Shown here in pieces: positions 1 through 50,639 of a stretch of DNA of 50,639 nucleotides. A model generated the notes under the pieces. That model made no database searches. It had not been told where the DNA came from and saw only the letters and a program-made list of their open reading frames with translations. A program made the position numbers and the translations under genes. Position 1 is the stretch's first letter. Each line of letters begins with the position of its first letter. The stretch lies in IMG/VR virus record IMGVR_UViG_3300045999_000972, positions 1 to 50,639 of that record. One strand, written 5' to 3'. This DNA comes from a virus.

Positions 1-259
1 AAAGGAGAGGTGCTTTGCCTTTGACTGGAAACCAGTCGGGCAGTTTGTACTCAAGCCCGTTGCCCTCTTTGGGAAACAGGATACCGAAGTCCTCGACAAG
101 CATGGTCGGCATGTGTCGTTCCACCACTGGCACGTCAAGTTCTTTGGCAACTTGATGCACGATGGTTGTCTTACCGCCACCGGGGCTACCCTCGATACAG
201 AGTGTACGTTGAATGGGGAAGGTGGAACGGATAGTGTCTTTAAGTAGTGAGGCTCGCAT
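1..259 (-). CDS. MoxR-like AAA+ ATPase, N-terminal part (cut by window edge)
   Basis: Translating the minus strand from ATG 257-259 gives MRASLLKDTIRSTFP..., then a clear Walker A loop, GSPGGGKTT, at about residues 24-32. It stays open to position 1, so the C-terminal part (Walker B, sensors) is missing. The text after the P-loop (MPTMLVEDFGI, LPDWFP) resembles MoxR-type AAA+ ATPases, which remodel protein complexes and usually work with a VWA-domain partner. AAGGAC lies 6 nt upstream of the start. It follows the 59-residue gene with a 1-nt gap, so it is the last gene seen in the leftward operon. The ATPase call rests on the P-loop; the MoxR assignment is inference. Confidence 0.75.
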   Translation of the reverse strand, partial: MRASLLKDTIRSTFPIQRTLCIEGSPGGGKTTIVHQVAKELDVPVVERHMPTMLVEDFGILFPKEGNGLEYKLPDWFPVKGKAPLL

Positions 260-260
260 C

Positions 261-440
261 TTATTGTCCTTTGTAAAGTTTATGGTCAACGCCGTATGTC
301 ACGAAGTACACACCAGTTTCTTGTGTCAACTTACTGCGGTATGTTCGTGCCGATTGCTTGTCAGCGAAGTACATCGGTTGCTTATCTTCATTGCGGACAA
401 GTTGTCCACGGCTATCACGGATTGCGAATAGTCGCTTCAT
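261..440 (-). CDS. Small hypothetical phage protein, 59 aa
   Basis: ATG 438-440 reads MKRLFAIRDSRGQLV... and ends at TAA 261-263 (59 residues). GGAG lies 5-6 nt before the start. It is basic and soluble, with a short beta-rich look (FAIRD, MYFADK, VYFVTYGVDHKLYKG) and no cysteines or membrane segment. It sits between the 60-residue membrane protein and the AAA+ ATPase with almost no spacing, so it is part of the same leftward operon. I do not recognise a family with a known function. Confidence 0.65.
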   Translation of the reverse strand: MKRLFAIRDSRGQLVRNEDKQPMYFADKQSARTYRSKLTQETGVYFVTYGVDHKLYKGQ

Positions 441-443
441 GGT

Positions 444-626
444 TTACTCCTTAGGGGGAAAGTTGATAAATACACACTCGTTCAAGTGCATCTTGCCTTT
501 GGCATCGGTATAGCTTTCGCCACACCCTGCCATCCACTCGATGGCTAACACTGCCATGAAGGTACAAAAGAGCACCATCACTGCGGCAGTGAACAGCCAT
601 CGAAGGATTCGTTTGATGCTACTCAT
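444..626 (-). CDS. Small single-pass membrane protein, 60 aa
   Basis: A basic N-terminus (MSSIKRILRW) is followed by one hydrophobic span at about residues 11-31, then a short polar tail with two cysteines (AGCGES, NECVF), probably extracytoplasmic. The frame can be extended upstream to 677, but the ATG at 624-626 overlaps the stop of the 26-residue gene in an ATGA arrangement, which points to coupled translation and decides the start. Function unknown. It is far from the lysis genes, so a holin role is unsupported. Confidence 0.6.
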   Translation of the reverse strand: MSSIKRILRWLFTAAVMVLFCTFMAVLAIEWMAGCGESYTDAKGKMHLNECVFINFPPKE

Positions 627-703
627 GACATCAAGTAGGCGGCTAAGCCACCCATGATTAAGCCGTAGAGCATCCATAAGATGTATCGTTTAAAGCGGTT
701 CAT
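623..703 (-). CDS. Tiny membrane peptide, 26 aa
   Basis: ATG 701-703 reads MNRFKRYILWMLYGLIMGGL and continues AAYLMS to TGA 623-625. Nearly the whole peptide after the basic N-terminus is one hydrophobic helix. Its start overlaps the upstream zinc-ribbon gene by ATGA and its end overlaps the next membrane gene by ATGA, so it sits in a chain of coupled genes. This is good evidence that it is translated despite its size. Role unknown. Confidence 0.5.
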   Translation of the reverse strand: MNRFKRYILWMLYGLIMGGLAAYLMS

Positions 704-912
704 GTTGTCCTCTTGGGGTTAAGTTGTTTGAGATGGTTGGGGTCGGTGATAAGCTCATACCCCTGCTTGTTGTTGCAAGCCACTGTAAACTTACGTTGCT
801 TGGCTACTTCCTCACCACACCGCAGGCACGTTGGTCGTGTCATGTTACGGCGCTGAGGTTCTACCCTCACTGCATAGCAGTGTGTACAGATGGGCAAGTG
901 ATAGTCTTCCAT
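700..912 (-). CDS. Zinc-ribbon protein, 70 aa
   Basis: Two CxxC knuckles are present, C9/C12 (CTHC) and C29/C32 (CLRC), 16 residues apart: the spacing of a small zinc ribbon that binds nucleic acid or protein. The rest is basic and polar with no membrane segment. The start (ATG 910-912) overlaps the upstream stop by one base (TAATG), and the stop overlaps the 26-residue gene (ATGA). Metal binding is inferred from the cysteines. Its partner, DNA, RNA or protein, cannot be told from the sequence. Confidence 0.65.
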   Translation of the reverse strand: MEDYHLPICTHCYAVRVEPQRRNMTRPTCLRCGEEVAKQRKFTVACNNKQGYELITDPNHLKQLNPKRTT

Positions 913-1280
913 TAAGCCTCCATAGGTTCGGTGGTTAAGATGCGCTCTTTGGCTATGGACTGATAGCCGTTGTTAGCAAGACGTTGCATCCACCGTGTTG
1001 ACAGTAGGATAGGGCGTACACCCATCGGTCTTGCTTGGGTTAGATGCTTAGACGTTGATGGACTGTACTTGTCCTCGTTCTCAAACCACATCCCCTCGGT
1101 GTAGATGTACAAAGGGTGGTGTGTATCGTAAGAGTACACGGTGTAAACTTCATGGTCTGCATCCACCAATGAGTAGATGCCATAGAGGTTACTCCCCTTG
1201 AAGGGTTCACGCTTCTCAACGTAAGGTCTGCATTTGGTGTTGGCTACACGAGGTAAGCCTACAAGGTCTGATTGGTTCAT
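912..1280 (-). CDS. Hypothetical phage protein, 122 aa
   Basis: The start is placed at ATG 1278-1280 (MNQSDLVGLPR) because GGAGG lies 5 nt upstream; an earlier in-frame ATG at 1292 would put that Shine-Dalgarno inside the gene. The middle is rich in aromatic residues (YGIYSLVDADHEVYTVYSYD) and looks like a small beta fold. The C-terminal part (STRWMQRLANNGYQSIAKE) looks helical. First gene of a coupled group of four. I do not recognise a family with an assigned function. Confidence 0.65.
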   Translation of the reverse strand: MNQSDLVGLPRVANTKCRPYVEKREPFKGSNLYGIYSLVDADHEVYTVYSYDTHHPLYIYTEGMWFENEDKYSPSTSKHLTQARPMGVRPILLSTRWMQRLANNGYQSIAKERILTTEPMEA

Positions 1281-1305
1281 ATCATCCTCCAATAAGTTGT
1301 AGAAA

Positions 1306-1327
1306 GGGCAGAGGGGTTACCTCTGCC
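1306..1327 (-). terminator. Hairpin terminator after the 85-aa paralog
   Basis: Arms GGCAGAGG (1307-1314) and CCTCTGCC (1320-1327) form a perfect 8-bp stem with a 5-nt loop. On the minus strand it is followed by a short pyrimidine run (CTTTCT). It lies 13 nt beyond the stop of the 85-residue gene and before the 122-residue gene, so it would separate or attenuate the two. The U-run is weak. Confidence 0.5.
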
Positions 1328-1340
1328 TTGGTGTGTCAAG

Positions 1341-1598
1341 TTAGAACAACTTGGCTTTAGGTGCATTGGATGTTGCACCTTCTTGCAACACTTCCATACC
1401 TTCCAATGTTTCGCACTTGATGTACAGTGCACCACCTGCTTGTGGTGGGGCTACTACCTTAAAGGTGTTGTTCTTTACACTACCCTTAACGCTCTGTACC
1501 TCAAAGGCAGAAAACGTACCGTTCTCGTTGACCTTCTTGGCTACCACAGTAATGGTGAATGTTACTGGCTTGATGGACTTCTTCACAGTTGCTTGCAT
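1341..1598 (-). CDS. 85-aa phage protein, paralog of the 2635-2904 gene
   Basis: The start is ATG 1596-1598 (MQATVKKSIKPVTF), with AGGAG 8 nt upstream; the longer upstream reading looks non-coding. The protein is beta-rich and soluble and ends KAKLF. It shares the pattern 'V.T.T...T..NENGT.S...V.SVK...FK...PP.AGGA.Y.K...L.G...L' with the 89-residue protein at 2635-2904, so the two are diverged duplicates. It is the first gene downstream of the minus-strand promoter and the TTAGATT repeat cluster. Function unknown; a small DNA-binding or regulatory role would be a guess. Confidence 0.7.
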   Translation of the reverse strand: MQATVKKSIKPVTFTITVVAKKVNENGTFSAFEVQSVKGSVKNNTFKVVAPPQAGGALYIKCETLEGMEVLQEGATSNAPKAKLF

Positions 1599-1835
1599 TG
1601 TATTACTCCTGAAGTTGATTAAGTTTACATTACATCTTTGACACCACAGCGGTATTGCTGGGGTCAGGACTAGATTGCCACGCTCGGCGAAAAACGCAAA
1701 CACAGGCTGGGCAAGGCTTGGCGGGTGAGTGACCGCTAACTTCGGAGGGTCGGCTGAGTTGTGTAATTTTACAAGGTCATGCCATAATCCATCACCGCGA
1801 GTAACAGATACAAAGACAACTGTCAAATACAAAAC

Positions 1836-2122
1836 TTAGATTGTTAGGAATGTTTAATGAAATCAACAACTTACAGCGGAATAATCTAACTAATCTAAAA
1901 AATCTTGTAAGGTTATGGTGACAACACGCAACAACATGTACCCGCCTTCCTTAACTTTACAGTCTTGACCCTAGATGAAAGGGCGTATGTGTAAATCAGA
2001 TAGATTATTTAGATTATTTAGATTAACTCTACTACTAGATGGCTAAGACCCGCATAAACACTGGCTTCCAACGTGTCAAGTTAAACCTTACAACAATCTA
2101 AATGGGGTAAATGTCTTAGATT
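1836..2122. repeat. Cluster of TTAGATT/AATCTAA heptamers (candidate origin or operator array)
   Basis: Seven exact copies of the heptamer lie within 287 bp: TTAGATT at 1836, 2009, 2018 and 2116, and AATCTAA at 1883, 1892 and 2095. There is also one 6/7 match at 2000. Some are spaced by exactly 9 bp (1883/1892; 2009/2018). The stretch is AT-rich and no convincing gene lies in it. Such arrays are typical of iteron-type origins or operator clusters; which applies here is inference. Confidence 0.6.
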
Positions 2123-2124
2123 GT
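2093..2124. promoter_or_regulatory. Inverted repeat ACAATCTAA / TTAGATTGT
   Basis: Perfect 9-bp arms at 2093-2101 and 2116-2124 are separated by 14 bp. Each arm contains one copy of the TTAGATT heptamer. Arm centres are 23 bp apart, about two helical turns, compatible with a dimeric DNA-binding protein. Confidence 0.5.
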
Positions 2125-2204
2125 TCATGGATTAAGCTGTTATGCCCCTATATTACTTTACATTACACGCTAAACTTGTCATGGCTGCACCCCCCGGCGT
2201 ATGG

Positions 2205-2232
2205 TTTATATATAATATACATAAAATGTAAA
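2205..2232 (-). promoter_or_regulatory. Sigma70-like promoter, leftward
   Basis: On the minus strand, TTTACA (2232-2227) is followed after 16 bp by TATAAA (2210-2205), in a very AT-rich stretch. It lies just downstream of a minus-strand terminator (2244-2266), so transcription would stop and restart here. The next gene is at 1598, leaving an unusually long leader of about 600 nt containing the heptamer cluster. Confidence 0.45.
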
Positions 2233-2243
2233 GTTTTAGGTAC

Positions 2244-2266
2244 AAAAAAACCCACCTTTCGGTGGG
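2244..2266 (-). terminator. Rho-independent terminator
   Basis: On the minus strand the stem CCCACC/GGTGGG with a GAAA loop is followed directly by seven T. It lies 8 nt after the stop of the 31-residue membrane peptide. The plus strand has no T-run on its side, so it works leftward. Confidence 0.8.
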
Positions 2267-2281
2267 CTTGGGGTTAGAACA
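2264..2281. repeat. 18-bp direct repeat, copy 1
   Basis: GGGCTTGGGGTTAGAACA occurs here and again at 2625-2642. Both copies cover one arm of a terminator plus the last codons and stop of the gene before it. This suggests that a gene-end/terminator segment was duplicated. Confidence 0.7.
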
Positions 2282-2369
2282 GTGCCATTGACAGCCACAA
2301 CAGCACGTAAAGTACTGGTGCAATGATGATGGCGGCTACTTCGGGGTGTTTCTCGCAGAACTTTTCCAT
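2274..2369 (-). CDS. Tiny membrane peptide, 31 aa
   Basis: ATG 2367-2369 opens MEKFCEKHPEVAAIIIAP and runs to the stop at 2274-2276. AGGAGA lies 6 nt before the start. A short polar head is followed by one hydrophobic helix (about residues 11-31), so it is probably a single-span membrane peptide. It is the last gene before a strong terminator. Function unknown. Confidence 0.5.
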   Translation of the reverse strand: MEKFCEKHPEVAAIIIAPVLYVLLWLSMALF

Positions 2370-2410
2370 GTATATCTCCTGTAAGGCAGGGGATTTCTCC
2401 CCTGCTTGGT

Positions 2411-2575
2411 TTACTTCATCGTTATCCGTACATCCTGCATCGGGATTCCGTCGTCAATCAACTCTTGTTGGAACTGTAGGGCTTGTTTGTCCCGCTTGAA
2501 CCAGCGAAAGTAGATTGAATCGCCTTCTATCCACTTGACACAGAACTTGTGTAACTCTGCTTTACGTACCTTCAT
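2411..2575 (-). CDS. Small hypothetical protein, 54 aa
   Basis: ATG 2573-2575 reads MKVRKAELHKFCVKWIEGDS and continues to TAA 2411-2413, ending MQDVRITMK. GGAG lies about 8 nt upstream. It is basic and amphipathic with several aromatic residues (WIEGDSIYFRWFKRD) and no membrane segment. It lies between two terminators with the 31-residue peptide. Family not recognised. Confidence 0.5.
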   Translation of the reverse strand: MKVRKAELHKFCVKWIEGDSIYFRWFKRDKQALQFQQELIDDGIPMQDVRITMK

Positions 2576-2592
2576 TGGATTTCTCCTCATGG

Positions 2593-2627
2593 TTTTAAAA
2601 GAAACCCGACTGCTGTCACCAGTCGGG
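2593..2627 (-). terminator. Rho-independent terminator after the 89-aa gene
   Basis: Arms CCCGACTG (2605-2612) and CAGTCGGG (2620-2627) give a perfect 8-bp stem with a 7-nt loop. On the minus strand it is followed by TTTCTTTTAAAA. It lies 7 nt after the stop of the gene at 2635. Confidence 0.75.
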
Positions 2628-2642
2628 CTTGGGGTTAGAACA
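2625..2642. repeat. 18-bp direct repeat, copy 2
   Basis: Exact second copy of the 2264-2281 sequence, again joining a terminator arm to a gene end. Confidence 0.7.
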
Positions 2643-2904
2643 ACTTACGCTTTACGGCTGTCGCCTTTGGCTCGTCGTCTGACAGTATCTGCAATCCGTC
2701 TAAGCTCAGGGCTTTCAGGTAGATTGCACCGCCTGCCATTGGGGGTACTGAGGTTTTAAACTCGTTACCCTTGACGCTTTGCTTTACCACTTTGGCGGTT
2801 ATCCCGCTTAGTGTCCCGTTCTCGTTGATACGAGTAGCTGTGATTTCAACCGTCACAGTGACGGGGGCGATTGACCGCTTAGCGGTCGGAGTGCGTTCAC
2901 TCAT
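2635..2904 (-). CDS. 89-aa phage protein, paralog of the 1341-1598 gene
   Basis: The start is ATG 2902-2904 (MSERTPTAKRSIAP), with AGGAG 8 nt upstream; the 10-residue upstream extension is unlikely. The body matches the 85-residue paralog: PVTVTVEITATRINENGTLS, VKQSVKGNEFK, PPMAGGAIYLKALSLDG, ending KRKLF. The last 12 bases (TTAGAACAACTT on the plus strand) are the same in both genes. It is the first minus-strand gene after the divergent intergenic region at 2905-3218. Both copies are kept intact, so both probably function. No function recognised. Confidence 0.7.
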   Translation of the reverse strand: MSERTPTAKRSIAPVTVTVEITATRINENGTLSGITAKVVKQSVKGNEFKTSVPPMAGGAIYLKALSLDGLQILSDDEPKATAVKRKLF

Positions 2905-3181
2905 GGTATAACTCCTAACAAGGTTAAAGAACATTCCGCTTTCGGCGGGTCGGTGCGAATTGCATCGACAAATTCAGATTGCCTAAACTTTACAGAAATG
3001 TCAAATACGCCTGAAATCAAGGCTTGGGCGCGGTTCTTTTTTGCTTTGTGGCTTGCTTTGGCTGGAGTCAGACGGGGGGGTACATGGATTGCGTTTTTGC
3101 ACCCCGCCCCTATATAGGTAAACCGCTTAAACCAAGACCCAAAAAAAGGAACGTGTAAAGTTAGCTCAATCGCCAAATCTG
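2905..3181. other. Divergent intergenic region
   Basis: About 280 bp between the leftward early genes and the rightward terminase promoter. An open frame on the minus strand (2901-3188) lacks a ribosome site and its translation looks non-coding. TTGACA occurs on the minus strand at 3004-2999, but no good -10 follows at normal spacing. A C-rich then TATATA stretch lies at 3103-3117. Promoters for the leftward genes must lie here, but I cannot place one firmly. Confidence 0.4.
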
Positions 3182-3211
3182 TTGACACCCAAGTAAGTTG
3201 CTGTGTTATAT
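3182..3211 (+). promoter_or_regulatory. Sigma70-like promoter for the terminase/morphogenesis operon
   Basis: TTGACA (3182-3187), an 18-bp spacer, and TTATAT (3206-3211). The -10 ends 7 bp before the ATG at 3219, so the expected transcription start falls on or next to the start codon and the transcript would be leaderless. Confidence 0.65.
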
Positions 3212-3218
3212 TTCGGAC

Positions 3219-3698
3219 ATGGATACCCTACCACTACACCACACCAAGTGGTCAGATAGGCTGGCGTTCGACATTGCCCTCACACTAGAGGGTAGCGGCG
3301 AGACCTTGCAAGAGGTCATAACACGTCACAAGATAGCCGCATCTGACATTATCAACTTCAACGCCGACCCGGTGTTCTTGAAGAAGGTCGAGCATTATCG
3401 CGGCGAGATTCAAGAGAAGGGCCTGACGTTCAAGCTCAAGGCCCGTGCCCAAGCGGAAGAACTCCTGACAACTTCTTGGATGTTGATTCACGACCCAGCC
3501 GTATCCCCCGCAGTAAAAGCTGACCTGATTAAATCCACGGTCAAGTGGGGTGGCTTAGAGCCGAAGACTGAAGTGGGTACTGAAGGTGGGACTGGTGGAG
3601 TGCGCATCACCATCAACTTGGGGCCAGACCCGAAAGATGCCCGTACGATTGAAGCTGATGTAATTGAGGCCACAGATGTCACTGCCATCGGCGATTGA
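3219..3698 (+). CDS. Terminase small subunit (putative), 159 aa
   Basis: Begins MDTLPLHHTKWSDRLAFDIA. The N-terminal half (about residues 12-55) looks like a helix-turn-helix region (TLQEVITRHKIAASDIINFN), followed by a helical middle (EIQEKGLTFKLKARAQAEEL) and an acidic C-terminal tail. This is the usual plan of small terminases, which bind phage DNA and feed it to the large subunit. It is called mainly by position, two genes before the large subunit. There is no Shine-Dalgarno before ATG 3219. A TTG at 3198 in the same frame lies inside the promoter and also lacks a ribosome site, so the leaderless ATG is preferred. Confidence 0.7.
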   Translation: MDTLPLHHTKWSDRLAFDIALTLEGSGETLQEVITRHKIAASDIINFNADPVFLKKVEHYRGEIQEKGLTFKLKARAQAEELLTTSWMLIHDPAVSPAVKADLIKSTVKWGGLEPKTEVGTEGGTGGVRITINLGPDPKDARTIEADVIEATDVTAIGD

Positions 3699-3882
3699 AT
3701 ACCACTTTACAGAGACGTATGAGGGTATGCGGGCGGCAAGGTTTGCCTCCGCCAGCGAAGCCCACAACATGGAGACCAACCTCAAGTGGCTGAGTCTGTC
3801 GTACAAAACCAAAATCATCAAACACAAACGCAAGGGTAATAGCTACCTTGTGTTGCTAGTGGAGGTACACAGTGGCACTTGA
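3676..3882 (+). CDS. Small hypothetical protein between terminase subunits, 68 aa
   Basis: The start is ATG 3676 (MSLPSAIEYHFTETYEGMRA), with GAGG 6 nt upstream, overlapping the small terminase by 23 nt. It also overlaps the GTG start of the large subunit by 11 nt. It is basic, with a C-terminal stretch KTKIIKHKRKGNSYLVLLVE that reads like a beta hairpin. No family recognised. The overlaps on both sides suggest coupled translation with the packaging genes. Confidence 0.6.
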   Translation: MSLPSAIEYHFTETYEGMRAARFASASEAHNMETNLKWLSLSYKTKIIKHKRKGNSYLVLLVEVHSGT

Positions 3883-5260
3883 CGTTAACTACACACCGCC
3901 CCCAACGGGTAAGAAATTCATGGCGTCCGACGCCAAGATGCGAGTACTGATGGGGCCAGTCGGCTCGGGTAAGTCGGTCACGTCATCGTTCGAGATTATC
4001 CGCAGGGCCAGTATGCAAGTGCCCAACGCTCAAGGGATACGCCGGACACGGGCGGCGATTGTGCGTGAGACTGCACGGCAGTTGCAGGATACGACCATCA
4101 AAACATTCTTGGACTGGTTTCCACCGGGGCAGTGCGGTCAGTACATGCGCACCACCAAAACTTACTTCTTCAAAGTGGGGGATGTCGAGTGCGAGATTAT
4201 GTTCCGTGCCCTTGACGATGCGGATGACGTAGCCAACTTGAACTCCTTGGAATTGACATTTGCTTGGTTTAACGAGTGCCGAGATATTCACCCCGACATT
4301 GTGGATGCGATGTCTAAGCGTATTGGGCGATTCCCGTCTGCCAAAGACGGTGGCCCAACGTGGCATGGGATGTGGGGCGATACCAACCCACCGACTATGG
4401 ATACGTGGTGGTACTACCAGATGGAAGGGCTTGACCCTAAAGATGGTGTGTCTGCCAACGACAACGGCTGGGATGTGTTCAAGCAACCGTCCGGTCGAAG
4501 CGTGTATGCCGAAAACGTGGAGAACTTACCCGATGGCTACTACGATACCCAAGGTCGCTCGGAAGAATACATCCGTGTCTACATCGACGGCGAGTACGGT
4601 TTGTCGTCTGCTGGTATGCCCGTCTACAAATACTTCAGACCGGACTACCACATGGGCAAGCAAAAGCTCCGCCACATCAACAACGGTGTGCGCCCTATTG
4701 TCATCGGCATGGACTTGGGACTCACCCCCGCCGCAGTCATCGGACAGCAAGACCCCCGAGGTCGGGCGCTGATACTTGGTGAGTGTGTATCGTTTGACAT
4801 GGGTATCCAGCGTTTCGTGCGCACCATGCTCAAGCCCATGATTTATGAGCGGTTCGGTGGTGCACCCATCCTAGTGGTCGTTGACCCTGCGGGTGTGCAG
4901 CGGGCGCAGACTGACGAGCGCAGTGCGGTTGACATCATCAAGGCTGAGGGATTGAAGGTCATCCCTGCCAAGACCAACAACGTGTCAGCCCGACTCAATG
5001 CGGTAGACGACTATCTCATGCGCCAAGTTGACGGCGACCCAGCGTTCTTACTTGACCCCGGGTGCACACAGCTTAAGGCTGCCATGATGGGCGGGTATAG
5101 GTACAAACCCAAGGGTGACGGCGACATCGACAAGAACAAACATTCACACGTAGCTGAAGCGTTGCAGTATCTGATGCTGCACATTGCCTCGGTAGGTGAA
5201 GGACATCACATGCCGCAGCGGCGCGACATTCGCCCTGTTGCATCTGCGGGGTGGACTTGA
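3872..5260 (+). CDS. terL: Terminase large subunit
   Basis: This is the packaging motor: an N-terminal ATPase followed by an RNase H-like nuclease. Walker A is GPVGSGKS (residues 28-35). The Walker B/catalytic-Glu region is LTFAWFNE (about 128-135). The nuclease part shows GMDLG (about 279), LVVVDPAG (about 334) and a C-terminal acidic/His segment (DGDIDKNKHSHVAEAL, about 415-430), as expected for two-metal cleavage. At 462 residues it is normal to slightly short. The start is GTG 3872, with GGAGG 6 nt upstream. A terminator follows, so terminase genes form their own transcription unit. Confidence 0.92.
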   Translation: MALDVNYTPPPTGKKFMASDAKMRVLMGPVGSGKSVTSSFEIIRRASMQVPNAQGIRRTRAAIVRETARQLQDTTIKTFLDWFPPGQCGQYMRTTKTYFFKVGDVECEIMFRALDDADDVANLNSLELTFAWFNECRDIHPDIVDAMSKRIGRFPSAKDGGPTWHGMWGDTNPPTMDTWWYYQMEGLDPKDGVSANDNGWDVFKQPSGRSVYAENVENLPDGYYDTQGRSEEYIRVYIDGEYGLSSAGMPVYKYFRPDYHMGKQKLRHINNGVRPIVIGMDLGLTPAAVIGQQDPRGRALILGECVSFDMGIQRFVRTMLKPMIYERFGGAPILVVVDPAGVQRAQTDERSAVDIIKAEGLKVIPAKTNNVSARLNAVDDYLMRQVDGDPAFLLDPGCTQLKAAMMGGYRYKPKGDGDIDKNKHSHVAEALQYLMLHIASVGEGHHMPQRRDIRPVASAGWT

Positions 5261-5313
5261 TATGATGGTGGTACTGCAAGCAGGCAGTTGTCACCTCCCC
5301 TCCAAGGGACTTA

Positions 5314-5345
5314 CCCCCGTCGAGTTCGCTCCGGGGGATTTTTTT
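5314..5345 (+). terminator. Rho-independent terminator after terL
   Basis: CCCCCG (5314-5319) pairs with CGGGGG (5332-5337), followed by A and seven T. It lies 54 nt after the terL stop and immediately before a new promoter. Confidence 0.85.
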
Positions 5346-5348
5346 CGC

Positions 5349-5378
5349 TTGCACTTTATTTTTGAGTATGTGTATACT
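5349..5378 (+). promoter_or_regulatory. Sigma70-like promoter for head genes
   Basis: TTGCAC (5349-5354), 18-bp spacer, TATACT (5373-5378). It directly follows the terL terminator and leads into the 63-residue gene and the portal operon. Confidence 0.65.
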
Positions 5379-5389
5379 TCCTGTCATGT

Positions 5390-5415
5390 GCAACCTACAA
5401 TATGTGGTAGGTTGC
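5390..5415 (+). promoter_or_regulatory. 5' stem-loop in the head-operon leader
   Basis: GCAACCTAC (5390-5398) and GTAGGTTGC (5407-5415) are perfect 9-bp arms around an 8-nt loop. With the start site predicted near 5385, the hairpin would sit almost at the mRNA 5' end, where such structures often protect transcripts from decay. An operator role is also possible. Confidence 0.55.
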
Positions 5416-5431
5416 GAATCAGGAGGCTGTA

Positions 5432-5623
5432 ATGGCAAAAGTTAAGGTTACGAAGACTTCAAAAATCTTTTCGGACAACGAGAAGATGGACAACAGTGGC
5501 CTTGCTGGTAAGCCTAAGCAGTATGAACCTCTTGAGTGGAAACCACCTGTGATGACTATTAAGGACATCATGGAAGTCCAAGAGTACAAGACAAACAAAC
5601 GCCCTGATACTGAGGAGGACTAA
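5432..5623 (+). CDS. Small hypothetical protein, 63 aa
   Basis: Begins MAKVKVTKTSKIFSDNEKMD and is charged and soluble with no recognised motif. AGGAGG lies 6 nt before the ATG. It is the first gene after the 5374-region promoter. It ends immediately before the next gene, which begins with the same 12 bases (ATGGCAAAAGTT). Position just upstream of the portal suggests a structural or assembly accessory, but nothing in the sequence shows it. Confidence 0.6.
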   Translation: MAKVKVTKTSKIFSDNEKMDNSGLAGKPKQYEPLEWKPPVMTIKDIMEVQEYKTNKRPDTEED

Positions 5624-6277
5624 ATGGCAAAAGTTCTATCCTACAGCAACAGTAATCCGAAGATGGGGGCTACGTCTACTCCTGTGAAGGGGTACAAGGA
5701 CGGCGGTATCGTGCGGGAAGGTATAGTCAATGTTAGAGTACCCCCACAAGGTGTTCAAGGTCGTAGTGTTCAGCTTCCACGCCCCGCGACTCCTGCACCT
5801 TCCGCAGCAAAAACAGGTTTAGAGTACGACGCATACGACACCACGATGGAGGAATTTGCGAAAGCTCCTACCGTTGGTTACGGTGAAGCTGCAAAAACTA
5901 CGGCAATGCCTGAGATTGCTAAGCCGACAGATGTGAAGTACTACGGCGAAGAATTTAAAGCTGAAGCTGAAAAGCTCAGCACTGACCGTTGGAACGCATA
6001 CAACCGCCGTATGGCAAATGCTGCGATTCGCACTGGTAACGTGCTTCCCGGTGAAACAAAGTCTGACCCCATCTACACCAAAGTACCTGCACTAACGCAG
6101 AAAGCAGTGCAGATTGCACTACCAAAAGCATCTGAGAAAGCTGCGATACCAAAGCCTTCTCCAACTAGCCTTACAATGGACTCGCTCGTAAAGACCGCGA
6201 CAATGTTGACGCCTAAGAGTACACTGTTGTACGCGAGCGATATGCTCGAATACGCTAAACAACGCAAGAAGAAATAA
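5624..6277 (+). CDS. Hypothetical virion-region protein, 217 aa, with YxxGG motif
   Basis: A low-complexity Ala/Pro/Thr/Lys-rich protein with a tyrosine-rich middle (GLEYDAYDTTMEEF, VKYYGEEF) and a basic C-terminus (EYAKQRKKK). Residues about 22-29 read GYKDGGIV, a form of the YxxGG motif also seen in the proteins at 19231 and 25800. GGAGG precedes the start. No membrane segment, no enzymatic motif. It lies directly before the portal gene. Function unknown. Confidence 0.6.
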   Translation: MAKVLSYSNSNPKMGATSTPVKGYKDGGIVREGIVNVRVPPQGVQGRSVQLPRPATPAPSAAKTGLEYDAYDTTMEEFAKAPTVGYGEAAKTTAMPEIAKPTDVKYYGEEFKAEAEKLSTDRWNAYNRRMANAAIRTGNVLPGETKSDPIYTKVPALTQKAVQIALPKASEKAAIPKPSPTSLTMDSLVKTATMLTPKSTLLYASDMLEYAKQRKKK

Positions 6278-6288
6278 CCGAGGTATCA

Positions 6289-8346
6289 ATGGCTGGCCTA
6301 ACTTTCCTCCGTGTAGTCTCTAACGCTGAACTCGACAAACAAGACGAGGAAGCAGCGGCGCAGGCTTTGCAGGAACGTCAGAACCAACCAATGGTGTTGG
6401 GTCTGTCGCAGCATATTCGTATGTGCTGGGATGTGGCGAAGATTGCCAAGAAGCCTATTGAAGATGAGATGTTGCGTGCGCTACGTCAGCGTAACGGACA
6501 GTATGAGCCTGACAAGTTGCAGCAGATTAAAGCGCAAGGCGGCTCAGAGATTTACATGATGATTACTGAAGTCAAGTGCCGCGCAGCGGAATCTTGGCTA
6601 CGTGACATCTTGCTCGATAGCGGTACTCCACCGTGGGATATTGTGCCCACCCCGATTCCTGATTTGTCTCCCAACGACCGTCGTGAGATTCAAGACATCT
6701 TCGCAAGCGAAGTGTTGACGATGTTGCAAGAGAATCAGAAAGCTCCTACCAAAGAGGAGATGGCACAGATTAAAGAGATGGTCTCGCAAGACTATCGCTT
6801 CAAGATTTTGCAAGACGCACAGAACCGTGCCGACAAAATGAAGTTGAAGATTGAAGACCAGTTTGCCCAAGGTGGTTGGTCTGATTCGTTCAACGACTTC
6901 ATCACTGACCTCGTGACTTTCCCTGCGGCCTTCATCAAAGGCCCGATTGTTCGTCGTCAGCGTACTCTCGGCTGGAAGATGGTTGCAGGTCGTACGACTG
7001 TTGAACCAACTGAGCGTCTCGCTCCTGAGTTTGAGCGTGTTGACCCGTTCCGTATTTATCCTGAGCCGGGCATTACTCGCATTGAAGAAGGTTACTTGTT
7101 CGAGCATCACCCGCTTTCTCGTTCAGACCTGTCAGACCTTATTGGTGTGCCGGGCTATGACGAGGATGCTATTCGTCGTATCTTAGATGAAGGCTCTGGC
7201 CCATCTTGGATTAACGAAGACGTGGAACTCATCAAGAACGAGGAGGAGCGCAAGTTCTACTCGTACATGCGTCCGACCGATGTGTTCGACGCACTTGAGT
7301 TCTGGGGTAAGGTCTCCGGCAAAATGCTTCGTGAGTGGGGTCTGACTGAGGAAGAAGTTCCTGATGAAGCCCAAGAGTATGACGCCAACGTCTGGATGAT
7401 TGGTAACTACGTCATCAAGGCTGTGTTGAACTATGACCCACTGGGTCAGAAGCCTTACTGCAAGACTTCGTTCATCAAGTGCCCCGGCGCTTTCTGGGGT
7501 AAGGGTATCCCTGAAATCATCGAAGACATTCAGAACGTCTGTAACGCAGCGGCTCGTGCTCTCGTGAACAACATGGGTATCGCTTCTGGCCCTCAGGTCG
7601 AAGTGAACCTAGAGCGTATTCCTCCGAACGAGGACATCACACAGATGTCACCTTGGAAGATTTGGCAAGTGACCAACGACCCTGTGGGTTCGAGTGCACC
7701 TGCTGTACGCTTTACACAGCCTGAAGACAATGCCAACACGTTGGTAGCTGTGTACGATAAGTTTGCTCGTCTGGCAGATGACCACTCTGGTATCCCTGCC
7801 TACCTGTACGGCAACACCGATGTGCAAGGCGCAGGCCGCACGTCGTCTGGTCTTTCTATGTTGATGGGTGCTGCTGGTAAAGGCATCCGTCAGGTGGTTG
7901 GTCACATCGACGGTGATGTGATTAAGCCCATTGTCCAACGTCAGTTCGTGTACAACATGCGCTATGACGAGGACGAATCTATCAAGGGCGACGTTCAAGT
8001 CGTGGCCCGTGGCGCAGTTAACTTGGCTGTCAAAGAGACTGTCAACGTGCGCCGCATCGAATTCCTCAACGCAACCGCCAATGAAATCGACATGTCGATT
8101 ATGGGTCGGGATGGCCGCGCCGCGATTCTTCGTGAAGTGGCTAAAGGGTTGCAAATGCCTGTGGACGAACTTATTCCATCTCGGGACAAACTCGCTTATC
8201 AGACCCGCGTAGCAGCGGCTGCGGAGCAAGCTCAAGCACAACAGGCTGCACAGCAGCCCGCTGGAGCAGCACTCCAACCTGATGGAGCACCCAAAGGTGG
8301 AATGGAATCGAATACAGTCATGAATCGTAGTGGAGGTCAGCCGTGA
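6289..8346 (+). CDS. Portal (head-tail connector) protein
   Basis: 685 residues, the size of podovirus-type portals, which form the dodecameric ring at the packaging vertex. It has a long acidic helical N-terminal part, the usual central body (FITDLVTFPAAFIKGPIVRR; DPFRIYPEPGITRIEEGYLF; PYCKTSFIKCPGAFWGKGIP; VCNAAARALVNNMGIASGPQ) and a Gln/Ala-rich C-terminal tail (EQAQAQQAAQQPAGAAL) that may form the barrel or crown. It lies after the terminase unit and before scaffold and capsid, as expected. Confidence 0.88.
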   Translation: MAGLTFLRVVSNAELDKQDEEAAAQALQERQNQPMVLGLSQHIRMCWDVAKIAKKPIEDEMLRALRQRNGQYEPDKLQQIKAQGGSEIYMMITEVKCRAAESWLRDILLDSGTPPWDIVPTPIPDLSPNDRREIQDIFASEVLTMLQENQKAPTKEEMAQIKEMVSQDYRFKILQDAQNRADKMKLKIEDQFAQGGWSDSFNDFITDLVTFPAAFIKGPIVRRQRTLGWKMVAGRTTVEPTERLAPEFERVDPFRIYPEPGITRIEEGYLFEHHPLSRSDLSDLIGVPGYDEDAIRRILDEGSGPSWINEDVELIKNEEERKFYSYMRPTDVFDALEFWGKVSGKMLREWGLTEEEVPDEAQEYDANVWMIGNYVIKAVLNYDPLGQKPYCKTSFIKCPGAFWGKGIPEIIEDIQNVCNAAARALVNNMGIASGPQVEVNLERIPPNEDITQMSPWKIWQVTNDPVGSSAPAVRFTQPEDNANTLVAVYDKFARLADDHSGIPAYLYGNTDVQGAGRTSSGLSMLMGAAGKGIRQVVGHIDGDVIKPIVQRQFVYNMRYDEDESIKGDVQVVARGAVNLAVKETVNVRRIEFLNATANEIDMSIMGRDGRAAILREVAKGLQMPVDELIPSRDKLAYQTRVAAAAEQAQAQQAAQQPAGAALQPDGAPKGGMESNTVMNRSGGQP

Positions 8347-8561
8347 TACGTCCTGACCCATCAGTTGTAAAGGCTCTTTCTATCGCTGTGCGTCAGCATC
8401 CAGAGATTCTGGACTGGTTGAAGGCATGGCGTACGCATGAGCTAGAGCAGCTACCATCTGCGATAAACAACGCGGCATTGATGCAGGGGCGATGCCAAGT
8501 TTTGGGCGAGATTTACAAGCTCGCCAAAGAGTCCCCTGAACTAGCGGCAAAGTCTCAATGA
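8343..8561 (+). CDS. Small hypothetical protein between portal and scaffold, 72 aa
   Basis: Starts at GTG 8343, overlapping the portal stop as GTGA, so it is probably translated by coupling. All-helical in appearance: VVKALSIAVRQHPEILDWLK, HELEQLPSAINNAALMQGRC, EIYKLAKESPEL. Small helical genes at this position recur in phage head operons, and a role in head assembly is plausible. No defined family recognised. Confidence 0.65.
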   Translation: MIRPDPSVVKALSIAVRQHPEILDWLKAWRTHELEQLPSAINNAALMQGRCQVLGEIYKLAKESPELAAKSQ

Positions 8562-8607
8562 TATGACTCGCCGTCTAATCCACGCATACCGATAGGAGCG
8601 TTTCACT

Positions 8608-9657
8608 ATGGCACTTCCAGAGCAAATTCGTAAACAGACCGAGGCAGTTCAAGAACTGTACGCACAACTTAATGGTGATGGAACCAATGGCGAGGGACAA
8701 AATCCTCAAGCCGACGGTGGAACTCCGCCCAAAACAGATGCTGCTAACAGCACTCCGACCGCCGACGCGAACGCTGACACGAACGGTGCTACTCAATCAC
8801 CCGGCGCTGAGCACGCAAGTGGTGAAGAAAAAGGCTCAGAAGAAAATCTCAACCAAAAATACCGTACTCTCCAAGGCATGTACAACGCCGAAGTTCCACG
8901 TCTGCATAGCCAGAACAAAGAACTCTCAGGTCGTTTGCAGCAGATGGAGCAGTTGCTGGCAACCATCTCAGCACAACAGTCTTCCGCACGTAACATGGCG
9001 CAAACGCAAGTTGACCCACTTGTTACCGAGAAAGATGTTGAGGAATATGGAGAATCGCTTGACGTGATGCGTAAAGTGTCGCGTGAGGAGTTAATCCCTG
9101 TTGCTCAGAAACTTGTGCAGATTGAGCGGATGCTTCAGCAGTTGCAGGTTAACGTCGTGCCACAGGTTCACAACCTCGCACAACGTCAGGCTATGACTGT
9201 CGAACAGCAATTCTGGTCGGAATTGGCTACTGCCATCCCTAACTGGAAAGACATCAACGAAGACCCAGAGTTCCAATCATGGCTTCTTGAGTTTGACCCA
9301 ATGTCGGGTATCAGTCGTCAAACCATCCTAGAGGATGCACAGCGCAGCCTCGATGTACGTCGAGTTGGTAGTTTCTTTAAGTCTTGGCTTGAGATTACTG
9401 GACAAGCCAATGTTGCTCAAAACACCCGCCGGAATGTGTCTGCTTCCGAGTTGGAACGCCAAGTTGCCCCCGGTAAAGGGCGCAGCACAGGTAACCCAAC
9501 AGGAACAAACGCCAAGACCTACAGCCCTGATGACATCAAAACCTTCTTCAACGATGTTCGTCAAGGTAAGTACAAAGGGCGCGAAGCAGAGCGTGACCGC
9601 ATTGAACGCGATATTTTCGCTGCACAGCGAGAAAATCGCATAACTGTAAACGCTTGA
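8608..9657 (+). CDS. Scaffolding protein (putative)
   Basis: 349 residues, strongly acidic. A disordered N-terminal half is rich in Gly, Thr, Asn and Asp (about residues 22-75). Long heptad-like helices follow (LHSQNKELSGRLQQMEQLL; LIPVAQKLVQIERMLQQLQV), then a mixed C-terminal part ending in a charged segment (KYKGREAERDRIERDIFAAQ). This layout, immediately before the capsid gene, is typical of scaffolds that guide capsid assembly and then leave. AGGAG precedes the start. No protease motif is seen. Confidence 0.75.
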   Translation: MALPEQIRKQTEAVQELYAQLNGDGTNGEGQNPQADGGTPPKTDAANSTPTADANADTNGATQSPGAEHASGEEKGSEENLNQKYRTLQGMYNAEVPRLHSQNKELSGRLQQMEQLLATISAQQSSARNMAQTQVDPLVTEKDVEEYGESLDVMRKVSREELIPVAQKLVQIERMLQQLQVNVVPQVHNLAQRQAMTVEQQFWSELATAIPNWKDINEDPEFQSWLLEFDPMSGISRQTILEDAQRSLDVRRVGSFFKSWLEITGQANVAQNTRRNVSASELERQVAPGKGRSTGNPTGTNAKTYSPDDIKTFFNDVRQGKYKGREAERDRIERDIFAAQRENRITVNA

Positions 9658-9673
9658 TTAGAGGAGTAATATC

Positions 9674-10582
9674 ATGGGATTTCCCGTAGCTGCTGGTCGT
9701 CCGAATTATTCGGGCAACTTCATTCCAGAGATTTGGTCTGGCAAACTTATTGAGAATTTCTACGACGCCACTGTGCTCGCAGCAATTTCTAACACCAACT
9801 ATGAGGGCGAGATTCGCCGCATGGGTGACACGGTTAACATCCGTACCACTCCTGAAATCTCTATCAAGACTTACGTTAAGGGCCAAACCCTGAGCGTTGA
9901 GAATCCTGATAAGCCAAAGATTCAGTTGGTTATCGACAAAGGCGAGTACTTCGCTTGTATCGAAGACGACGTGGACAAGGTTCAGTCTGACGTGAACATG
10001 ATGGACACTTGGTCTAAAGACGCTTCTGAGCGTATGAAGATTAAGATTGACCAACGCGTTCTGACAGACATTCTTCCAGACATTTCTGCTTTGAACAAAG
10101 GCGCAACTGCTGGTCGTATCACTGGCAACATCGACTTGGGCACAACTGGTACTCCAATTGCTATCACCAAGACTAACGTGCTTGACTACATCGTAGACAT
10201 GGGCACTGTGCTTGACGAAGCTAACTGCCCTGAGGGTGACCGCTTCCTGATTATTCCTGCCAAGATGGCTGGCATGATTAAGAAGTCTGACCTGAAAGAC
10301 GCATCTTTGACTGGCGACAGCGTGTCTGTGTTGCGTAACGGTCGCTTGGGTATGATTGACCGCTTTACTGTGTACATGAGCCACAACTTGTCTGTGACTT
10401 CTGGCAAGTTCAGCATCATTTCTGGTCACAAGATGGGCTTCACTTTTGCCTCTCAAATGACTGAGATGGAGTCTTTGCGTGCTGAGTCTACTTTCGGTAA
10501 CGTCATCCGTGGCTTGCAAGTTTATGGCTACAAAGTGGTGAAACCTGAAGCATTGGCTCAAGGTATCGTTACTTTGGCATAA
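9674..10582 (+). CDS. Major capsid protein, HK97-fold (putative)
   Basis: 302 residues, beginning GFPVAAGRPNYSGNFIPEIW, with the typical early segment 'fipeiWsgkl...fydatvlaai' of podovirus-type coat proteins. A beta-rich E-loop/P-domain-like region follows (VNIRTTPEISIKTYVKGQTL), and a C-terminal part ends in an aromatic/basic stretch (VIRGLQVYGYKVVKPEALAQ). It follows the scaffold gene and is closed by a strong UUCG hairpin. No N-terminal prohead peptide is evident. The coat call is firm by position and appearance; fold class is inference. Confidence 0.85.
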   Translation: MGFPVAAGRPNYSGNFIPEIWSGKLIENFYDATVLAAISNTNYEGEIRRMGDTVNIRTTPEISIKTYVKGQTLSVENPDKPKIQLVIDKGEYFACIEDDVDKVQSDVNMMDTWSKDASERMKIKIDQRVLTDILPDISALNKGATAGRITGNIDLGTTGTPIAITKTNVLDYIVDMGTVLDEANCPEGDRFLIIPAKMAGMIKKSDLKDASLTGDSVSVLRNGRLGMIDRFTVYMSHNLSVTSGKFSIISGHKMGFTFASQMTEMESLRAESTFGNVIRGLQVYGYKVVKPEALAQGIVTLA

Positions 10583-10587
10583 ACCAT

Positions 10588-10605
10588 GAGGGGCTTCGGC
10601 CCCTC
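10588..10605 (+). terminator. UUCG-capped hairpin after the capsid gene
   Basis: GAGGGGC (10588-10594), TTCG, GCCCCTC (10599-10605): a 7-bp GC-rich stem with the very stable C(UUCG)G loop. The T-rich stretch (CTTTTT) comes only 9 nt later, so it may be a weak terminator or an mRNA 3'-end protecting structure. Confidence 0.6.
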
Positions 10606-10631
10606 TATTGCAACTTTTTAGGAGATTTGAA

Positions 10632-11111
10632 ATGGCGACTATTACCGACTCTTTGGGCTTTAACAAAGGCTCTGCTGGATTCCGTGCCGAGGGCTTGAAC
10701 AAAGTTACTCGTATGGAAGTTGTTCTTGACTTTGCTGCGATTGCTGCTGCTCGCGCTGCTGCTGGTGCTGCTGCATTGGCATCTGGCGATGTTATTGAAA
10801 TCATGCCTATCCCAGCTAAGACGCTGGTGATGCGCGTTGGTTACGACGTTACTACTGCCGAAGGTGCTACTGCAACTTTCGACTTGGGTGACGGTTCTGA
10901 CACTGACGGTTATTTGAATGACATCAGCTTGAACAGCGTAGCGTCTGGCGCTATGGCGCTTACTTTGGCTGAAGCTGCACCGAACACGGTTGCTGGCTAC
11001 ACCAATGGTAAGTACTACAGTGCTGCTGACACTATCGACCTCTTGTTGAACTCTGCCAGCGTTGACGCTGCTAAGGTTCGCATCTGGGCTTTGGTACAAG
11101 ACTGCGCATAA
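10632..11111 (+). CDS. Putative capsid decoration/accessory protein, 159 aa
   Basis: The start is ATG 10632 (MATITDSLGFNKGSAGF), with GGAGATTTG upstream; the in-frame TTG at 10608 lies in the hairpin tail and is unlikely. Ala/Thr/Gly-rich and beta-looking: VIEIMPIPAKTLVMRVGYDV, TATFDLGDGSDTDGYLND. It is placed alone between two UUCG hairpins right after the capsid gene, where head decoration or minor head proteins are usual. No membrane or catalytic motif. The decoration role is inference. Confidence 0.6.
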   Translation: MATITDSLGFNKGSAGFRAEGLNKVTRMEVVLDFAAIAAARAAAGAAALASGDVIEIMPIPAKTLVMRVGYDVTTAEGATATFDLGDGSDTDGYLNDISLNSVASGAMALTLAEAAPNTVAGYTNGKYYSAADTIDLLLNSASVDAAKVRIWALVQDCA

Positions 11112-11139
11112 AGAATGGGGGCTTCGGCCCCCTTCTTCT
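11112..11139 (+). terminator. UUCG-capped terminator-like hairpin
   Basis: GGGGGC (11117-11122), TTCG, GCCCCC (11127-11132), followed by TTCTTCT. The flanking AGAA and TTCT can extend the stem. It closes the unit formed by the 159-residue gene. Confidence 0.65.
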
Positions 11140-11150
11140 AGGGGAATATG

Positions 11151-11438
11151 ATGAATCTAAAAGCAAAACAACTGACCGCATCTGGTCTTGTGACTGGTAA
11201 GCGTGCTTTGTTTAAGCAACTAATTGTGTTCCATCCTAACTCTAGCGATACTGCGATTGAGTTTTATGACCGAACAACTGCCCCCACTGGCGGAGAAGTG
11301 CACTATCAGTTTGATGTGTATGGTAAAGGCACAGACAGCATACCGTTTGTAGACCCCGGCATCTTGTTCGATGATGGAATTTACGTTGTGTTTACCGCAG
11401 TCGATACGACTGTAACTGTTATTTACGAGGAGGTGTGA
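11151..11438 (+). CDS. Hypothetical virion-region protein, 95 aa
   Basis: Two ATGs in tandem (11148, 11151); the second is better spaced (6 nt) from AGGGG. The sequence (KRALFKQLIVFHPNSSDTAI, then FYDRTTAPTGGEVHYQFDVY) reads as a compact beta-sandwich, ending FTAVDTTVTVIYEEV. Small beta proteins of this kind after the capsid are often head or neck accessory proteins. Its stop overlaps the next ATG (TGATG). Family not recognised. Confidence 0.65.
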   Translation: MNLKAKQLTASGLVTGKRALFKQLIVFHPNSSDTAIEFYDRTTAPTGGEVHYQFDVYGKGTDSIPFVDPGILFDDGIYVVFTAVDTTVTVIYEEV

Positions 11439-11701
11439 TGGCTACCAAAGACTCTCGACTAGAGCGGGCTGGGGTATCTGGTTACAACCAGCCTAAACGT
11501 ACTCCGGGGCATCCGACTAAAAGCCATGTTGTTGTGGCAAAGTCCGGCACTGAAGTAAAGACAATTCGCTTTGGGCAGCAGGGCGTGAGTGGCGACAAAG
11601 AGGCGACGGCTCGTCAGAAATCATTTAAAGCCCGCCATGCGAAAAACATTGCCAAAGGCAAAATGTCTGCGGCATACTGGGCGGACAAGGTGAAATGGTG
11701 A
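11438..11701 (+). CDS. DUF6321-like small phage protein, 87 aa
   Basis: MATKDSRLERAGVSGYNQPK, then RTPGHPTKSHVVVAK and FGQQGVSGDK, is a pattern I recognise from small phage proteins classed as DUF6321. The C-terminal half is basic and helical (KSFKARHAKNIAKGKM). GAGGAGG lies just upstream, and the ATG overlaps the previous stop by one base. The biochemical role is unknown. The basic character and capsid-region position would fit a DNA-associated or minor head protein, but that is a guess. Confidence 0.7.
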   Translation: MATKDSRLERAGVSGYNQPKRTPGHPTKSHVVVAKSGTEVKTIRFGQQGVSGDKEATARQKSFKARHAKNIAKGKMSAAYWADKVKW

Positions 11702-11850
11702 AAGAAGTTTGGGACAAACCAAGACCTAAAGGACTCGGTAAATCGAAGCCTTTGACGCCAGAGCAGAAAGCGAAGGCGAAAGCGGCGGCTAAGAAAGCGG
11801 GGCGTAAATACCCCAACTTGGTCGATAATATGAGAGCAGCAAAAAAGTAA
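11695..11850 (+). CDS. Small basic protein, 51 aa
   Basis: ATG 11695 reads MVKEVWDKPRPKGLGKSKPL and ends NMRAAKK at TAA 11848-11850. Highly Lys/Ala-rich in the centre (QKAKAKAAAKKAGRKYP), so probably nucleic-acid binding or disordered. It overlaps the end of the DUF6321-like gene by 7 nt, with GGTGAA upstream. AAGGAGAG follows it for the next gene, so spacing is that of a real operon member. Confidence 0.55.
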   Translation: MVKEVWDKPRPKGLGKSKPLTPEQKAKAKAAAKKAGRKYPNLVDNMRAAKK

Positions 11851-11860
11851 GGAGAGTTGC

Positions 11861-12106
11861 ATGGCACGTTACCTGCGAAACAAGAAAGACGGTTTCATTT
11901 ACGATTACACTGAGCTATTGGCTGAAAACCCAATGGTCGAGGAAGTAACTGAAGAAGAAGCCTTCCCTGAGAAGTTCATTCCGAAGAAGCAAACTGGTCG
12001 TAAGACAGGTCTGAAGTTGGAAACTCCTGTGGAAGAAATTCCAGTTGAGCCTCCTGTTGTCAATGCAGAACTTAACGCAGAAGCGTCTAGGGGATTACCC
12101 GAATGA
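11861..12106 (+). CDS. Hypothetical acidic phage protein, 81 aa
   Basis: N-terminus MARYLRNKKDGFIYDYTELL, then Glu/Pro-rich (VEEVTEEEAFPEKF; PVEEIPVEPPVV), probably disordered in its second half. AAGGAGAG precedes the ATG. It overlaps the next gene by ATGA. Lies just before the head-tail adaptor genes; role unknown. Confidence 0.6.
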   Translation: MARYLRNKKDGFIYDYTELLAENPMVEEVTEEEAFPEKFIPKKQTGRKTGLKLETPVEEIPVEPPVVNAELNAEASRGLPE

Positions 12107-12753
12107 TACTCAATGATGTAGTCACAGAGGCCCGCCGCCTTATACAAGACATCAGCGCACCGCAACGCTACAGTGATGCGGTGTTGTTGGGCTTTGCCAA
12201 TCAAACGCTGAAGCGTATGTCTGTATTGCGTCCTGACCTCTTTGCCTATATCGGGGAGATTCCTTGCACGGCTGGGACTGTCATTCAGTCCCCTCCGTCG
12301 GATTCCCTTCGCATCATCGAGATTTTCCAAGTCAAAGACGGTGCGGGTGTAACCGAGGTTGACCGTAATTCGCTTGACCAAACATACCCCGGCTGGATGA
12401 ACGACACCGCTGCTGCGGCTGTTAACTGGATGCGCCATGTGCGCAACCCCAACAAGTTCTTCATCTACCCCAAAGCCCCCGCAGGACAAGTCCTTATCGG
12501 GGAATATGCACAGACCCCTCCCAATTACACTGGTAGTCAGACAGTAGAGTTACTGCCTGATGCGTTCTTCCCCGTTGTGGTTGACGGTACTGTGTTCTTG
12601 GCTGAGTCGGTTGACAACGAGCATGTGAACTCTAACCGTGCCCAGTTGTTCCAGCAGTCCTTTACTCAAGCGTTGGGTGTAAGTGCACAGGCTAGGTCGC
12701 TGACCGACACGGAAGAAGCGGGTCTACCTAATGAACAGGTAATCGCATCATGA
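12103..12753 (+). CDS. Head-tail adaptor protein (DUF6682-like)
   Basis: 216 residues. MILNDVVTEARRLIQDISAP, RYSDAVLLGFANQTLKRM, the central SLRIIEIFQVKD and the FFIYPKAPAGQVLIGEYAQT stretch match the pattern of the phage adaptor family DUF6682. These proteins join the portal to the tail. The C-terminal helical tail (VNSNRAQLFQQSFTQALG) is typical. It begins with an ATGA overlap and ends with another, so it is tightly coupled to both neighbours. Confidence 0.7.
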   Translation: MILNDVVTEARRLIQDISAPQRYSDAVLLGFANQTLKRMSVLRPDLFAYIGEIPCTAGTVIQSPPSDSLRIIEIFQVKDGAGVTEVDRNSLDQTYPGWMNDTAAAAVNWMRHVRNPNKFFIYPKAPAGQVLIGEYAQTPPNYTGSQTVELLPDAFFPVVVDGTVFLAESVDNEHVNSNRAQLFQQSFTQALGVSAQARSLTDTEEAGLPNEQVIAS

Positions 12754-13403
12754 GTACTCGCACATTTCTCTCGTTGGCTACACGCCTTGCGGCAAGTGTG
12801 CCGGGCTGCCCTCAGCCAATCTTAGAGCAACATATTCGTGATTCAGCGATTGAGACTTGCGAGCGTACGCTTGCATGGCGCTACGAGCAGCCTTCCATTC
12901 GCTTGACCCCCGGGGTGTATGAGTACCCCTACAACAACCCGTTGCAGACTGAGGTACACGCTTTTATCACTGCTGCTGTCAATGGCTCACCACTTGAGCC
13001 TCTGACTCTTGAGCAGTTGTATATGAAGTACCCCAACTGGCCTGACCTTGACCCTGACCAACGCTCAGACCCTCGGTTCATTTGCCAGCTTGACCCAGAT
13101 AACTTTGTTCTTGCCCCATTGCCAGACGACACCAAGGCTTATGACCTTAAGATGATTGCGGTTCTCAAGCCTTTACGTACCTCGACTGGTATGGACAAGA
13201 CCATCTTTGATGACCTAGAGAACGTCATCATGCACGGTGCGTTGCAGCATCTTCTTGTCATGCCCAACAAAAACTGGAGTGACCGTGAGTTGGCTACGTA
13301 CCATGCCAAGCAATATCTTTCTAAAATAACTGAGCGCAGAGCAAGAGCGAACATCGGTGCGGCACGAGCCTCGATGTCTGTTCAGATGCGCCCTTTCGCG
13401 TGA
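12750..13403 (+). CDS. Second head-tail adaptor / tail-tubular-like protein, 217 aa
   Basis: Starts MSTRTFLSLATRLAASVPGC with an ATGA overlap to the adaptor before it. The layout is an N-terminal helical bundle, a central beta region (PSIRLTPGVYEYPYN; FVLAPLPDDTKAYDLKMIAV) and C-terminal helices (KNWSDRELATYHAKQYLSKI), the general plan of gatekeeper or tail-tubular A-type proteins of short-tailed phages. The position after the first adaptor supports a neck or short-tail role. Exact family unsure. Confidence 0.6.
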   Translation: MSTRTFLSLATRLAASVPGCPQPILEQHIRDSAIETCERTLAWRYEQPSIRLTPGVYEYPYNNPLQTEVHAFITAAVNGSPLEPLTLEQLYMKYPNWPDLDPDQRSDPRFICQLDPDNFVLAPLPDDTKAYDLKMIAVLKPLRTSTGMDKTIFDDLENVIMHGALQHLLVMPNKNWSDRELATYHAKQYLSKITERRARANIGAARASMSVQMRPFA

Positions 13404-13410
13404 GGACACT

Positions 13411-13746
13411 ATGGCTGCTGATGTCATTCGTTTAGTAAAAGGCGACGAGAGACCAGTCATCGTTCTGACGTTGACCGATGATGTAACTGGTTCGCCTATT
13501 GATTTGTCCCTTGGTACAACTACCGTTGTTGTTAAGTTCCGGGAAGCTGGCACTACGACACTACTGTCTACTATTCCTTGCTCAAAGCTCAGTGGTGGAA
13601 CAACCGGGCAGGTGCAGTTTGACTTTCTAAATGGGGTACTTGACGTAGACCCCGGCATGTATGAGGGTGAGATTACAATTAACTTTAGTGGACAAGTACA
13701 GACTGTGTACGACACTCTGCGGTTCACGGTTAGAGAGAACTTCTAA
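13411..13746 (+). CDS. Small beta-sandwich tail protein (BppU N-terminal-like), 111 aa
   Basis: The start is ATG 13411 (MAADVIRLVKGDERPVIVLT), with GAGG 5 nt upstream. The pattern 'KGDxxPxIxxTLTDDxTGxPIDLSxGTTxVxVKFR' followed by 'FDFxNGxLDxDPGMYEGEIxI' resembles the N-terminal domain of baseplate upper proteins (BppU), an Ig-like fold used to attach receptor-binding proteins. It ends in a TAATG overlap with the repeat-rich fibre gene, supporting a joint role in the tail. Confidence 0.6.
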   Translation: MAADVIRLVKGDERPVIVLTLTDDVTGSPIDLSLGTTTVVVKFREAGTTTLLSTIPCSKLSGGTTGQVQFDFLNGVLDVDPGMYEGEITINFSGQVQTVYDTLRFTVRENF

Positions 13747-15242
13747 TGGCAAATATACGAGCCGCTGCTGTTGCAACTACCGTTCTGTCGGCAGCAGTAG
13801 CTGCTTCGACGGTATCTGCTGCTGTTAGCACTCGTAGTATTTCTGCCACCCAATATGTTGCTCCACAGATTACTGTGTCTGCGTTTGTTGTTCCGACTGT
13901 TACGTTAGAAAACCAAACAATCAACATTTCTGACTTTCCACAGATTTCGATTGGGCAAGTCACGATTGACATAGCGACAGCTACCGACGACGTGGCGTTG
14001 TCGTTTGCTAAGGTATTGACTGATGAAGTTATTGCGACGGATGCAATCAATCGCATGTTCTACGGCAATATCGACTTTGACCCGACTGACCCTGACGCCG
14101 ACCCAGACCCTATTACCGTAGCAGATGTAGATGTAAAGAACGTAGGGAAAGTCCTTACAGATGCTGCCGCAGCGACAGACGTAAACGCTAAGACTATAGG
14201 GAAACCCCTTACCGATACAGCAGCCGTAGCGGATGCTATCAATACCAAACATGTTGGTAAGGCTTTGACTGATGCTGCTACAGCGACAGACGCCATCAAC
14301 ACATTCAACACAGTTAAAGTTGTTGTTGATAGTGTGACGCCTGTCGAAGCACTAACCAAAGAACTTACTCGACCCAATGTTGCTGACTCAGTGACTACGG
14401 CGGATACCTCCTTCCGTTCGCCGGGGTTGGGTAAGACCGACTCGGTGGCGGCTGCGGATACATTTGGGCCATTCAATATAGGTACAAACCCTAGCGACGC
14501 AGCTACTGCAACGGACGCCGTAAACACATTTGCGGTTGCCAAGGTATTGACCGATGCGGTCACGATGACTGACTTCATCGCTAAGACTCCGGGTTACAAC
14601 TTTGACTTTGATATTGTTGACGCGGACGCTGACCCAGACCCAGTAACGATGTCTGAGGTAATGGCAAAGTCATTTACCCGCCCCAACATCACTGACACGG
14701 CGACTGCCTCTGATGCAGCAGCAAAAGATTTCACCCGTCCTAACGTAACGGATTCTGCGACTATGGCAGACGCAATGGCTAAGTCTTTTGAGACAGCCCG
14801 TGCAGACGCCGTGACAGCAGAGGATGTAGCAACTCGAAGCTCTGTGAAGGTTCTGACCGACGCTACGATTGGGGCTACTGACGTACTGGTTACTTCTACT
14901 ACCAAGGTAGCGACTGACTCCGTAACTGGTTCAGACGCTATCAATGTGTTTGCCGTCACGAAAGCATTGACTGATGCTGCTACGATGGCTGACTCGATAA
15001 GCGTTCTGTTGATTCCGGGTATCACTACACCGTTGTTCGACTGGGCATTTATCTCAGATGACAAGTTCACCTACTTCCCTGTACCGGGGGTACTGAACGC
15101 ACATCTAATCCATCAACCGCTCGTAAACGGCGAGTTTGTGCTGACAACTGACCCCAATGCTGGTATCGTATATACCATCCGCACGGAGTCGTACAGCTAC
15201 ATGTTTGCTGGTTACGGACTCAACGAGAACCAACTTAACTAA
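13746..15242 (+). CDS. Repeat-rich tail fibre-like protein, 498 aa
   Basis: From about residue 80 to 420 the protein consists of an imperfect unit of roughly 19 residues, e.g. KVLTDAAAATDVNAKTIG, KPLTDTAAVADAINTKHVG, KALTDAATATDAINTFNTV and later RPNVTDSATMADAMAKSF. Two acidic insertions (DPTDPDADPDP, DADADPDP) interrupt it and may bind calcium. The last ~80 residues are a non-repeat domain (TPLFDWAFISDDKFTYFP). No membrane segment. The repeats suggest an elongated beta rod ending in a compact tip. The first 70 residues (Ala/Val/Thr-rich) may anchor it. Host-recognition role is inferred from position. Confidence 0.65.
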   Translation: MANIRAAAVATTVLSAAVAASTVSAAVSTRSISATQYVAPQITVSAFVVPTVTLENQTINISDFPQISIGQVTIDIATATDDVALSFAKVLTDEVIATDAINRMFYGNIDFDPTDPDADPDPITVADVDVKNVGKVLTDAAAATDVNAKTIGKPLTDTAAVADAINTKHVGKALTDAATATDAINTFNTVKVVVDSVTPVEALTKELTRPNVADSVTTADTSFRSPGLGKTDSVAAADTFGPFNIGTNPSDAATATDAVNTFAVAKVLTDAVTMTDFIAKTPGYNFDFDIVDADADPDPVTMSEVMAKSFTRPNITDTATASDAAAKDFTRPNVTDSATMADAMAKSFETARADAVTAEDVATRSSVKVLTDATIGATDVLVTSTTKVATDSVTGSDAINVFAVTKALTDAATMADSISVLLIPGITTPLFDWAFISDDKFTYFPVPGVLNAHLIHQPLVNGEFVLTTDPNAGIVYTIRTESYSYMFAGYGLNENQLN

Positions 15243-15251
15243 GGAGTTATC

Positions 15252-15692
15252 ATGCTTCACGATACTATCAAAATGACTGGAGACCTGAAGATTGTCCTCA
15301 AGGACGAGAACGGCCAAATCAAACACGAACAAGAGGTAAAAAACCTTGTTGTGACTGTAGGTAAGAACTTTATTGCGTCTCGCATGAAGGACACAACTGA
15401 CACTGCCATGACACACATGGCTGTTGGCTCTGGCACTACGGCTGCTGCTGTAGGCGATACGACACTAGGTACTGAACTTGGTCGTGTGTCTTTGACTTCG
15501 ACTACTGTAACGACCAACAACGTGGCGTATGTTGCGACATTTCCAGCAGGTACTGGCACTGGTGCTGTTACTGAGGCGGGTCTGTTCAATGCCTCTAGTT
15601 CTGGCACGCTGCTTTGCCGTACGGTATTTTCAGTCATTAACAAGGGCGCAGCCGATACACTCGGTATTACTTGGACTGTGACCGTTAACTAA
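15252..15692 (+). CDS. Tail-region beta protein, 146 aa
   Basis: Begins MLHDTIKMTGDLKIVLKDEN; AAGGAG lies 7 nt upstream. After a hairpin (IKHEQEVKNLVVTVGKNFIA) it is Thr/Gly-rich (MAVGSGTTAAAVGDTTLGTE; VTTNNVAYVATFPAG) and ends TWTVTVN. This 'long-strand plus GTT' style is common in phage tail appendage proteins. It lies between the repeat fibre and the S74 fibre. No catalytic motif. Confidence 0.6.
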   Translation: MLHDTIKMTGDLKIVLKDENGQIKHEQEVKNLVVTVGKNFIASRMKDTTDTAMTHMAVGSGTTAAAVGDTTLGTELGRVSLTSTTVTTNNVAYVATFPAGTGTGAVTEAGLFNASSSGTLLCRTVFSVINKGAADTLGITWTVTVN

Positions 15693-15703
15693 GGAGTAGG
15701 GAG

Positions 15704-16981
15704 ATGCCCCTTAAACTCACAAACAACGCGTTTGGCACACTTGCAGCGGGGATTAACTCGTCTGCGACTAGCATTACGTTGACTACTGGGCAGGGTGCAC
15801 GCTTCCCTACGTTGTCCGCTGGCGATTACTTTTACGCCACTTTAGTGGATACATCCAATAATTTGGAAATCGTAAAGTGTACTGCCCGTTCAACTGACGT
15901 ACTGACAATTGTACGTGCGCAAGAGTCTACTACGGCTCGTGCGTACAACACTGGTGACCGTATCGAAATCAGAATTACTGCGGCAACTTTTCTAGAAGCC
16001 GCAGGTGTGACGGACGGAGACAAAGGTGATATTACTGTTAGTGCTTCCGGTGCAACGTGGACTATTGACAACGGAGCGGTAACTGCGGCTAAGATGGCCT
16101 CTGGTGCTGCGTTATCTAACCTAGGGTACACTCCCGCAAATAAAGCAGGTGATACTTTTACTGGAACTGTTATTGTTCCAGAGATGAAACTTGGCGGTGG
16201 CACTTACGCGAACAATCAGAAATTTCAAATCGCCGATGCAAACGGCGAGACTGGGCTTTCAATATCCTGTCAGTCTACTAATGGTAGGCAGTGGGAATGG
16301 ATTTCTGGGGGGTCTGGCGGAGCGTTTGTTGGGGGGAGGTTCGGGCTTTATGATAGGACTGGTAGTACAGCCCTTGTGCATTACGATGGTAGAACCGGAA
16401 CTACTGCTGGTGGTACAACAGGTATTGGTGTTGGTTTTAGCAATGCTGGTATTTGGATTGACCGTGGCTGGTCAGACAATCCGTCGATTACTGTTGTTTC
16501 GACTAACGGCCCCGGCAACACCAATCAAGGAACGCTCCGTATCCACGGGACAAATGCAACCTACGCAAGCTATCCTTCTTCCGCTGGGGCTGATTTTTCT
16601 TGTAACCTCCAAGTTGATGGAACAATTACATCTTCCGACCGCCGCAAAAAAACACAGATTCAAAACATTAGTAACGCGTTAGATACTGTTAAGCAATTAC
16701 AAGGAGTTTCTTACTACCTTGTGAACTCTAACTTAGATATTCAAACGCATATGTCTGATGCGGGTGGGCGTAAATTTGGGTTTATTGCACAAGATATGCA
16801 AGCCGTAATACCGGAAGCCACTGTTGAACACCCTATGGAGCCAAAAGAAAATGGTTGGTGTGATGCTTTCGGTTTGGACTATGGTTCTATTACGGCGGTG
16901 TTACTTGAAGCTGTCAAAGAACAACAGCAGCAGATTGAAACTTTGAAGACTGAAGTAGCTGCATTGAAGGCAGGAGCATAA
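15704..16981 (+). CDS. Tail fibre with C-terminal Peptidase S74 chaperone domain
   Basis: 425 residues. Residues 1-105 are a module shared with the next gene (NNAFGTLAAGINSSAT, then RFPTLSAGDYFYATLVD). A Gly/Ser/Thr-rich shaft follows. From about residue 309 there is the S74 intramolecular chaperone: SSDRRKKTQIQNISNALDTV, KFGFIAQDMQAVIPE, LDYGSITAVLLEAVKEQ, and a final coiled coil. S74 domains trimerise the fibre and then cut themselves off using a Ser-Lys pair; the Ser of SSDRR and nearby Lys fit. Receptor-binding role is inferred. Confidence 0.82.
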   Translation: MPLKLTNNAFGTLAAGINSSATSITLTTGQGARFPTLSAGDYFYATLVDTSNNLEIVKCTARSTDVLTIVRAQESTTARAYNTGDRIEIRITAATFLEAAGVTDGDKGDITVSASGATWTIDNGAVTAAKMASGAALSNLGYTPANKAGDTFTGTVIVPEMKLGGGTYANNQKFQIADANGETGLSISCQSTNGRQWEWISGGSGGAFVGGRFGLYDRTGSTALVHYDGRTGTTAGGTTGIGVGFSNAGIWIDRGWSDNPSITVVSTNGPGNTNQGTLRIHGTNATYASYPSSAGADFSCNLQVDGTITSSDRRKKTQIQNISNALDTVKQLQGVSYYLVNSNLDIQTHMSDAGGRKFGFIAQDMQAVIPEATVEHPMEPKENGWCDAFGLDYGSITAVLLEAVKEQQQQIETLKTEVAALKAGA

Positions 16982-16983
16982 AC

Positions 16984-17337
16984 ATGGGATTAAAAGTCAC
17001 CAACAACGCCTTTGGCACACTGAACGCTGGTATCAATAGCAGCGCAACGACTATTGTTCTCTCGGCAGGGCAAGGCTCTCGTTTCCCTACGCTGGCTGCT
17101 GGTGACTACTTCTACGCCACCTTGATTGATACAACCAACAATCTGGAAATCATTAAGGTCACAGCAAGAAGCACTGACACCATGACGGTTGTGCGTGCGC
17201 AAGACAACACGACAGCCCGCGCATACAGCACGAATGATAGATTTGAGTTGCGTCCAGTTGCAGCACTGTTCGCAGAATTTGCCGACAAGGCATCAACAGG
17301 TAAAGCGATTGCAATGGCAATCGTATTCGGAGGATAA
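16984..17337 (+). CDS. Free-standing copy of the fibre N-terminal module, 117 aa
   Basis: MGLKVTNNAFGTLNAGINSS, RFPTLAAGDYFYATLID, VRAQDNTTARAYSTNDRFEL: residues 1-100 align without gaps to the start of the S74 fibre gene just upstream. It then ends with a short tail (GKAIAMAIVFGG). It is a tandem duplicate of the attachment module without shaft or tip. It may be a competing or adaptor subunit at the tail. It follows with a 2-nt gap. Confidence 0.7.
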   Translation: MGLKVTNNAFGTLNAGINSSATTIVLSAGQGSRFPTLAAGDYFYATLIDTTNNLEIIKVTARSTDTMTVVRAQDNTTARAYSTNDRFELRPVAALFAEFADKASTGKAIAMAIVFGG

Positions 17338-17340
17338 AAC

Positions 17341-17694
17341 ATGGCAGCCCCAAACATCGTAAACGTAGCAACCATCACAGGTAAAACGGCGGTGCAAGCT
17401 GTCGGTACATCCGCAACCGCAATCGTTACCAACTCAAGCGGCAGTGGTAAGGTGTTTAAAGTCAATGCGCTTTATGTATCTAACGTAGATGGTGCGAACG
17501 CGGCAAGTATTACCGTTGATTTGTTCCGCTCTAGTACTGCGTATCGCCTATTGAGCACTATCACAGTTAACGCCAGTGATTCCTTGGATGTTCTTACTAA
17601 GGCGTTCTACCTTGAAGAAGGTGATACGCTTCGGTTAACTGCATCTGCGGCGGGGGACTTAGAAGCTGTATGCTCTTATGAGGAGATTTCCTAA
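17341..17694 (+). CDS. Small jelly-roll-like tail protein, 117 aa
   Basis: Begins MAAPNIVNVATITGKTAVQA. An alternating beta pattern (KVFKVNALYVSNVDGANAAS; ITVDLFRSSTAYRLLSTITV; LEEGDTLRLTASAAGDLEA) fits a compact beta-sandwich of about 110 residues, as found in small capsid- or tail-decorating proteins. It is separated from its neighbours by 3 nt before and a 1-nt TAATG overlap after. No catalytic residues evident. Confidence 0.6.
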   Translation: MAAPNIVNVATITGKTAVQAVGTSATAIVTNSSGSGKVFKVNALYVSNVDGANAASITVDLFRSSTAYRLLSTITVNASDSLDVLTKAFYLEEGDTLRLTASAAGDLEAVCSYEEIS

Positions 17695-18497
17695 TGCGAA
17701 GAATAGCAAGAGACTCCGCAAATAATTTTGTACTTAGGAGTGCAGGAGATATTGCAACGGGGCAGGATTTAAACTCCAATCTGTTTGCAAATAGTGTTTT
17801 CTATTCACTGGCCCCTACAAACGCGCCGCACAATAACAACGGCGTAGGTATGTATTTATCTACGGTTGGGCAGCCGAAGACATCGCAGAGCGATGCTACC
17901 AGTGAACGGGCTGCGCAACTGTACTTTGGTGACACGCCACTTTCTGGTTTGTACTACCGTGTTAAACAGGGTACAAGCGGGTGGCATCCTTGGGTTGCCC
18001 TAAACACAGGGCATCGCCTCGCCGGGTACACAACTACTGACGCACAGACCTATGCAAACGATACAAACGGGTTTACTACGTTAGAAACTACGTTTGCTAG
18101 GGTTAATCCGGCTAACACATCTCGGTTTTTAGTTATTGCAACAATCAACGGTGCGGCTGACGATGATGGTCACGCCCGTCTTGAGTATTACGATGGCAGT
18201 AGCTGGAGTAGTCCTGACGCTCTTATCGGAAACACACTAGGTAACAGAGGTTCGTTTGGTGACTTCTCTGTTGTGCGTGCAGGTGTTCTAGAAAACAAAC
18301 AGACCGTACAGTACACGGCTACGCTCATACACGCTCCTGCGTCTACATCAACAACGTTGGGGTATCGAGTTCGGGTAATGGCAGAAAACTCTGCGGGCTG
18401 TTACATCAACCGCCCGATGGGTAACGACGGTGGGTTTAACACTAACACTAGCCGTTCATCTTTGATTGTCTACGAAATATCCGGAGCTTTGCCATGA
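17694..18497 (+). CDS. Putative receptor-binding tail protein, 267 aa
   Basis: Begins MRRIARDSANNFVLRSAGDI. The N-terminal half (GVGMYLSTVGQPKTSQSD; AQLYFGDTPLSGLYYRVKQG; WHPWVALNTGHRLAGY) resembles a fibre head segment. The C-terminal half is a beta-sandwich (VNPANTSRFLVIATINGAAD; HARLEYYDGSSW; YRVRVMAENSAGCYINRPMG). This arrangement, followed by a chaperone-like gene, is common for adhesins. Receptor-binding is inferred from position and composition. Confidence 0.6.
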   Translation: MRRIARDSANNFVLRSAGDIATGQDLNSNLFANSVFYSLAPTNAPHNNNGVGMYLSTVGQPKTSQSDATSERAAQLYFGDTPLSGLYYRVKQGTSGWHPWVALNTGHRLAGYTTTDAQTYANDTNGFTTLETTFARVNPANTSRFLVIATINGAADDDGHARLEYYDGSSWSSPDALIGNTLGNRGSFGDFSVVRAGVLENKQTVQYTATLIHAPASTSTTLGYRVRVMAENSAGCYINRPMGNDGGFNTNTSRSSLIVYEISGALP

Positions 18498-18886
18498 TTG
18501 AAGATATTTTTAGTGCGACTAATAGGGCCATTACGGCGTTGTCCCCGGACTTTAAGTACAGCCTGTCCGCAGCTAAAAATGCTGACGGGCTAATCATCAA
18601 CGAAGTGGACTGGGATAGTCTTACCCCTTCACCAAATAACACTGCGCCGATTCCTACAAAAGAAGAAATTATCGCTAAGCGGCAAGAAATTGCTGCTGGT
18701 GCGCCGATGCGTAGATTGCGTGCTGTTCGTGACCAGAAACTAGCCGAGACCGATTGGGTAGTTACTAAGGCTTTGGAACGTGGTGAAACTGTCCCTGCTA
18801 ACTGGGTAACCTATCGCCAAATCCTACGTGACATAACCAGTAACTATTCTTCACTAGAAGATGTAGTGTGGCCGACCAAACCATGA
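18494..18886 (+). CDS. Tail fibre assembly chaperone-like protein, 130 aa
   Basis: The C-terminal half (PMRRLRAVRDQKLAETDWVV, ALERGETVPANWVTYRQIL, RDITSNYSSLEDVVWPTKP) matches the widespread 'R..RD..L..TDW...rg...p..w..YRq.LRDi' pattern of phage tail-fibre assembly/chaperone proteins (DUF4376/XkdW-like). These proteins help the adjacent fibre fold. It overlaps the adhesin gene before it by ATGA, consistent with such pairing. Confidence 0.75.
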   Translation: MIEDIFSATNRAITALSPDFKYSLSAAKNADGLIINEVDWDSLTPSPNNTAPIPTKEEIIAKRQEIAAGAPMRRLRAVRDQKLAETDWVVTKALERGETVPANWVTYRQILRDITSNYSSLEDVVWPTKP

Positions 18887-19065
18887 TGGATAGACGCAGA
18901 CTCCCTCTCGTTATGTTTCCGAACGGCTCGCTTGCGAGATGTGAAACTGTGCCTGAGGGCTGCGTCTATGTAGTTGAACCTGAGCTACCGGAGGAGTCTG
19001 ATTTCCCTGCGGTAATTGACCAGACACAAGCTGTTAAGGAGGCCGAGAGTGGCAACGTCGCATGA
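18883..19065 (+). CDS. Small hypothetical protein, 60 aa
   Basis: The start is taken at ATG 18883, which overlaps the previous stop as ATGA; a GTG at 18868 in frame is less likely. Sequence: MMDRRRLPLVMFPNGSLARC, then VPEGCVYVVEPELPEESD. It has two cysteines and an acidic C-terminal half. It overlaps the next gene by 17 nt and carries that gene's Shine-Dalgarno (AAGGAGG, 19036-19042). Function unknown. Confidence 0.5.
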   Translation: MMDRRRLPLVMFPNGSLARCETVPEGCVYVVEPELPEESDFPAVIDQTQAVKEAESGNVA

Positions 19066-19228
19066 ACTTGAAGTACAACTTACCTCCCATGAGGCTGTCT
19101 GTGCTGAACGCTACCAAACATTTATCCAACGGGTAGACCGCTTGGAGTCGTTGATGGTTAAAACCGCAGGTGCTCTGATAGTCGGCATGGCGGGTATCCT
19201 TGTGGCTATTATTTTTAGAGGAGTATGA
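19049..19228 (+). CDS. Small tail-anchored membrane protein, 59 aa
   Basis: Starts at GTG 19049 (MATSHELEVQLTSHEAVCAE); AAGGAGG lies 6 nt upstream, which decides against the upstream ATG at 19016. A helical N-terminal half (RYQTFIQRVDRLESLM) is followed by one C-terminal transmembrane helix (AGALIVGMAGILVAIIFRGV). The layout resembles XhlA/haemolysin-type accessory lysis proteins. It lies before the lysis cassette, so a role there is plausible but unproven. Confidence 0.6.
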   Translation: MATSHELEVQLTSHEAVCAERYQTFIQRVDRLESLMVKTAGALIVGMAGILVAIIFRGV

Positions 19229-19230
19229 AC

Positions 19231-19386
19231 ATGCCCGGAATGATGAACAAGAAGCCTGTTGCAAAGAAAGCTGCTGGCAAGCCTATGGGCTACGCTAAGG
19301 GCGGCATGACTTTCAAACCGTGTGCTGGTTGCCCAAGCCCTGCTAAGTGCAAGGCAATGGGTAAGTGCATGAAGAAAGGTAAGTAA
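19231..19386 (+). CDS. Cys/Lys-rich small protein with YxxGG motif, 51 aa
   Basis: ATG 19231 reads MPGMMNKKPVAKKAAGKPMG, then YAKGGMTFKP and CAGCPSPAKCKAMGKC, ending MKKGK. Four cysteines in a C-x2-C-x5-C-x5-C pattern could bind zinc. The preceding YAKGGM is one of several YxxGG motifs in this region. AGAGGAG precedes the start by about 10 nt. Tightly packed, with 2-nt gaps on both sides. Not recognised as a named family. Confidence 0.6.
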   Translation: MPGMMNKKPVAKKAAGKPMGYAKGGMTFKPCAGCPSPAKCKAMGKCMKKGK

Positions 19387-19388
19387 TC

Positions 19389-19883
19389 ATGCGCACGTGG
19401 GTTCGTAATCTGCTGATTCTCTCGCTGGGTGTTGCCGTCGGGTTACTCATACTTAATGCGAACTCACAAGATACCAACATGAATATGAACTACAAGGGGC
19501 AGCCAGTACCTACTGCGATGGCCCCGAGTATGTCAGCCTTCTCACAAGATGTTTGTGGTATCCCAGTCTCAGGGGCAGTTAGCTCTACGGTGATTGGTTT
19601 TTCTGGTGGTACGGTGTACACCGACGCAAACTGTGAGCGTATCAAGATTGCCAAGACTCTGAACGACCTTGGCCTAAAAGTGTCAGCCGTAGGTGTTTTA
19701 TGTGCAGACGACAGAGTGTGGGATGCCATGATGATGTCAGGTACTCCATGTCCGATTGATGGCTTAATAGGTGATGCTGCTAGGGATGAGTGGATAAAAC
19801 GACACCCTAAGAAGTTTGAAAAACTCTATGGCAAAGTTCCTCCTCTTACTGCTGCTACCACTAAGCCTGCTGAGGCCAAGTGA
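19389..19883 (+). CDS. Membrane-anchored periplasmic-type protein, 164 aa
   Basis: The N-terminus MRTWVRNLLILSLGVAVGLL is a signal anchor (hydrophobic residues 8-22). It is followed by a Met/Pro-rich linker and a globular part with four cysteines (DVCGIPVSG, DANCERIKIA, GVLCADDRVW, TPCPIDGL), two possible disulphides. The C-terminus (GKVPPLTAATTKPAEAK) overlaps, in another frame, the signal peptide of the next gene. Function not recognised; location near lysis genes suggests an envelope role. Confidence 0.6.
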   Translation: MRTWVRNLLILSLGVAVGLLILNANSQDTNMNMNYKGQPVPTAMAPSMSAFSQDVCGIPVSGAVSSTVIGFSGGTVYTDANCERIKIAKTLNDLGLKVSAVGVLCADDRVWDAMMMSGTPCPIDGLIGDAARDEWIKRHPKKFEKLYGKVPPLTAATTKPAEAK

Positions 19884-20910
19884 TGCGCTGGCTCAGGCTT
19901 GCTATTGCACGACTCCTTGGCAGCCCAACTCCATCTATGGAGGTAACACCTGTACAGCCAACGCCGACTGCTGGGCCTGTCAGCCCGGAGCCTATAGCCC
20001 AAGCTGGCAACAAGCCTTCTGTGGAGGAGGATACACACCTCCACCCCCTCCCCCGCCCACCTGCACAACCACGTTCGCGGAAAAAACCGAAAGCTGCCCC
20101 CCAAACTACAGCGGGGTCAAAAAGTACAAGCAAGAAGTCAAAACCTGCACAGACGGGCAAGTCACCAACTACGGGTGGCAACTCTACGCAGACACCTGCA
20201 CGCCGAACCCGCCGACATGCCAAGTAACTACGAACTCTCAGACGCTCCAATGTCCGACAGGTTATACGGGCAGTATCACGCAGATTCAAACGTCAGCATG
20301 TCCAAATCCTTATGGGCAACCCGTCATAGCCCCGTGGACGACAACAGCCAACACTTGCGTCAAGAGCGTTACCAACCCAACAAACGTCGCTTCTCCAGTA
20401 TCCCCAGTCAGTCCATTGAACCCAGCCAGCGTAATAAGTCCGACTGCGACGGCAGTCATCACGCCAATGTCGAGTGTGTCTGCACCTCAACAGATGCAAA
20501 CCCCGCAGGATGTAGGTGCGGCTTTGCCTCCGGGCCAAGTATTGGCAACGACCTCGACAACAGAGTCCGCACCCCAGAGCCAAACCAGCACGGCAACTTC
20601 CGCTGCCCCGACAGCGGGAAGCTCTGCTCCTCAGACGTCTGCGACGGGTGGTGTAAAGGAGACTCCTAAAAATGCGGGTAGACCTGCTCTTAGTATCGGG
20701 GGGCTGAGTCCTGTTATGACATTGGAATTTTTTGTGAAACCCGGCATAATACAACCTAATGTTTTTCCAACATTAAACATAGGTGCGGACTTGCCACCTG
20801 AACTACGGCAAAACCACCAGTTTCTTATGGAACTACTGAGCGGCCATCTTCCAGACCAATCAGGAATGTTTAACAAGATGGCTAGAGATGCAATCGAGTT
20901 GGAGCAATAA
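19828..20910 (+). CDS. Secreted cysteine-rich protein, 360 aa
   Basis: ATG 19828 gives a convincing signal peptide, MAKFLLLLLLPLSLLRPSDA then LA, with probable signal peptidase I cleavage after ALA. A Cys-rich region follows (CYCTTPWQ, NTCTANADCWACQPG). Two repeats of the form 'CPxxYxGxxxxxQxxxxxCxxxxxxxxxWxxxxxxC' come next, a pattern seen in exported proteobacterial proteins. Then a disordered Pro/Thr/Ser/Gln stretch, and a C-terminal globular segment (LRQNHQFLMELLSGHLPD). The first 56 nt overlap the upstream gene out of frame. No strong Shine-Dalgarno is seen before ATG 19828, which weakens the exact start. Confidence 0.65.
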   Translation: MAKFLLLLLLPLSLLRPSDALAQACYCTTPWQPNSIYGGNTCTANADCWACQPGAYSPSWQQAFCGGGYTPPPPPPPTCTTTFAEKTESCPPNYSGVKKYKQEVKTCTDGQVTNYGWQLYADTCTPNPPTCQVTTNSQTLQCPTGYTGSITQIQTSACPNPYGQPVIAPWTTTANTCVKSVTNPTNVASPVSPVSPLNPASVISPTATAVITPMSSVSAPQQMQTPQDVGAALPPGQVLATTSTTESAPQSQTSTATSAAPTAGSSAPQTSATGGVKETPKNAGRPALSIGGLSPVMTLEFFVKPGIIQPNVFPTLNIGADLPPELRQNHQFLMELLSGHLPDQSGMFNKMARDAIELEQ

Positions 20911-20912
20911 AC

Positions 20913-21431
20913 ATGAGCGACTTACAAAAAATAGAAGCAGCGACTGGTAAGCTACAGAAACTGCTTGATTGGGCAAAACAAAACACCATGCTGGCTGGTA
21001 TCGTTGTCACGGTACTCCCAGCAATCGCCTCGGGTGGTTACATTACCATCACCAAGGCCAATGAAATCATTGCGATGTACAACGACTTTAGCACCGTGGC
21101 TACTAACGCCTCGTCCGCTAAGAGTAAAGCAGAGTCCGTTGAGGCTAAGCTGTTGGCAAGAATCGACGCCCTCGAAGATAAGCTATCTGACAAGATAGGG
21201 GTACTTGATACCCGTCAAGCAGAGATGCGCGACTCTCTTGGAAAGCTACAAGACCGTGCGTCTGACGCAACTATCAACGCCCGCGAAGCCAAGATAATGT
21301 CGGAGTCCACCCAGAAAGAACTACGTGCTGGCTTGGCTGCTCAGAAGACTGAACTGGATGTAACGTCCAGTACTTTACGCTCTGAGATGAACACCTTGAA
21401 GCGTGCAACAACCAACCGACTGGGGCAGTAA
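20913..21431 (+). CDS. Membrane-anchored coiled-coil protein (possible i-spanin), 172 aa
   Basis: A short cytoplasmic N-terminus (MSDLQKIEAATGKLQKLLDW) leads to a transmembrane span (about 27-46, MLAGIVVTVLPAIASGGY). A long, nearly uninterrupted heptad-rich coiled coil (about 62-165) then runs almost to the C-terminus. This is the shape of Rz-type inner-membrane spanins, which bridge the envelope in the last step of Gram-negative lysis. No matching outer-membrane lipoprotein is evident, so the spanin call is inference from topology and from its position in the lysis cassette. Confidence 0.6.
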   Translation: MSDLQKIEAATGKLQKLLDWAKQNTMLAGIVVTVLPAIASGGYITITKANEIIAMYNDFSTVATNASSAKSKAESVEAKLLARIDALEDKLSDKIGVLDTRQAEMRDSLGKLQDRASDATINAREAKIMSESTQKELRAGLAAQKTELDVTSSTLRSEMNTLKRATTNRLGQ

Positions 21432-21883
21432 TGAAGACGGAAAAGGAAATCAAAGCACTGGCGGCAATCAGCATCTCTATCTTTGCTGCCTTGTTAGCTA
21501 TCAATACGCTGATTGCTGGGTCTAACTCAGGTAAAGTTTTGACCAATACCATTGAAGCTAACAACGTGTGGGCTTGGTATCAAGCCAAGAATATCCGTGG
21601 TGTCATCTATGAAACCGCAGGTAAGAAGGACGATGCCAAGCGTATGGAAGCTGATAAGAAAGAGTTGGCTGATAAAGCCAAGGCTCTTGAGGCTGAAAGA
21701 AATGTAGCCAAAGCTCGTAGCCCGTGGTTTACTTATGCAGGTAGCCTGCTGCAAATTGGTATCGTGCTATCGACTGCTGCGATTTTGGCGATTGCTATGC
21801 CGCTTTACTGGGCGTCTATTGCGGTAGGCTCGCTAGGGGCACTATCATTTGTCAACGGGTACTTTATGTTGTGGGGGTTTTAA
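21431..21883 (+). CDS. DUF4337-like membrane protein, 150 aa
   Basis: N-terminal transmembrane helix (IKALAAISISIFAALLAINT), a soluble helical middle containing ANNVWAWYQAKNIRGVIYE, the hallmark of DUF4337, and two C-terminal transmembrane helices (about 100-147). The role of DUF4337 proteins is not established. Here it lies between the spanin-like and holin-like genes, overlapping the former by one base and adjoining the latter, so it may take part in membrane disruption at lysis. Confidence 0.68.
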   Translation: MKTEKEIKALAAISISIFAALLAINTLIAGSNSGKVLTNTIEANNVWAWYQAKNIRGVIYETAGKKDDAKRMEADKKELADKAKALEAERNVAKARSPWFTYAGSLLQIGIVLSTAAILAIAMPLYWASIAVGSLGALSFVNGYFMLWGF

Positions 21884-22360
21884 ATGGAAGCACTACTAGG
21901 AATTTTGAAGTCAGCAGCACCAGCACTTGCTACGGTTGTTGCTGGCCCGATGGGTGGTATGGCTGTCAAGGCGATTGCCGAGAAGCTGGGTGTTGCAGAT
22001 ACGGTTGAGGCTGTTACTCAAGCAATGCAAGATGACCCAGAGGCTGCTGCCAAACTGGCACAGATTGACCTTGAGCAGTTCAAGGCAGAAGCTGCTGACC
22101 GTGCTGATGCACGAGCCATGCAGATTGCAGCCATCCAGTCTGATGACCCGTTTGTACGCCGCTATGTGTACTACTTCATCACCTGCTGGTCTATCTTCTC
22201 GATGATTTTCATCCCGTCTATCGTGTTCATGGACATCCCTGAAGGTAACGAGCGTTTTGCAGATACCATTCTTGGATTCTTGCTCGGCACGATGGTTGCC
22301 TCCATGTTTAGTTTTTTGCTCGGCTCATCTATGGGCAGTCGTCTAAAGGATAAGAAATGA
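21884..22360 (+). CDS. Holin, GTA 3-TM type
   Basis: 158 residues, close to the GTA_holin_3TM family. A small hydrophobic N-terminal segment (ALATVVAGPMGGMAVKAIAE) is followed by an acidic helical part (DDPEAAAKLAQIDLEQFK, ADARAMQIAAIQSDDPFVRR) and two strong transmembrane helices (YFITCWSIFSMIFIPSIVFM; ILGFLLGTMVASMFSFLLG). Holins of this family release endolysin through the inner membrane. It overlaps the endolysin gene by ATGA, which fits well. Confidence 0.8.
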   Translation: MEALLGILKSAAPALATVVAGPMGGMAVKAIAEKLGVADTVEAVTQAMQDDPEAAAKLAQIDLEQFKAEAADRADARAMQIAAIQSDDPFVRRYVYYFITCWSIFSMIFIPSIVFMDIPEGNERFADTILGFLLGTMVASMFSFLLGSSMGSRLKDKK

Positions 22361-22821
22361 ACCTCTCCGCTAACTTCACACTTAACGAGTTGACCAAAAG
22401 CGAGACTGCTCTGCGTCAGGGTTTAAACAACGAGCCTACGCCTGAGGTCACTGCGAACCTCAAGGTGCTCTGCGAGAAGGTGTTGCAACCAATTCGTGAC
22501 CACTACGGCAAGAGCGTCAAGGTTAGCTCCGGCTACCGTGCGCCTGAAGTCAATGCTGCCGTTGGTGGCTCAAAGACTTCTGACCACTGCATGGGGCAGG
22601 CTGCCGACATCGAGATTGCTGGTGTACCTAATCATGAGTTGGCTGAGTGGATTCAGAACAACCTAGCGTTTACCCAAGTCATTCTGGAGTTCTACACCCG
22701 TGGTGTTCCTGACTCCGGCTGGGTGCATGTGTCGTACGTACCAAACAACTTGAAGAAGCAATCCTTGACCGCCGTTAAAGAGAACGGCAAGACTGTGTAT
22801 TTGCCGGGTCTCCAAGCATAA
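22357..22821 (+). CDS. Endolysin, peptidase M15 family
   Basis: 154 residues, a single M15_3-type (D-Ala-D-Ala carboxypeptidase/endopeptidase) domain. The first zinc ligands are in SDHCMGQAADIE (His about 76, Asp about 83), and the last in GWVHVSYV (His about 128). VSSGYRAPEVNAAVGG is the usual preceding motif. It cleaves peptidoglycan cross-links. No signal peptide, so it depends on the holin encoded just before it. Confidence 0.9.
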   Translation: MNLSANFTLNELTKSETALRQGLNNEPTPEVTANLKVLCEKVLQPIRDHYGKSVKVSSGYRAPEVNAAVGGSKTSDHCMGQAADIEIAGVPNHELAEWIQNNLAFTQVILEFYTRGVPDSGWVHVSYVPNNLKKQSLTAVKENGKTVYLPGLQA

Positions 22822-22830
22822 GGGTTTACT

Positions 22831-25449
22831 ATGGCAGCCGTAAAGATAGTCAAATTTTTAGGTGAAGCTCCGAAGATTGCTTCGGAGTTGTTGCCTGACG
22901 CCGCTGCTCAGATTGCGTTTAACGTCAAGCTGTACTCTGGCGATTTGATTCCATATCGTCTGCCATTCCTTGCTGGTAACGTAGACCGTGTTGGTGAAAT
23001 TAAAACTCTGCACGCTTTACGTAACCCTGACACTGGAGCATTGGTTTGGTTGACTTGGGCAACTGACGTTGACATCATTACCGCCTCTGCTTCAGAAGAC
23101 CGAGAGCAACGTTTCTACTATACGGGCGATGGCGTACCTAAGGTCAGCAACTATGAGTTGGCTACCCAGACTGGTGTGCCTTACCCAAACAACTCGTACG
23201 ACCTAGGTCTGCAACTTCCTGAGACGGTGCTGACTACAACAGCTACATCGTTTTCTCAGAAAGAATCTGTCAATCGTGCTCGTGATGCTGGTAACTATGC
23301 CACGGTGGTGACCTCGGCTGCGCATGGTATGCGCACGGGTATGATTATCACCATCAGCGGTTTCCCTGCGGCAACTTCTTCTGTTGCTACATTCAATGCG
23401 ACCAACGCTGAAGTGACCGTAGTTAACGACACGACCTTCACGTATTTCAGTCCCGGCGAGCAAGTAAGCACTACAGGTGATACCAGTGGGCGCATCTCAT
23501 TGGCTGGTAACACAGTCCCTCGGAACTATGTATATACATGGTATACACCGTGGGAAGAAGAATCTATTGCCTCCGAACCATCTGACAACTTGTACATCAA
23601 AGAAGGTCAGCTAGTCACAGTCAGCAATTTGCCGACTGCTAAACCTACTGGCAGTAACTTTGTGCGTGGTGTGCGCTTGTATCGTACGCTTGCTTCGTCT
23701 GCGGGTACAGAGTACTTCCGCCTTGCCACCTTGTGGTTTCCAACGGGTACATCTCGCGTTAGCCGTACAGGCAATGTGTCGCGGGTACGTTTGAACAACC
23801 ACCACAATCTGGCTATTGACGACCGTTTCAAACTTAGCGGTTGTACTGATTCATCGTTCAACATTACAGGTGGTGTCGTACTTGACATTATCGACGACTA
23901 CACGTTCACATACGCCCAGACAGCAGGTAACGTAGCTGACAAAGCTGAGACTGCTGGCACGGTGTACCACGATGTTGCTGAGACTTTGGATAAGCCTGCT
24001 CGTTACTGGGGCGATGGTAGTTACACCTTCACCGATGACTTTGACTCTCGGAGTTTGTTTGACTCACTGGGGACAGCCGAATATGACCCACCTCCTGAAA
24101 ATCTTAAAGGTCTTATCGCAGCACAGAATAACATTCTGGTTGGTTTTGATGGCAATCAGTTATTCTTTTCCGAGCCAAATGTTCCACATGCTTGGCCTGC
24201 CAAATACGCGCTGACGTTTGAATACGACATTGTAGGTGTCGCTTCCGTAGGCGGATACATCCTCGTCATGACAGACGAGTACCCATACCAAGTCTCAGGT
24301 AACAGTCCTGCGACGATGGCGTATGCACGTATCGACACACTCTACCCCTGCTTGTCAAAGCGTTCTATTGTGAACATGGGTTATGGCGTAGCGTACGTGA
24401 CGTTTGGTGGACTGGCTGTGTACAACCCATCGGGTGGTATGGACTTAATTACGAAGTTCGTGCACGACTGGGACACTTGGCCTGAAGCAGTTGACTTACC
24501 CAATGTGACGGGTCGTTTCTACAACGGTAAGTACTTTGGCTCTGACGGTACAGCCTCGTTCATCTTCGAGCGTGACGACCGTATCGGCGGCTTCTTTGTG
24601 CAAATCAACTACAAATTTACTGCTGCGTGGTACGACCCCCAAGGGAACGCCCTTTACTATATTGCTGACAACCTCGGCAATATCTACGAGTGGGACAAGG
24701 TAACCCAACCTCTATCAGCGGCAGAGTGGAAATCTAAAACCATTGTGACCAAGGACTACATGAACCTTGGTGCGGCTCGCATTATTGCTGACTACGCTAC
24801 GCCTGACGCTGAAGCAGAAGCGATTGCTGCGTACAACGCTGGCGTGCCTGCGTTTAACCTCGGGATTTGGAACGACTACAACCATACATCTATCTCGGTG
24901 TCATACGCTCGCACATCGAACGTAGCGACGGTTGTAACAGCCGCTGCTCACCAACTACAAACAGGTTGCCGTGTGAGTGTGACCGGATTTGTAACCCCAG
25001 TCGGGGCTACGTTTAATACCAATGACTCGGTTGTAACCGTCATCAATGACACAACATTCACCTACGCTGATGTGGGCGGAGATGTTGGTACTACATCTGA
25101 CGGTTCTGCCACGATTGAGTGCTTGAAAGGTCTTGGCGATATGAACGGCCCATATGACCGTATTGATAGTCAGGGCAACCGCATCACCAATTTTGGCACG
25201 CTTAATTCTGTGGTCATCAATGGTGACAACTTGACACGTACGTTTAAAACTATTGAAGGTACATTGCCAATTACCTTCCGCCTGTGGGTGGATAAGCAGC
25301 TTGCCTTCCAAGCCACAGTATCTACAGATGATGTGTTCCGTCTGCCGTCAGGATACCGCTCTGATACCTTTGAGGTGGGCGTGTCTGGTTCTGCGCGAGT
25401 CCGAGCCATCCACATTGGCGAAACCCCATTTGGATTGAGGACAGCATAA
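22831..25449 (+). CDS. Large tail protein with three internal repeats, 872 aa
   Basis: N-terminus AAVKIVKFLGEAPKIASELL, then YRLPFLAGNVDR and the pattern of propeller-like tail-tubular B/stabilisation proteins of short-tailed phages (NNILVGFDGNQLFFSEPNVP; YILVMTDEYPYQVSG; GLAVYNPSGGMDL). Inserted in it are three copies of a ~65-residue beta module ending in 'DxTFTY': about residues 150-230, 310-380 and 690-765. The core probably forms the lower tail tube; the inserted modules would decorate it. Sits after the lysis cassette, which is unusual for a tail gene but seen in mosaic phages. Confidence 0.65.
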   Translation: MAAVKIVKFLGEAPKIASELLPDAAAQIAFNVKLYSGDLIPYRLPFLAGNVDRVGEIKTLHALRNPDTGALVWLTWATDVDIITASASEDREQRFYYTGDGVPKVSNYELATQTGVPYPNNSYDLGLQLPETVLTTTATSFSQKESVNRARDAGNYATVVTSAAHGMRTGMIITISGFPAATSSVATFNATNAEVTVVNDTTFTYFSPGEQVSTTGDTSGRISLAGNTVPRNYVYTWYTPWEEESIASEPSDNLYIKEGQLVTVSNLPTAKPTGSNFVRGVRLYRTLASSAGTEYFRLATLWFPTGTSRVSRTGNVSRVRLNNHHNLAIDDRFKLSGCTDSSFNITGGVVLDIIDDYTFTYAQTAGNVADKAETAGTVYHDVAETLDKPARYWGDGSYTFTDDFDSRSLFDSLGTAEYDPPPENLKGLIAAQNNILVGFDGNQLFFSEPNVPHAWPAKYALTFEYDIVGVASVGGYILVMTDEYPYQVSGNSPATMAYARIDTLYPCLSKRSIVNMGYGVAYVTFGGLAVYNPSGGMDLITKFVHDWDTWPEAVDLPNVTGRFYNGKYFGSDGTASFIFERDDRIGGFFVQINYKFTAAWYDPQGNALYYIADNLGNIYEWDKVTQPLSAAEWKSKTIVTKDYMNLGAARIIADYATPDAEAEAIAAYNAGVPAFNLGIWNDYNHTSISVSYARTSNVATVVTAAAHQLQTGCRVSVTGFVTPVGATFNTNDSVVTVINDTTFTYADVGGDVGTTSDGSATIECLKGLGDMNGPYDRIDSQGNRITNFGTLNSVVINGDNLTRTFKTIEGTLPITFRLWVDKQLAFQATVSTDDVFRLPSGYRSDTFEVGVSGSARVRAIHIGETPFGLRTA

Positions 25450-25796
25450 TGAGCCGATTCACAGCCATACCTTCTATACCTACTGGTAACGTCACTGAGT
25501 GGCAAGGGCAGATTCTGCGTGCCATGAAAGAAAACGTGGAACTCCTAGCAGGTATCCGAGGCGAGGCTGACTTGGCTAGTAAGGCAGTCACTCGAAGCCA
25601 ACTCCGTGTAAACACCGCACCCAACCCAACATTTTCTCGTGTCTCTGCGACGGGTAAGGGGTATACTATTAGCGGGCAAAACGTGCCGGATTTGGACGAC
25701 TACGGAAAGTTACTTAACGATGTTCAACTTCTTGCAAATGATGTGGCGAACTTACGGAATACCGTTAATGCGCTCATCGCCCAATTGAAAGGATAA
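25449..25796 (+). CDS. Small coiled-coil virion protein, 115 aa
   Basis: Begins MSRFTAIPSIPTGNVTEWQG. A first helical part (ILRAMKENVELLAGIRGEAD) is followed by a linker (FSRVSATGKGYTISGQNVPD) and a C-terminal heptad helix (YGKLLNDVQLLANDVANLRN). This looks like a small trimeric tail component. It overlaps the 872-residue gene by one base (TAATG), so the two are likely made together. Family not recognised. Confidence 0.6.
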   Translation: MSRFTAIPSIPTGNVTEWQGQILRAMKENVELLAGIRGEADLASKAVTRSQLRVNTAPNPTFSRVSATGKGYTISGQNVPDLDDYGKLLNDVQLLANDVANLRNTVNALIAQLKG

Positions 25797-25799
25797 ATC

Positions 25800-26783
25800 A
25801 TGGCTGCACCGAACCCAGTACTGTCTATTTTGAATATGCAACCGAAGGCTCCGGCCTCGTTGCCACAAGCGGCGCAGCCTACCCCTCAGGGGCCAGCGTC
25901 AGTAAACCTGTCAAACGTGCCTGCTCCGGTTATGACGCCTTCAGCGGCAATGCCTGCTGACCTTCCTGCGTCTACTACCTCACTTGACCTCCCTGCATCG
26001 TTGCAAGGTTTGCTTGGTTCAGGTAGCCCGCAGATAGCTGTTAACGAGCCTGCGGTAATGCAACAAACGCAACAACTGGCACAGACTGGTACAGTTGCTT
26101 CTAACCCCAATGCTCCTGCGTTGGACTTCCGTCTACAACCTACATACGCGGAGGGCGGTATGGTCGGACAAAATGGTATGCCTGTGCGTCCTGCTGGTAT
26201 GCAAGGTGGTCAACAACAATCAATGTCTCCTCAGATGTTGGAGATGCAGCTTCAAGAATTTATGCGTAAGAACCCGCAGCAGGTTCAGCAAATCGCAAAC
26301 GGCATCATGGCTGGATTCCAGTCAGGTGAAATTACTCCTGAAGAACTGAACATGGCAGGTCAGTTGGCTATGACTGCCCTTCAGAATCCTGAGATGTACC
26401 AGTATGTACGTCAGTTTGCTATCCAACAGGGTATGGCGACCGAAGAAGATTTGTCCCCTACATATGACCAAGGTCTTGTGTTCGTTCTACTCTTAGCCGT
26501 TCGTGTTGCGCAACAACAGACAGGCGGTGCAGGTGGCATGGGCGGTATGGGTACGCAAACTGGTATGCCTGAGCAGCCAGTGATGAGTATGGCAAACGGT
26601 GGTTATGTGTCGATGGGTGACCATGCTGCTGCTGGCGGCAAAGTTGTTGGCCCCGGTACTGGTACTAGCGACAGCATCCCAATCCGTGTATCCGCAGGCG
26701 AGTACGTTATTCCGGCTAAGATTGTTCAGGCTAAGGGTAAAGACTTCTTCGACTCACTCCTCAAGAAATATCAAAGCGCATGA
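25800..26783 (+). CDS. Hypothetical virion protein with YxxGG and GPGTGTSDSIP motifs, 327 aa
   Basis: Disordered Pro/Ala/Gln-rich N-terminus, then TYAEGGMV (about residue 118), a helical middle (QMLEMQLQEFMRKNPQQVQQ; EELNMAGQLAMTALQNPEMY), then MANGGYVSMG and VVGPGTGTSDSIPIRVSAGE followed by YVIPAKIVQAKG. The last motif recurs in many phage proteins ('GPGTGTSDSIPxxLSxGEYVI') but has no assigned function. It opens the ejection-protein block and overlaps the next gene by ATGA. No transmembrane segment. Confidence 0.65.
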   Translation: MAAPNPVLSILNMQPKAPASLPQAAQPTPQGPASVNLSNVPAPVMTPSAAMPADLPASTTSLDLPASLQGLLGSGSPQIAVNEPAVMQQTQQLAQTGTVASNPNAPALDFRLQPTYAEGGMVGQNGMPVRPAGMQGGQQQSMSPQMLEMQLQEFMRKNPQQVQQIANGIMAGFQSGEITPEELNMAGQLAMTALQNPEMYQYVRQFAIQQGMATEEDLSPTYDQGLVFVLLLAVRVAQQQTGGAGGMGGMGTQTGMPEQPVMSMANGGYVSMGDHAAAGGKVVGPGTGTSDSIPIRVSAGEYVIPAKIVQAKGKDFFDSLLKKYQSA

Positions 26784-27268
26784 GCACACTTCCAGCAGGG
26801 TACGACCCAATACCGTTAGATGACTTCGAGCCTTTGCTCCTGTCTACGAAGGAGCACTTCGACGCGTATTGGCCTTCGACTAAGCCCCTGTTGGAGCGTT
26901 GCATCAAACGCGCCATGCACGGCGAGATGTCCGTCGAGGACATTTACAACGCTGCACTTCAAGGCAAGATGTATATCTTTGTCGTGAAATCTGATAAAAC
27001 AATTACTAAGAGTGTGAAGCTGGCGCTCGCAATCGAAATTATTCCTTACCCTAAGTTGGCTGCAATGAACATCGTTGCGCTGGGTGGGAATGACTTGGAC
27101 GCCCTACACGATAAGTATTGGAAGATGCTTTGTGGTTGGGCTTATATGAACAGTGTCCGTGCTATTGAGGGATGGGTTTCCCCAGCAATGGAGCGGGTAA
27201 TTTCTCGTTATGGTTTTAAGCCTGTGTATACACACATGCGACTTGAATTGACGGAGGCTATGAAATGA
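26780..27268 (+). CDS. T7 gp13-like / GNAT-like protein, 162 aa
   Basis: Layout of a small acetyltransferase-like fold: a helical N-terminus (FDAYWPSTKPLLERCIKRAM), strands KMYIFVVKSDK and VKLALAIEIIPYPKLAAMNI, then VALGGNDLDAL, helices (GWAYMNSVRAIEGWVSPAME) and a final strand (FKPVYTHMRLEL). The order matches T7 gp13-type (DUF2833) virion proteins, which sit just before gp14-gp16. Cofactor-binding motifs are not clear, so enzymatic activity is doubtful. Overlaps neighbours by ATGA at both ends. Confidence 0.65.
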   Translation: MSTLPAGYDPIPLDDFEPLLLSTKEHFDAYWPSTKPLLERCIKRAMHGEMSVEDIYNAALQGKMYIFVVKSDKTITKSVKLALAIEIIPYPKLAAMNIVALGGNDLDALHDKYWKMLCGWAYMNSVRAIEGWVSPAMERVISRYGFKPVYTHMRLELTEAMK

Positions 27269-28926
27269 ACGCAACTAAATTTGTCCGTATGCCAACCAGC
27301 AAACAGATGCTGGCTATGGGTATTCCTGAACTGCCCGAAGCGGCTTTTGGTGGCGACCTGCCTCCGATGCAACGTAAGGCACTTGTCCAAGCTATGGGTA
27401 TTCGCCCACAAGGTGGCGGTGGCGGTGGTCTAAAAGCGGTGGTCGGCCTTGTTGCCGCTGTTGCGATTCCATTTGCTGCACCTGCGATTGTCGGTGCGAT
27501 TGCTTCTAGTACAGCGATTGCTGCTTCGATGCCGTTTGTTACTGCGGCTCTGAGTACTACGACTGGTGCTGTGATTGGCTCTGCGATTGTGGGTGCTGGT
27601 CTAGGTGCTGTGTCTGCTAAGGTTACAGGGCAAGACGTGGGCCGTGGCGCACTGTTTGGTGCAATCGGTGGTGGTATCGGTGGTTATTCACAAGCTGGCA
27701 GTATCACAGCCCAAGGACAGAACGTTGGTACTGGCGCTACTAGCCTTACTGCCGCAGGCACTCCTGCTCTACCAACAACCCCAACGGCAAACGCTGTTGT
27801 AACTAACGTGGGTTCTGGTACTGGCTACTGGTCTCCTGAAGTCGGGGCGTTTATTGACCCCACAACTGGAAGTAAAATTGCTGCCCAAAACATTGCTTAC
27901 GGCGGTACTGTTGACAGTGCACTAGCTAGTCAGTTAAGTGCTGGTTCTGTCAGTACTCAGGGTCTTGCCGATGCAATCAATGCGTCCGGCACATTGGCTG
28001 TTAACACCCCCGGTGCAATTGGCGGTAACGCTGCTGCATTTGGTGCTGGCGGCGGTGTCTACTATGACCCGACTAATGCTATTGCTGGCGGTGGCCCTGT
28101 TTACGCACAAGCTGGTTTGCAAGCTACTCCTGCAATGGAGCAAGCTGCTGCTAACGCTGCTGTGCGGTCAGGTCAGATGGTCAACGTAGCTGCAAAAGGA
28201 ACTACCCCTGCACAAACTATCGCCGCTCCTGCTGGCGGTGCTACTGCGGCAGGTGGTGCTACTGCTGCCGCTCCTACGACATTTAGTGAGGCTCTTAAAC
28301 AGAAATTTACTGACCCGCGTAACCAAGCAGACTTGTTCCTCCGTGCTGCTGGCCAGATTGCTGGCTCTACGATTGCTGGTGATGGCTTGTCTGATGAAGA
28401 AAAAGCTCTGCTCCAACAGCAAACGGCTGAACTTCGTCAGTTGCGTGAGACTAATCAAGAGTTGTTTAACCAGCGTTTAGAAGAAGCTCAGAACATGATT
28501 GGTGAGTCTAAGTACTTTGACCCGGCCTACTTCGGTATGCAAAGCCAACGTGCTGTTCAGACTGCTGGCTCTCGTGCGAAACGCGAAGCCCTTGGCAAGT
28601 TTGGTAACCAGCGTGCTGGCTTGCGCCGTGCTGAAGAACGCCGCTTTGACTTGGGTATTTCGACTGGTGGTCAGACTGCTTACCTCCAAGGTGCAGATGC
28701 TGCACAGCAAAACAGACTTCGTACTCAGAGTGCTGGCCTTAGCGTATTACCTACTTCGGGCAATGCTTCTTCGTTGCAGTACGGCTCTTACGTTGGTGGT
28801 TTGTACGATGCGGCAGACCGCCGTCGTCGTCAGGCTGCTGGTGACATCGGTGACCTATTCGGGACATTCACGGGTGGAGAAAAAGCATCTAGTACTGGTT
28901 TGACTTTAAACATCGGTCGCGGTTAA
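27265..28926 (+). CDS. T7 gp14-like internal virion protein, 553 aa
   Basis: Ala/Gly-rich and hydrophobic at about residues 50-130 (AVVGLVAAVAIPFAAPAIVG; ALSTTTGAVIGSAIVGAGLG; ALFGAIGGGIGGYSQAG), then a Gly/Ala/Thr-rich middle. The C-terminal part is charged and helical (EKALLQQQTAELRQLRETNQ; SRAKREALGKFGNQRAGLRR; YDAADRRRRQAAGDIGDLFG). This is the usual form of the small ejection protein that inserts in the outer membrane during DNA injection. Position between a gp13-like and a transglycosylase-bearing gene supports it. Confidence 0.7.
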   Translation: MNATKFVRMPTSKQMLAMGIPELPEAAFGGDLPPMQRKALVQAMGIRPQGGGGGGLKAVVGLVAAVAIPFAAPAIVGAIASSTAIAASMPFVTAALSTTTGAVIGSAIVGAGLGAVSAKVTGQDVGRGALFGAIGGGIGGYSQAGSITAQGQNVGTGATSLTAAGTPALPTTPTANAVVTNVGSGTGYWSPEVGAFIDPTTGSKIAAQNIAYGGTVDSALASQLSAGSVSTQGLADAINASGTLAVNTPGAIGGNAAAFGAGGGVYYDPTNAIAGGGPVYAQAGLQATPAMEQAAANAAVRSGQMVNVAAKGTTPAQTIAAPAGGATAAGGATAAAPTTFSEALKQKFTDPRNQADLFLRAAGQIAGSTIAGDGLSDEEKALLQQQTAELRQLRETNQELFNQRLEEAQNMIGESKYFDPAYFGMQSQRAVQTAGSRAKREALGKFGNQRAGLRRAEERRFDLGISTGGQTAYLQGADAAQQNRLRTQSAGLSVLPTSGNASSLQYGSYVGGLYDAADRRRRQAAGDIGDLFGTFTGGEKASSTGLTLNIGRG

Positions 28927-28936
28927 GGAGAGCATC

Positions 28937-31048
28937 ATGGCTCTAAATTTCGGACAACTGGTCAGCGGGGCTGGAATTGTTGCGAATCGTCAGCGGCAAG
29001 CTGAAGACGCAATGCTCCAGCAACGCCAGACTTTGATGCAAGTACAAGAAGCGAATCGCTTGATGGAGATTCGTGCGCGTATGGGCGAAGGTGCGGTTGA
29101 CGCAGCCAATGTTGCTATGCCAGAGTTTGTGCAATCCCCGGGCACTGTCATTGGTAACCCCAATGCCGCTCCCGCTTCCGCTCCCGCTTCCGCTCCCGCT
29201 GCCGCTAACGCAGCGCCTGTAGCTGCTGCTCCTACACGACCTGTAACACAACCCTCCAATGCCGTACCTAGTGCGGTTAGACCACCTGCTGCTCTTGCTG
29301 TATCACAACTTCCTGCGGCTGCGCCACGTAGTGTTGACCAGTTGGCTAACGTACCGACCGAGCAGTTGACTGCTGCTGAGTTCCAAGCTCTATCTCCACA
29401 AGCAAGACTGCAACGCTTGCAGAATTTAAACCGTGACCGACAAGCTGCGCTTGACCGCACACAACTAGGCAAAGCTCCTGCGGCTGCGGCTGACGTAATT
29501 GCTGGTGGCCCATACAACGCTATTGCTGGTGGTTTGACTTGGGCTGGTAACGCTCTCGGTGTCCCACGTATCGGTCGTGCTCTTGGCATTTATGACTCTG
29601 ATGTCACTCGTGTTGAAGTACCAAAAGTGGGCACTGGTTCTGCTACGCCTTACTACGACATGGTTCGTCAGGCTGAGGCAGCCAATCAACCCGTTAATGA
29701 AGCGCAACTGCTTGAGCGTTTGAGAACTGGCGAAGCTACCCGTACACGGGCTGCCCAACAAAAGTACGAAGCAGACATCAAAGCTGCACCGCAGACCTTC
29801 CAGAAGTTAGAGGAAAAATACAATCTCCCCACTGGTTTGCTCAACGCTGTGATGATGGCTGAGTCCCGTGGTATTCCTAACCAAACATCTCGTGCTGGTG
29901 CACAAGGCTACTTCCAGTTCATGCCTGATACTGCGAAGCAGTACAAAGTCAAAGTCAACGACCTGAACTCTGAAGCAGATGGTGCGGCACGTTTGCTGCG
30001 TGATTTGCTGAGGTCATCCAACGGTGATTTGCAGACTGCTTTGGCTGCATACAACTGGGGTATTGGTAACGTGCAACGTCAAGGCATGGATAAGATGCCT
30101 GCGGAAACACGCAACTACATCCCTAGGGTTCTGTCCTTTATGGGCGGTAATCAAGCTCCGACAACCGCTGCGCCAGTTAAGACAGTTCCCCAAGCGGTAG
30201 CCACTGGTACTGCTACTGAAGTTGCAACTGCTGCGTCTAATGCTGTACCAGTCCAGCCTTCTAAAGATGGCACGATGTACGGCCCTGCTCAGCTTGACGC
30301 AAGTGCCCGCAACCCGCAGATTCAACAGCTTCTGACGACTCGTGCTGCATTGCAAAAGCAAGTGGCGTTGTTCAACCAGTACGGTATGGGCGACAAAGCA
30401 TGGGAGGCGGTGTCTAAGATTCAGGCCATTGACCTTGGTATGTATAAGAACCAAGCTGACATCGGTGTGTATGAGGGTGCTACTACTGGCAACTTCAGCC
30501 GTGCTATGTCTGTGCTGTCCACCTTTACTGGTGCACCACATCAAGTTCTGCAACGCCCTGATGGCAAGTTCGACTTGTATGTCAATGGTAAAGTTGCTAA
30601 GGCTGCACTCGAAGGCTCGCAAGTTGAACAACTTGTCCGAACCCAAGTGGATTCTGAATATCGCCGACAGCTTGCCAGTCTGCAAGTCGAGCGTGGTACA
30701 GAAGAATTCAAATCCAACTTGCGTATTCGGGAAGAAACCAACAAGGCTGTTTCTAACCAAACGCTACAAACTGCTCGTGAAATTCAACTTGAACTCATCA
30801 AGGGTAACGTCAAACTGGCTGAGAAAAAACTTGAGTTGTCTGGCTTTAAGGCAATCGGCACTAACTCAGGTGACGGCAAAGTAATTTACAGCAACGGCGT
30901 TGGTGACATCTTTGTGGTTGATACACAAAACAAGACAGCGACCATCAACGGTGCTACAGTAGACCTTGGCGTAAACGCTCAACGAGTGTCTGGTGTTGAT
31001 AGGAGCATTTGGAGTGCGGTGAACGCTCCTCAACAACAAGGTAGGTAA
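28937..31048 (+). CDS. Ejection protein with lytic transglycosylase domain, 703 aa
   Basis: N-terminal helical part, then a Pro/Ala/Ser tract (about residues 75-135, with SAPASAPASAPA encoded by a 12-bp repeat near 29167-29200). The SLT domain lies at about 290-400: LEEKYNLPTGLLNAVMMAES has the catalytic Glu at about 308, followed by GAQGYFQFMPDTAKQY and LAAYNWGIGNVQRQG. The C-terminal half is long and helical (QVDSEYRRQLASLQVERG). Such proteins open peptidoglycan locally during DNA entry. Equivalent in place to T7 gp15/gp16. Confidence 0.82.
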   Translation: MALNFGQLVSGAGIVANRQRQAEDAMLQQRQTLMQVQEANRLMEIRARMGEGAVDAANVAMPEFVQSPGTVIGNPNAAPASAPASAPAAANAAPVAAAPTRPVTQPSNAVPSAVRPPAALAVSQLPAAAPRSVDQLANVPTEQLTAAEFQALSPQARLQRLQNLNRDRQAALDRTQLGKAPAAAADVIAGGPYNAIAGGLTWAGNALGVPRIGRALGIYDSDVTRVEVPKVGTGSATPYYDMVRQAEAANQPVNEAQLLERLRTGEATRTRAAQQKYEADIKAAPQTFQKLEEKYNLPTGLLNAVMMAESRGIPNQTSRAGAQGYFQFMPDTAKQYKVKVNDLNSEADGAARLLRDLLRSSNGDLQTALAAYNWGIGNVQRQGMDKMPAETRNYIPRVLSFMGGNQAPTTAAPVKTVPQAVATGTATEVATAASNAVPVQPSKDGTMYGPAQLDASARNPQIQQLLTTRAALQKQVALFNQYGMGDKAWEAVSKIQAIDLGMYKNQADIGVYEGATTGNFSRAMSVLSTFTGAPHQVLQRPDGKFDLYVNGKVAKAALEGSQVEQLVRTQVDSEYRRQLASLQVERGTEEFKSNLRIREETNKAVSNQTLQTAREIQLELIKGNVKLAEKKLELSGFKAIGTNSGDGKVIYSNGVGDIFVVDTQNKTATINGATVDLGVNAQRVSGVDRSIWSAVNAPQQQGR

Positions 31049-31056
31049 GGTGAATT

Positions 31057-34000
31057 ATGGCGACTAAAGCCCCGCAGTCATTTGAAAATCCTCTTTACTC
31101 TGACTCTGGTGGCTCAGTTGCCAGTCAGATGAGTCCGTATACCTTCCTGAATCCTGCCTCCTCTACGGGGGCAGATGCGCTTCAGAAGGGTCTTGCCGAC
31201 ATCGCAACGATGGGTCAGACTGCACAGCGGTTAACGCAGTTTGAACTGCCGCAGGTCAAGCGTCCTCCTGCTATTGCGTACAGCCCATCACAGAAGAAGT
31301 TGTTTGTACAAGGTGTCACCTTTGACGAGGATGACTCCGATATGACTCTGCGTGCGGAGCAGTTGCTTGACCGCCCTTCGGTGGGTATGCCACAAGGTGG
31401 TGACTGGGTAACGCTTACGCCTCAGGCATATGGTCAGATTGCCAACACAATCCGCAACCCCGGTCTTGGTCGCCTTATGTCCAAGAACTTCGGTATTGGT
31501 GTTGACCAGTTGCAGTTGCTCGCTGGTCGTGGGCTTCAGCTTGCTGGTGCAGAACAAACTGGTCAGGCTATCGTTGACCGCCAAATGGAAGACCTGCGTA
31601 AGAACCTTCCGTTCCGTCGTGAATTCACTGAGATTGATTCCACCAAGGGTGCTATCGAGTGGCTGGCTGCAACGGTTGCCCAACAAGGCCCGAACATCCT
31701 TGAGTCCGTAGGTACTGCGGCTGCTGGTTTCTTTGCTGGTACTGCCGCAGGTGGCCCGTTGGCTGGTGCAGGTGGTGCACTCGCAGGCTTGGCAGGTAAA
31801 ACTGCCTTCAAACAATCTGTACTCGCTGCCCTGAAGAAACGTGCAGCAGGTGAAGCTCTTGACGCAACTGAGACTAAGTTGCTACGTGAAGCCGCAGGTA
31901 TTGCTGGCGCAACGATTTTAAGTGTGGGTCAGAACTACGCCACTGGTGCGGCTGACATCTATGGTGAGTTCCGTGAACAAGGTTCTGGTGCTGATGATAC
32001 CAATGCTCGTCTTGCCGCTCTGTCTGGCGCAGTCCCCTATGCCGTCCTCGAATCTGTCCCTGAGTTCATTCTCGCCTCCCGCTTGTTTGGTGCTGGCGGT
32101 CTGTCCGCACGAGGTGGCGCACGGAACTTACAAGATATACAAGGCAAGACTTTCCTCGGGACGCAAGGCTTACGTGGTACAGAACTGCTCAAGCGAGGAG
32201 CAAAAGGTGCAGTCGTTGGCGGTACATCTGAAGGTGTAACTGAACTAGGACAAGAGAGCTTGCTCGTTGGTATGACGGGTCAAGACTTTGCTGACCCTGA
32301 TGTACAGAAGCGACTCATCGAATCCTTTGCTGCTGGTTTTGGTGTCGGTGGAACGATTGGTGCTGGTGCGAACCTACGACGTGGCCCTATCGGTAAACAA
32401 CCTACCAACTTGTTGAACCCCGGGCAGACTACTGACCCAACACCTAGCGACTCTCGTGAGATTGCTCCTATGGGTGGCCCAAGCCCCGCTGGTGGTATGG
32501 GCGCACGCCCTGACTTTGTGGCTGGTGCTGAAGGTGTACGCCGCTCAACTCCGGGTGACCGCATCTACACAGGTGAAGTTCAGCCTAACCAGTTCGGTGG
32601 TGCACAAGGTGTTCTTGACCTCGGTGGTATCCCTGTGGCAGAAGCCAAGGCTCGCAGTATGCAGGGCAATGTGCAACCACAACGAGTATGGGATGTAACC
32701 ACTCAGTCCTTCCGTGATGTCACTCCTGAAGAACTAGCCGCTCAAGTTGGCCCACAGCAGCAATACACCGACCCTAACCAGTTGGCTTTGCAGTTTGCCC
32801 CTCCTGCTCCTAGCGGTGTTGGGTTTACTGACCAAGCTGCCCCTGTGTTAAACCCTGCTATGCAGCAGGCTATGAATCTGGCGCAGAGTCGTCAGGCTCA
32901 GGCACAAGCTCAGTCGGCTGCTCTTGCCCAGCGAGAGGCAGACCTCAATAAGTTGCAAGTGCAAGCGGAAGCGCAGCGCCAACTCGACATTGCTCAACAA
33001 GCGATGGACGCGGCCCGGGCACAGCAGCAACAGACACAACAACAACTTCCTACGAAACCGCTGCCCGTGCGTGCACCCCAGCAGTTGGAATTGTTCAGTC
33101 GTAAAGAAGCTCCACGTCCTTCGCGTGCCGAGGGTCTACGCCGTGGTGTTGGTACACAACTTCCTGAACCAACCACTCCCGTGTTGCCTGTTCAAGACTT
33201 GCGCCGCAGTGCTCAAGTTCCGATGTTCACGCAGCAAGGTCAGCCTTCTGTGGCCGCCCTCAAGAGTGCAGGCACACGACAACAAGTTGTCCCAACAGTG
33301 CAGCAAGGCGCTACCCAGATTGCTCCGACAGGTGCTCCTGTTACTGCGGTTACTTCTGAAGCAGCCAAGGGTGCGGCACTCAAGAAAGAAAAGTCTGGCA
33401 CTATCACCTTTGAAGACGGCTCTGTATATACAGGGCAGTTGAAGAAGGGCGAGCCTAACGGTCAGGGTACTTTGATTTACTCCGACACATCCACTTACAC
33501 TGGTCAGTTCAAGAACGGTAAGCCTCAGGGCACTGGTCGCTTTGAAGATGCTGATGGCACGGTGTTCGATGGTCAGTTCGATGATGGTGACTTTGTTCAA
33601 CCAGAAGGAGAAGCAGATGCCGTTCAAGAGCCAAGCCCAGCGGAAGTACCTGTACGCCAACGAACCAAAGGTGGCAGCGAAGTTCGCAAAGGAGACACCG
33701 AAGGGGGCAAAGCTCCCGCAAAAGGTCAAGCCCTCAAAGCCAAAGAAAAAGTAGCCACTGAACCTACCGAGCCAACTGAGCCTACTCCTCCTAAGGGTGG
33801 TAAGAAGACCCTGAAGAAAGAGCCGAAGAAGACTGAGGCGAAAGCTGAAGCCGCACCGAAAGCAGCGAAGTTGCAGAAAGGCCCGAGTGGTTTGGCTGCA
33901 ATGGTTGGTCAGCTTATGGCTGCAACAGAGCAAGGCGCTGTGGTTGAAAGTCAGCCTGCCAAACGTGGTGCGCCAGTAACCTCGGCTGAAACCTTAGAGG

Positions 34001-37000
34001 CTAATGAAGAACTTGACTTGGCTATTGAGACTGCTGAAACAACTAAGAACGCAGCCAAATATGCTGAGGCTCTGTTTGATATTGTGTCTGCCTATGCCTA
34101 TGGAACAGAACGCTCATACCTACTGAAGACATCCACAAAGTTCTTGACGGATGAAGGTGGTGTACCGAAGGGTGACTATGTAGCCGCCTTACGTGAAGTT
34201 GCGTTGGACGCAGACGCCATCAAACCAAATTCCCGTCTGTATGGTTTGCTGGCTGATGCTGGCTTGCTCAACGATGTGAACGTCATGGCGAATGTACGTG
34301 TGCCCGGTGCTAAGGCAACGCAAGAAGCTGTGGTTGGTGAGGTCGTTGGTGCGAACTCTGAGATTACTGCTGAGGAAAGTCTTGCCAACTTCATTGACTC
34401 CAATCCGCAGTGGCCTAACCGCAAGCAGTTGGTTGACAAGCTCAAGAAACTGTACGCCAAGATTGATGACGACACCTTTGCAGTTGGTAAGCGTGGGCGC
34501 ATCAAGGACTTCTTTGACGCTGATGGAAACCCGTTGGTGACCCAACCTGCTGGTACGTCTTACTTCATCCCCAACACTGTGGCTGAGGAGAAGACTACCA
34601 AGTCTGATTTCGTATCCAAGCATGAGTCTGCACGCAAAGAGTTGCGTGACCTAGAAGATACCGAAGACCAAACGACACTGGATGACCTTCAGTTCGACCC
34701 GTTCTATGACCGCAAGCCTAACAGTGATGACGACTGGCGTGCCTTCCGTTCGGATGGTAAACCTCTGACTCCTATGAAGGCTGGCCCACTGCGCTTGTTC
34801 GCAGCCCGTGTCATCTCCAAGTACGCTCGTAAACCACGAGTGGCTGTGTTCGCCAACATCCAAGACATGAAGCGTAGCAACCCTGCCCTGTTTGAAGCGG
34901 CAGCAAAGGCACGTAAGGATGGCGACATCGAAGCGGTTAATGCCGCAGGTATGGCTTGGGGTGACAACGTGGTTCTGTTTGCAGACCTCATCCACTCTGA
35001 AGAACATGCTCGCTTCATCATTGCTCACGAGACTCTTGGTCACGTTGGCTTCCGTGGTTTGTTCAGCAGCCAAGCACTCGACAAGATTCTGCGGTTCGTT
35101 GCAGATGCTGACCCTCATCTCACACATGAGGCAAACATCTATGCGAACGGTAAAGGAATCCCATTCCTCGAAGCAGTCGAGGAGGTGTTGGCAGACCGTG
35201 CTGCTGCCATCGACAATAACACAGTCCTTCGTTTTTGGAACTGGTTGAAAGACCAACTCAACAAACTAGGCTTCTCGTTCAACGAGGATGCAGCACGCTA
35301 CCTCATCGGTCTATCACGCAAGTACATCCGTCAAGGCGTTGGTCGTAGTGAAGTAAACACCTCTGGTCTGTTCAAAGAAATCAACGAGGCACTGGCTACT
35401 GAGCAGTCTGACATTGAGGTGTTGCGCTTTGCCCAGTCTGCTGCTCAAGGCTCTGCCTACTTCGCACAGAACTTTACAAACCGTGACTTTGCCATCTACG
35501 GTGGTATTTCCCGCTCTATCCAAGACATCGTTGGGGCTTCTCAGAAAGCCGCTGAACTGCGTAAGCAGGGTGTTGGTACATGGAGAAACATTGGTAACGT
35601 AGCTCAGAAAATTCTTGATGGTATCCAAACGCAAGACAACATGGCTCGTAAGTCCAAGGGTTACTTCAACATCTTTAGGTTGTTGCAAGACCAAGCGGCT
35701 CGTCAGACTGAACTCAAGACTCAGTATGCTGAGATAACTAAGATTGCCCACGAAGCTAAGTTCCTTGGTTTCGGTGATGGCTTAACGCCTGAGCAAAGTG
35801 TCCGTGCTGGTGAACTGATGGCGTATGCAACGCTGTTCAAGATGAACCAAGTCTCGGATACCAAGGTCGCACAGATGGACAACATCGTGTTCTATGACCC
35901 TGACAACCTTGAGCCTGTGCCTAAGGTAAACGTGGAAGGATACAACCAGTTGAAGCAGGTTGGTCGTATGACCCCTGAGGAATTCCGTAACGGCTTTAAG
36001 ATTCAACAAGGCACTGAAGAACGCCCAATGACTGCCGAGTACAAAGCGGAACTGGGTGCGCAGCGGGACAGAGAACTTGCCATCATGGAAGCAGGTAAGG
36101 ACAAAGAGCTTGCCCGTCTGCAAAAGAAACTGGCTGGGGCTGCCAACGAAGAAGCTAAGCTAGAGTTTGGACTGCGCATCAAACGTCTTGAGAACAAGTA
36201 CGCCAGCAACGTAGAGAGCACCAAGCGTTTTTATACCAAGCAGATGAACGAGAAGACCTATGAAGCTCCTCGTATGACAGACTCACTTGACTGGTTCAAA
36301 GATGTTGATGGTACTGTAATTGAGAACGACGACGGCACTGTGACCTACACTGGTAAGAGCCTTGAGTATCAGGTGTACTTGCAGTTCCATGACGCCATCT
36401 CCAAGTCTGCCGCTGACGTGCTGATTGGTAAGTACCTCGGTGCTATCCATGAACAGAAGCGAGCCGTGAGTACTGGTATTGGCGTAGCGTTTAACCAGTC
36501 GTTGACTGCACAGGAAACCAAGTTCATTGAGGATGTGGTTGAGCAATACGACCGTATGCGTCTGAAGGATTCAGGCTACAAGAACAACCGCTTTGTGATG
36601 AGCGAAGCTGCACAGGAAGATGCTGACGATTGGTTGAACTACAAGTTCGGTCGTGCGTTCTACACTGACCTTGCTTTGAACGACATCACTTCGATGATTG
36701 AAGGCTACACTGCCGCAGAGGTTGACACGCTTGTGCGTGGTATGCGTAAGAAGTTGCGTACCAAGGTTGACCCTGACCTCGATGATGTGAACAGCAGTTC
36801 GATTTGGGCACTGGTACATCGTGTTGAAGAACGTGCGATGTTTGCCGCCTCTATCAATGACGACCAGTTCTACGCCAAGCGAACCATCGCTGGCTCATAT
36901 GTTCCTCTCATCCGTGAAGGTGATTGGCAAGTTCGTATCCAAGCCTACAAGACTGTCAACGGACAGGATGTTCCTGTTAAGTTGCGTCAGGGTCAGCAAG

Positions 37001-39318
37001 ACTCGTTGTTCTATGGCAAGGCTGGTAATCAGAAAGATGCTATGGAACTCCAGTCAGAACTGGACAACATCTTTGTAGGCGAGCACGACATGCGTGACGC
37101 TGATGGCAATATGCAGACAGTTAAGTTGCGAGCCATCGTATCGGCAGCAGAGCAGACTCCTGCCCTTGTGGACATCCTCCACTATGACGAAGTGATGTAC
37201 TCACTCAGCCGCTTGGGTATCAACATTACCCCTGAGCAACGCACGACCTTGGTTCAGAAACTCACATCACAGAACACCCGTGCTCGTGCAAACCTGAAGC
37301 GTTCGGGTGTAGCAGGCTGGGATAAAGATGTTGTCAAGAGTGCGTCGGCTTATCTGGAGCAGCAAGCCTATGTTGCAGCCAACAAAGAATTCCGTCACCA
37401 GTATGACGAAGTGCTGGACAACCCATACAACTGGCAAGGTGACCCAACTCGTTTGGAAGAACTGCGTGTCAAGTGGGAAGGCAGCACTGGCGAGGCTAAA
37501 GAGATTGCAGCCCGTGAGTATTTCCAAGAGAAGTTCTACTACGACAACGCCGTTGAAACTATTGACGGTAAGCGGGTAGAGCGTGGCAACTGGTACAAAG
37601 AACGTGCCAAGTCTTTGCTCGACTGGAAAGAATCCACAGGTGACATCGTTCACGCTGATGACATTTGGACAAACAACGAGTGGTCTGTTGCGGCTCGTAC
37701 ATGGGCGGCTCTTGCCCAACTCGGTGGCTCTATCGCTACTGGTGTGACGCAGATGATTTCGTTGCCGACCAACTCATGGGCGTACCTCTCAGCTTTCAAT
37801 CCGAAGAATGGCTTTGGCCTCGGACTGGGTGCAGGTCGTGCCGCCACATTGTTGTTCGACTATGGTCGTAAAGCAGGTAGCTTCCGCTATGCCAACCTTG
37901 ACTACATCAAGGCACAGATTAAGGAACTCCAAGACAATGGTAAGGACAAGAACAAAGACGGCTTGACGTTTGCCGAACTGAACTTCCTCCAAACCATGAC
38001 TGAGGAACAACGCCTTGATGCGGCACAGTTCAATGCTTTGACTGGTACTAGCCGTGGTCGTAAGATTACTAGCACCCCAATTGCGCAAAAATTTGTTCAG
38101 GTATGGATGTTCCCGTTCAGCTACTCCGAGCAGTTCAACCGTCGAACAACGCTCCTAGCAGCCTATCGTGGTGAGTATGACCGCCAACGTGCATCCGGCT
38201 TAGACCACAACCAAGCTGACCTTGCCGCTCGTGAAGCAGCTTCTCGTGCAGTTGATGCTACCCAAGGTGACTACGCTCAGTACAACCGCCCTGCTTTCTT
38301 CCGTGGTGGTTTGCAGTCGTTCGTCTACATGTACAAGCAGTACCCAATCCTGATGGTTCAGTTGTTGAAAAACATGAACTACGAAGGTCGCATCATCATG
38401 CTCGGGTCGTTGCTCTTGCTGTCTGGTGTGCGTGGCATACCGGGTTCTGACGACATCTTGGACATTGTTGACGGCATCGCACAACGCCTTGGCTTGAAGG
38501 TCGGCTCGATTGAAAAAGAGTTCGCCCGTCTGACCCGTAGCGTATTCGGTGATGAGTTGGCAGCAGAGATTAACCCAATCATGATGCGTGGTTTGCTTGA
38601 CCACTTCACTGGTCTTTCATTCTCGAACCGTTTGGGTCTTGGCGACATCATCCCCGGCACTGGTCTGCTTAAGCCATCGGCTACCAAGCAGGAGATTCTG
38701 CGTGAGGTGGTTAACATTGCAGGTGCACCAACATCTTTCTTGGTGGGTACGTTTGAGTATGCGTTCAACACATTGCCTGCCGTAGCCACAGGTCGTAAGG
38801 GTCTAGGTGCTTTGCTGACTGATAGTCCTGCGACTGCCATCAAGAACTTGGGTACTGCCTTTAAGTTCTACGACACTGGTGCGATTGTTGACACCAAGGG
38901 ATATGTTGTAGCGCAGAACGCAACTGGCTGGGAAATACTTGGTAAGGCTCTCGGTTGGTATCCATCCCGTGCACAGGCACAGATGGACTGGTTGATGGCT
39001 GACTCACAGGAACAAGCCTACATGTCCATGATTAAGACTGAGGCTACCCGTCAGGCAGTCGCCGCTCGTTTGTCGGGTGACGCTGAAGCTGAGAAGGAAG
39101 TCAAAGAGTACATCAAAGACTGGAACGAATCCACCAAGGGTACACGCTTGGAGATTCGCAACTTCGACAAGGGATTGAACCAAGCCTTCCGTGAAGCCAA
39201 GAAGCCACTCGCATTGCGTAGCCTCAAGTCGTCATCGAAAGGTGGTAGGGCAGAAGCCAAGGAGTTGCTACGCATCTACGGCGTAGACGAGGAAACCCTT
39301 TCGGGCATCCCCGACTAA
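31057..39318 (+). CDS. Giant ejection / large polyvalent protein with MORN repeats, 2,753 aa
   Basis: Residues about 220-260 and 285-300 are hydrophobic, Ala/Gly-rich. Residues 600-680 are Gln-rich coiled coil. Three MORN-type repeats (GSVYTGQLKKGEPNGQGTLI, STYTGQFKNGKPQGTGRFED, GTVFDGQFDDGDF) lie at about 778-848. A metallopeptidase-like motif, AHETLGHVGFRGLF, is at about 1322-1335, with downstream acidic EAVEEVLADRAA. The C-terminal third (about 2210-2500; TQGDYAQYNRPAFFRGGLQS, FVYMYKQYPILMVQLLKNM) resembles the associated domain of phage large polyvalent proteins. Last gene of the ejection block, so it is probably packaged and injected like T7 gp16. The final TAA overlaps the convergent gene. 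A second gene lies out of frame inside it (33617-33754). Confidence 0.8.
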   Translation: MATKAPQSFENPLYSDSGGSVASQMSPYTFLNPASSTGADALQKGLADIATMGQTAQRLTQFELPQVKRPPAIAYSPSQKKLFVQGVTFDEDDSDMTLRAEQLLDRPSVGMPQGGDWVTLTPQAYGQIANTIRNPGLGRLMSKNFGIGVDQLQLLAGRGLQLAGAEQTGQAIVDRQMEDLRKNLPFRREFTEIDSTKGAIEWLAATVAQQGPNILESVGTAAAGFFAGTAAGGPLAGAGGALAGLAGKTAFKQSVLAALKKRAAGEALDATETKLLREAAGIAGATILSVGQNYATGAADIYGEFREQGSGADDTNARLAALSGAVPYAVLESVPEFILASRLFGAGGLSARGGARNLQDIQGKTFLGTQGLRGTELLKRGAKGAVVGGTSEGVTELGQESLLVGMTGQDFADPDVQKRLIESFAAGFGVGGTIGAGANLRRGPIGKQPTNLLNPGQTTDPTPSDSREIAPMGGPSPAGGMGARPDFVAGAEGVRRSTPGDRIYTGEVQPNQFGGAQGVLDLGGIPVAEAKARSMQGNVQPQRVWDVTTQSFRDVTPEELAAQVGPQQQYTDPNQLALQFAPPAPSGVGFTDQAAPVLNPAMQQAMNLAQSRQAQAQAQSAALAQREADLNKLQVQAEAQRQLDIAQQAMDAARAQQQQTQQQLPTKPLPVRAPQQLELFSRKEAPRPSRAEGLRRGVGTQLPEPTTPVLPVQDLRRSAQVPMFTQQGQPSVAALKSAGTRQQVVPTVQQGATQIAPTGAPVTAVTSEAAKGAALKKEKSGTITFEDGSVYTGQLKKGEPNGQGTLIYSDTSTYTGQFKNGKPQGTGRFEDADGTVFDGQFDDGDFVQPEGEADAVQEPSPAEVPVRQRTKGGSEVRKGDTEGGKAPAKGQALKAKEKVATEPTEPTEPTPPKGGKKTLKKEPKKTEAKAEAAPKAAKLQKGPSGLAAMVGQLMAATEQGAVVESQPAKRGAPVTSAETLEANEELDLAIETAETTKNAAKYAEALFDIVSAYAYGTERSYLLKTSTKFLTDEGGVPKGDYVAALREVALDADAIKPNSRLYGLLADAGLLNDVNVMANVRVPGAKATQEAVVGEVVGANSEITAEESLANFIDSNPQWPNRKQLVDKLKKLYAKIDDDTFAVGKRGRIKDFFDADGNPLVTQPAGTSYFIPNTVAEEKTTKSDFVSKHESARKELRDLEDTEDQTTLDDLQFDPFYDRKPNSDDDWRAFRSDGKPLTPMKAGPLRLFAARVISKYARKPRVAVFANIQDMKRSNPALFEAAAKARKDGDIEAVNAAGMAWGDNVVLFADLIHSEEHARFIIAHETLGHVGFRGLFSSQALDKILRFVADADPHLTHEANIYANGKGIPFLEAVEEVLADRAAAIDNNTVLRFWNWLKDQLNKLGFSFNEDAARYLIGLSRKYIRQGVGRSEVNTSGLFKEINEALATEQSDIEVLRFAQSAAQGSAYFAQNFTNRDFAIYGGISRSIQDIVGASQKAAELRKQGVGTWRNIGNVAQKILDGIQTQDNMARKSKGYFNIFRLLQDQAARQTELKTQYAEITKIAHEAKFLGFGDGLTPEQSVRAGELMAYATLFKMNQVSDTKVAQMDNIVFYDPDNLEPVPKVNVEGYNQLKQVGRMTPEEFRNGFKIQQGTEERPMTAEYKAELGAQRDRELAIMEAGKDKELARLQKKLAGAANEEAKLEFGLRIKRLENKYASNVESTKRFYTKQMNEKTYEAPRMTDSLDWFKDVDGTVIENDDGTVTYTGKSLEYQVYLQFHDAISKSAADVLIGKYLGAIHEQKRAVSTGIGVAFNQSLTAQETKFIEDVVEQYDRMRLKDSGYKNNRFVMSEAAQEDADDWLNYKFGRAFYTDLALNDITSMIEGYTAAEVDTLVRGMRKKLRTKVDPDLDDVNSSSIWALVHRVEERAMFAASINDDQFYAKRTIAGSYVPLIREGDWQVRIQAYKTVNGQDVPVKLRQGQQDSLFYGKAGNQKDAMELQSELDNIFVGEHDMRDADGNMQTVKLRAIVSAAEQTPALVDILHYDEVMYSLSRLGINITPEQRTTLVQKLTSQNTRARANLKRSGVAGWDKDVVKSASAYLEQQAYVAANKEFRHQYDEVLDNPYNWQGDPTRLEELRVKWEGSTGEAKEIAAREYFQEKFYYDNAVETIDGKRVERGNWYKERAKSLLDWKESTGDIVHADDIWTNNEWSVAARTWAALAQLGGSIATGVTQMISLPTNSWAYLSAFNPKNGFGLGLGAGRAATLLFDYGRKAGSFRYANLDYIKAQIKELQDNGKDKNKDGLTFAELNFLQTMTEEQRLDAAQFNALTGTSRGRKITSTPIAQKFVQVWMFPFSYSEQFNRRTTLLAAYRGEYDRQRASGLDHNQADLAAREAASRAVDATQGDYAQYNRPAFFRGGLQSFVYMYKQYPILMVQLLKNMNYEGRIIMLGSLLLLSGVRGIPGSDDILDIVDGIAQRLGLKVGSIEKEFARLTRSVFGDELAAEINPIMMRGLLDHFTGLSFSNRLGLGDIIPGTGLLKPSATKQEILREVVNIAGAPTSFLVGTFEYAFNTLPAVATGRKGLGALLTDSPATAIKNLGTAFKFYDTGAIVDTKGYVVAQNATGWEILGKALGWYPSRAQAQMDWLMADSQEQAYMSMIKTEATRQAVAARLSGDAEAEKEVKEYIKDWNESTKGTRLEIRNFDKGLNQAFREAKKPLALRSLKSSSKGGRAEAKELLRIYGVDEETLSGIPD
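33617..33754 (+). CDS. Nested out-of-frame small gene, MPFKSxAQRKYLYA family, 45 aa
   Basis: ATG 33617, in the +1 frame relative to the giant ejection gene, encodes MPFKSQAQRKYLYANEPKVA, then AKFAKETPKGAKLPQ and a Lys-rich end, stopping at TAG 33752-33754. The 'MPFKSxxQRRYLYANxPxxAxxFxxxTPKgxxLP' pattern is one I know from small stand-alone phage proteins of unknown function. An AGAAGGAG Shine-Dalgarno lies 6 nt before the ATG. The giant protein reads the same bases as a low-complexity linker (EVPVRQRTKGGSEVRKGD). Family-like sequence plus ribosome site argue for a real overlapping gene; expression is unproven. Confidence 0.68.
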   Translation: MPFKSQAQRKYLYANEPKVAAKFAKETPKGAKLPQKVKPSKPKKK

Positions 39319-42179
39319 ACAACCTTGAGTTGTCCGTGAGTTAAGTCAGACACGGAGTGGTCGGCGTCATCCAAGATTCCCATTAAGCGTGGGTGATTGA
39401 GGTTGATACCGACCACATAACATTGTGGAATCTTAATACCAACATCTTTACCGAAGTACGCCTTCTGTGACTTGGGTGTAGCAACGATACCCTCGACCTC
39501 GAACTCTTGGACAAATGCCTTGTAGTCATAGCCACGATTGCTGAGCCACCTACGCAACTTGGTTCGCTCGATGAGGACAGTGCCGCTTTCAAACTTGCCA
39601 TCGTACGTCTTGCGGTACAGGTCGTAGCGCACCATGATGTCAGCAATATATGGTCGGTTGTTATCCCGCATTGGCTTCTGACCGGGGGTGTGCATGACCG
39701 TCAAGGTCGCATCCATATGTTCGTTGATGAATTCGCCCAGTGCATCGAACGCATCCATGCGGTTGGAAGCGGCAGACACCTTCATGGATTTCAGTTCACC
39801 CAGTGCCCACTCAGTTGCGTCTTCGTAGTCGTACTGGATAAGCCCGTACTCTTTGGCAAGGCGGTTGCCCAAGTCAGCAAGCACCACACCTATTTCCCAA
39901 AAGCGTTCGTCACCGCTGAAGTTCACACCATACTTCTTGGGGAACTCATTGATGGCATGGTCGAGCATAGCCTTGATACCGTCAACACCCAATGGCATCA
40001 GCCGCCGAATGAACTCGTGCCCTGCCGCACCATAGTTACCCATCAAGAACGCATGAATCTGACGACCCACTTGGCTACCTGATGTGAACAGTGGGTGTGG
40101 GTGGACATTGAACTCAAGCAGTCGAGCGAGCTTGGCATCCGTAGCGTGACCACCTGCGTACAACATACTGTGCAACGACTCGTTGGTCGATACAGTCATG
40201 GTGGTTGCCCACTCTTTGGTCGCACGTTCTTCTGCACTGCGGTTCAAACGAGCCTTGTCCCTACCCTGTGATGTCCAGTAGATTAGGTCGCCTGCTTCCT
40301 CACGGTCAAGCATTGTCAGTTCATCCACCGTCATGGGTAAGTTGCCATGCAAGGACAAGCGTGAGAACAAACTGTTCTGTGTAAACTTGCCACCGAAGTG
40401 GAGTTGGTCGGGGTTGCCCCACACTGACTGCATCATGTACTGACCGAGCGTCTTACCGCCACCAGTCTTCCCGTACAGGGACAGTATCAAACCCTTCAAG
40501 CCACTGACCTTGAGCAGTGGTGTTGCAAACGAGAAGCCAATCAGGAACTTGTGGAGTTTCAAGTCAGCAGTCTCAAGGACACGGGTGAAGTTAGTCCACT
40601 CTTGCAGTGAACCCTTTGTACCGTACATGTCCTCAGAAATCCTGCCGATACCTTGAGCAAGGTTGATGGTCTCTGTATTGATAGTACCGCTGGAGTCACG
40701 GCGCAGAAGCGTGTTGCCAACCACGAACTCGTTGTACTCTGACTTCCATCCCATTGATGAATACAGGTTCGTGAGTCCTCGGCGTTGCTTCAATTCCTCC
40801 ATGTATGAACGTAGAAGCATTTGGAAATTTTCCGTCTGTGACTTGTTGTAGAGAAGGATGCCTTGGTCTGCAATAGCGGTAGAGAAGTCACGACTACCCT
40901 GTGCCAAGTTCGCCTGCCGTAGTGCCAGTTCAGTCCAACCAACGTGCGGTCGATTCCACATGAACCGTACTACCTCGTATCCAAGTCCTTCGTCTCTGCC
41001 GTATCCCACTGGGTACAAGTCGAACTTGCATACGTCAATGTCCGTCTCCTCAACCACCATCTTCATACCATCTGTGGTTCGCTTGAATGGTTTGGGTACG
41101 GGTACAACTGCGGCAATCGGGTCAACCAATGCCGCCATAGATTTCACTTCAGCCAACTGTGTGCCCAGTCTTGCAGGGCTACCAATCTTGTCCTTGAACT
41201 TACAACCTTTACATCCGTCAGGGCGTTCGATACTAAACTTCTCGCAGGTTGTCGGGCCTGTCGCTCCGTTCTTCCAGTTGATGACCTTCGATACAACTTC
41301 TTGTTCGTTGAATCCTGAGTACTGCTCACTCCACTTAACGGCGGTAGCTTCGGGGTCAGCACAGAAAGCGGCGACTCCCATGACCTTCCACCACATTGGC
41401 TCAAGCACATCGTTCTGATTTTCTACTGCCCACTTAATCTGTTGGCAACCTGCGACCACCTTGTCTGCAATGGCAGGTTGGTATTCATGCTTGACTGCTA
41501 AGTTATCTAGCAACGAGTTGGTACGTGTCTGTCCTACGGGTGGCTCATAGGATGAGCTACCTGCAAACTTCTCAAGTACCGACCACAGTTGTGCGTACGT
41601 CACATCCTGCGCATCACGTATCAACGTAGCGGTACGACCACCTTTGGGATTGACACACCCAATCGGTCTAAGAATACGAGCGTTGTCACCAGTCACGCCA
41701 ATGTCAGGCGTGAACCCATTAGCCACACATGCTTCCTTCAAAGCGTTGGCGAGTGGCTTCCACTGTGCAGGCGCAATCGCATCAGCCAGTATCCAGTAAA
41801 CATGTAGCCCGTTGCCTGACGAAACAATCATCGGCATCGGTAGCCCTACTGCTTGAACAAAAGCAACAAGAGCCTGCGCTCCCGCCTTTGCGTCAATGAA
41901 CGGTTTGGCTTTGCCGTTCTTACCTATCCCGCAGTCAACGTCAATGGCAAGCACCTTCGTGCGCTCAACGAACTCCTGCTTTCTGCGCTTCTCCGTGAAC
42001 GTGGAGATTGCGTAGTATGTGTTCTGCCCTCTGTCATTGAGAGCCTGTGCAACCTGAGCGAGTTTTTCTACCGAATCAAAGTAGCCATGTCTTGGTGCAG
42101 GGTTGTCCCCTTCAAAACTAGCTATGCAATACAAGCCTTCACTTGGTAGTACTCGCTGAAAAAAACTCAGCGTGTCCAT
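39315..42179 (-). CDS. Bifunctional primase-helicase (AEP primase + SF3/DUF927-like helicase), 954 aa
   Basis: N-terminal primase of the archaeo-eukaryotic type: catalytic LAIDVDCG (Asp80, Asp82) and SSGNGLHVYW (His127). About residues 312-330 hold a Cys cluster (TCEKF...DGCKGCKFKD) that may bind zinc. The C-terminal helicase has Walker A YGKTGGGKT (about 565-573) and a Walker B-like segment PMTVDELTMLD (about 611-621), as in DUF927/SF3 plasmid and phage helicases. It would unwind and prime for the family A polymerase. Last gene of the replication operon, with a structured leader. Confidence 0.88.
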   Translation of the reverse strand: MDTLSFFQRVLPSEGLYCIASFEGDNPAPRHGYFDSVEKLAQVAQALNDRGQNTYYAISTFTEKRRKQEFVERTKVLAIDVDCGIGKNGKAKPFIDAKAGAQALVAFVQAVGLPMPMIVSSGNGLHVYWILADAIAPAQWKPLANALKEACVANGFTPDIGVTGDNARILRPIGCVNPKGGRTATLIRDAQDVTYAQLWSVLEKFAGSSSYEPPVGQTRTNSLLDNLAVKHEYQPAIADKVVAGCQQIKWAVENQNDVLEPMWWKVMGVAAFCADPEATAVKWSEQYSGFNEQEVVSKVINWKNGATGPTTCEKFSIERPDGCKGCKFKDKIGSPARLGTQLAEVKSMAALVDPIAAVVPVPKPFKRTTDGMKMVVEETDIDVCKFDLYPVGYGRDEGLGYEVVRFMWNRPHVGWTELALRQANLAQGSRDFSTAIADQGILLYNKSQTENFQMLLRSYMEELKQRRGLTNLYSSMGWKSEYNEFVVGNTLLRRDSSGTINTETINLAQGIGRISEDMYGTKGSLQEWTNFTRVLETADLKLHKFLIGFSFATPLLKVSGLKGLILSLYGKTGGGKTLGQYMMQSVWGNPDQLHFGGKFTQNSLFSRLSLHGNLPMTVDELTMLDREEAGDLIYWTSQGRDKARLNRSAEERATKEWATTMTVSTNESLHSMLYAGGHATDAKLARLLEFNVHPHPLFTSGSQVGRQIHAFLMGNYGAAGHEFIRRLMPLGVDGIKAMLDHAINEFPKKYGVNFSGDERFWEIGVVLADLGNRLAKEYGLIQYDYEDATEWALGELKSMKVSAASNRMDAFDALGEFINEHMDATLTVMHTPGQKPMRDNNRPYIADIMVRYDLYRKTYDGKFESGTVLIERTKLRRWLSNRGYDYKAFVQEFEVEGIVATPKSQKAYFGKDVGIKIPQCYVVGINLNHPRLMGILDDADHSVSDLTHGQLKVV

Positions 42180-42213
42180 ATGTTCCCCGTTAATGGGGGG
42201 TGGTTAGCCCCCC
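42180..42213 (-). promoter_or_regulatory. Alternative hairpins before the primase-helicase gene
   Basis: In the minus-strand mRNA, GGGGGG (42213-42208) can pair with CCCCCC (42200-42195). The same C-run can instead pair with GGGG (42188-42185), which lies 5 nt before the AUG and is its only purine-rich ribosome site. The two pairings exclude each other, so the first hairpin would leave the site open and the second would hide it. Confidence 0.45.
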
Positions 42214-42219
42214 AGTACC

Positions 42220-42507
42220 TCAATTAAAACGCTTCATACATTCATCAAGACGTTCTTTCCTCTGCTTCTGTTCCATTGCAATCACATCAGGGGTAGGCCA
42301 TTTGTCCTCGACCATGATGGATAGCAACTGCTTGAGCACAGTCCTTACCGTTTCATCGTTGGCTTTGCGGAGAACCTTGCCCCGCACCCAACCATAATAC
42401 GTCATGCGACTGACTCCGAACAGGGAAGCCATGTCGTTGGTTGTCAACATCATGTGCTTCCGCAACGCCTCGACCTTTGTAAAGTCAATGGGCGGGTTAG
42501 GCGTCAT
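42220..42507 (-). CDS. HTH DNA-binding protein, 95 aa
   Basis: A helix-turn-helix at about residues 22-43 (LTTNDMASLFGVSRMTYYGW) resembles XRE/Cro-type or phage-regulator HTHs. A basic stretch (VRGKVLRKANDETVR) and helical tail follow. It starts inside the end of the SSB-like gene (11-nt overlap) and precedes the primase-helicase by 40 nt. It probably regulates the replication operon or recognises the origin. The lack of a second repressor argues against a lysogeny switch. Confidence 0.7.
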   Translation of the reverse strand: MTPNPPIDFTKVEALRKHMMLTTNDMASLFGVSRMTYYGWVRGKVLRKANDETVRTVLKQLLSIMVEDKWPTPDVIAMEQKQRKERLDECMKRFN

Positions 42508-43483
42508 CTGCGTTCACCTCACCAACAAGAGCGGCAATCTCATCAGCCAGTGATGCGGCAGATGGAGCAGTCGCAGTAGCGGCAGGAGTAGCCTTAGCCT
42601 GCGGTGCAGGTGCAGGGGTCGCCGCCTTTTTAGGAGCACCAAAACCACGCTTCGGAGCGGCAGATTCTTCTGCCACGGGGGTAGGAGCAGGTTCAGGTTG
42701 AGCCGCCACGGGAGCGGGTTTCGGTGCAACTTGTTGTGGTGCGGCAATCTTTGGCACTGCTGGGGCCGCAGACGTACGCAACTCACCTGTGATTTGACGC
42801 ACTTCCTCAGAGCCAAACAGCCTGTCAACTTCTTGCTGTGTGTCGGCATCCAAGAAACCACCGAAGTCGAACTTCAGTTTCGGGAACGATGCGTCAGTGT
42901 CAAACGATACACGAGTACGGACAATCTCAGCAGGGATACCACGCAGAGACAATTCCTTTTGGTATTTACCCAAGCCTTGCAATGCGGCAGGAGTAACTTG
43001 CAACAGGTAAATCGGGCCTGTTGGGTCATCAGCAGACACAACTGCCAAACGCTTTTGGTCAGAGCAGGCTTTGATTTGTTTGCCTTGTGGTGTTACCTTG
43101 CTACCCCATGCGTTCTGTGGGCAAGACGCACACAAATCGTTTTGTGGTTCAGTGGCTTGTGCATCAGGGCCGACACCATCCAAAGAGAAACAGTCAGGGC
43201 TAGATGGTTCGCTCTCAGGAGTCCACGCCTTGGCATACCAAGTCTTAGACAAGCGAGGGTTAGCACCCACGATGACCACATCCAAAGTGGTGGAGTCAAG
43301 CACAGTCTCAGTACCACCTTCAGCGATACGGAAGCGACTGCCTTTGATAGAGATACGTGCAGTGGATTCAACACCACCGCCGATACCGCCACTCAAGGAC
43401 TGTGACAAAACAGAAGGGACACCTACACGTTGAGCGAGGTGGGCGGGAACTTGCACGTTGGCAAGAGTGATTGCGTTGCTCAT
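42497..43483 (-). CDS. Probable ssDNA-binding protein with Cys cluster, 328 aa
   Basis: The body is beta-rich (ARISIKGSRFRIAEGGTETV; LDVVIVGANPRLSKTWYAKA; TGPIYLLQVTPAALQGLGKY). It contains four cysteines (PDCFSLDG, DLCASCPQNAWGSK, IKACSDQKR) of a likely zinc site. A long Ala/Pro/Lys linker (about 255-305) follows, and a short acidic C-terminal tail (DEIAALVGEVNADDA). OB-type body, disordered linker and acidic tail are the layout of T7 gp2.5-like and bacterial SSBs, which recruit replication partners by the tail. The SSB assignment is inference from this layout and its place among replication genes. AAGGAG precedes the start. Confidence 0.6.
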   Translation of the reverse strand: MSNAITLANVQVPAHLAQRVGVPSVLSQSLSGGIGGGVESTARISIKGSRFRIAEGGTETVLDSTTLDVVIVGANPRLSKTWYAKAWTPESEPSSPDCFSLDGVGPDAQATEPQNDLCASCPQNAWGSKVTPQGKQIKACSDQKRLAVVSADDPTGPIYLLQVTPAALQGLGKYQKELSLRGIPAEIVRTRVSFDTDASFPKLKFDFGGFLDADTQQEVDRLFGSEEVRQITGELRTSAAPAVPKIAAPQQVAPKPAPVAAQPEPAPTPVAEESAAPKRGFGAPKKAATPAPAPQAKATPAATATAPSAASLADEIAALVGEVNADDA

Positions 43484-43507
43484 AGATATTCTCCTTTAGT
43501 GAGCGGG

Positions 43508-43912
43508 TTAATCATCAACACGGGTTGCGGGTTTGCGAATGTTAATTTCCAGTTTCGTACCGTAGTTAACACCGGGGGGTACTGCCTTGTTCGCTTCAAT
43601 ATATCCACGGACAGCTATCTTGCTGATGCGTTTCTCTAACATGTCGAACGCTTCTTGTGTCCGAATGAAATCGAGTACGGCATCCCAGTCAGCTACGTTG
43701 GCATAGTCAGTGGTTGTCAGGAACGCAGTGCCATGCTTGGTCTTGAACGATGTCACACCTTGCACGTCAGCCTGTTCCTTAATCCATGCTTCCAACTTCT
43801 CCATCTTTGCTTTGATGGTAGACACACGGTCTTTCACCTCAGCTTCAATAGATTCCTTTTGCGACCTTAACTTCATGTAGGTCGCTACTACATCATCTAC
43901 GTTTACAGTCAT
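43508..43912 (-). CDS. Gp157/Gam-like helical phage protein, 134 aa
   Basis: An N-terminal coiled coil (MKLRSQKESIEAEVKDRVST; IKAKMEKLEAWIKEQADVQG) is followed by a beta segment (TSFKTKHGTAFLTTTDYANV). A second helical part ends in VPPGVNYGTKLEINIRKP. This two-part arrangement is like siphovirus Gp157 and Mu Gam-related proteins that interact with DNA ends or host nucleases. Here it lies between the helicase and the SSB-like gene. The relation is by pattern only. Confidence 0.6.
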   Translation of the reverse strand: MTVNVDDVVATYMKLRSQKESIEAEVKDRVSTIKAKMEKLEAWIKEQADVQGVTSFKTKHGTAFLTTTDYANVADWDAVLDFIRTQEAFDMLEKRISKIAVRGYIEANKAVPPGVNYGTKLEINIRKPATRVDD

Positions 43913-43916
43913 AGTG

Positions 43917-45470
43917 TCACCTATTAGTCTGTTGTTGAATTAAATCAAGAAGCAAGCCTTGCAACTTCTGCTTGTTCTTCAATCGTTCGTACATCTTGTA
44001 CTCAAGGTCTGTCGCCTCGATGTGGATGACGTTCGATACATGCTTCTTGCCGATACGCTCGACTCGACCATTCGCCTGAACATATTGTTCGTTGCTAGTA
44101 ATCGGGCCATACCAGATGATTGTTGACGCACTCGTGAGCGTTAAGCCGTGTGCCATCGTCGCAGGATGAGCAATCAGAACATGTGGGTCTTTAGCATGTT
44201 GAAAGTCATGGAAGATTTGATTGCGCTTGGATGAGGACACCTCACCATTGACAACACCAACCGACCAATGCTTGCTCAACTCTTTCTCCAACATGTGTAG
44301 AGTACCCGTCAGCGGTACAAACACAATCACCTTTTCCCCTGCTTCCTCTATTACCTCCTTCACAAGATTGATGCGGGGCGCACAATCCAATTCAATGTTC
44401 TGTCCATCATCACCATAGGCTACACCGCAGGCAATCTGAACCAACTTCTGAATCTTCACTGCTTCATTAACCGCCGTGATAGTTCCATCGGAGGTCATCT
44501 CTGTAACAAAATGCCTGAGCATTTGTTGGTAATGCTTCTTCTGTTCCGCAGTCAGTTCCACTTGGCGGGTTTGAATCACCGTGTCAGGTAAATCAAAGCA
44601 CTCGTCTCGTGTGTACCGTACCGCAGGTTGCAGAATATGTTTCACAATGTCCACCGACTCAGGCCGAGGGACAAACTTCCACTGCCCTATCTTCATCATC
44701 ACTTGCTCACGGAAGGATGTGAATGTCTTGGTGCAGTGTGGACTGTTCACCAACTTGGCTAGTGCCCACGCATCTGTCGGGTCGTTCGGTGTAGGTGTGC
44801 CAGTCATCAACCACAAACGTGTTGACGGGTTAGCATCCATCCACTTACGGAATATCTTGAACCGTTGTGTCGATGGGTTACGTAGCACCGCCGCCTCATC
44901 GACAATCACCAAGTCGAACATGCCGATGGCATCCTGAGCAATGATGTTGAAGCCGTCATGGTTGATGATGTAGAACTGTACATCCTTTGACAACAACTTC
45001 TTGCGCTTCTCTGCCGTGCCATGCAACACCACGAACTTGCGGTGTGGGAAACCAGTAAAGATTGCATCACCCCATACACGTTCCAGTGTGGACAATGGCG
45101 ACAGTATCAGTACCTTCCTTACATGCTTGGCTTTGATGAGGTAGTCAGCCGCCCACAAAGAACTCTGCGTCTTACCTGTACCGATTTCATTCAGCACGAG
45201 TCCGCGTTGGTTGAGCGTCAAGAACGCAGCAGTATCTTTCTGATGGTCATACGGTGTGTACTGACCGGGCCAGTCGTAGTAATGTAGGATGGGGGATGGT
45301 GCTTTGATGCCTAGGTTGTTTAGCACCTTGACTTCATCCAACCTGTGGGGAGCAACCACAAGGGGTATGCCTCGGACTTCAATAGTCTTGGCAGTCGGGA
45401 TGCTATCAAGCACCCGATTGGGGTTGTTCAATTTCAGAGCAAGTGTCCTTGCCTGTTCCACTACCAACAT
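43917..45470 (-). CDS. SF2 (SNF2-like) DNA helicase/translocase, 517 aa
   Basis: Motif I is LNEIGTGKTQSS (about residues 94-105), motif II VIVDEAAVL (DEAA, about 188-196), motif III WLMTGTPTPN (about 219-228). The C-terminal RecA-like domain has VFVPLTGTLHMLE, LIAHPATMAHGLTLTSAS and motif VI QANGRVERIGK. A compact two-domain SNF2-type enzyme without extra domains, the kind often found next to VRR-NUC nuclease and Pol A in phage replication modules. Likely acts in replication restart or recombination. AGGTGA precedes the start; 4-nt gap after the nuclease gene. Confidence 0.88.
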   Translation of the reverse strand: MLVVEQARTLALKLNNPNRVLDSIPTAKTIEVRGIPLVVAPHRLDEVKVLNNLGIKAPSPILHYYDWPGQYTPYDHQKDTAAFLTLNQRGLVLNEIGTGKTQSSLWAADYLIKAKHVRKVLILSPLSTLERVWGDAIFTGFPHRKFVVLHGTAEKRKKLLSKDVQFYIINHDGFNIIAQDAIGMFDLVIVDEAAVLRNPSTQRFKIFRKWMDANPSTRLWLMTGTPTPNDPTDAWALAKLVNSPHCTKTFTSFREQVMMKIGQWKFVPRPESVDIVKHILQPAVRYTRDECFDLPDTVIQTRQVELTAEQKKHYQQMLRHFVTEMTSDGTITAVNEAVKIQKLVQIACGVAYGDDGQNIELDCAPRINLVKEVIEEAGEKVIVFVPLTGTLHMLEKELSKHWSVGVVNGEVSSSKRNQIFHDFQHAKDPHVLIAHPATMAHGLTLTSASTIIWYGPITSNEQYVQANGRVERIGKKHVSNVIHIEATDLEYKMYERLKNKQKLQGLLLDLIQQQTNR

Positions 45471-45474
45471 GTCA

Positions 45475-45783
45475 TCACCTGTAAAGTTTTTCTTCTATCG
45501 CTTGTTCCAATGAAGCAATGGAATCTTGGTCATAGACTAAGAACCACCACCCACCTGCGCTTTGTATCTGTTCACCACACTGCACTTGCAATACCGTAGG
45601 CTTCTTTGTCCTATCAGCTTTGACTTCAATCCCAACAAACTTACCCTTCACAATCGCAATGATGTCGGGGATACCTGCCTTACCAAATCCATTGTTGGCA
45701 GGGAAGAAGTACCACACTTGGTGGGTCTTCAGTACCTCGACAACCTTACGTTTTATCTTGCCTTCGGGTGTCATAGCACTCAT
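45475..45783 (-). CDS. VRR-NUC nuclease, 102 aa
   Basis: A minimal PD-(D/E)XK domain of the VRR-NUC type. MTPEGKIKRKVVEVLKTH leads to FFPANNGFGKAGIPDIIAIV (Asp of the PD element) and GIEVKADRTKKP (E-x-K), then a final helix. Stand-alone VRR-NUC proteins of phages cut branched DNA or nick structures and usually lie beside an SNF2 helicase, as here. AGGAG lies 7 nt before ATG 45783. Confidence 0.88.
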   Translation of the reverse strand: MSAMTPEGKIKRKVVEVLKTHQVWYFFPANNGFGKAGIPDIIAIVKGKFVGIEVKADRTKKPTVLQVQCGEQIQSAGGWWFLVYDQDSIASLEQAIEEKLYR

Positions 45784-45825
45784 TGTAGTCTCCTTTACAT
45801 CGCTGTCAAGTTTTATTTTATTAGG

Positions 45826-46485
45826 TTAAACCCTAGCCGAATCACAGTCGTGTCGAGCAGGGCAGAACCTGCATAGACCTGATGGTTTGGCAGGCCAGTT
45901 GTCATGCTCAAGGCTCGTGTGAATACGTTGTATACGCTTCATAATCTCAGCCCATATAGGGTTGATGTCGATGCGGTTGTACACCTCGGTGTCCATCTCC
46001 ATAGTCTTGAGCCACACCAGTGAAGTCTTAACTCTCTGTACCTCGGGGAAGTGTTTAAATACTTGGGCGGCGAACAGTTGCATTTGGAATTGGTCAGCGT
46101 TTCGCTTGCCTGTCTTCCAATCCATCACGTTGGCATCGTGCCCATTGATTACAAGGATGTCAAGTTTAGAACGTATCCATGCGTCAGCATCCCACCAACC
46201 TGTTGGTGTAAGGTTGTCACTGAGGACTAGCTCCTTCTCGATGTGAAGTTCACCCCCCTTGGCAATCCGTTCGACCGATGAACACAAGGGTTCGTAGTGG
46301 GCAATCTCTTGTGGCAACAAGTTGTTGGACTTGAGCCGATGTTCGAGGTACTCATGGATTCTTTCACCATACTTACTGGCTTCGCCACCTGCGTCAACAA
46401 CATCTTTGACAACACGCTGACGGAAGTAGCGGTACGGACAGTTCTCATACAACTTAATGGATGAGTAGGAGTGACTAAGGCGCAT
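45826..46485 (-). CDS. Cas4/RecB-like PD-(D/E)XK nuclease with Fe-S cysteines, 219 aa
   Basis: N-terminus LSHSYSSIKLYENCPYRYFR is the standard opening of PDDEXK_1 (RecB/Cas4/AddB C-terminal) nucleases. Catalytic elements are the Asp in SKLDILVING and DWKTGK. The C-terminal LCRFCPARHDCD with the N-terminal Cys (NCPYRY) supplies four cysteines, as in Fe-S-containing Cas4/AddB. It would act as an exonuclease in recombination or DNA-end processing. It lies between small genes and the VRR-NUC gene, giving this phage two separate nucleases of the same superfamily. No CRISPR array is seen. Confidence 0.85.
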   Translation of the reverse strand: MRLSHSYSSIKLYENCPYRYFRQRVVKDVVDAGGEASKYGERIHEYLEHRLKSNNLLPQEIAHYEPLCSSVERIAKGGELHIEKELVLSDNLTPTGWWDADAWIRSKLDILVINGHDANVMDWKTGKRNADQFQMQLFAAQVFKHFPEVQRVKTSLVWLKTMEMDTEVYNRIDINPIWAEIMKRIQRIHTSLEHDNWPAKPSGLCRFCPARHDCDSARV

Positions 46486-46546
46486 AGGTTGTAGCCCCTC
46501 GGGGTGTCCTTGGGGTTCTCTGTTTAATTGGAAAGTCCAGTGTACA

Positions 46547-46780
46547 TCACTCGTGCATACGGCGCAAGATGTCGTACTTCAGAATCTCCAACTGGGCAAT
46601 CACTTCCGTTACGCTCTCCATTTTGGTGGAGTAGCGGGTGTACATGTCGTCTGCCTTAAGCATGATAAGAACATCAGTCGCACCCCCCTCCTCTACCCGT
46701 GCCAGTGCTGACTGCAACATGGCAACAACTTCCTCTTTACGTTTATTCCCTACTACATCAGTCAAGTTTGTTATGTTCAT
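46547..46780 (-). CDS. Small helical hypothetical protein, 77 aa
   Basis: The start is ATG 46780 (MNITNLTDVVGNKRKEEVVA), with AAGGAA 6 nt upstream; the longer form from 46801 is less likely. All-helical and acidic: MLQSALARVEEGGATDVLIM, KMESVTEVIAQLEILKYDIL. Overlaps the Cys-rich gene before it by 23 nt. No family recognised. Confidence 0.6.
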   Translation of the reverse strand: MNITNLTDVVGNKRKEEVVAMLQSALARVEEGGATDVLIMLKADDMYTRYSTKMESVTEVIAQLEILKYDILRRMHE

Positions 46781-46943
46781 TTCGATTCCTTTTGTTATCA
46801 ATCATCATGTCGCACCCCTTTTCGTCATCCCCCAATGGGACAACTACAAACCATGACTGTCGGTCACTGGTAGGGGCGGTGTATCTAAAGCAATCACCAC
46901 GCACAGGGCATCCAAATCCTTTGCATTTGGTAATGTCAACCAT
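46758..46943 (-). CDS. Cys-rich small protein, 61 aa
   Basis: Begins MVDITKCKGFGCPVRGDCFR; three cysteines in a C-x4-C-x5-C arrangement lie in the first 20 residues and a fourth in EKGCDMM, so metal binding (zinc or Fe-S) is likely. Then YTAPTSDRQSWFVVVPLGDD. I have seen similar small 'CKGxGCPxRxxCxR' proteins in phage replication regions, with no assigned function. Overlaps the polymerase stop by one base (TGATG), so it is translated with the polymerase. Confidence 0.65.
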   Translation of the reverse strand: MVDITKCKGFGCPVRGDCFRYTAPTSDRQSWFVVVPLGDDEKGCDMMIDNKRNRNEHNKLD

Positions 46944-48820
46944 CAGGTATCTCCATAGTTCTCTGCGTGACCTGCTTCACAAGCCACTGGTAAGTCGGCA
47001 CACCAGCTAGGTGCGGTAGACATAATCGTGACAAGATGTTGCTCTGCCTCTGTCGCATGTGTCGCCGGGGCTGTGATGATAATTTCATCGTGTACTTGGA
47101 AAGCCACATGGTAGTGCCGACCAATGGCAGTCATCTGTTCGGACACCACGATACGAGCCATCGCTTGGATGATGTTCTCTGTGACCTTACCCCCATAGAT
47201 TTTTGTCCACGAGATGTCGGACACCTGACCACTCATCACCCTGTCAGTCACCGCCTTACGATATGTTCGTGCGTCACCGATGTACTCGTAGTTGCTTCCG
47301 TTGGCACGGAGCGCAGGGTATCGAATGTACAAACCGTTCGGCAGCCGTATGCCTTGCTCGTCATACGTCAACATCTTTGCGATTGAGCCTGTCTGTCGTG
47401 ACACGATACCACCCAGTGCGCTTCCACACTTCTGCCATAGGGCAACAATCTTGTGGTTCTTCTGTCGGTACAAGCGAACGATACGTTCTGCTTCGGCAAG
47501 TTCAATCTTCACACTGATACCGCCTTGCCCAATCTCTAGGGTACGTCTAAACTTCTCAGCACCCATGCCGTAGCCCAGTCCCAAGATGCAGGTCTTACCT
47601 ACGAACCGTTCAATCTTGTCAGCCTTCGTGACCTTGCGACCATAGACTTCAGATGCGAACTCACTATATACATCACGACCTTCGGCAAACGCACCGACCA
47701 AATCATGTTGCTCTGCTACCCAAGCTACCATGCGGGCCTCAATCTGTGACGAATCACATGCCACAAGAACTTGTCCGTTGGGTGCTTTCAATGCCCGTCG
47801 GATTGTGTTGTTCCCACGAGCGGGTAAGTTCTGCAAGTTCAGCTTATCCCCACCTGAGAACCTGCCTGTGTGCGCACCATAATAGTTGAGCATGATTGGC
47901 AGGCGACCGCGCTCGGACACACCAATCAAATTCTCGGTGCGAGTTTCTTCTAGAGTGGACTTCACGCCGAGCCTTGCGGCGACCGCAACCTGAACCTTCT
48001 CATTAGGATGTTCGAGAAGTTCGATGAACGCTTTGTCAGTCTTACCGAACGCAAATGTTTCCTTGCCTGTGCGTGCGCTCACCTTGGTTGGTGGCTCGAC
48101 CCCGAGGTTGGTGAGGTACTTCGCAAAGATTTGGTTACTCATCAACGTCTTGGTGATTGCTTCGTCACTGATACCAGTGAGTCCCATGTCAGTGATGAGG
48201 GTGCGCTTCCTTGTTTTGACTTCCTCAAGATGTTGCTCTAAGAGTTCCCTGTCAAGTTCAATGCTAGGCTCGGTGTACATGCGTAGCGTTTGGTCAATGA
48301 CCATCAACTCACTGGTTGGGAAACCCTTGCTCAGTTTCTTGAACAAGTTGTACGTTAACTCCACATCGTTCTTGCAGTACTCACCGTACCGTGCCATCTC
48401 GTCAGGTGTGAACGCAGATTTTCTTTTACCTAATGCGTTAAGAACTTCCTCGCCCTTCTGACCTAGCCCATAGTAGGTAGCCAGTGCTTTGAGTGAACCC
48501 CCCACAGTCATTTGGTGGAGTGGTCTTGCCATTGATAGAGTGTCGAGCCACAACTTTGGTTTGATTCCAAAGTGCCATGACAGGATAGCCCCATCGAACG
48601 CAGTATTGTGGCAAAGGATTGCCTTGTCGGTGTAGTCAAGACTGTTGAGGAACTTACCTACGTTGTCCCCCGAGTACCAGTCTGTCGGGTAGTTGTTGAC
48701 CTTGATGCCTACCCCGATGACCTCAAACAAATTGCTACGAACATACTGCTCGGTGGTCATCTTAGACAGGGAGTAGTCCTTGTCGTAGTAGGTTTCAAAG
48801 TCAATGGTTACGATGTCCAT
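46943..48820 (-). CDS. DNA polymerase, family A, with 3'-5' exonuclease
   Basis: 625 residues. Exonuclease: TIDFETYYD (Exo I, Asp/Glu near residue 6), ILCHNTAFDGAIL (Exo II), YCKNDVELTYNLF (Exo III). Polymerase: motif A VACDSSQIEARMVAW (about 347-361), motif B around KADKIERFVGKTCILGLGYG, motif C FQVHDEII (about 580). No 5'-3' exonuclease domain, as usual for replicative phage enzymes of this class. ATG 48820 is chosen over GTG 48826 because AGGA lies 7 nt upstream of it. Core of the replication operon. Confidence 0.93.
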   Translation of the reverse strand: MDIVTIDFETYYDKDYSLSKMTTEQYVRSNLFEVIGVGIKVNNYPTDWYSGDNVGKFLNSLDYTDKAILCHNTAFDGAILSWHFGIKPKLWLDTLSMARPLHQMTVGGSLKALATYYGLGQKGEEVLNALGKRKSAFTPDEMARYGEYCKNDVELTYNLFKKLSKGFPTSELMVIDQTLRMYTEPSIELDRELLEQHLEEVKTRKRTLITDMGLTGISDEAITKTLMSNQIFAKYLTNLGVEPPTKVSARTGKETFAFGKTDKAFIELLEHPNEKVQVAVAARLGVKSTLEETRTENLIGVSERGRLPIMLNYYGAHTGRFSGGDKLNLQNLPARGNNTIRRALKAPNGQVLVACDSSQIEARMVAWVAEQHDLVGAFAEGRDVYSEFASEVYGRKVTKADKIERFVGKTCILGLGYGMGAEKFRRTLEIGQGGISVKIELAEAERIVRLYRQKNHKIVALWQKCGSALGGIVSRQTGSIAKMLTYDEQGIRLPNGLYIRYPALRANGSNYEYIGDARTYRKAVTDRVMSGQVSDISWTKIYGGKVTENIIQAMARIVVSEQMTAIGRHYHVAFQVHDEIIITAPATHATEAEQHLVTIMSTAPSWCADLPVACEAGHAENYGDT

Positions 48821-48822
48821 TG

Positions 48823-49293
48823 TCACTTCCTTTCTATTATTGAAGTCATGCGCTTTTGTCTGCGCTCATTTTCTACAAGGGCAACTGCCCTCTCCATGTC
48901 TTTGATGGTGATGACTTCCATCTGTGCGTCATGCAATTCCATCAGGGTATTGAGTGCCTTCATCTCAACCCCCCATAGGACAAAGCGGTTGGTCTCAGCC
49001 CCCCTCCTTGCAATGTCGAGCAACGCAGTACTTCCATCTCGCAATACATCTTTGTAGTCAGTACCAAACCCCAAGCGATACAAGGCTTCAGTGATGTTCG
49101 ACATACTGATTAGCTTGTCCATGTCCTCACGAGTAGCCTTGCCCTGTGTAAGACTAGACATCGAGAGATGGTTCTTTATCTTTAGGTCAAGCAAGAAGCT
49201 ATCGTGCTTACCCACTGGGGTCATGCCCTCAAGCACATACCCCACTGGATTAACTAGCACTTTCTTTGGTCGGTACTTACTGCGCTTACGCAT
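48823..49293 (-). CDS. Hypothetical phage protein, 156 aa
   Basis: A basic N-terminus (MRKRSKYRPKKVLVNPVGYV), then helical throughout: DLKIKNHLSMSSLTQGKATR, EDMDKLISMSNITEALYRLG, ARRGAETNRFVLWGVEMKAL, and a final helix ERAVALVENERRQKRM. Starts in a TGATG overlap with the 36-residue membrane peptide and ends 2 nt before the polymerase start. Conserved-looking, but I cannot name a function. The coupling suggests a replication accessory role. Confidence 0.65.
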   Translation of the reverse strand: MRKRSKYRPKKVLVNPVGYVLEGMTPVGKHDSFLLDLKIKNHLSMSSLTQGKATREDMDKLISMSNITEALYRLGFGTDYKDVLRDGSTALLDIARRGAETNRFVLWGVEMKALNTLMELHDAQMEVITIKDMERAVALVENERRQKRMTSIIERK

Positions 49294-49403
49294 CAGCGTC
49301 TTTCAAAGTAGTAAAGGACAAGGCAGAAGATTACGAAAGCAACTACCAAAAACCCTATCCCCATCAGCATGAACTGAAAGCCAAAGATAATGGCATCAAT
49401 CAT
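49293..49403 (-). CDS. Tiny membrane peptide, 36 aa
   Basis: ATG 49401-49403 reads MIDAIIFGFQFMLMGIGFLV and continues with VAFVIFCLVLYYFERR to TGA 49293-49295: one long hydrophobic helix with a short charged end. It overlaps the DUF3310 gene by 8 nt and the 156-residue gene by one base. A GAGGTAA-type site lies upstream. The tight overlaps support translation. A membrane peptide inside a replication operon is notable. Confidence 0.5.
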   Translation of the reverse strand: MIDAIIFGFQFMLMGIGFLVVAFVIFCLVLYYFERR

Positions 49404-49818
49404 CGTTACCTCTTACCTCAACAAGTTTGTCGATGTAGTGACGTGCCTTCTTGATGTCATCAATCCCACCCTTAGCATCACAACGTGCAAGATATTTGAT
49501 TGCGTTACCACGCAAGAACCCTGCAAATTGTTCGGGTGTCATCCATGATTCCATTGCCTTCCAAGGTTGTACACCCATGTTCTTGTAGTGGTCGCCACCT
49601 ACCTGTAAGTTATCAGCCTTGTTGCTTGGCTTGAACTGCGTAACTGCATCAGTGATTTGGTCATTGACTTGACCTAGCATAGACCCACTAAGCACCCGCT
49701 TGCGTATGCCATACACCGATGGCATAGCTACCTTGAACTTAGCACCAACAACTTTAGGTACTGCACTTGGGTTTGCCAAGAAGTACTCTGCCACCTTCAT
49801 TGATTTAGATTTTTTCAT
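49396..49818 (-). CDS. DUF3310 protein (T7 gp1.7-like nucleotide kinase family), 140 aa
   Basis: N-terminal ~45 residues are basic and HTH-like (KKSKSMKVAEYFLANPSAVP; KVAMPSVYGIRKRVL). The C-terminal ~70 residues are the DUF3310 domain: VGGDHYKNMGVQPWKAMESW, FAGFLRGNAIKYLARCDAKG, GIDDIKKARHYIDKLVE. T7 gp1.7, with the same domain, phosphorylates nucleotides, so a role in nucleotide supply is likely. The added N-terminal DNA-binding-like part is uncommon for the family. Overlaps the 66-residue gene by ATGA. Confidence 0.8.
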   Translation of the reverse strand: MKKSKSMKVAEYFLANPSAVPKVVGAKFKVAMPSVYGIRKRVLSGSMLGQVNDQITDAVTQFKPSNKADNLQVGGDHYKNMGVQPWKAMESWMTPEQFAGFLRGNAIKYLARCDAKGGIDDIKKARHYIDKLVEVRGNDD

Positions 49819-50015
49819 TTGCCTTTTCCTACTGAGTTAAGCCATGCACATTCTTCTTCAAGCAGTTTGACCCGTGCATGTAATAGGTCAATTTCTTTTT
49901 GTTGTTCATGCCATGCGGCATCCCATACTTCTTTACTCCACCCACCATCATTCTCAGTAGCTACGCTACCAATGAAGTGGGAGTAAGCACCATCACGTTT
50001 GAGGGTATCAGTCAT
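49815..50015 (-). CDS. Small hypothetical protein, 66 aa
   Basis: The start is ATG 50013-50015 (MTDTLKRDGAYSHFIGSVAT), with GGAG 5 nt upstream, overlapping the preceding stop by one base. Trp-rich middle (GGWSKEVWDAAWHEQQKE) and a C-terminal heptad helix (LLHARVKLLEEECAWLNSVG). Small proteins with this shape are frequent in phage early operons; function unknown. Confidence 0.6.
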   Translation of the reverse strand: MTDTLKRDGAYSHFIGSVATENDGGWSKEVWDAAWHEQQKEIDLLHARVKLLEEECAWLNSVGKGK

Positions 50016-50639
50016 CACATCTCCTTAAGGTGGATTGTTTCCTTGTACACACCGAACTTACGGCGCAAGTCAAGACTGTATGTACTACACAGTCTGTCTG
50101 CTTCTGCTACTACCTCTTTGACAGTGATAGCAGTTTGATAATAGCCACGGCTTACCGACTTGATGATACCTTTGAGTAGGTCAGTAGGACATTCGCCATC
50201 TCTGAGTGAAGTGTATAGCATATCTTGCCATGCTTCACTGTTCCAGTCGGGTTGTTCCCAATCGTATCGGGAAACCCCTACTCGTTCTTTATCAACTTGT
50301 TGTATCAAAGATTCTAGTACACCCATACGAGCACGTACCTTGATAGCAGACTTGAACTTACGCAACTGTCGTAGCCATGTCAGTTTGTTCTCTTGGTCTA
50401 CCTCAGTATCTTTGAGTGAAGGCTTGGCATTGATAGGCTCATAGGTATTGAGGTCAAACTGTAAGCCATCAAATAGTTCGTATCCTTCTACATCTTTAAA
50501 GTAATGCCACGCATAGGGTTCACTCTTAACTTTCTTGTAGTCCTCATACTGGGGAGTAGGCTTGACCACATATCTACCAGTACCCTTACGCACCCACAAG
50601 AATGGGATAGCACGTTGCAATGCTTGGCTTAAGGTGTCC
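50015..50639 (-). CDS. Hypothetical phage protein, cut at the window edge
   Basis: The frame is open from the right edge (reading DTLSQALQRAIPFLWVRKGT) to TGA 50015-50017, giving at least 208 residues. An in-frame TTG at 50620 could start it, but no ribosome site is seen there, so the true start is probably outside. Content is charged and helical: LTWLRQLRKFKSAIKVRARM, GVLESLIQQVDKERVG, DRLCSTYSLDLRRKFGVYKE, after an aromatic N-terminal part (PYAWHYFKDVEGYELF). First gene seen of the replication operon. No family with a known function recognised. Confidence 0.65.
   Translation of the reverse strand, partial: DTLSQALQRAIPFLWVRKGTGRYVVKPTPQYEDYKKVKSEPYAWHYFKDVEGYELFDGLQFDLNTYEPINAKPSLKDTEVDQENKLTWLRQLRKFKSAIKVRARMGVLESLIQQVDKERVGVSRYDWEQPDWNSEAWQDMLYTSLRDGECPTDLLKGIIKSVSRGYYQTAITVKEVVAEADRLCSTYSLDLRRKFGVYKETIHLKEM

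Follow-up and report, generated by a model that had tools for sequence, protein, structure and literature searches.

The question raised by this locus is whether a short open reading frame lying out of frame within the gene of a giant virion protein is a gene in its own right, and what each of the two frames contributes. The DNA analyzed over its whole length (the window), a virus record of 50.6 kb, has a podovirus-like structural module that ends with the giant gene (Table 1). The C-terminal region of the giant matched the phrog_11358 profile (residues 2313-2713, E 3.7e-40), while phrog_10089 matched the related giants of L118 and L127 but not that of the window. An AHETLGHxGFRG motif (window 35020-35100, giant residues about 1317-1336), conserved in all giants of the family, may hint at a metallopeptidase-like domain of polyvalent proteins. 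Within the giant gene, the original prediction had placed a complete +1 reading frame preceded, at 6 nt, by its own ribosome-binding site, and its coordinates, frame and Shine-Dalgarno sequence were all found as described. The nested ORF (ATG...TAG), entered at giant codon 854 onwards, encodes MPFKSQAQRKYLYANEPKVAAKFAKETPKGAKLPQKVKPSKPKKK and, like its relatives, has its own start, ribosome site and stop. In the giant frame the same DNA reads DAVQEPSPAEVPVRQRTKGG..., directly after the Pfam MORN match, in agreement with the predicted linker behind the MORN repeats. With a probability of about 0.8, sequence comparisons point to this linker as a slot for one real, separately translated and exchangeable small gene in frame +1.

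Table 1. Coordinates of the features discussed, given for the window except for the cultured Elemovirus copy.
Feature	Position	Strand	Remarks
Terminase	3872-5257
Portal/head-tail adaptor	6289-8343
Major head protein	9674-10579
Transglycosylase virion protein	28937-31045
Container gene, giant ejection-type virion protein	31057..39318	+	2,753 aa; C-terminus matches phrog_11358
MORN-repeat region of the giant	33382..33588	+	residues about 776-844; Pfam MORN, phrog_7324; immediately upstream of the slot
Shine-Dalgarno sequence AGAAGGAG	33603..33610	+	6 nt before the nested ATG
Disordered Lys/Pro/Glu-rich linker of the giant	33616..33880	+	putative slot where small genes nest and exchange
Nested small gene, MPFKS family, phrog_1375-like	33617..33754	+	45 aa; +1 frame of the giant gene
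Elemovirus nested gene MPFKSKAQMKAC...	NC_055853 52379-52507 (L300 locus 8186-8314)		frame +1 of gp18

The nested protein matched the phrog_1375 profile (E 2.7e-4, residues 3-35), which bore out the claim that it is of a widespread phage type. Its family follows the pattern MPFKSxxQRxxLYAxxPxxA...TPKGxKLP... with a Lys-rich tail, and in a 28-member alignment the initial MPFKS, Q8, P17 and A20 were invariant. The phrog_1375 proteins of cyanophages, Streptomyces phages and many uncultured phages belong to the same sequence family; their stand-alone copies are ordinary separate genes, often unannotated, whereas the copy of the window lies wholly inside another gene in frame +1. The proposed check for stand-alone occurrence was answered positively by such separate-gene homologues, cyanophages included, and among cultured phages stand-alone relatives were found in P-RSP2, S-CBS2, C75C1, 023Pt_psg01 and Streptomyces phage FlowerPower. 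The copies of P-RSP2 (L011, 6001-6123), S-CBS2 (L012, 6001-6111) and C75C1 (L013, 6001-6105) are unannotated in the published records. An alignment-based scan of viral contigs returned at least 458 relatives; among the 80 kept, 19 lay out of frame inside ORFs of 1,166-2,470 codons and most others stood alone. This count leaves out a case within a terminase (L082), which, like containers of about 390 aa (L067, L085, L109 and L112), was excluded from the nested counts because the upstream part may be a mere ORF extension. A direct tblastn search of phages with the small protein was insensitive (5-9 records) and missed the elemo copy described below, which a profile found.

Giants 80-92% identical to that of the window were retrieved via their N-terminal part. 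Two of them (L009 and L010) encode a small protein identical to that of the window, while L002-L008 and L018 carry, at the same site and in the same frame, a protein beginning MPLKKGSS (MPLKKGSSNKVVSQNVSKIMREYKAGGKLG...). This replacement family, present also in L139 and others, matched phrog_2423 (E 1.4e-7, residues 1-22); its homology to MPFKS was unsupported (E 0.075), and its assignment to Pfam DUF6496 was rejected (16.6 versus a curated cut-off of 24 bits, relatives being without a match). At greater distance, giants 64-65% identical (L021/L022) hold a diverged MPFKS version in the slot and one only 27% identical (L036) holds another, preceded by AAGGAGGAG, the nested site and frame being common to giants 27-92% identical. 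A set found without using the small gene was assembled from a distant giant alignment (A3), with which viral contigs were scanned for peptide patterns remote from the slot (AHE[TA][LIM]GH[FV] and [QS][YF][VIL][FY]M[YF]K[QM]). Among the 55 giants of this set that span the slot, some of them near-duplicates and hence not statistically independent, 47 held a nested member of either family, always in frame +1. The eight gene-less giants fall into about five lineages (L142/L199, L149, L162, L189/L192/L198 and L196); the search for stand-alone compensation in genomes without the nested gene gave one weak (42%) MPLKKGSS-like candidate, an empty answer proving little. With these eight absences and so little compensation, the function of the nested gene appears dispensable or replaceable. 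Only one family was present in each genome of the close and distant relatives compared, the two occurring together in 0 of 240 loci. Free loss of the small frame among relatives, the check suggested at the outset, was the opposite of what was found, since most relatives either retain the frame or have another small gene in its place; the nested pair is no one-off either, being old and common in the giant family of the window and recurring in a second one. In the relatives L161-L209, many nested copies end in a lengthy basic C-terminal extension that is conserved and brings them to 80-98 aa, which suggests a subfamily specific to the nested state.

The boundaries of exchange are clearest in L007 and L010: the 120 nt that precede the start codon are identical, the small genes themselves match at 35-61%, which is what unrelated sequences give by chance, and beyond the stop codon identity returns to about 90-100%. 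Replacement, on this alignment, apparently spans start codon to stop codon and is by an unrelated family. On a FastTree phylogeny of 63 giants (C-terminal columns excluding the slot), in which some long branches are unsure, the occupant swaps between MPFKS and MPLKKGSS at least seven times, or changes 12 times if absence is counted; the tree is unrooted, so that gain and loss are not distinguished. The proposed origin by capture of the small gene with its own ribosome site fits these data, with the amendment that the captured unit would be exchangeable, an unrelated gene replacing it exactly in close relatives. In L144 (7998-19373) several ordinary small genes interrupt the giant at the slot, leaving separate genes of 862 and 1,888 codons. 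The break, a real rearrangement or an assembly error, hints that insertions are tolerated in the linker.

Every one of the 59 nested starts examined is preceded, at a spacing of 3-13 nt, by a Shine-Dalgarno match of 4 nt or longer. Matches of at least 5 nt precede 54 of the 59, whereas among 9,221 control starts, the remaining +1-frame ATG/GTG codons of these genes, the share is 5.2%; matches of at least 6 nt precede 39 of the 59, versus 0.4% of controls. Some nested copies use a GTG start with the Shine-Dalgarno site retained. Substitutions in the two frames were compared in 118 pairs of 72-98.5% nucleotide identity, which share ancestry, so that the following ratios are a description rather than a test: pN/pS was 0.38 (MPFKS) and 0.25 (MPLKKGSS) in the small frame, versus 1.54 and 2.05, respectively, in the giant frame of the same bases, and the small protein was better conserved than the giant in 117 of 118 pairs. 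Between the window and L009, three bases differ in the overlap; none alters the small protein, and each alters an amino acid of the giant. The same holds in the second giant family, where L306 differs from L307, L308, L309 and L311 by 1-3 bases in the overlap, every one silent in the small gene and every one changing the giant.

The outer frame was open in every nested case. Among stand-alone MPLKKGSS genes, in contrast, the frame in container phase was open over 40 codons in 0 of 72 (the other alternative frame in 31 of 72), so that nested copies differ by a stop-free frame; as nested copies are open by way of their recognition, the comparison shows a difference and not how the change arose. 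For stand-alone MPFKS genes the corresponding values were 14 and 16 of 60. Read together, these sequence data indicate that the overlap in the window is probably a genuine overlapping coding pair, with the inner frame under purifying selection and the outer frame intact, and that the giant probably needs only an open frame here, its amino acids hardly mattering. The expectation that both frames look functional was borne out: the small protein is constrained by purifying selection, and the giant frame, passive in the overlap, by the need to avoid stops. Nesting is always +1, in giants of different families, although in stand-alone copies the alternative offset is open no less often; common descent, or recombination carrying flanks along, would explain this constancy.

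In the second giant set (L123-L135 in part, phrog_32588), MPFKS is likewise nested at +1. When the profiles of both giant families were compared, the sole similarity lay in 31 columns where each reads the small gene out of frame; resemblance of giant proteins within such a linker can thus be the imprint of another gene. A separate scan that started from one giant of the second family found the nested gene in all five loci where the slot region was detected. To this family belongs, unlike the container of the window, gp18 (3,694 codons) of the cultured Elemovirus phages of Flavobacterium sp. BAL314, which share the nested arrangement, the small gene being unannotated and the four elemo types identical over the nested stretch. 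No AGGAG-type site was found before the elemo nested start, as expected for a Bacteroidota host. In L229 and L233 (2480-10087), MPLKKGSS is nested at +1 in a 2,536-codon giant of another PHROG group (phrog_14770), which adds one more type of container.

Both small families are Lys/Arg-rich. AlphaFold2 predicted for MPFKS short helices at residues 6-15 and 17-26 with a loose basic tail (mean pLDDT 83), and for MPLKKGSS two longer helices at lower confidence (69). No solved structure resembling the predicted two-helix model was found, and BFVD matches to the model were exclusively uncharacterized phage proteins, mostly of the same family. Stand-alone copies of phrog_2423, the family that replaces MPFKS at the identical nested site in close relatives, mostly follow a portal gene without interruption (a portal-like gene in 53 of 72 loci, represented in its cluster by phrog_1216); for stand-alone MPFKS the commonest annotated neighbors are portals, then terminase. 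Because stand-alone copies adjoin portal genes, the most economical guess is an internal head or portal-associated, DNA-contacting role. The two families presumably do the same job.

Several other readings were weighed. Chance would have produced a +1 open frame in a Lys/Pro-rich linker that happens to resemble a basic phage peptide, and when codons were redrawn with the giant's protein and codon usage fixed, this frame remained open over 45 codons in 36% of the versions of the window's giant. The open frame alone was for this reason dropped as proof of a nested gene, and the case rests on specific homology to a large stand-alone family, Shine-Dalgarno enrichment, two-frame substitutions (pN/pS <0.4 for the small protein, >1.5 for the giant) and retention in 47 of 55 diverged giants, which together place the nested gene, as judged from sequence, beyond chance; the homology and the two-frame pattern refute a chance frame, whose probability is negligible. 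A programmed +1 frameshift, stimulated by the Shine-Dalgarno-like site, would instead yield a truncated giant of 850 residues plus a basic tail. Such motifs do stimulate frameshifting in some bacterial genes, and both the constant offset and the preceding motif agree with it. This reading is nevertheless very improbable: a start codon (ATG/GTG/TTG) is conserved precisely where the stand-alone proteins begin, its distance from the Shine-Dalgarno site is typical of initiation (mostly 4-9 nt), exchanged units start with that codon, and in 20 of 59 cases the small frame is closed by a stop no more than 5 codons ahead of the start, so that a shift would have hardly any space.

As a third reading, the small gene could be a selfish hitch-hiker, mobile or neutral, that is kept because deletions in an essential giant gene are costly, and repeated exchange, precise boundaries, lineages without the gene and the linker of L144 split by ordinary genes are all compatible with it; purifying selection, identity of 54/54 or 45/45 residues while the giant diverges, the lack of a mobility gene and stand-alone copies in the head module make it unlikely. 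A translated product directed at the host, as a takeover or counter-defence peptide, rather than at the virion head, is a possibility at odds well short of even. Phage proteins that are small and basic frequently target the host, the exchange of unrelated families recalls accessory genes, and some stand-alone copies lie near tail-fibre or lysis genes, but portal and terminase genes are the most frequent annotated neighbors of stand-alone copies, and the nested gene would be co-expressed with a late virion gene.

Under the preferred reading, a slot in the linker occupied by one exchangeable gene, the linker of a giant, late-expressed, DNA-ejection-type gene would host a single small gene in frame +1. 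As this gene has its own Shine-Dalgarno site, start and stop, ribosomes initiating inside the giant mRNA would make a free, basic, two-helix protein of 45-60 (up to 100) aa, while those reading the giant would translate the same DNA as disordered linker, its sequence nearly irrelevant if stop-free. The occupant would be exchanged as a unit, presumably by recombination between conserved flanks, MPFKS and the unrelated MPLKKGSS repeatedly replacing each other at the same boundaries. Nesting in a giant ejection-type gene would tie the dosage and timing of the small protein to the giant. The least certain step is that the product may be a DNA- or portal-associated internal head protein sharing the virion interior with the giant. 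With modest confidence, we also favor the broader view of an out-of-frame socket: small genes that lack homology but can stand in for each other would be swapped there from start to stop, each re-coded to keep the outer frame open, and the socket would have arisen in, or moved between, giants without other detectable homology.

Overlapping genes are usually thought frozen, because each frame is disturbed when the other changes. In this case the overlapped gene seems to be among the more mobile parts of its locus, repeatedly replaced wholesale while an outer frame of about 2,700 residues stays unbroken, so that a fully overlapped gene may act as an exchangeable cartridge. The origin of overlapping genes, by capture into a disordered linker versus de novo overprinting, becomes testable from existing sequences, and a conserved late gene has been missed by annotation pipelines in many uncultured podovirus-like genomes. 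The elemo phages on Flavobacterium offer a cultured system for asking what the small families do. A host search among bacterial genomes gave one weak MAG match, and within the literature library covered nothing was found on either small family or on nesting in such giants.

Compared with known systems, the container shares its C-terminal region and its position at the end of the structural module with the PLxRFG or 'DarB-like' giants (phrog_11358, phrog_10089; Pseudomonas F116 type), for which an injected antirestriction function is a candidate from the annotation of relatives. The cultured F116-type giants differ in lacking such a nested gene in the stretches examined (F116, 8P, Y11, Y7 and Mel-JY34). 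The classical nested phage genes, phiX174 B, K and E and Rz/Rz1, likewise give two proteins from one stretch of the same strand by internal initiation; those are fixed pairs, whereas here unrelated small genes appear to swap at one nested site with the outer frame preserved.
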